20,629 nucleotides of DNA from a virus: positions 1-20,629 of IMG/VR virus record IMGVR_UViG_3300049027_000023. One strand, given 5' to 3'. The notes under the pieces are model-generated. The model saw only the letters and a list, made by a program, of their open reading frames with translations. It was not told where the DNA came from and did not search any database. Within the stretch, counting starts at the first letter, position 1. The number at the start of each line of letters is the position of its first letter. Below, one piece after another: positions 1 through 20,629 of the stretch. A program made the translations under genes and the position numbers.

Positions 1-671
1 ATGTTAACAAGTTCCTGTCCCTGTATTGGACGACAGAAGAGATTGCCGACATAGAACGGTTTCGGTCCATGATTGACGAAAGTCAGTTCAACCCTGAGAT
101 ACGCACCGTCAAGGGCAGGATCAATCTTGCCGAGACAATATTCGCGAAGACGAGGGAAGTCACCTTGTCCTTTTCCTTGGACCAGCCGGCAATGGGATAC
201 CCCCTCCTGTGGCCCAAAGACCTTGAGGAGCGTGGGTACCACTACGGCGCCAACGAGGAAGACATAACCGAGTTCGAGACCGTCAAGCAGGACGTTGCCA
301 TCAGGGCACTTAATCGTGGCATCTTCGATGAAGTGTCCGATTGGGTCATTGAGAACTGTACGACACATGAGGCGGCGCGTTATCTCTTTCCACCCTATCT
401 GGCGATACTACGTAAGGCCGATATGAGCTACACGGCCAACGAGGTAGAGACCATCAAACGGGCGCCCACTCTGCCGGTGCTACCCTACATGATGCGGGAG
501 AAGATGCGGCACGCCATCCAATGGTTCGCCATTCAGGAGCTATTGGGGACGTTTGAGCAGCGTCATGTGCCCAAGAGTAAGACAGACATAGAGGTTACCT
601 TGGCAGGTAACGTCACTCTGCTGAGGGAAGACGAAGACGGCAGGGGCTATACGATCCAGTTCCATGGATGA
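1..671 (+). CDS. Unknown phage protein, 5' end outside the window
   Basis: The reading frame is open from base 3 without a stop, and the 22 codons before the first ATG (base 69) read like protein (for example LSLYWTTEEIADIERF), so the true start is probably upstream of the window. At least 222 residues are encoded, ending at TGA 669-671. I recognise no family. The sequence is soluble-looking, with no membrane segment, and has a helical middle part rich in charged residues and a C-terminal beta-like tail. A perfect copy of the dispersed palindrome lies in its 3' part (594-611), read as VTLAGN. A 9-bp hairpin follows the stop codon. Position upstream of the polymerase suggests a metabolism or replication gene, but this is only context. 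Confidence 0.75.
   Translation, partial: VNKFLSLYWTTEEIADIERFRSMIDESQFNPEIRTVKGRINLAETIFAKTREVTLSFSLDQPAMGYPLLWPKDLEERGYHYGANEEDITEFETVKQDVAIRALNRGIFDEVSDWVIENCTTHEAARYLFPPYLAILRKADMSYTANEVETIKRAPTLPVLPYMMREKMRHAIQWFAIQELLGTFEQRHVPKSKTDIEVTLAGNVTLLREDEDGRGYTIQFHG
594..611. repeat. Dispersed palindrome, perfect (GTTACC-N6-GGTAAC)
   Basis: GTTACC TTGGCA GGTAAC inside the first gene, read as VTLAGN. Confidence 0.9.
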
Positions 672-676
672 GAGAA

Positions 677-708
677 AGGGGCCAGCGGCGACGAAACTAC
701 TGGCCCCT
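677..708 (+). terminator. Hairpin after the first gene, possible weak terminator
   Basis: AGGGGCCAG (677-685) pairs perfectly with CTGGCCCCT (700-708) around a 14-base loop, six bases after the stop codon of the first gene. No T-tract follows, so it may be an RNA-stabilising or attenuating hairpin rather than an efficient intrinsic terminator. The gap 672-779 holds nothing else I can identify except a GGAAGG-like ribosome binding site (762-767) for the next gene. Confidence 0.4.
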
Positions 709-779
709 CCCACCAATGCAGCCTACCCCACAAAGAGGCCGCAGCAGGTAGAGCATATAGAGGAAGGTAGAATTAATCA

Positions 780-1229
780 ATGGCAAAAGCTATAAGGGTG
801 ATGCATGGCTTGTCCCTTGGCAATAATGGGAAGCGTACACCGTTACATAGGCTTTGGCTTAACTTGCGCAACCGATGTAACAATCCGAAAACACCTGACT
901 ACGCATACTATGGTGGTCGAGGAATTAAGGTATGTTCACGGTGGGATGTATTTGAAAACTTTGCTAGAGACGTTGGGCCGCACCCCGGCAAAGGGTGGAC
1001 ACTAGACCGTAAAGACGGTGACAAAGACTATGAGCCGGGGAATGTGAGGTGGGCTACTAGGCAAACACAATCACGCAATCGGAAGTTCTGCAAAATAGAT
1101 AAACCTACCGCAGACACTATACGAAAACGTTACCATAGTGGTAACTACACCCAAAAAGAATTAGCTGCCGAGTATGGGGTTACTCAGTCTGGTGTATCAC
1201 AAATTGTTCGTGGGGTTAGTTGGAAATGA
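780..1229 (+). CDS. HNH endonuclease, homing-type, with C-terminal helix-turn-helix
   Basis: This 149-residue protein matches the small phage HNH family with the signature RCNNP, YYGGRGIKVCSRW, LDRKDGD, YEPGNVRWAT and a terminal QSRN. Such proteins are usually free-standing homing endonucleases that cut DNA and spread their own gene. The C-terminus (TQKELAAEYGVTQSGVSQIV) looks like a helix-turn-helix that would help DNA recognition. Base composition is about 40-48% GC over its length, against about 60% or more in the polymerase body, which marks it as a recent arrival. The stop codon overlaps the polymerase start (ATGA at 1226-1229). The ribosome site is weak (GGAAGG, 12 bases upstream). It contains a palindrome copy with a 5-base spacer (1129-1145). 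The family call is firm; activity is inferred. Confidence 0.85.
   Translation: MAKAIRVMHGLSLGNNGKRTPLHRLWLNLRNRCNNPKTPDYAYYGGRGIKVCSRWDVFENFARDVGPHPGKGWTLDRKDGDKDYEPGNVRWATRQTQSRNRKFCKIDKPTADTIRKRYHSGNYTQKELAAEYGVTQSGVSQIVRGVSWK
1129..1145. repeat. Dispersed palindrome, perfect arms, 5-base spacer
   Basis: GTTACC ATAGT GGTAAC inside the low-GC HNH gene, read as RYHSGN. The spacer is one base short of the usual six. Confidence 0.65.
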
Positions 1230-3124
1230 AAGTTGTTACACTAGACGCAGAAACGTTCTACTCAACTGAGTATTCCCTTAAGAAGATGAGCCCAGCGGAA
1301 TACATCCTAGACGAACGGTTCGAGTGCACCGGCCTTGCCGTTAAGGAAGGGGGTAGTAAATCGTTCTGGGTAGAAGGGGACGACGTTCAACGTTACTTTG
1401 ACCAAGCAGACGATAATGTAATGTCTGTTTCCCACAACTCACTATTTGACAACTGTATTTTCTACTGGCGTTACGGCTGGCTGCCGCGCGTTATGGTTGA
1501 TACCCTTGGTATCAGCCGGTCACTGTTCCAAGCCTACCTTCGGTCCCTATCTCTGGACAACGTCGCGAAGTACCTAGGCATAGGAAAGAAGACGGACGCA
1601 CTGGCCAATGTGAAGGGAATGCGCCTGAATGAGATACGGCAGCATCCCGACCTGTACCGGCGCTTCGTTGAGTATGGCTTGAACGACGCCGACATGTGCT
1701 ATGGCATATTTGAGCAGACCGTCATGGCCGGCAAGTTCCCGCCTATGGAGATCGCCGTCATGGACGCGGTCCTGCGCTGCGCCGTGGTGCCACAGTTCCA
1801 AGTCAACCCCGACGTACTGCACCAGTCACTCGCCTCCATCAAAGCAGAGAAAGAGAAGACGCTCACGGAAGTCATGTTGCTGGGCGCCGATGGCAAGGAG
1901 ACGTTGATGTCCAACGACCGCTTCGCCGCGTTCTTGGAAAACCTTGGCGTCGTACCCCCTACCAAGATCAGCGGCACCACCGGCAAGGAGACCTATGCGT
2001 TCGCCAAGTCCGATCAGGACTTCATCGATCTGCTGGAACATCCTGATGTACGCGTGCAGGCTGCCGTGGGTGCGAGGCTCGGGCACAAGTCCACTATCGA
2101 GGAGACCCGGCACGAGCGCTTCATTCGTATCGCCAACCTCAACTGGCCGAAGACCAAAGTTACCCCCGGAGGTAACCTGCGCCTAATGCCAATGCCGCTG
2201 CGCTACGGCGGCGCCCATACCCACCGCCTATCGGGCGACTGGTCATTGAACGTGCAGAACATGGGGCGTGGCTCCATGCTGCGCTCCTCCCTTGAAGCCC
2301 CTCCCGGCCATGTTGTCGTTGCCGGCGACGAGAGCCAAGTTGAAGCCCGCTTCGTCTGTACCCTGTGTGGTCAGGAGGATATGCGACAGCAGTTCGACCG
2401 GGGCGAGGACGTTTACTCTATCTTCGCTACCGACCTGTTCAAGAAGCCGGTCACCAAGGCACAAAAGATCGAGCGCTTCATTGGTAAGCAGTGCATTCTG
2501 GGCTTGGGCTTCGGCCTAGGAGACGAGAAGTTCAGTAAGTCCATCCCTATCCTTGCGTGGAACCAAATGGGCTTGAAGCTCGAATACACGCGGGAAGAAG
2601 GGAAGATGGCGGTCGATCTGTATCGCACTAAAAACCCCAATATCAAGAACACGTGGCGGCTGCTTAACACGCAAGGCATCAACGCACTGGCGACCGGCAA
2701 CGAGTGGCACTGGGGGCCGGTTATCTTCCGCAAGGAGGAGATCGTTCTGCCCAATGGGATGAAGCTCTATTACCACAACATCCGGCAAGTGGCGGGTGGC
2801 AAGTTCGGCACCGAGTGGGTGTTTGACTATGGTGGCAAGACCAAGCGCATCTATGGTGGCAAACTACTTGAGAACATCGTGCAGGCGCTCGCCCGCATCA
2901 TCACCATGGAAGCTGCCGTGCGTGTCCGCATGCGGCTCGCCAAGCTGGGTATCCCCCTTGCCTTGCAGGTCCACGACGAGTTGGTGTTTGTGGTCAAGCA
3001 GGAGTATGAGAAAATCACCCGCTTCGTTCTGGCGCATGAGCTACGGCAGCGCCCTGTGTGGCTGCCCAACCTACCATTGGACTGTGAAGTGGGCTCCGGT
3101 CCCAATTATGGAGGCGCGAAATGA
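1226..3124 (+). CDS. Family A DNA polymerase with 3'-5' exonuclease
   Basis: Replicative polymerase of 632 residues, starting at ATG 1226, coupled to the HNH stop. A DnaQ-like proofreading domain is visible: Exo I DAE (D7, E9), Exo II NSLFD (N71-D75), Exo III YGLND (Y150-D154). The polymerase domain has motif A GDESQVEAR (D368; the usual Tyr after Asp is Glu), motif B R417-x3-K421 followed by QCILGLGFG, and motif C HDE (583-585). There is no 5'-3' exonuclease domain, as in T7-type phage enzymes. The residue aligned with E. coli Pol I Phe762 is Leu425, a type associated in viral surveys with temperate or slower phages. The first 250-300 bases share the low GC of the HNH gene, then GC rises. 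A perfect palindrome lies at 2159-2176 (VTPGGN). The gene ends with ATGA overlap to the next gene, whose GGAGG lies in the polymerase 3' end. Confidence 0.95.
   Translation: MKVVTLDAETFYSTEYSLKKMSPAEYILDERFECTGLAVKEGGSKSFWVEGDDVQRYFDQADDNVMSVSHNSLFDNCIFYWRYGWLPRVMVDTLGISRSLFQAYLRSLSLDNVAKYLGIGKKTDALANVKGMRLNEIRQHPDLYRRFVEYGLNDADMCYGIFEQTVMAGKFPPMEIAVMDAVLRCAVVPQFQVNPDVLHQSLASIKAEKEKTLTEVMLLGADGKETLMSNDRFAAFLENLGVVPPTKISGTTGKETYAFAKSDQDFIDLLEHPDVRVQAAVGARLGHKSTIEETRHERFIRIANLNWPKTKVTPGGNLRLMPMPLRYGGAHTHRLSGDWSLNVQNMGRGSMLRSSLEAPPGHVVVAGDESQVEARFVCTLCGQEDMRQQFDRGEDVYSIFATDLFKKPVTKAQKIERFIGKQCILGLGFGLGDEKFSKSIPILAWNQMGLKLEYTREEGKMAVDLYRTKNPNIKNTWRLLNTQGINALATGNEWHWGPVIFRKEEIVLPNGMKLYYHNIRQVAGGKFGTEWVFDYGGKTKRIYGGKLLENIVQALARIITMEAAVRVRMRLAKLGIPLALQVHDELVFVVKQEYEKITRFVLAHELRQRPVWLPNLPLDCEVGSGPNYGGAK
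2159..2176. repeat. Dispersed palindrome, perfect
   Basis: GTTACC CCCGGA GGTAAC inside the polymerase gene, read as VTPGGN. Confidence 0.9.
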
Positions 3125-3432
3125 CCGTTGTGCTCGACCCTGACCTACATTCTGTATGTCGTAGCAACGGGGCGCACCTTAGGGATGTCCTGTGGGACTA
3201 CTGCTTTAAAAACATCCTAGGTGGGAAATCCTATGGCGTCAGGGTGCGGCACCGTGGCGAGGCTAACTGTATACGGTTCTGGGTGGACTTCTATAGTCGG
3301 CCTAGCCACGGGCCTGATATGGTGGCCACAGAGTTCGAGATCACCATAGACTACGGCGAACACCCGCAAGTTTTGTTCGACCGCTGCGCGGCGATGTGCA
3401 TGTTGTTGGAGGGGAAAAATGTGGTGGCTTGA
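3121..3432 (+). CDS. Unknown small phage protein
   Basis: Encodes 103 residues from ATG 3121, overlapping the polymerase stop (ATGA), with GGAGG at 3110-3114. The product has no membrane segment, four cysteines that are not spaced as a zinc site, and beta-rich segments (YGVRVRHRGEANCIRFWVDF and TEFEITIDYG). I do not recognise a family. Tight coupling to the polymerase and to the next gene (14-base overlap) places it in the replication operon. Confidence 0.7.
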   Translation: MTVVLDPDLHSVCRSNGAHLRDVLWDYCFKNILGGKSYGVRVRHRGEANCIRFWVDFYSRPSHGPDMVATEFEITIDYGEHPQVLFDRCAAMCMLLEGKNVVA

Positions 3433-3748
3433 CGGAATGGACTTGGTTGCCGGCGTCATGGCTGGCTTCTGGATACAGGCGCATTACTTGAAGCCGGTGT
3501 TACCTATCAAGGTAACCACCCTGCCGCCCGAACCGGAGGAGGCTCTGACCTATGACGAGTGGTCAAAACTGGTGGAACCTCATATCCGCAAGCTGACCGT
3601 GGCGGCAGCCTTCGACCTGAATTACACCTTCAAACCAAAAGGTGCCAAGGCGATGGCAGGGCTCCTCAAGGAAATGGGCGAGACCCTTGATTATGCTGCC
3701 ACTAACGACCTAATTTCCAAGCGTAGGGGGTTGACAACCAGTCGTTAA
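3419..3748 (+). CDS. Unknown small protein with hydrophobic N-terminus
   Basis: Encodes 109 residues. The start at 3419 is supported by a strong GGAGGGG at 3408-3414 and overlaps the previous gene by 14 bases. The first 30 residues (MWWLDGMDLVAGVMAGFWIQ and on) are hydrophobic and could be a signal anchor with the remainder inside the cell, but the segment is short and contains charges, so membrane location is uncertain. The rest is helical and Lys/Glu-rich. It carries a perfect palindrome (3499-3516), here read in a different frame (VLPIKVT) from most copies. Its last codons overlap the -35 box of the promoter for the winged-helix gene. No family recognised. Confidence 0.7.
   Translation: MWWLDGMDLVAGVMAGFWIQAHYLKPVLPIKVTTLPPEPEEALTYDEWSKLVEPHIRKLTVAAAFDLNYTFKPKGAKAMAGLLKEMGETLDYAATNDLISKRRGLTTSR
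3499..3516. repeat. Dispersed palindrome, perfect
   Basis: GTTACC TATCAA GGTAAC, read in a different frame (VLPIKVT) from most coding copies. Confidence 0.9.
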
Positions 3749-3759
3749 CCTGCTATATA
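3731..3759 (+). promoter_or_regulatory. Strong sigma70-type promoter of alphaproteobacterial form
   Basis: TTGACA (3731-3736), 17-base spacer, TATATA (3754-3759). Read in the alphaproteobacterial register it is TTGAC-N17-CTATAT, matching the Sinorhizobium housekeeping consensus. It lies at the end of the preceding gene and about 45 bases upstream of the winged-helix gene at 3803, so it probably drives that gene and the operon behind it with host RNA polymerase. Confidence 0.8.
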
Positions 3760-3802
3760 CCATAGGATCACAAACCCTCTCTAGCGGGAAAGACCAAACC
3801 AG

Positions 3803-4114
3803 ATGAATGAGGCAATCACCCTCCCCCCACGGGATGCTGAGCACGAACGCATTTTGAGCATAGTGTTCGATATTTCACCACAACAGGCAAGTGTCCTGTC
3901 CTGCCTCTCCCGCGCCCAAGTGGTAACGGCAGATGAGCTTCTGGAATACACGGGGGCCATGTCGCATATCAAGGTGGTGGTCAGCCGCACCCGCAGCAAG
4001 GTGCGTGAGAAGGGGTTTGACATCAAGTCCCGCATGGGTGCCGGCTATTGGATCGAGCCCGACGATAAGAAGGGCATCGAAGCCCTCGTGCAGAAGTTCA
4101 TGGGGGGTGAGTGA
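3803..4114 (+). CDS. Winged-helix DNA-binding protein (OmpR C-terminal type)
   Basis: A 103-residue protein that is essentially one DNA-binding domain. Residues 25-85 fit the OmpR/PhoB winged helix: SPQQASVLSCL, VVTADELLEYTG, a recognition helix around HIKVVVSRTRSKV (55-67) and the closing hairpin GFDIKSRMGAGYWI (71-84), which mirrors the family's GxGYxL end. There is no receiver domain, so binding is not phosphorylation-controlled in the usual way. It is the first gene behind the strong promoter at 3731-3759, as expected for a phage regulator. The next gene overlaps it (TGATG). The ribosome site is modest (GGGAAAG about 10 bases upstream). It is one candidate reader of the dispersed palindrome, which is inference only. 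Confidence 0.75.
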   Translation: MNEAITLPPRDAEHERILSIVFDISPQQASVLSCLSRAQVVTADELLEYTGAMSHIKVVVSRTRSKVREKGFDIKSRMGAGYWIEPDDKKGIEALVQKFMGGE

Positions 4115-4437
4115 TGGCTTTGCAACACGGAGCACTGCAAGACCCAACTATAACTTTCAAGGCATCGGACCTCAGAATGACTGACCTAACTTTCCATGAC
4201 GTTCCGCGTAACATCATGGTGCAGATAGGCGTCATGGAGCACATGCAGCTTTTGTTTGCACGGCTGAGGGTACCGCAGGGGCAGACTACGCCTTTCTCTT
4301 TCCTCAACTGCCATGTCGGTGACAAGAAAGCGTTTGTGTTTGTCGTTAAGAACGGCGAAGCAGTCACGCTTGAAGATGACCCCGACCTGTTTCCATCCGA
4401 CGCCCTGATTGGCCAGCTTCGCTTGCTGATCGGGTAA
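4114..4437 (+). CDS. Unknown phage protein
   Basis: Encodes 107 residues from ATG 4114, which overlaps the previous stop codon (TGATG); a GTG at 4111 in the same frame is less likely. A GGGGGG run at 4102-4107 serves as ribosome site. The protein alternates beta-like stretches (FSFLNCHVG, KAFVFVVKNG) with acidic turns and has no cysteine cluster or membrane segment. No family recognised. It ends just before a palindrome copy that forms the leader of the next gene. Confidence 0.7.
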   Translation: MALQHGALQDPTITFKASDLRMTDLTFHDVPRNIMVQIGVMEHMQLLFARLRVPQGQTTPFSFLNCHVGDKKAFVFVVKNGEAVTLEDDPDLFPSDALIGQLRLLIG

Positions 4438-4440
4438 ATT

Positions 4441-4458
4441 GTAACCTTGTGAGGTAAC
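4441..4458. repeat. Dispersed palindrome, one mismatch, used as gene leader
   Basis: GTAACC TTGTGA GGTAAC fills the intergenic gap; its GAGG is the Shine-Dalgarno of the gene at 4460. Confidence 0.85.
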
Positions 4459-4459
4459 C

Positions 4460-4759
4460 ATGGGACTGTTCCAAGAAGTAACCGGCAACGTTGCCATCAT
4501 CGTCAAGAACGGCGTATTCCGGCAGGTGCCGGTGTACATGCGCAACGGATACTACTACGCCAAATTCGGTGCCGGCTTCATCAGGCTGAACTCCGATGGC
4601 TCCACTACCGAGGCGACCGCTCGCCTTGAAACGCTGACCGCAGACAACCTGCAACTGGCGACCGACGCGCTTGGGCGCTTGTGTGATCTGGCATCGGTAC
4701 CCGGCGCCAAGCCCCTGCCCAAGCCGCATGTACAAAAACTTCTAGGGATTGCAGGCTGA
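4460..4759 (+). CDS. Unknown phage protein
   Basis: Encodes 99 residues. Its start is fixed by the palindrome-derived leader at 4441-4458, whose GAGG acts as Shine-Dalgarno seven bases before ATG 4460. The N-terminal half is beta-rich with many aromatic residues (VPVYMRNGYYYAKFGAGFIR), and the C-terminal half is helical. No domain recognised. The stop overlaps the start of the nuclease gene that follows (TGATG), suggesting the two are made together. Confidence 0.7.
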   Translation: MGLFQEVTGNVAIIVKNGVFRQVPVYMRNGYYYAKFGAGFIRLNSDGSTTEATARLETLTADNLQLATDALGRLCDLASVPGAKPLPKPHVQKLLGIAG

Positions 4760-5451
4760 TGAGAAATTATGGTGGCGCCAAAGTAGCCAAGGCTTGGTCA
4801 TGGTCATATTCAAAACTGAAAAATTTTAGGACGTGTCCCAGAAGATACCACGACATCGACGTGGCCAAGCTCTATGGGGAAGAGAGCAGCGAGGCGCTGG
4901 AATACGGCAACCGTGTCCATAAGGCATGGGAAGATCGCATCGGCAAGGGTACACCCTTCCCTGCCGATTTCCCCGAAGACTGGGAGATTGCCGCGCAACG
5001 CCTGCTGAATGCCCCCGGCAAGATCATGGTCGAGCAACAGCTTGCCATCAAAGAGGACTTGTCCCCTTGCACGTGGTTCGACAAGCAGACGTGGTTCCGT
5101 GCCAAGGCTGACCTTCTGCGCCTTCACTCGTCGGTGGCGTTGGCTATCGACTACAAGACCGGCAAGATTATTGAGGACAGCGAGCAGCTTGCTCTGATGG
5201 CGGAATGTGTGTTCTCACACTACCCCGAGATACAGGCGGTACGCACCGAATTTTGGTGGCTCAAAGACGACGCGGCCACCCGTAAGGACTTCTACCGCAA
5301 CAAGCGGCAGGAGACATGGGCAGGGATACTTCCCGAGGTAATGACCCTCAAGAACGCTCATGACACCATGACGTTTCCGCCCAAACCCAACGGCCTCTGC
5401 CGTAAGCATTGCATAGTAACGGGGTGCCCGCATTATGGTAAAGGCGGCTAG
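4759..5451 (+). CDS. PD-(D/E)XK nuclease, RecB/Cas4-like, with four-cysteine site
   Basis: A 230-residue nuclease of the RecB/Cas4/AddB-C-terminal type. Visible motifs are SYSKLKNFRTCPRRY (17-30), GNRVHKAWE with H54, RAKADLL with D118, AIDYKTGK with D131 and K133, and the following helix SEQLALMAEC with Q143. Cysteines C26, C214, C218 and C223 reproduce the one-plus-three arrangement that holds a 4Fe-4S cluster in Cas4 and AddB. The expected role is processing DNA ends in phage replication, recombination or host DNA degradation. The start overlaps the previous stop (TGATG). The first codons (RNYGGAK) resemble the last codons of the polymerase gene at DNA level. The fold call is firm; the cluster is inferred from cysteine spacing. 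Confidence 0.88.
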   Translation: MRNYGGAKVAKAWSWSYSKLKNFRTCPRRYHDIDVAKLYGEESSEALEYGNRVHKAWEDRIGKGTPFPADFPEDWEIAAQRLLNAPGKIMVEQQLAIKEDLSPCTWFDKQTWFRAKADLLRLHSSVALAIDYKTGKIIEDSEQLALMAECVFSHYPEIQAVRTEFWWLKDDAATRKDFYRNKRQETWAGILPEVMTLKNAHDTMTFPPKPNGLCRKHCIVTGCPHYGKGG

Positions 5452-5486
5452 TATCAACCTGACAGCGGAAATATAGTGGGGTGACT

Positions 5487-5681
5487 ATGAAATACTCTCC
5501 TCTCCCGAACACCAAGCCCGTACCCCTCGACCTCCGCACTGGCTGCTGCTGGCCCATCGACACGGAGAACGGTTACCTGTTCTGCAATGAGCCGAAATAC
5601 GACGGCAGCAAGAATGGGTGGTGCACCGAACACTACAAGATGGGTATCCCGCTCCACCAGCGCGGCGGGGATCGGAAATGA
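5487..5681 (+). CDS. GcrA-like mini-protein (C-terminal zinc/sigma-interacting domain only)
   Basis: A 64-residue protein starting at ATG 5487 with GGGGTG just upstream. Residues 20-49 follow the C-terminal GcrA pattern: CCWPI (C20/C21), LFC (C33), WCTEH (C46, H49), a likely zinc site. In Caulobacter GcrA the N-terminal domain binds methylated DNA, while the C-terminal domain contacts sigma70 domain 2. Here the N-terminal DNA-binding part is missing. It could therefore act on host sigma factor or RNA polymerase without its own DNA site, which is inference. The stop overlaps the next gene (ATGA at 5678-5681). A lone palindrome half-site (GTTACC, 5572-5577) lies inside. Confidence 0.7.
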   Translation: MKYSPLPNTKPVPLDLRTGCCWPIDTENGYLFCNEPKYDGSKNGWCTEHYKMGIPLHQRGGDRK

Positions 5682-5950
5682 TTTCGTCCTATGACGATGA
5701 ACGGCGACAGAGGCGACTTGCGGAGATGGAGCTAGGTCGGCGCATGACCATGACGAACATGGCGCAGGGCCTCATAGATACCTTGCAGAAGGACTATAAA
5801 ATTCCTGCCGTTGTATTGAAAAACGAACCGAAGGACATCCGCGAGTGGACCGTCCTAATCGACATGGGCGAGGCCGGCGAGTACGAAGAGAATTTCTGGG
5901 AGTTCCCTTCTGACCGGCTAAAGACTATGCTTATGCTTTTGAACAAGTAA
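5678..5950 (+). CDS. Unknown acidic phage protein
   Basis: Encodes 90 residues from ATG 5678, overlapping the previous stop (ATGA). A longer frame opens at 5618, but its extra residues are the out-of-frame shadow of the GcrA-like gene. The N-terminus is charged and helical (DDERRQRRLAEMELGRR). A compact alpha-beta region follows, ending in WEFPSDRLKTMLMLLNK. No family recognised. The stop codon TAA (5948-5950) is part of a palindrome copy (5947-5964). Confidence 0.7.
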   Translation: MISSYDDERRQRRLAEMELGRRMTMTNMAQGLIDTLQKDYKIPAVVLKNEPKDIREWTVLIDMGEAGEYEENFWEFPSDRLKTMLMLLNK

Positions 5951-5964
5951 CCTCACGAGGTAAC
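5947..5964. repeat. Dispersed palindrome, one mismatch, stop codon plus leader
   Basis: GTAACC TCACGA GGTAAC contains the TAA stop of the upstream gene and the GAGG of the gene at 5966. Identical to the copy at 8059. Confidence 0.88.
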
Positions 5965-5965
5965 C

Positions 5966-6283
5966 ATGCCTACCCCAGAGAACATCGTAAAGCAGAAAGT
6001 CCGCAAAGTCCTCGACAAGTTCAAAGCACACATTGATGGCTTCTGGCCTGTGCCGGCTGGCTATGGCGAGAGCCACCTCGATTACGTCGGCTGCTGTTGC
6101 GGCCAGTTCTTCGCCATCGAGACCAAGGCGCCGGGGAAGAAGCCCACCCCGCGCCAGAACAAGCGCATCGAAGACGTGAAGCGGGCCGGTGGATGGGTGT
6201 TTGTCATCGACGGTACCGAAGCGACCACCACCTACGATGAGTTGGAAGCGCACCTTATGCTGATCGTGAAGGAAAGTGCATGA
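5966..6283 (+). CDS. VRR-NUC-like PD-(D/E)XK nuclease
   Basis: A 105-residue single-domain nuclease. The catalytic core is readable: D39 in SHLDYVG, then FFAIETKAPGKKPTPRQ with E52 and K54, and Q64 at the start of the following helix, a layout typical of small phage VRR-NUC proteins. These usually resolve branched DNA or cut DNA flaps during replication and recombination. The start lies directly behind the palindrome leader (5947-5964), whose GAGG is the Shine-Dalgarno. The stop overlaps the next gene (ATGA). It is the second PD-(D/E)XK enzyme in this operon. Substrate is not deducible. Confidence 0.8.
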   Translation: MPTPENIVKQKVRKVLDKFKAHIDGFWPVPAGYGESHLDYVGCCCGQFFAIETKAPGKKPTPRQNKRIEDVKRAGGWVFVIDGTEATTTYDELEAHLMLIVKESA

Positions 6284-6486
6284 CAAGGGAGGAGCATCAA
6301 GCGCGGGCCATGCTGCTGGGGCTACGAACGTACATGCGGCAGGAGGGATATTACGTCGGGTACGAGGGTGGCCGTGTTAAGAGGCTTGATGCAATGACCT
6401 TGGAGCCTGTGTCCTCTTTTGAAGCAGAACAGCGGCAGAGGGCATCCAGAACCCGCAATGGAAGTTGGTACGAAGAAAATGACTGA
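6280..6486 (+). CDS. Unknown small phage protein
   Basis: Encodes 68 residues, with AAGGAAAG as ribosome site and ATGA overlap with the nuclease gene upstream. The protein is basic and polar and aligns with nothing I recognise. Its 3' end overlaps the helicase start at 6479 by eight bases, so the helicase is probably translated by coupling to it. Confidence 0.6.
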   Translation: MTREEHQARAMLLGLRTYMRQEGYYVGYEGGRVKRLDAMTLEPVSSFEAEQRQRASRTRNGSWYEEND

Positions 6487-8062
6487 GTTGTTTGTAAGCG
6501 CTCAACACAAGATGCTTGTGGTGCCCAAGGCTACTGCCGTTGCGAACATGTTTCCGGCAGCGCAGGTTGTTACCCTGAAAGGTAACGAGTTCCACCTTGT
6601 GCCCCACCACCCGGCAGAGGCGTTCCTGCTGCGCACCATGGGCTACACGGTACCGGCGCCTATCCTGACCCACTACGACTGGCCGGGGGACAAGAAGCCC
6701 TTCGACGCACAGCGCCAGACGGCGGGCCTGCTGACCATGAACAAGCGGGCCTATGTGCTCAACTCCATGGGTACCGGCAAGACAAAGGCGGCGCTCTGGG
6801 CATGGGACTATCTGCGCAGCCGTGGGCTGGCGAAGAAAATGCTCGTCATATCCCCCCTGTCCACGCTCAAATTCACGTGGGACCGGGAGGTGTTCAACAC
6901 CCTGCCGCACCGTAAGAGCATCGTGGTGCACCATTCGTCCCGTGCCAAGCGCGTCGAGCGGCTGAATGACCCCGAGGCTGACATACTCATCATCAACCAC
7001 GATGGGGCCAAGCTGCTGCACAACGAGATTGCCGCGCTGATCAAGGCCGGCGTCATCGACACGATATGCATTGACGAGTTGGCGGTGTACCGCAACGGCA
7101 AGAGCATCCGCACCAAGTCCATGAAGGAGCTGGCGAAGGGCTGCGAATGGGTATGGGGTATGACCGGCTCCCCCATGCCGCGCTCCCCGACCGACGTATG
7201 GTCACAGTGCCAGATCATCACCCCGCATACCGTTGATAAGTTCTTCGGGCATTTCAGGGATAGGGTGCTGATCAAGATCAACCAGTTCAAATACGCCCCC
7301 AAGGCCAACGCGGTCGAGACGGCTTACGGCGTCATGCAGCCTGCCGTGCGCTTCACCATGGATGACGTGCAGGAGCTACCTGAATTGGTGGTGCAGACCC
7401 GTGACATCCCCATGGGTGCGGTACAGGCAAAGATTTACAAGGCCCTCGCCGGCGCCTGCCATGCGGCACTGGGTAAGCAGGAGATCACGGCAGCGAATGC
7501 TGGCGCGGTCATGCTCAAGCTCCTACAGGTCGCCACCGGATGGGTGTACGACAAAGAGCGTGCCGTGGTTACCTTGGATGGTAAGGACCGCATCGAAGCA
7601 CTCGTTGAGACCATCGACCAAGCGGAGCAGAAGGTGCTCGTGTTCGTCCCCTTCATCCACGCTCTGGATGGCATCTCGGCGGCGCTGACAGCCGAAGGGA
7701 TCGACCACGCGGTTGTGTCGGGCAACACCGCTATTGGGGCTCGCTCCACGATCTTCAACGACTTCCAGAACACGGCAAAGTACAAGGTCTTGGTGGCGCA
7801 CCCGCAGTGCCTTGCGCACGGCATCACCCTGACCACCGCTAACACCATCGTATGGTACGCCCCTGTCACCTCGCTGGAAATCTACGAGCAGGCCAACGCC
7901 CGCATTCGGCGCGTCGGACAGCGGCACAAGCAGTTGGTGCTGCATCTGCAAAGTACGCCGGTCGAGCGGAAGATTTACAAGCTCTTGCAGAACAACCAGC
8001 AGGTACAGGATGCGTTCCTTGCTATGTTCGCTGACGAGACCATGCAGAACCCGATAACGTAA
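6479..8062 (+). CDS. SF2 DNA helicase, SNF2-like
   Basis: A 527-residue ATP-dependent helicase or translocase. Motifs in order: Walker A NSMGTGKTKAA (K101), motif Ia LVISPLSTLKFTWDRE, Walker B TICIDELA (D199, E200), motif III GMTGSPMP, motif V GITLTTANTIVWY, and motif VI QANARIRRVGQRH (from residue 471), the arrangement of SNF2-type phage helicases. The frame opens earlier (6419), but those codons overlap the previous gene in another frame; ATG 6479 with GAAGAAA upstream fits better. The likely role is remodelling replication or recombination intermediates. It contains a perfect palindrome (6569-6586, VTLKGN) and a one-mismatch copy (7568-7585, VTLDGK). Its stop TAA sits in a third copy. Confidence 0.92.
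   Translation: MTELFVSAQHKMLVVPKATAVANMFPAAQVVTLKGNEFHLVPHHPAEAFLLRTMGYTVPAPILTHYDWPGDKKPFDAQRQTAGLLTMNKRAYVLNSMGTGKTKAALWAWDYLRSRGLAKKMLVISPLSTLKFTWDREVFNTLPHRKSIVVHHSSRAKRVERLNDPEADILIINHDGAKLLHNEIAALIKAGVIDTICIDELAVYRNGKSIRTKSMKELAKGCEWVWGMTGSPMPRSPTDVWSQCQIITPHTVDKFFGHFRDRVLIKINQFKYAPKANAVETAYGVMQPAVRFTMDDVQELPELVVQTRDIPMGAVQAKIYKALAGACHAALGKQEITAANAGAVMLKLLQVATGWVYDKERAVVTLDGKDRIEALVETIDQAEQKVLVFVPFIHALDGISAALTAEGIDHAVVSGNTAIGARSTIFNDFQNTAKYKVLVAHPQCLAHGITLTTANTIVWYAPVTSLEIYEQANARIRRVGQRHKQLVLHLQSTPVERKIYKLLQNNQQVQDAFLAMFADETMQNPIT
6569..6586. repeat. Dispersed palindrome, perfect
   Basis: GTTACC CTGAAA GGTAAC in the SF2 helicase gene, read as VTLKGN. Confidence 0.9.
7568..7585. repeat. 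Dispersed palindrome, one mismatch
   Basis: GTTACC TTGGAT GGTAAG in the SF2 helicase gene, read as VTLDGK; the mismatch changes Asn to Lys. Confidence 0.75.
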
Positions 8063-8076
8063 CCTCACGAGGTAAC
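8059..8076. repeat. Dispersed palindrome, one mismatch, stop codon plus leader
   Basis: GTAACC TCACGA GGTAAC holds the helicase TAA stop and the GAGG for the gene at 8079. Identical to the copy at 5947. Confidence 0.88.
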
Positions 8077-8078
8077 CT

Positions 8079-8285
8079 ATGACACCCAGATTGCACCTTC
8101 ACTTCAAGCATGGCCCCACCCCGGATGGCCAGCAGGCATTCCGCATCTTCATCTTGGACCTCGATACCGGGGAGAAGCTGGCGGACATTTCGACGGTCGG
8201 CGGCAAGGACATTCCGTACCATATCAGGGATGTCATATCCATTGAGGATACGGAATACGCCTGCTTGAACCCGGAGCACATGTAA
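8079..8285 (+). CDS. Unknown small phage protein
   Basis: Encodes 68 residues, with its Shine-Dalgarno GAGG supplied by the palindrome leader at 8059-8076. The product is a small beta-rich protein (QQAFRIFILDLDTGEKLADI) without cysteine cluster or membrane segment. No family recognised. The stop shares a base with the next start (TAATG). Confidence 0.6.
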   Translation: MTPRLHLHFKHGPTPDGQQAFRIFILDLDTGEKLADISTVGGKDIPYHIRDVISIEDTEYACLNPEHM

Positions 8286-8587
8286 TGGACCACTCCCCGA
8301 CTGACCCGCACCCCCTCGACTACAATGCAACGATCAGCCGCATGGAACCCGGAATTGCTCCGGTGGCGTCCGAGATAGCTCTGGCATCCATCGCCATCTC
8401 GCTGACTAAAATATCCAGCGAACTAGTGGTGATTACGCAGCGGATGGATGATTTGCGCTATGCCATTAACTTGGTCAGCAATGGCGGTCCTGCCGTTGCC
8501 GGCGCCATATCACACGCCACCAGTAATTTGATCGGGGCACTCAATGACATCAAGAAAACGATCCGCCCTCCTGAGACTATGGAATAA
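8285..8587 (+). CDS. Unknown small phage protein, helical
   Basis: Encodes 100 residues from ATG 8285, overlapping the previous stop. The middle is a long amphipathic to hydrophobic helix (SEIALASIAISLTKISSELV) followed by Gly/Ala-rich and helical segments. It could be membrane-associated or oligomeric, but no clear transmembrane span is seen. No family recognised. The 3' end overlaps a 59-codon gene in another frame. Confidence 0.6.
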   Translation: MDHSPTDPHPLDYNATISRMEPGIAPVASEIALASIAISLTKISSELVVITQRMDDLRYAINLVSNGGPAVAGAISHATSNLIGALNDIKKTIRPPETME

Positions 8588-8723
8588 AGTCTGCCGGCAG
8601 TATCCCGGCGCGGATGATGCGTGGCGTATGCAACTAGCACTGGATATGTACAATGCAGACAACCGAAACGACGAAGCAGATGTCTCTGACCTTAGAGACG
8701 CCATCGAACACGGGCAAGATTGA
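8544..8723 (+). CDS. Short 59-residue gene overlapping the preceding one
   Basis: An ATG at 8544, preceded by GGGG eight bases upstream, opens a 59-codon frame ending at TGA 8721-8723, right at the AAGGAGA that serves the next gene. The product (MTSRKRSALLRLWNKVCRQY, then PGADDAWRMQLALDMYNADN and an acidic end) reads like a folded helical protein rather than noise. It fills what would otherwise be an uncovered gap after 8587. It overlaps the upstream gene by 44 bases. Function unknown; existence inferred from ribosome site, composition and packing. Confidence 0.55.
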   Translation: MTSRKRSALLRLWNKVCRQYPGADDAWRMQLALDMYNADNRNDEADVSDLRDAIEHGQD

Positions 8724-8736
8724 AGGAGACCCCACA

Positions 8737-9171
8737 ATGTCCGATATCGCAGATACCTCACAGGTAACGCAGCCACAGCCCAAGCCGCAGCCGACCATTG
8801 ACGTGCGTATCCAGCAGTACCTTAAGCTGCGCACCCTGATCGAAGAACAGGACCGGGCGCACAAGGAGAAGATGAAGACGTACCGCGATACGTTGGAACA
8901 GCTTAACAGCCTCCTCCTCAATCACCTCAACACCATCGGCGGCGACAGCGTCAAGACCGAGTTCGGTACGGTCTATAAGACCACCAAGCGGTCGGCCTCG
9001 CTTGAAGACCCTGACCAGTTCATGCGCCATGTCATCGGCAGCGAGGCGTGGGAGTTGCTTGACCGCAAGGCCAATGTCACTGCCGTCGAAGAGTATGTAA
9101 AAGAAAATGGCGTGCTTCCTCCCGGCGTCAAGATGAGCAGTACACAGGTAGTGGGTGTCAGGAAAGCCTGA
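8737..9171 (+). CDS. Coiled-coil phage replication-module protein
   Basis: A 144-residue protein starting at ATG 8737 behind AAGGAGA (8723-8729); an earlier in-frame ATG at 8653 lies inside the 59-codon gene and is less likely. Residues 20-65 are a coiled coil (QYLKLRTLIEEQDRAHKEKM and on). The C-terminal part has the pattern TEFGTVYKTTKRSAS, AWELLDRKANVTAVEEYVKE, NGVLPPGVK, common in phage proteins encoded beside SSB-like genes and reminiscent of siphovirus Gp157-type proteins. The exact role is unknown; context suggests replication or protection of DNA. A degenerate palindrome (8752-8768) is in its first codons. Confidence 0.7.
   Translation: MSDIADTSQVTQPQPKPQPTIDVRIQQYLKLRTLIEEQDRAHKEKMKTYRDTLEQLNSLLLNHLNTIGGDSVKTEFGTVYKTTKRSASLEDPDQFMRHVIGSEAWELLDRKANVTAVEEYVKENGVLPPGVKMSSTQVVGVRKA
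8752..8768. repeat. Dispersed palindrome, degenerate, 5-base spacer
   Basis: GATACC TCACA GGTAAC at the start of the coiled-coil gene, read as DTSQVT. One arm mismatch and a short spacer. Confidence 0.5.
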
Positions 9172-9187
9172 TACTACATGTAACCTC

Positions 9188-9216
9188 TTGACAACCGCGT
9201 AGCAATATCGTAGTCT
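9188..9216 (+). promoter_or_regulatory. Probable sigma70-type promoter
   Basis: TTGACA (9188-9193), 17-base spacer, TAGTCT (9211-9216), located in the gap before the SSB-like gene. The -35 region and the next three bases (TTGACAACC) are identical to the stronger promoter at 3731. The -10 is poor. A palindrome half-site (GTAACC, 9180-9185) abuts the -35 box. Confidence 0.5.
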
Positions 9217-9243
9217 AACCAGCTATCCCATCAGGAGAATTTT

Positions 9244-10548
9244 ATGAACCAGCTTATCCCTCACAACTTCGGTGCGGTGTCAACGAAGTTCGCTGGCACT
9301 CAGGTCAATGACGATCTGTCCTCCGGCATTCAAAGCTCCTTCGGTCTCATCGGCTACAAGGGCAAAGTTTGGTCTATCCGCTACCGTGGAGAAGAGCAGC
9401 AGTTGATGCGTGACGACGGCGACGGCCCGCGCGGCAGCATCGAAGTCGTCATTCTCAATTCCTCCAAAGCCATCTCGAAAATCTGGTACGAGAACGGCTA
9501 CGTTGAAGGCTCCAACGCGGCGCCGGATTGCTTCTCCAACAATGGCGTTTCGCCGGAACCGACCTCGGCCAAGAAGCAGTGCGATAGCTGTGCCCTCTGC
9601 CCGCATAACCAGTGGGGCAGCCGCATTACCCCGGCAGGTAAGCAGGGCAAGGCATGCTCCGACAGCAAGCGCCTCGCCGTGGTGCCGCAGGCCGACCTCA
9701 ACAACGACGTATACGGCGGACCCATGTTGCTCCGGGTACCGGCAGCCTCGTTGCAGGACTTGGCCATGTACGGCAGCAAGATGAACCAGATGGGCTATCC
9801 CTACTTTGCCGTCGCCACCCGTATCGCGTTCGACCCGGCAGAGAGCTTCCCGAAGTTCGTCTTCAACGCCATCCGCCCGCTGAACGATGAAGAGGCTGAC
9901 CTTGTCATCGCTATGCGCGACGGCCATCAGGTCAACCGCATCCTCTCGGAAAACGAGTTCGCCACCGTCCCCGCAGCCGGCCAGTCGGGCCAAGTTGGCC
10001 AGCAGGAAAGCGTGTTCGAGCAGCCTGTCCAACAGCAGGCATCGGTAGGCGATCAGGCCAGAGCCCTAGCCGCCCAGCAGGCAGCCGCAGCGCAACAGGC
10101 AGCAGCACAGGCACAAGCCCGTGCCCAAGCAGAAGCACAGGCCAAGGCACAGGCAGAAGCCAAGGCAGCAGCACAGGCCCAGCAGGCACAAGCCCAGCAG
10201 GAGACCCCGCCGGCAGCGAGCGGGTTTGGCGCCACTCAGCCGGTTACCTCGCAGGGTAACGCCCAGCAGGAAGAAGACCCCATCCAGCGCAAGATGCGTG
10301 AGATGGAAGCCGAGCTTGAGCGCATGAAGGCCGCTGCCCAGCAGCCGGTTGAGCAAGCCCAGAAGGAAGACGTGGGAAACGCTGTTGCTTCGACGGCGGC
10401 AGCCCAGCAGCCTACCGAACAGGCCCATGCCCAAGGACAGGCTTCGACTGCGACGGCATCGCCTTCTGACGGCGGCATGAACATGGCATCGGCGTTCGAG
10501 AACGATCTCGATAGCATGCTCGCTGAACTCCTCCCGCCCTCCAATTAA
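9244..10548 (+). CDS. Probable ssDNA-binding protein with zinc motif and Gln/Ala-rich tail
   Basis: A 434-residue protein with AGGAGA (9233-9238) before ATG 9244. Residues 1-240 form a conserved phage domain with cysteines C96, C113, C116, C119 and C138 in DCFSNNG, KQCDSCALCPHNQWGSR and GKACSDSKRLAVVP, a likely zinc-binding module. I know this pattern from phage proteins in replication modules that are thought to bind ssDNA. About residues 250-330 are a Gln/Ala-rich low-complexity helix. A charged coiled segment (KMREMEAELERMKAAA) and an acidic end (FENDLDSMLAELL) follow, the latter comparable to SSB tails that recruit partners. Own promoter upstream, hairpin terminator downstream. The specific role is inferred. 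Confidence 0.65.
   Translation: MNQLIPHNFGAVSTKFAGTQVNDDLSSGIQSSFGLIGYKGKVWSIRYRGEEQQLMRDDGDGPRGSIEVVILNSSKAISKIWYENGYVEGSNAAPDCFSNNGVSPEPTSAKKQCDSCALCPHNQWGSRITPAGKQGKACSDSKRLAVVPQADLNNDVYGGPMLLRVPAASLQDLAMYGSKMNQMGYPYFAVATRIAFDPAESFPKFVFNAIRPLNDEEADLVIAMRDGHQVNRILSENEFATVPAAGQSGQVGQQESVFEQPVQQQASVGDQARALAAQQAAAAQQAAAQAQARAQAEAQAKAQAEAKAAAQAQQAQAQQETPPAASGFGATQPVTSQGNAQQEEDPIQRKMREMEAELERMKAAAQQPVEQAQKEDVGNAVASTAAAQQPTEQAHAQGQASTATASPSDGGMNMASAFENDLDSMLAELLPPSN
9625..9642. repeat. Dispersed palindrome, degenerate (two mismatches)
   Basis: ATTACC CCGGCA GGTAAG in the zinc-motif region of the SSB-like gene, read as ITPAGK in the VTxxGN register. Confidence 0.4.
10051..10200 (+). repeat. Low-complexity Gln/Ala coding repeat
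   Basis: Imperfect iterations of short units such as GCACAGGCA and CAAGCCCAG encode a run of Gln and Ala with scattered Arg, Glu and Lys. The protein would be a long charged helix similar in style to TolA linkers. Length is likely to vary between relatives through slippage. Confidence 0.75.
10243..10260. repeat. Dispersed palindrome, perfect
   Basis: GTTACC TCGCAG GGTAAC in the low-complexity tail of the SSB-like gene, read as VTSQGN. Confidence 0.9.
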
Positions 10549-10573
10549 CCCCGGCGCGGTAGTGCGATGACAC

Positions 10574-10608
10574 TGGCGGGCTGGCGAAAATCCTAGCCCG
10601 CCAACTTT
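10574..10608 (+). terminator. Intrinsic terminator after the SSB-like gene
   Basis: TGGCGGGCT (10574-10582) pairs perfectly with AGCCCGCCA (10595-10603), and a T-rich stretch follows (CTTTAATTT, 10605-10613). It lies 25 bases after the stop codon. It may reduce read-through into the primase gene rather than block it, since no promoter is obvious between them. Confidence 0.65.
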
Positions 10609-10631
10609 AATTTCGGGGAGCCTCGCACCAA

Positions 10632-10730
10632 ATGATTGCCCAAAACCCCACCAAGCTATTCCTAGCCCGCGTGCTGGCTTGGCCACAGGATGGCGATACG
10701 GTCGCTTACGTCAACATCCACAACCTTTGA
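10632..10730 (+). CDS. N-terminal segment of the primase, joined by a suspected +1 frameshift
   Basis: ATG 10632 is preceded by GGGGAG (10615-10620) and opens a 32-codon frame ending CTT TGA (10725-10730). The peptide (MIAQNPTKLFLARVLAWPQD, then GDTVAYVNIHNL) is protein-like and has G or C at most third positions. The primase frame over the same bases (10690-10728) reads MAIRSLTSTSTTF, a typical out-of-frame Ser/Thr run. Skipping one base at CTT-T-GA would join HNL to EPPDMSKVKID. CTT-TGA is the slip codon and stop used in the prfB programmed frameshift. It could equally be a one-base sequencing error, or a true short leader peptide. Confidence 0.6.
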   Translation: MIAQNPTKLFLARVLAWPQDGDTVAYVNIHNL

Positions 10731-13700
10731 ACCACCGGACATGTCCAAGGTCAAGATTGACCCTAAGACAGGCAAGCCCAAACTCCCATGGGCAGGAGTT
10801 GCCTGCCGTGACTTGGGCCAAGCGGTCAAGGTCATCGACAAGTTCAACAACACCCCGACCACCAAGGACGTGTATTTCTGCACGTCCACGCAAGCGTATG
10901 CCGAGAAAAAGACCTCGCAGAAGGGTTTCACTTGGTACAAGGCCGTGCGGGCTTCCGAGAATGCCGTCAAGATGAAGGCCCTGTTTATTGACAGCGACCT
11001 CGTGGACGGCAAGTCCGAAGAAAACAAGGATAAGGGTTACGAGAGCAAGGAAGCGTTCGGCAGTGCACTGGTCGAGTTCCTGAAAGCAACCGGCCTGCCG
11101 CGTCCGACGATCATCGTATCATCGGGTGGTGGCTTCCATATGTACTGGACGCTGATGCGCGCACTCAGCACCCAAGACTGGATGCCTCTTGCCTATGCGC
11201 TCGCGGAAGCGACCAAGCGCCATGGCTTCAAGTGCGACCCCCAGTGCACCATTGACGCTGCCCGTGTCCTCCGTGTCCCCGGCACCAAGAATTATAAATA
11301 CGATCCGCCTCGCGACGTTACCTTTGCGGGTAACCCGTTGGAGTACGACTACAGCAACGAAAAGATTGCGACCGCCTTGGAGCCTTATAAGGTCCAAGTC
11401 CCCTATAGTACCCTCAACGCTGCAATGACCATCCTGCCGCCAAGGACGCCCATACAGGGGCTTTCTGACCTTTCGGCGGGTATAGACACATCCAGCACCG
11501 CGCCCGTAAAATTAGACAGTCTTGTCTTCACCTGTGGCTTCATCGCGGAAGCACTGGCAACGGGCGGCTCGAACTTCCAGAACCCACTGTGGAACCTGAC
11601 CACGCTTATCTCAACCTTCACGGAAGGTGGTAGGGCCGACGCGCATCGTATGGCGTCGGGTCACAGTGACTATGGGCCGGGGGAGACCGACGAACTCTAT
11701 GATCGGAAGATGGAAGAGAAGTTGGTAAAGAACCTGGGATGGCCGAAGTGTGCGACCATTGCGCAGAGTGGCTGCTCTGCCTGTGCCGCATGCCCTAAAT
11801 TCATCGAGAACAAGTCCCCCTTGAACTTCGGTGATAAGGTGACGGCGAACCTTGGCAGCAATATGGCCATGGCGGCGAACGGTGGCTTCTCGCAGGCTGC
11901 CAATCCGTTACCCCAACAGGTAACCCAACCGCAGCAGCAACAGATGGCGACGGTATCCCCGCTCATCATCCCCGGCACGGGTCAGCAAGACCCCGACTTG
12001 CCGGATGGCTATCTTCGCACCAACATGGGCCAAGTGCTCTACCCCCAACACCTTGAAGACGGCACCACCACGTGGCTGCCGGTGTCCCGCTACCCGATGG
12101 TTGACCCTTGGATGCAACGCGATCCTTGGTCACTCAACTTCACCACCGAGACCGAGTTTGGCAAGCTCTCCCAGATCAGCGTACCCCTGAAAGACGTGGG
12201 CACAGCCGAGATGAAAAAGAGCCTGCAAGAGCAAGGTTTCATGGTGACTGGCGGACCACGAGGCTTCAACAACCTGACGGAATTTGTTATGGCATGGATC
12301 ACGAAACTACAGACGACGCGGGATAGTATCGTCACCTCTGTCCCATTCGGCTGGCTGGTCAAGGGCGGTAAGACGCAAGGCTTCGTTTACGGCGGCAAGC
12401 TCCACACCCCTGCCGGCGAGGAAGTAGCCTCGAACACCGACCCGGAATTGGCACGGCAGTTCTCCCCCGAGGGCGACCGGCAACCGTGGATCACGGCGGC
12501 GGAAATGATCACCAAGCAGAACCGGCCCGCGCTCGATGCCATCCTTGCATCCGCCTTCGCCGGCCCGTTGGTCCGCTTCACTGGCCACTCCGGTCTACTC
12601 CTTTCGGCTTACTCCATAGAGAGTGGTATTGGTAAGTCCACTGCCCTCAAGATAGCCCAAGCGGTATGGGGTGACCCGGTGAAGGCCGTCCAGTCCCTCT
12701 CGGACACACAGAACTCAGTGCTCAACAAGCTGGGCGAGCTGCGCTCCCTGCCGGTGTACTGGGACGAATTGAAGTCGGATGACGACGCCAAGCGCTTCGT
12801 GGATACAGTGTTCCGTCTCACACTGGGTAAGGAGAAGTCTCGCATGACTTCAAAGGTGCAGCAGCGCACCCCCGGCACGTGGCAGACGGTCATGGTGGCG
12901 GCGTCGAACGAGAGCCTTATGGACGCGGTTACCGCCCGCACCCGAGCCACCACTGCCGGCCTCTACCGCGTGTTCGAGTACACGGTGGAGAAGCCACAAC
13001 CCGGCACCCCGGGCCAGATCGACCCTACGGTGGCGCAGCGTATTCTGGCGAAGCTCCACGACAACTACGGGAACGTCGGGCTCGAATACGCCAGTTACCT
13101 TGGACGTAACCATCAGCAGGTTGAAGCGGACATCGCAGCCATGCTCACGACGGTCGGCCAAGAAACGGGAATGCAGCCGGATGAGCGCTTCTGGATTGCT
13201 CTTATCGGCACCCTCCTCCTCGGCGCCCGGTACTCCAATATGCTGGGCTTCACCAACATCAACGAGGTGGCGCTGAAACTCTTCCTCTACAAGACGCTCA
13301 AAGAAATGCGTGGCCAGCGTGCAGCACAGCCGGTGGACCTCCGCAACATCGCCAACGTCGTCAACACGCTGGCTCGCTTCCTAAACGAGAACCGCGCCCG
13401 CCATACCCTCGTCACCAACATCATCCACAAGGGCCGTGGCAAGCCCCCTGCCGGATCGGTGGAGATCAAGCACGACGCCAGCCGCCTCGACGCACTCCAC
13501 GTCCATTACGGTCTGGATGACAAGATCATCCGCATCGGGCAGTCTTATCTATATGACTGGCTTGCCGCCAACCACTACCCCCGCCACGTCTTCATCAGGG
13601 CGCTGCATGAGGAGATGAAAGCCACCCATATCAACGGCAGGCTTGGGGCGGGTACCGCATTCGCCAACGCGGCGGAATACCTGATCGAGATCGACATGAA

Positions 13701-13737
13701 GGGGACGCCCCTCGTGAACTTCATTGATGAAAGCTAG
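10690..13737 (+). CDS. AEP-type primase fused to a DUF927-like superfamily 3 helicase
   Basis: A large replication initiator of 1015 residues from ATG 10690 (998 from ATG 10741; about 1034 if the upstream 32 codons are joined). The primase part carries KALFIDSDL (D101, D103), SGGGFHMYW (H150) and CTIDAARVLRVPGTKNYK (D189), the three AEP motifs. A cysteine cluster follows (C354, C362, C365, C368). The C-terminal part has Walker A ESGIGKST (K649), Walker B LPVYWDEL (D692, E693) and sensor-like VMVAASNES, as in DUF927-type phage helicases. It should unwind and prime phage DNA. Neither 10690 nor 10741 has a convincing ribosome site, supporting initiation at 10632. Two perfect palindromes (11317, 11907) and one degenerate copy (13094) lie inside. 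Confidence 0.88.
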   Translation: MAIRSLTSTSTTFEPPDMSKVKIDPKTGKPKLPWAGVACRDLGQAVKVIDKFNNTPTTKDVYFCTSTQAYAEKKTSQKGFTWYKAVRASENAVKMKALFIDSDLVDGKSEENKDKGYESKEAFGSALVEFLKATGLPRPTIIVSSGGGFHMYWTLMRALSTQDWMPLAYALAEATKRHGFKCDPQCTIDAARVLRVPGTKNYKYDPPRDVTFAGNPLEYDYSNEKIATALEPYKVQVPYSTLNAAMTILPPRTPIQGLSDLSAGIDTSSTAPVKLDSLVFTCGFIAEALATGGSNFQNPLWNLTTLISTFTEGGRADAHRMASGHSDYGPGETDELYDRKMEEKLVKNLGWPKCATIAQSGCSACAACPKFIENKSPLNFGDKVTANLGSNMAMAANGGFSQAANPLPQQVTQPQQQQMATVSPLIIPGTGQQDPDLPDGYLRTNMGQVLYPQHLEDGTTTWLPVSRYPMVDPWMQRDPWSLNFTTETEFGKLSQISVPLKDVGTAEMKKSLQEQGFMVTGGPRGFNNLTEFVMAWITKLQTTRDSIVTSVPFGWLVKGGKTQGFVYGGKLHTPAGEEVASNTDPELARQFSPEGDRQPWITAAEMITKQNRPALDAILASAFAGPLVRFTGHSGLLLSAYSIESGIGKSTALKIAQAVWGDPVKAVQSLSDTQNSVLNKLGELRSLPVYWDELKSDDDAKRFVDTVFRLTLGKEKSRMTSKVQQRTPGTWQTVMVAASNESLMDAVTARTRATTAGLYRVFEYTVEKPQPGTPGQIDPTVAQRILAKLHDNYGNVGLEYASYLGRNHQQVEADIAAMLTTVGQETGMQPDERFWIALIGTLLLGARYSNMLGFTNINEVALKLFLYKTLKEMRGQRAAQPVDLRNIANVVNTLARFLNENRARHTLVTNIIHKGRGKPPAGSVEIKHDASRLDALHVHYGLDDKIIRIGQSYLYDWLAANHYPRHVFIRALHEEMKATHINGRLGAGTAFANAAEYLIEIDMKGTPLVNFIDES
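11317..11334. repeat. Dispersed palindrome, perfect
   Basis: GTTACC TTTGCG GGTAAC in the primase domain, read as VTFAGN. Confidence 0.9.
11907..11924. repeat. Dispersed palindrome, perfect
   Basis: GTTACC CCAACA GGTAAC in the linker between primase and helicase, read as PLPQQVT, another frame. Confidence 0.9.
13094..13110. repeat. Dispersed palindrome, degenerate, 5-base spacer
   Basis: GTTACC TTGGA CGTAAC in the helicase part of the primase gene, read as SYLGRN (third frame). Confidence 0.5.
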
Positions 13738-13748
13738 GAGGCATACCC

Positions 13749-14021
13749 ATGAGACTGAAAAGTGTAAATGAAGAAGGGCAGTTGTCCCTAACCGACAAGC
13801 TGGGGGAGTTGACCGCTTTTGTCGATAACCTCTGTGGCGCCGAACATGAGCTTGTCCTCTTGGTCCATCAGAAGCATGGGCCGGGAGAATGTCAGGGGGT
13901 GGCCGTGATGTCACAGGCCGAACAGTTGACCCAGATCGCCGGCATCATCGAGAAGGGGCTGATCGTCACCATCATGACGATACGAGATCAGAGCCCACCA
14001 CCCGGTGAAACCATCCAATGA
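13749..14021 (+). CDS. Unknown small phage protein, last + strand gene
   Basis: Encodes 90 residues with an excellent AGGAGG (13736-13741) seven bases before ATG 13749. The sequence is helical at the start (SLTDKLGELTAFVDNL), then has two beta-like stretches (HELVLLVHQ, GLIVTIMTI). No family recognised. It sits immediately before the bidirectional terminator and ends the rightward operon. Confidence 0.65.
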   Translation: MRLKSVNEEGQLSLTDKLGELTAFVDNLCGAEHELVLLVHQKHGPGECQGVAVMSQAEQLTQIAGIIEKGLIVTIMTIRDQSPPPGETIQ

Positions 14022-14028
14022 ACAAAAG

Positions 14029-14055
14029 AAACCCCGGCTAACAACCGGGGTTTTT
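14029..14055. terminator. Bidirectional intrinsic terminator between convergent operons
   Basis: AAACCCCGG (14029-14037) pairs with CCGGGGTTT (14045-14053) around a 7-base loop. Five Ts end the + strand side (14051-14055), and the other side (AACAAAAGAAA) gives a T-rich run on the - strand. It lies eight bases after the last + gene and separates it from the leftward genes, so it should stop transcription from both directions. Confidence 0.93.
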
Positions 14056-14062
14056 CAGTTGG

Positions 14063-14080
14063 GTTACCTCGAAAGGTAAC
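14063..14080. repeat. Dispersed palindrome, perfect, intergenic
   Basis: GTTACC TCGAAA GGTAAC between the bidirectional terminator and the 3' end of the leftward operon, where it can serve neither as leader nor as coding sequence. Confidence 0.92.
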
Positions 14081-14093
14081 CGGGGAGGAACGT

Positions 14094-14744
14094 TCAAGGT
14101 TGCTGGCGGGGAGGGGGACTGTTCGTCATGGCCATCAGCCTTGCTATCTCACGTTCGAGCCGTTGCTGGTTTTCCTTTAGGTCTAGGATGATGTCCCGCT
14201 GGCCGTAGATACTCCCCTGTGAAGTCTTCATCTCGTCTATCTGCCGTTGGTGGTCCATGAACCGCTGATCGTAGCTTTGCCATACCCGATCCAGTTCGTC
14301 CCGTGGCACCTGTGCGGCGCGTAGGTCTTTGATGGATTGCTCGGTTCTGCTTCGATCCTCGGTACCCCGTGCTGTACGCCACTCCATTTCCTTCTGGCTG
14401 ACGGTGGTCTCGGCAAGGCGCACGATGGCGTTTTCCAGTCGAGCGGTATTGTCCTTCACGGGCTGCATGGCCATGTAGCCTAGCCCACCAAGGACGGCAA
14501 CGCCGACGCTTAGAGCGGCCCATATGACGGGCCACTGAGTTTTCGATGAGCTGCGTAGCTCGTTAGAGAGGGCGGCAAGGTTGGCGTTAACGCCTTGGAA
14601 CCCCGTGTTCATGTTTGAACGGAGGTCGATAATGTCCTTACCTTGGTTCTCCACCCTCTCGGACAAACGGGCATATTGCGCGAGTGCGTCAAAACTGCCG
14701 TTGCCGTTTGTATGAGGCATATCCATCGTCTCCGGTTCAGTCAT
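14094..14744 (-). CDS. Membrane-anchored coiled-coil protein
   Basis: A 216-residue protein with one transmembrane span at about residues 72-93 (WPVIWAALSVGVAVLGGLGY), flanked by long heptad-like regions before (ARLSERVENQGKDIIDL) and after (LDRVWQSYDQRFMDHQRQID). It is likely inserted in the cytoplasmic membrane or carried in the virion. In phages, similar single-span coiled coils are found near lysis and virion genes, but I do not recognise a specific family and cannot call it a spanin or holin. Last gene of the leftward operon, ending near the shared terminator. The ribosome site is weak. Confidence 0.7.
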   Translation of the reverse strand: MTEPETMDMPHTNGNGSFDALAQYARLSERVENQGKDIIDLRSNMNTGFQGVNANLAALSNELRSSSKTQWPVIWAALSVGVAVLGGLGYMAMQPVKDNTARLENAIVRLAETTVSQKEMEWRTARGTEDRSRTEQSIKDLRAAQVPRDELDRVWQSYDQRFMDHQRQIDEMKTSQGSIYGQRDIILDLKENQQRLEREIARLMAMTNSPPPRQQP

Positions 14745-14807
14745 TCACGAATGCCCCGCTTAACGCAAACACGATGACTAGTCTGGCCCCGACCCCAAAC
14801 CGTCAAT

Positions 14808-15086
14808 TCATTCATCACGCCGCCAACCACGGTTCTTGGCCTGCGTCTGCACACGAAGATTGGAACGGCCATTTCCGCCTCCATCACGCAAGGGCTTTTT
14901 GTGATCTACGTCTTTCCCGTCGCCCTTACTGACTTTCCCCTCCTTCATCAACGCCGCACGAGCTTGATTGTTCATGGTGCGCTTCTTCACGTTTTCGGGA
15001 CGTGCGTCATACCCCCTATTCTTGCGTTTGATCTGCCCCGGTGTCCTGTGTGAACTGGGGTCTCTTTTTTCGCCGTTCTCAGCCAT
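14808..15086 (-). CDS. Small HNH-like protein
   Basis: A 92-residue basic protein with KGDGKDVDHKKPLRDGGGNG (D61, H62), SNL (N76) and AKNRGW (N85), a compact H-N-N arrangement without the usual cysteine pairs. Similar short proteins (GYDARPE, RARAA, DVDHxKPL, KNR) are frequent in phages near packaging and virion genes. It may nick or bind DNA, though catalytic competence is uncertain. The start overlaps the stop of the upstream gene (TGATG on the - strand). The gap between this gene and the next (14745-14807) shows no convincing feature. Confidence 0.7.
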   Translation of the reverse strand: MAENGEKRDPSSHRTPGQIKRKNRGYDARPENVKKRTMNNQARAALMKEGKVSKGDGKDVDHKKPLRDGGGNGRSNLRVQTQAKNRGWRRDE

Positions 15087-15331
15087 CAGTTAAGCACTCT
15101 CGGTTGGTCATAGTCTTCAAGTACAACGGGTACCCAACGGCCATCCGGCAGTTCTACCGTGGCGAAAACCGCTTCCTCCATGTCATCCGTCTCTTCGCCG
15201 GTAGCGTCATGGAGGCAAGTCATCGGCAGAATGGTGCCATCTTCCAGCATGATCTCACGATCTTCCCGGTTGATGGCATGCACAGATACGGTAGTATCTA
15301 AGCCTTCCATTTCATTCTGAGGGGTAGGCAT
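15086..15331 (-). CDS. Unknown acidic phage protein
   Basis: Encodes 81 residues, strongly acidic (EETDDMEEAVF), with a beta-like layout ending in DGRWVPVVLEDY. The ribosome site AGGAGG is embedded in the palindrome copy 15337-15354 that fills the gap to the giant gene. The first codons (ATGCCTACCCC) and the leader resemble those of the VRR-NUC gene at 5966. No family recognised. Confidence 0.65.
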   Translation of the reverse strand: MPTPQNEMEGLDTTVSVHAINREDREIMLEDGTILPMTCLHDATGEETDDMEEAVFATVELPDGRWVPVVLEDYDQPRVLN

Positions 15332-15336
15332 TGGGG

Positions 15337-15354
15337 GTTACCTCCTGTGGTAAC
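15337..15354. repeat. Dispersed palindrome, perfect, - strand gene leader
   Basis: GTTACC TCCTGT GGTAAC fills the gap between the giant gene and the gene starting at 15331; on the - strand it contains AGGAGG. Confidence 0.92.
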
Positions 15355-15357
15355 TGG

Positions 15358-18300
15358 CTAAAAGTCGTAGGTTCTTTCAGCCCGATCAAGGATGTGTTGC
15401 TCGCGTCGGCGGGCACGGATGCCTTCCTTGGTCTCCTTCATATCACGCTGCAACCGCTTTTGATACCCCCGCAGCTCAGAAAGTGACAACCGAGCATCAA
15501 CCGGCTGGCCCCTATTCCACTTCTGAATTTCCCTCCACAATCTACCACGGGCTGCACCGTTGGCCTCGACCCATTCCCGCTGGAATTGTGTACGGATGTC
15601 GTTGAGCTTGTCGCGCCCCCGGTAGAAAGCTGCCGACCGCTCGAACCCTTCCGCCTCCCGTGCCGGCGTGAAGCCGAACGCCCGTAGCGCTGCTTCTCCC
15701 ACCGAATAGGGCTCCATAACCTGCTTGCCGGTCTTTTCACTGACCGAGCCCTCGGTGTAGGTGCGATACGCCTTAATACTGTCGGACAGGGCCTTGACCG
15801 GGATAAGGCGCTCTGCCGCCCGTACAAGGTCACCCTGCGCCAGATCGTTGATACCCTTGGCCCAGTCGGCAACTAGGCCGGCAGGCGCACCGGCTACCGT
15901 ATCCCAGACATAAGCCTTCCAGTCCTGCGCCTCATTGGAGCGCGGCTCCCCGAACGGCCCCATGAGGGTGTCAATCCCCATACGGCTGGACAGGTCGATA
16001 CCGGCAGCACGCGGCAGGCCACGGGAAACAATCTCACCGAACTGCTTGCCGAACATGTCGGCCATGGCTTCACGCTGCGCCGTCTCGATGTCACCCCAGT
16101 TCCAATCAATAACCCCAAGACCATTGGCCGCTGTCACGACGAGGCGGATCGGCTCCGTAGGTAGCCCCATGGCACCGGCAACAAGGACGTGCATCCCGAT
16201 GGTGTAGGACAGGGACTTGAGAGCCCTAGCACGGTCGCCGGGGTTCTCGTTGCGCACCGCCATAGCTACCTGCTCACCAAGCAACTGATACATGCTCAGG
16301 CCATACTTCTTGAACTGCAACGCCAGTCGAAGAACCGGATGGTTCATGAAGGGCGCCGTGTTCGAGGCCGAATAGTTGAACTGTGTCAGATTGACCGTGT
16401 CCTGTGCGAACTGGATGGCACGGGCTTGGTCACCCGAGCGGGCCATTTCCAGCCGGTAGGCAGCGATGGCCGACACGGAGCGGTTGATGGCTTCGACCGT
16501 CTTGGGCATCTGTCGGGCGATACCTTCAAGGTAACCAATGCCCTTGTCGAACTTACCGACGATCCCCTTGCTCTCCTGTACCAGCCTGCCCACCTCAAGG
16601 CCGCTATCTGTGTCGATGACGCCACGCTCTACCAGTATGTCAATCAGGGCTTGCTCGCCTTTATTGGTCAGGCGATTGCGGATGAGGGTTACCGGGTCGG
16701 TAGGGACAAGTGTGTTCCCCGGCTTAAACTTCGATACCGTGTCAGCCAGACCGCGCTTGATAGCCGCCATAGACCCAACGTCACTGTACGCCTTGGACAT
16801 GGCCGCATACGCCTTGCCGGCGCCATACTGGCCAGCAAGGTAGGGTGCCGTGGTCATCATGGGCTGGGTGGCGTTGATGATCGAGTAGGTAGGCGACATC
16901 AGCTTGTCGATGAAGGACATGGAGAGGATACGGCTCGATAGAGCGTTCCACCCCTTGTTCTCGGCAATCGGGTTTGGCGTGGTGGCGCGCCGCAGCACCT
17001 CGTTCTGAATGGCCGTGCGGCCTGCTTGGAAACCGTCTCTTCCACCCTGCTTAACCGCGTCCGCCATCTCCTCCAAGGCGGCATCCAGTTGCGGCCTGAA
17101 ATCCAGCTTGGCGATGTAGTTGCCGGATGCATGGGCATAGTCGGTCGTGTTCCGTACCAAGTCCTTCGACGCACCGGCCACGTATTGACGCGGCAGAGAG
17201 CGGGACTGGATGCGGGTAGAGCCCAGCATGGACATGGACACTTCGTTCATGGTCGAGAGCAATTCGTGCTTCTGTTCCGGCGTCATGTCCCGGGCATCGG
17301 CACGGCGCTCCAACACCGTGTTGAGGCGGCGCATCTGTGTAGACAGGGCATCGGCCTGAATACCGTAGTTCTCGAATGCACGCGGCACGGCATCGTCCAC
17401 GTCAAAGCCGTGAGCCCTGAGTTCAGCCACGCGGTTGCTGGCCTCCTTCATGGTGTCGAACATCTCCATATGGCGGTCCTGCACCACGACACGATAGCGC
17501 GGCTCCGCGTTCATGTCCTCGGCGGTAAGCCTGACCGTCTTACCATTCTCCGTGCCCGTCGTCTCGCCAGTGGTCTTGTCCACATAAACCGTTCTGATGG
17601 TCGGACGGCCAGACTGGGTTGCGGCGTAGTCGGCGGCAGCATCCTTGTCTTTAAACTCGAACTCGTTGTCCGAAATCTTCGTGGCGTTACCCGGCGTGGT
17701 AACCTTGTACCGGCCCTTCACGACGTAATTGCCACGGCGCATGAGGGGGAAGTACGGCCCATTGATCTTGGACAGGGTACCAGCGGCGGCGATGGCGTCG
17801 TATGCCTCGCCCATCAGGGCCTTGTCAGCATCGGTCACGCTGCCGTCATGGATACGCTGCGCCAATCCCTCCGGGTCGGGGGTGTCAAAAAGTGTCACTA
17901 TCCGGTTGCGGATGAGCTTGAGCGCAATCTCATTCTGCTTGTTGCGGAAGTAATCCATCGCCTCCTGCCGTGCTGCCTTGAGGTCGGCGGGCAGGGCATT
18001 GAAGCGGCGGGCCAGTTCCGGGTGCTGGGCGCGTGCCCAACTGTCTTTGGCTCCCTTCTTGGAGATATGCTTCTGATCAGCGAGCGGCTTGTCAGCGAAC
18101 ACCCCTGCCATGGTCTCGTCGTGGACAAGGGTGGTGAAGTCCGTCCACACGTCGCCACGGTACTTATGGGACAGGTCATGGAGCTTCTGGATAATCGGTG
18201 CCGCCTTGTCGAACTCCTTGGCCGCAGCGACACGCTGGCCCTCTATCAGGTTGGCCACCTTGCGTACCGGGTTGTTCTTGCCAAAGTAGCGGTCGGCGGC

Positions 18301-20629
18301 GCGGGCGATGCTGTCAAAGGTCCGCAGGCCCATAAGCTGGGGGTTGCCTTGGGTCGGTGCCAGATCACGCCGTTGCTGGAAGTCCCTGAGAGTTTCCTTC
18401 AATTTGTCCGTCAGGGCACTGATGCTGCCGTCCTCAAGGAACGCCTTCCCACTGGCCTCTTCGACGTTTCGGGGGGCCATCGACCGTTCCGTTACCCGGA
18501 TGGCGGCTTCCAGCAGAGAATGCGTTGCTTTCGGCAATCCGAGAATGCGGCGGACGGCAGAGATGAGCGCGTCCCACATGCTGCGCACCGGAGCGTCGAG
18601 GTCGAAGACATCAACCACGGCACCATCAGCCGGTATCCTGCCAAGAAGCTCTTGGAAGTCGGGGTTGGAGAATGCCTCCGCTACGAACTCGCGGGGGGAA
18701 GTCAGGGCATAGTTGGCCGTGCGCGTGTCAGCGTCGTTGTCGAGCGCAATCTGGACATAGTACATCAGGTCCATGATGTTGCTCTCAAGGCGGCGGTCGG
18801 TGACGATACGCCGGATGGTAGCAGCGTGGGTTACCTCATGAAGTAACGTGTGCCGCAGGGCATCCGGGTTGTCCATCAGGTCGGAGCGGATAAACACCGC
18901 CTCGACGTTGCCACGGAAGGAGTGGTAGCCACGCGGCGGAAGGTCACCCTCCCAACCGGACATGCGCTTCATGTCGTCGGGCCGGATAAAGTGCACGTCC
19001 ACGTCCCCGACGATCTTGGAGAGGATGGAGCGTGCGTTGCCGGCAAGAACTCTCGGAAGCCCGCGCAAGGTTGCGAGGTCAAGGTCAGCCATCACCTCGG
19101 ACGCCTTACGGGTCGATACCGGCTGGGCCACCTCACGGGTCACCGGATCACGAACAAGCCCCATGGGTAGGGGCTGCTCGACCATGGCGTTAACAGCGTT
19201 CTCGAAATCATCCTCGATCATCAGGGAGCGGGCTTCGCGAGCCTCTTCCTCTGTCAGGCCGGATCGGTCCTTGGGGTCGCTATTCACCCACTCCTTAAAC
19301 TCGGTGTGCGTCATCTTGCGGAGGTCACCGACGCGCTCGGCGCCGCGCCCATCGGAGAATGCCTTGTCATAGGCCGTCAGGGCTGCCTGTTCGTTCTTGA
19401 AGCCCATCATGACCTTGTGCTCATCAAAGGCACGGGTATCCGGGTCCACCTGATCCACGACGTAGACATACGCCGCCTCGTGATCGGGGCCGACATAGAC
19501 ATCCACCGGGTCACCATCGGCGCCCTTGGTACCTTCGATGTAGCCGTAGTCGGCAGGCATCTTCACCGACCACTTCGGGCCGTTGGGGTCTTTGTTGGAG
19601 CGGATGGAGCCCTTGGGGTTCTCGATGGCGATGGCATTGCCGTGGATGCTCACCCGGCCCTTCTTGTAGTTGCCAGTCTCAGCCTGCCGTTGGGTCGGGT
19701 CTGTGTTGGTCTCTTGGCGAGCACGCTCGACGCGGGCCTTGATCTCGGCCAGCTTTGAAGGGGCCTTGTCGCGCTCGGCAAGGACACCCTTCCAGTGGTC
19801 CATCAACTTGTTGACATTCTCAGCACTGGGGCTTGCGGAACCCACCAGTTGGGGGAAGCCGTAATATGTGCTGTTGCCTGTCTTTGAGCGAAGGTAATCA
19901 AAGTCCTCCTGAGAAAGCTCATCCGCCCACTTGCGCATCCTGTTAAGGTCGGCCACGCCGTCCACAGTATTCTTGGTGATCTGTATCTGGCCGTAGGTGA
20001 TGCGCTTCACAGGCTCCGGGTTACCTTCGGTGGTAACTTCCGTAACCTTGGGGGTAACCGGGGGCTTGGTTATTTTCCGCTTCTTGATCGCCTCGATCTT
20101 CGGCGCCGCACGACCTTCCTTCGGCACGGTGTACAGGGCTTCCCCAAGCGCCTTATCGATGCTGGCGGGGATGCGTTCTTCCTTGGCCTTGGGCCGTACC
20201 CCTGCTTCCTCGGCAGCCTCCTCCTTGGCAATAAGGGCCGCTTCCGGCGTAGATGCGTCTGCCGGGGCGTCGGTATCGGTCAGCGTGTCCACGCCTACAT
20301 CCGCCGACTGGCGCATGGCTGCGTCACCTTCTGCACGGCGCTCGGCAATGGCCTGATCGATGCTGCCCGTGCGAACGTCCAGTTCACGCATCATGAAGCG
20401 TTCGTAGTCGGCAGGTTCGGGGTTCTGCTTGGACGCCAGCCGCCGCGCCTCCATAACCAGAAGGGTCTCGGGGTTGTAGCCGTCTTCATTCGTGTTGTCG
20501 CGGAACGCCTTGGGGACTGCCAGCCCCATAGTCTTGGCTTCCTCGGAGATAGCGCGGGCGCGGTCGAGCAAGAGCTTACGCGCACTCACCTTCTCCTGCG
20601 GGCGCTTGGACAACAGGCCAGCCTCTTCC
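15358..20629 (-). CDS. Giant polyvalent virion protein (pyrophosphatase-like, zincin, PLxRFG), 5' end outside the window
   Basis: The frame is open to the right edge; the TTG at 20613 is not a convincing start because five more sense codons precede it. At least 1756 residues are encoded. Counting from 20613, about 314-440 resemble the pyrophosphatase-like domain of phage polyvalent proteins (GADGDPVDVYVGPDH), 588-598 hold a zincin motif LLHEVTHAAT (H592, E593, H596), and 1426-1438 read PVLRLALQFKKYG, the PLxRFG signature. The N-terminus is charged and helical, as is the C-terminal end. Such proteins are packaged in heads and injected with the DNA, where they act on host components or aid genome entry. 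Four palindrome copies and two weaker ones lie inside. Domain calls rest on motifs, not alignments. Confidence 0.85.
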   Translation of the reverse strand, partial: EEAGLLSKRPQEKVSARKLLLDRARAISEEAKTMGLAVPKAFRDNTNEDGYNPETLLVMEARRLASKQNPEPADYERFMMRELDVRTGSIDQAIAERRAEGDAAMRQSADVGVDTLTDTDAPADASTPEAALIAKEEAAEEAGVRPKAKEERIPASIDKALGEALYTVPKEGRAAPKIEAIKKRKITKPPVTPKVTEVTTEGNPEPVKRITYGQIQITKNTVDGVADLNRMRKWADELSQEDFDYLRSKTGNSTYYGFPQLVGSASPSAENVNKLMDHWKGVLAERDKAPSKLAEIKARVERARQETNTDPTQRQAETGNYKKGRVSIHGNAIAIENPKGSIRSNKDPNGPKWSVKMPADYGYIEGTKGADGDPVDVYVGPDHEAAYVYVVDQVDPDTRAFDEHKVMMGFKNEQAALTAYDKAFSDGRGAERVGDLRKMTHTEFKEWVNSDPKDRSGLTEEEAREARSLMIEDDFENAVNAMVEQPLPMGLVRDPVTREVAQPVSTRKASEVMADLDLATLRGLPRVLAGNARSILSKIVGDVDVHFIRPDDMKRMSGWEGDLPPRGYHSFRGNVEAVFIRSDLMDNPDALRHTLLHEVTHAATIRRIVTDRRLESNIMDLMYYVQIALDNDADTRTANYALTSPREFVAEAFSNPDFQELLGRIPADGAVVDVFDLDAPVRSMWDALISAVRRILGLPKATHSLLEAAIRVTERSMAPRNVEEASGKAFLEDGSISALTDKLKETLRDFQQRRDLAPTQGNPQLMGLRTFDSIARAADRYFGKNNPVRKVANLIEGQRVAAAKEFDKAAPIIQKLHDLSHKYRGDVWTDFTTLVHDETMAGVFADKPLADQKHISKKGAKDSWARAQHPELARRFNALPADLKAARQEAMDYFRNKQNEIALKLIRNRIVTLFDTPDPEGLAQRIHDGSVTDADKALMGEAYDAIAAAGTLSKINGPYFPLMRRGNYVVKGRYKVTTPGNATKISDNEFEFKDKDAAADYAATQSGRPTIRTVYVDKTTGETTGTENGKTVRLTAEDMNAEPRYRVVVQDRHMEMFDTMKEASNRVAELRAHGFDVDDAVPRAFENYGIQADALSTQMRRLNTVLERRADARDMTPEQKHELLSTMNEVSMSMLGSTRIQSRSLPRQYVAGASKDLVRNTTDYAHASGNYIAKLDFRPQLDAALEEMADAVKQGGRDGFQAGRTAIQNEVLRRATTPNPIAENKGWNALSSRILSMSFIDKLMSPTYSIINATQPMMTTAPYLAGQYGAGKAYAAMSKAYSDVGSMAAIKRGLADTVSKFKPGNTLVPTDPVTLIRNRLTNKGEQALIDILVERGVIDTDSGLEVGRLVQESKGIVGKFDKGIGYLEGIARQMPKTVEAINRSVSAIAAYRLEMARSGDQARAIQFAQDTVNLTQFNYSASNTAPFMNHPVLRLALQFKKYGLSMYQLLGEQVAMAVRNENPGDRARALKSLSYTIGMHVLVAGAMGLPTEPIRLVVTAANGLGVIDWNWGDIETAQREAMADMFGKQFGEIVSRGLPRAAGIDLSSRMGIDTLMGPFGEPRSNEAQDWKAYVWDTVAGAPAGLVADWAKGINDLAQGDLVRAAERLIPVKALSDSIKAYRTYTEGSVSEKTGKQVMEPYSVGEAALRAFGFTPAREAEGFERSAAFYRGRDKLNDIRTQFQREWVEANGAARGRLWREIQKWNRGQPVDARLSLSELRGYQKRLQRDMKETKEGIRARRREQHILDRAERTYDF
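16519..16535. repeat. Dispersed palindrome, degenerate, 5-base spacer
   Basis: GATACC TTCAA GGTAAC in the giant gene, read on the - strand as GYLEGI. Confidence 0.5.
17686..17703. repeat. Dispersed palindrome, perfect
   Basis: GTTACC CGGCGT GGTAAC in the giant gene, read on the - strand as VTTPGN. Confidence 0.9.
18830..18847. repeat. Dispersed palindrome, one mismatch, over the zincin active site
   Basis: GTTACC TCATGA AGTAAC; on the - strand it encodes TLLHEVT, part of the HEVTH zinc-binding motif. Confidence 0.75.
20020..20037. repeat. Dispersed palindrome, perfect
   Basis: GTTACC TTCGGT GGTAAC in the giant gene, read on the - strand as VTTEGN. A second copy begins five bases later. Confidence 0.9.
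20042..20058. repeat. Dispersed palindrome, one mismatch, 5-base spacer
   Basis: GTAACC TTGGG GGTAAC directly beside the perfect copy at 20020-20037, forming the only doublet in the window. Confidence 0.6.

Follow-up and report, generated by a model that had tools for sequence, protein, structure and literature searches.

A two-nucleotide loss very probably accounts for the CTT-TGA frame break in a viral primase-helicase gene

The primase-helicase locus and its surroundings

The DNA considered here (the window) is a viral fragment of 20.6 kb, positions 1 to 20,629 of the IMG/VR record IMGVR_UViG_3300049027_000023, and carries a replication cluster in which a family A DNA polymerase, a PD-(D/E)XK nuclease and a SNF2-type helicase are followed by a primase-helicase. 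Directly 5' of the DNA polymerase gene lies an ORF of 149 aa (780-1229), HNH-like by eye and with a C-terminal helix-turn-helix (HTH_3), for which no counterpart was matched at that place in three compared relatives and which is possibly a mobile homing-type gene. The gene 5' of the primase ends (9990-10450) in a long Ala/Gln/Glu-rich low-complexity tail, and the make-up of this tail is unlike that in relative L006. On the minus strand, a very large polyvalent protein of at least 1751 aa (15358-20613), cut by the window end, combines an inorganic pyrophosphatase domain (PF18823, E 2.8e-50) with an LPD39 domain.

The primase-helicase is distributed over two frames of the plus strand. The first, in frame 3 (10632-10730), opens with ATG at 10632, comprises 32 codons with the translation MIAQNPTKLFLARVLAWPQDGDTVAYVNIHNL and terminates at the TGA stop at 10728-10730, which is preceded by the codon CTT at 10725-10727. 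A ribosome-binding-like GGGGAG (10615-10620) places its GGAG core 11 nt 5' of this ATG, and near relatives mostly have a comparable purine-rich site ahead of their single start. The remaining primase-helicase, an AEP core followed by a DUF927-type helicase domain, occupies frame 1 (10690-13737, 1015 codons), which is +1 relative to the small frame; its homology starts at T-F codons at about 10723. The long frame is 57-73% identical to near relatives across about 1000 aa and matches phrog_25314; its C-terminal helicase domain matches Pfam DUF927 (PF06048, E 6.5e-21) and phrog_8841 DNA primase/helicase (E 2.6e-27). The alternative starts within this frame, ATG 10690 and ATG 10741, are preceded by just 3-base ribosome-site matches at a spacing of 0-1 nt.

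A conserved N-terminal segment of the primase

The 22-residue core of the small frame shares 55-86% identity with the relatives. The frame aligns to them at scores of 100-120, whereas the two remaining frames score 11-22 and 10,000 shuffles reach 43-45 at best. Differences from the relatives fall mainly on third positions (pS 0.56-1.03, pN 0.07-0.32), which in these alignments is the pattern of purifying selection. The alignment scores, the shuffles and the third-position pattern together show that the small frame is a real coding sequence and the genuine N-terminus of an AEP/PrimPol-type primase. As its codons are still conserved, the segment would have been translated until recently, or still is. 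A preliminary description of this DNA had reported a 32-codon frame with a ribosome site and coding-like third positions that ends in CTT-TGA, a primase frame with no good ribosome site of its own, and a frame change joining the two; the GGAG 11 nt 5' of the start, the excess of pS over pN, the poor matches ahead of ATG 10690 and ATG 10741, and the need for a change at 10725-10730 into the +1 frame all agree with it.

The structural context of this segment was assessed in a model that covers residues 1-256 of the shifted product (mean pLDDT 77.5; 57-69 over the first 50 residues), which places a helix (6-14) and a strand (27-32) within the part encoded by the small frame. In a fold search, residues 4-250 of the model match the AEP domain of the cyanophage S-2L PrimPol (PDB 6zp9; Z 15.5, 180 residues, rmsd 3.2), although identity is 14% and the match is uninformative on frameshifting; the plasmid primase RepB' is also matched (Z 13.0). 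By this model the N-terminal domain is an AEP fold whose first helix and strand are supplied by the small frame, and because the alignment to PrimPol AEP domains begins at residue 4, the segment appears to be part of the catalytic domain. With its start at MSKVK, the primase would be without that first helix and strand.

A single frame in all relatives

Searches of viral_contigs yielded 42 loci with 35-73% identity to the query, the query's own record being set aside. The 5' end is present in 40 of these IMG/VR loci, the other two (L010, L054) being truncated at the start of their contigs. In all 40, a single tblastn match in one frame spans N-terminus and primase; the 40 include near-duplicates and thus represent fewer independent lineages, spread over a wide range of identity. 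The same arrangement is found in three of three Rhizobium phages (RHph_TM27A, TM29, TM3_14A), where the frame that encodes MLNSTDHSAKQFLARVVAWPQEGEPPAYVNIHNTFVPADATTL... continues into the primase. In the Rhizobium phages RHph_TM27A, TM27B, TM29 and TM3_14A, the primase-helicase resembles that of the window in a similar surrounding gene order, in a protein about 64% identical and in the shared N-terminus, but its frame is unbroken from MLNSTDHSAKQFLARVVAWPQEGEPPAYVNIHNTF to the end. In the RHph_TM phage record (L002:4303-7386) this gene carries the annotation 'putative integrase protein', apparently in error. Two frames are thus given by the window alone; neither the 40 IMG/VR loci that retain a 5' end nor the 3 Rhizobium phages include a split case.

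Origin of the CTT-TGA junction

At the nucleotide level, the junction of the window (10719-10727) is 2 nt shorter than in each aligned relative: a MAFFT alignment of nine sequences has a 2-nt gap solely in the window (catccaca--acctttgaacc). Near relatives read H-x-T-F-E/V/I-P at this place, with the codons CAT AAC ACC TTC GAA CCG in L006 and CAT TAC ACC TTT GAA CCA in L008. Conservation in the window extends up to and including H-N in the first frame and resumes at T-F-E-P in the primase frame, only two bases being missing in between. The CTT-TGA at 10725-10730 is ACC TTT GAA, the conserved Thr-Phe-Glu codons, read out of frame, so its resemblance to the shifty stop of prfB needs no selection and would be incidental. 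Intact L008 likewise has CTTTGA at this position, displaced from its reading frame within TAC ACC TTT GAA CCA; the other five relatives checked have no CTTTGA there.

Pattern searches gave no further example of such a junction. Y-V-N-I-H-N followed by CTTTGA had no match in viral_contigs, a spaced site pattern retrieved six contigs, namely L008 (again, as L020) and five with no primase N-terminus in their frames, and genome_contigs contained no relative by the same patterns. The hexamer CTTTGA occurs 16 times in the whole window, mostly on the minus strand, where dinucleotide shuffles lead one to expect 8.3 copies in the window and none of 100 attains 16. This excess is probably due to codon usage, and with so many copies the hexamer alone is not special.

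We therefore consider it very probable, from the comparison with relatives, that the primase frame was broken by a 2-nt loss in this one sequence, that CTT-TGA is a by-product of this loss and that the site is not a programmed frameshift. The loss would break the frame about 31 codons past the primase start, and the displaced frame would turn the conserved Thr-Phe-Glu codons into an early TGA stop. If the deletion is real, primase would be made only via low-level slippage at CTT-T or from the poor downstream starts, whose products would be without the catalytic domain's first helix and strand. In our judgement, the loss is about as likely to be a natural phage mutation, whose primase allele would be damaged or weakly leaky, as an assembly error confined to this place. 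The caveat in the preliminary description, that an error or a natural mutation might be involved, is thus the better reading, the relatives being unsplit and the 2-nt gap lying in the window only. Exact 23- and 24-mers of the window flanking the junction retrieved no independent record of the phage, in a collection from which very similar records may have been held back. No other window gene with relatives contains a frame break, which argues against a generally error-ridden contig; the one further candidate for a break, the gene at 4111-4437, is divergent at its N-terminus only and is unbroken.

Alternative routes to primase synthesis

CTT-TGA is, even as a by-product, exactly the shifty-stop core that allows some +1 slippage. 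If the 2-nt loss is real, tRNA-Leu might slip at the TGA, from CUU to UUU, at a low and unprogrammed level that still yields enough primase for replication, a sub-case of the 2-nt loss that we regard as unlikely. Within the prfB site, CUU-UGA matters most, the SD-like sequence and a C in the fourth position acting as enhancers (PMC13245932), and the slipped product of the window is nearly full-length. Moreover, T7 can replicate when rare expression errors are the sole source of an essential host factor, at about 10 molecules per cell (PMC12645430); by analogy with this case, a natural deletion combined with slight CTT-T slippage could leave traces of primase. The window, however, has no SD-like stimulator and an A in the fourth position, and a prfB variant without the motif elements displays no strong shifting (PMC12421855). 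The slip product, HNLEPPD, has one L instead of the conserved T-F, one residue short of the HNTFEP spacing, and nothing indicates that, at the junction, the contig reflects the genome of a viable phage. The sequence HNTFEP would be restored exactly by a -2 shift following AAC, but by our reasoning tRNA-Asn is unable to re-pair with ACA.

It is highly improbable that the locus encodes a 32-aa leader peptide and, as a second protein, a primase with its start at ATG 10690 or ATG 10741, reached possibly through re-initiation past the TGA at 10728. ATG 10690 does open the primase frame and ATG 10741 lies 10 nt past the stop, but neither has a usable ribosome site, the segment is fused to the primase in all relatives, and by its fold it belongs to the catalytic domain.

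The preliminary description had suggested a possible programmed +1 frameshift of the prfB type, sensed by release factor 2 (RF2), so that primase synthesis would depend on RF2. In prfB, the motif consists of a hyper-conserved AGGGGG, three nucleotides, CTTTGA and then C (PMC12421855). The window shares with prfB the CTT followed by TGA, a full-length product in the +1 frame and a stop about 26-33 codons from the start; it differs in that AGGGGG is absent about 3 nt 5' of CTT (the upstream sequence is CTTACGTCAACATCCACAAC, where SD matches do not reach 3 bases, as the preliminary description had itself remarked), in that TGA is followed by A (TGAA) rather than C (TGAC), and in that the split frame is not conserved in related genes. 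Although the shifty stop sits at the join and both the N-terminus and the primase frame are conserved, a programmed site is scarcely credible, given that it occurs in no relative, that the junction bears a 2-nt deletion signature, that out-of-frame T-F-E codons account for CTT-TGA, that the prfB stimulators are missing and that RNA folding 3' of the junction is not unusual (z -1.5). As the closest relatives of the window primase are only about 72% identical, a site that evolved very recently in the lineage of the window can be conceived, but we give it very little weight. It is very doubtful that a recent 2-nt loss happened to fall on a shifty stop and that a single lineage now makes its primase via leaky, RF2-sensitive +1 slippage, which would be a prfB-like switch at its birth.

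Implications

A truly programmed site would make the replication of the phage depend on host release factor 2, a dependence that would be new. Judged against its relatives, the locus instead shows a frame break of an ordinary kind, limited to one sequence, at which a shifty stop arose by accident. It also carries a caution, in that conserved Thr-Phe-Glu codons thrown out of frame by a small deletion can automatically yield a shifty-stop hexamer at the frame join; for this reason, frameshift predictions made from a single sequence need to be accompanied by relatives.
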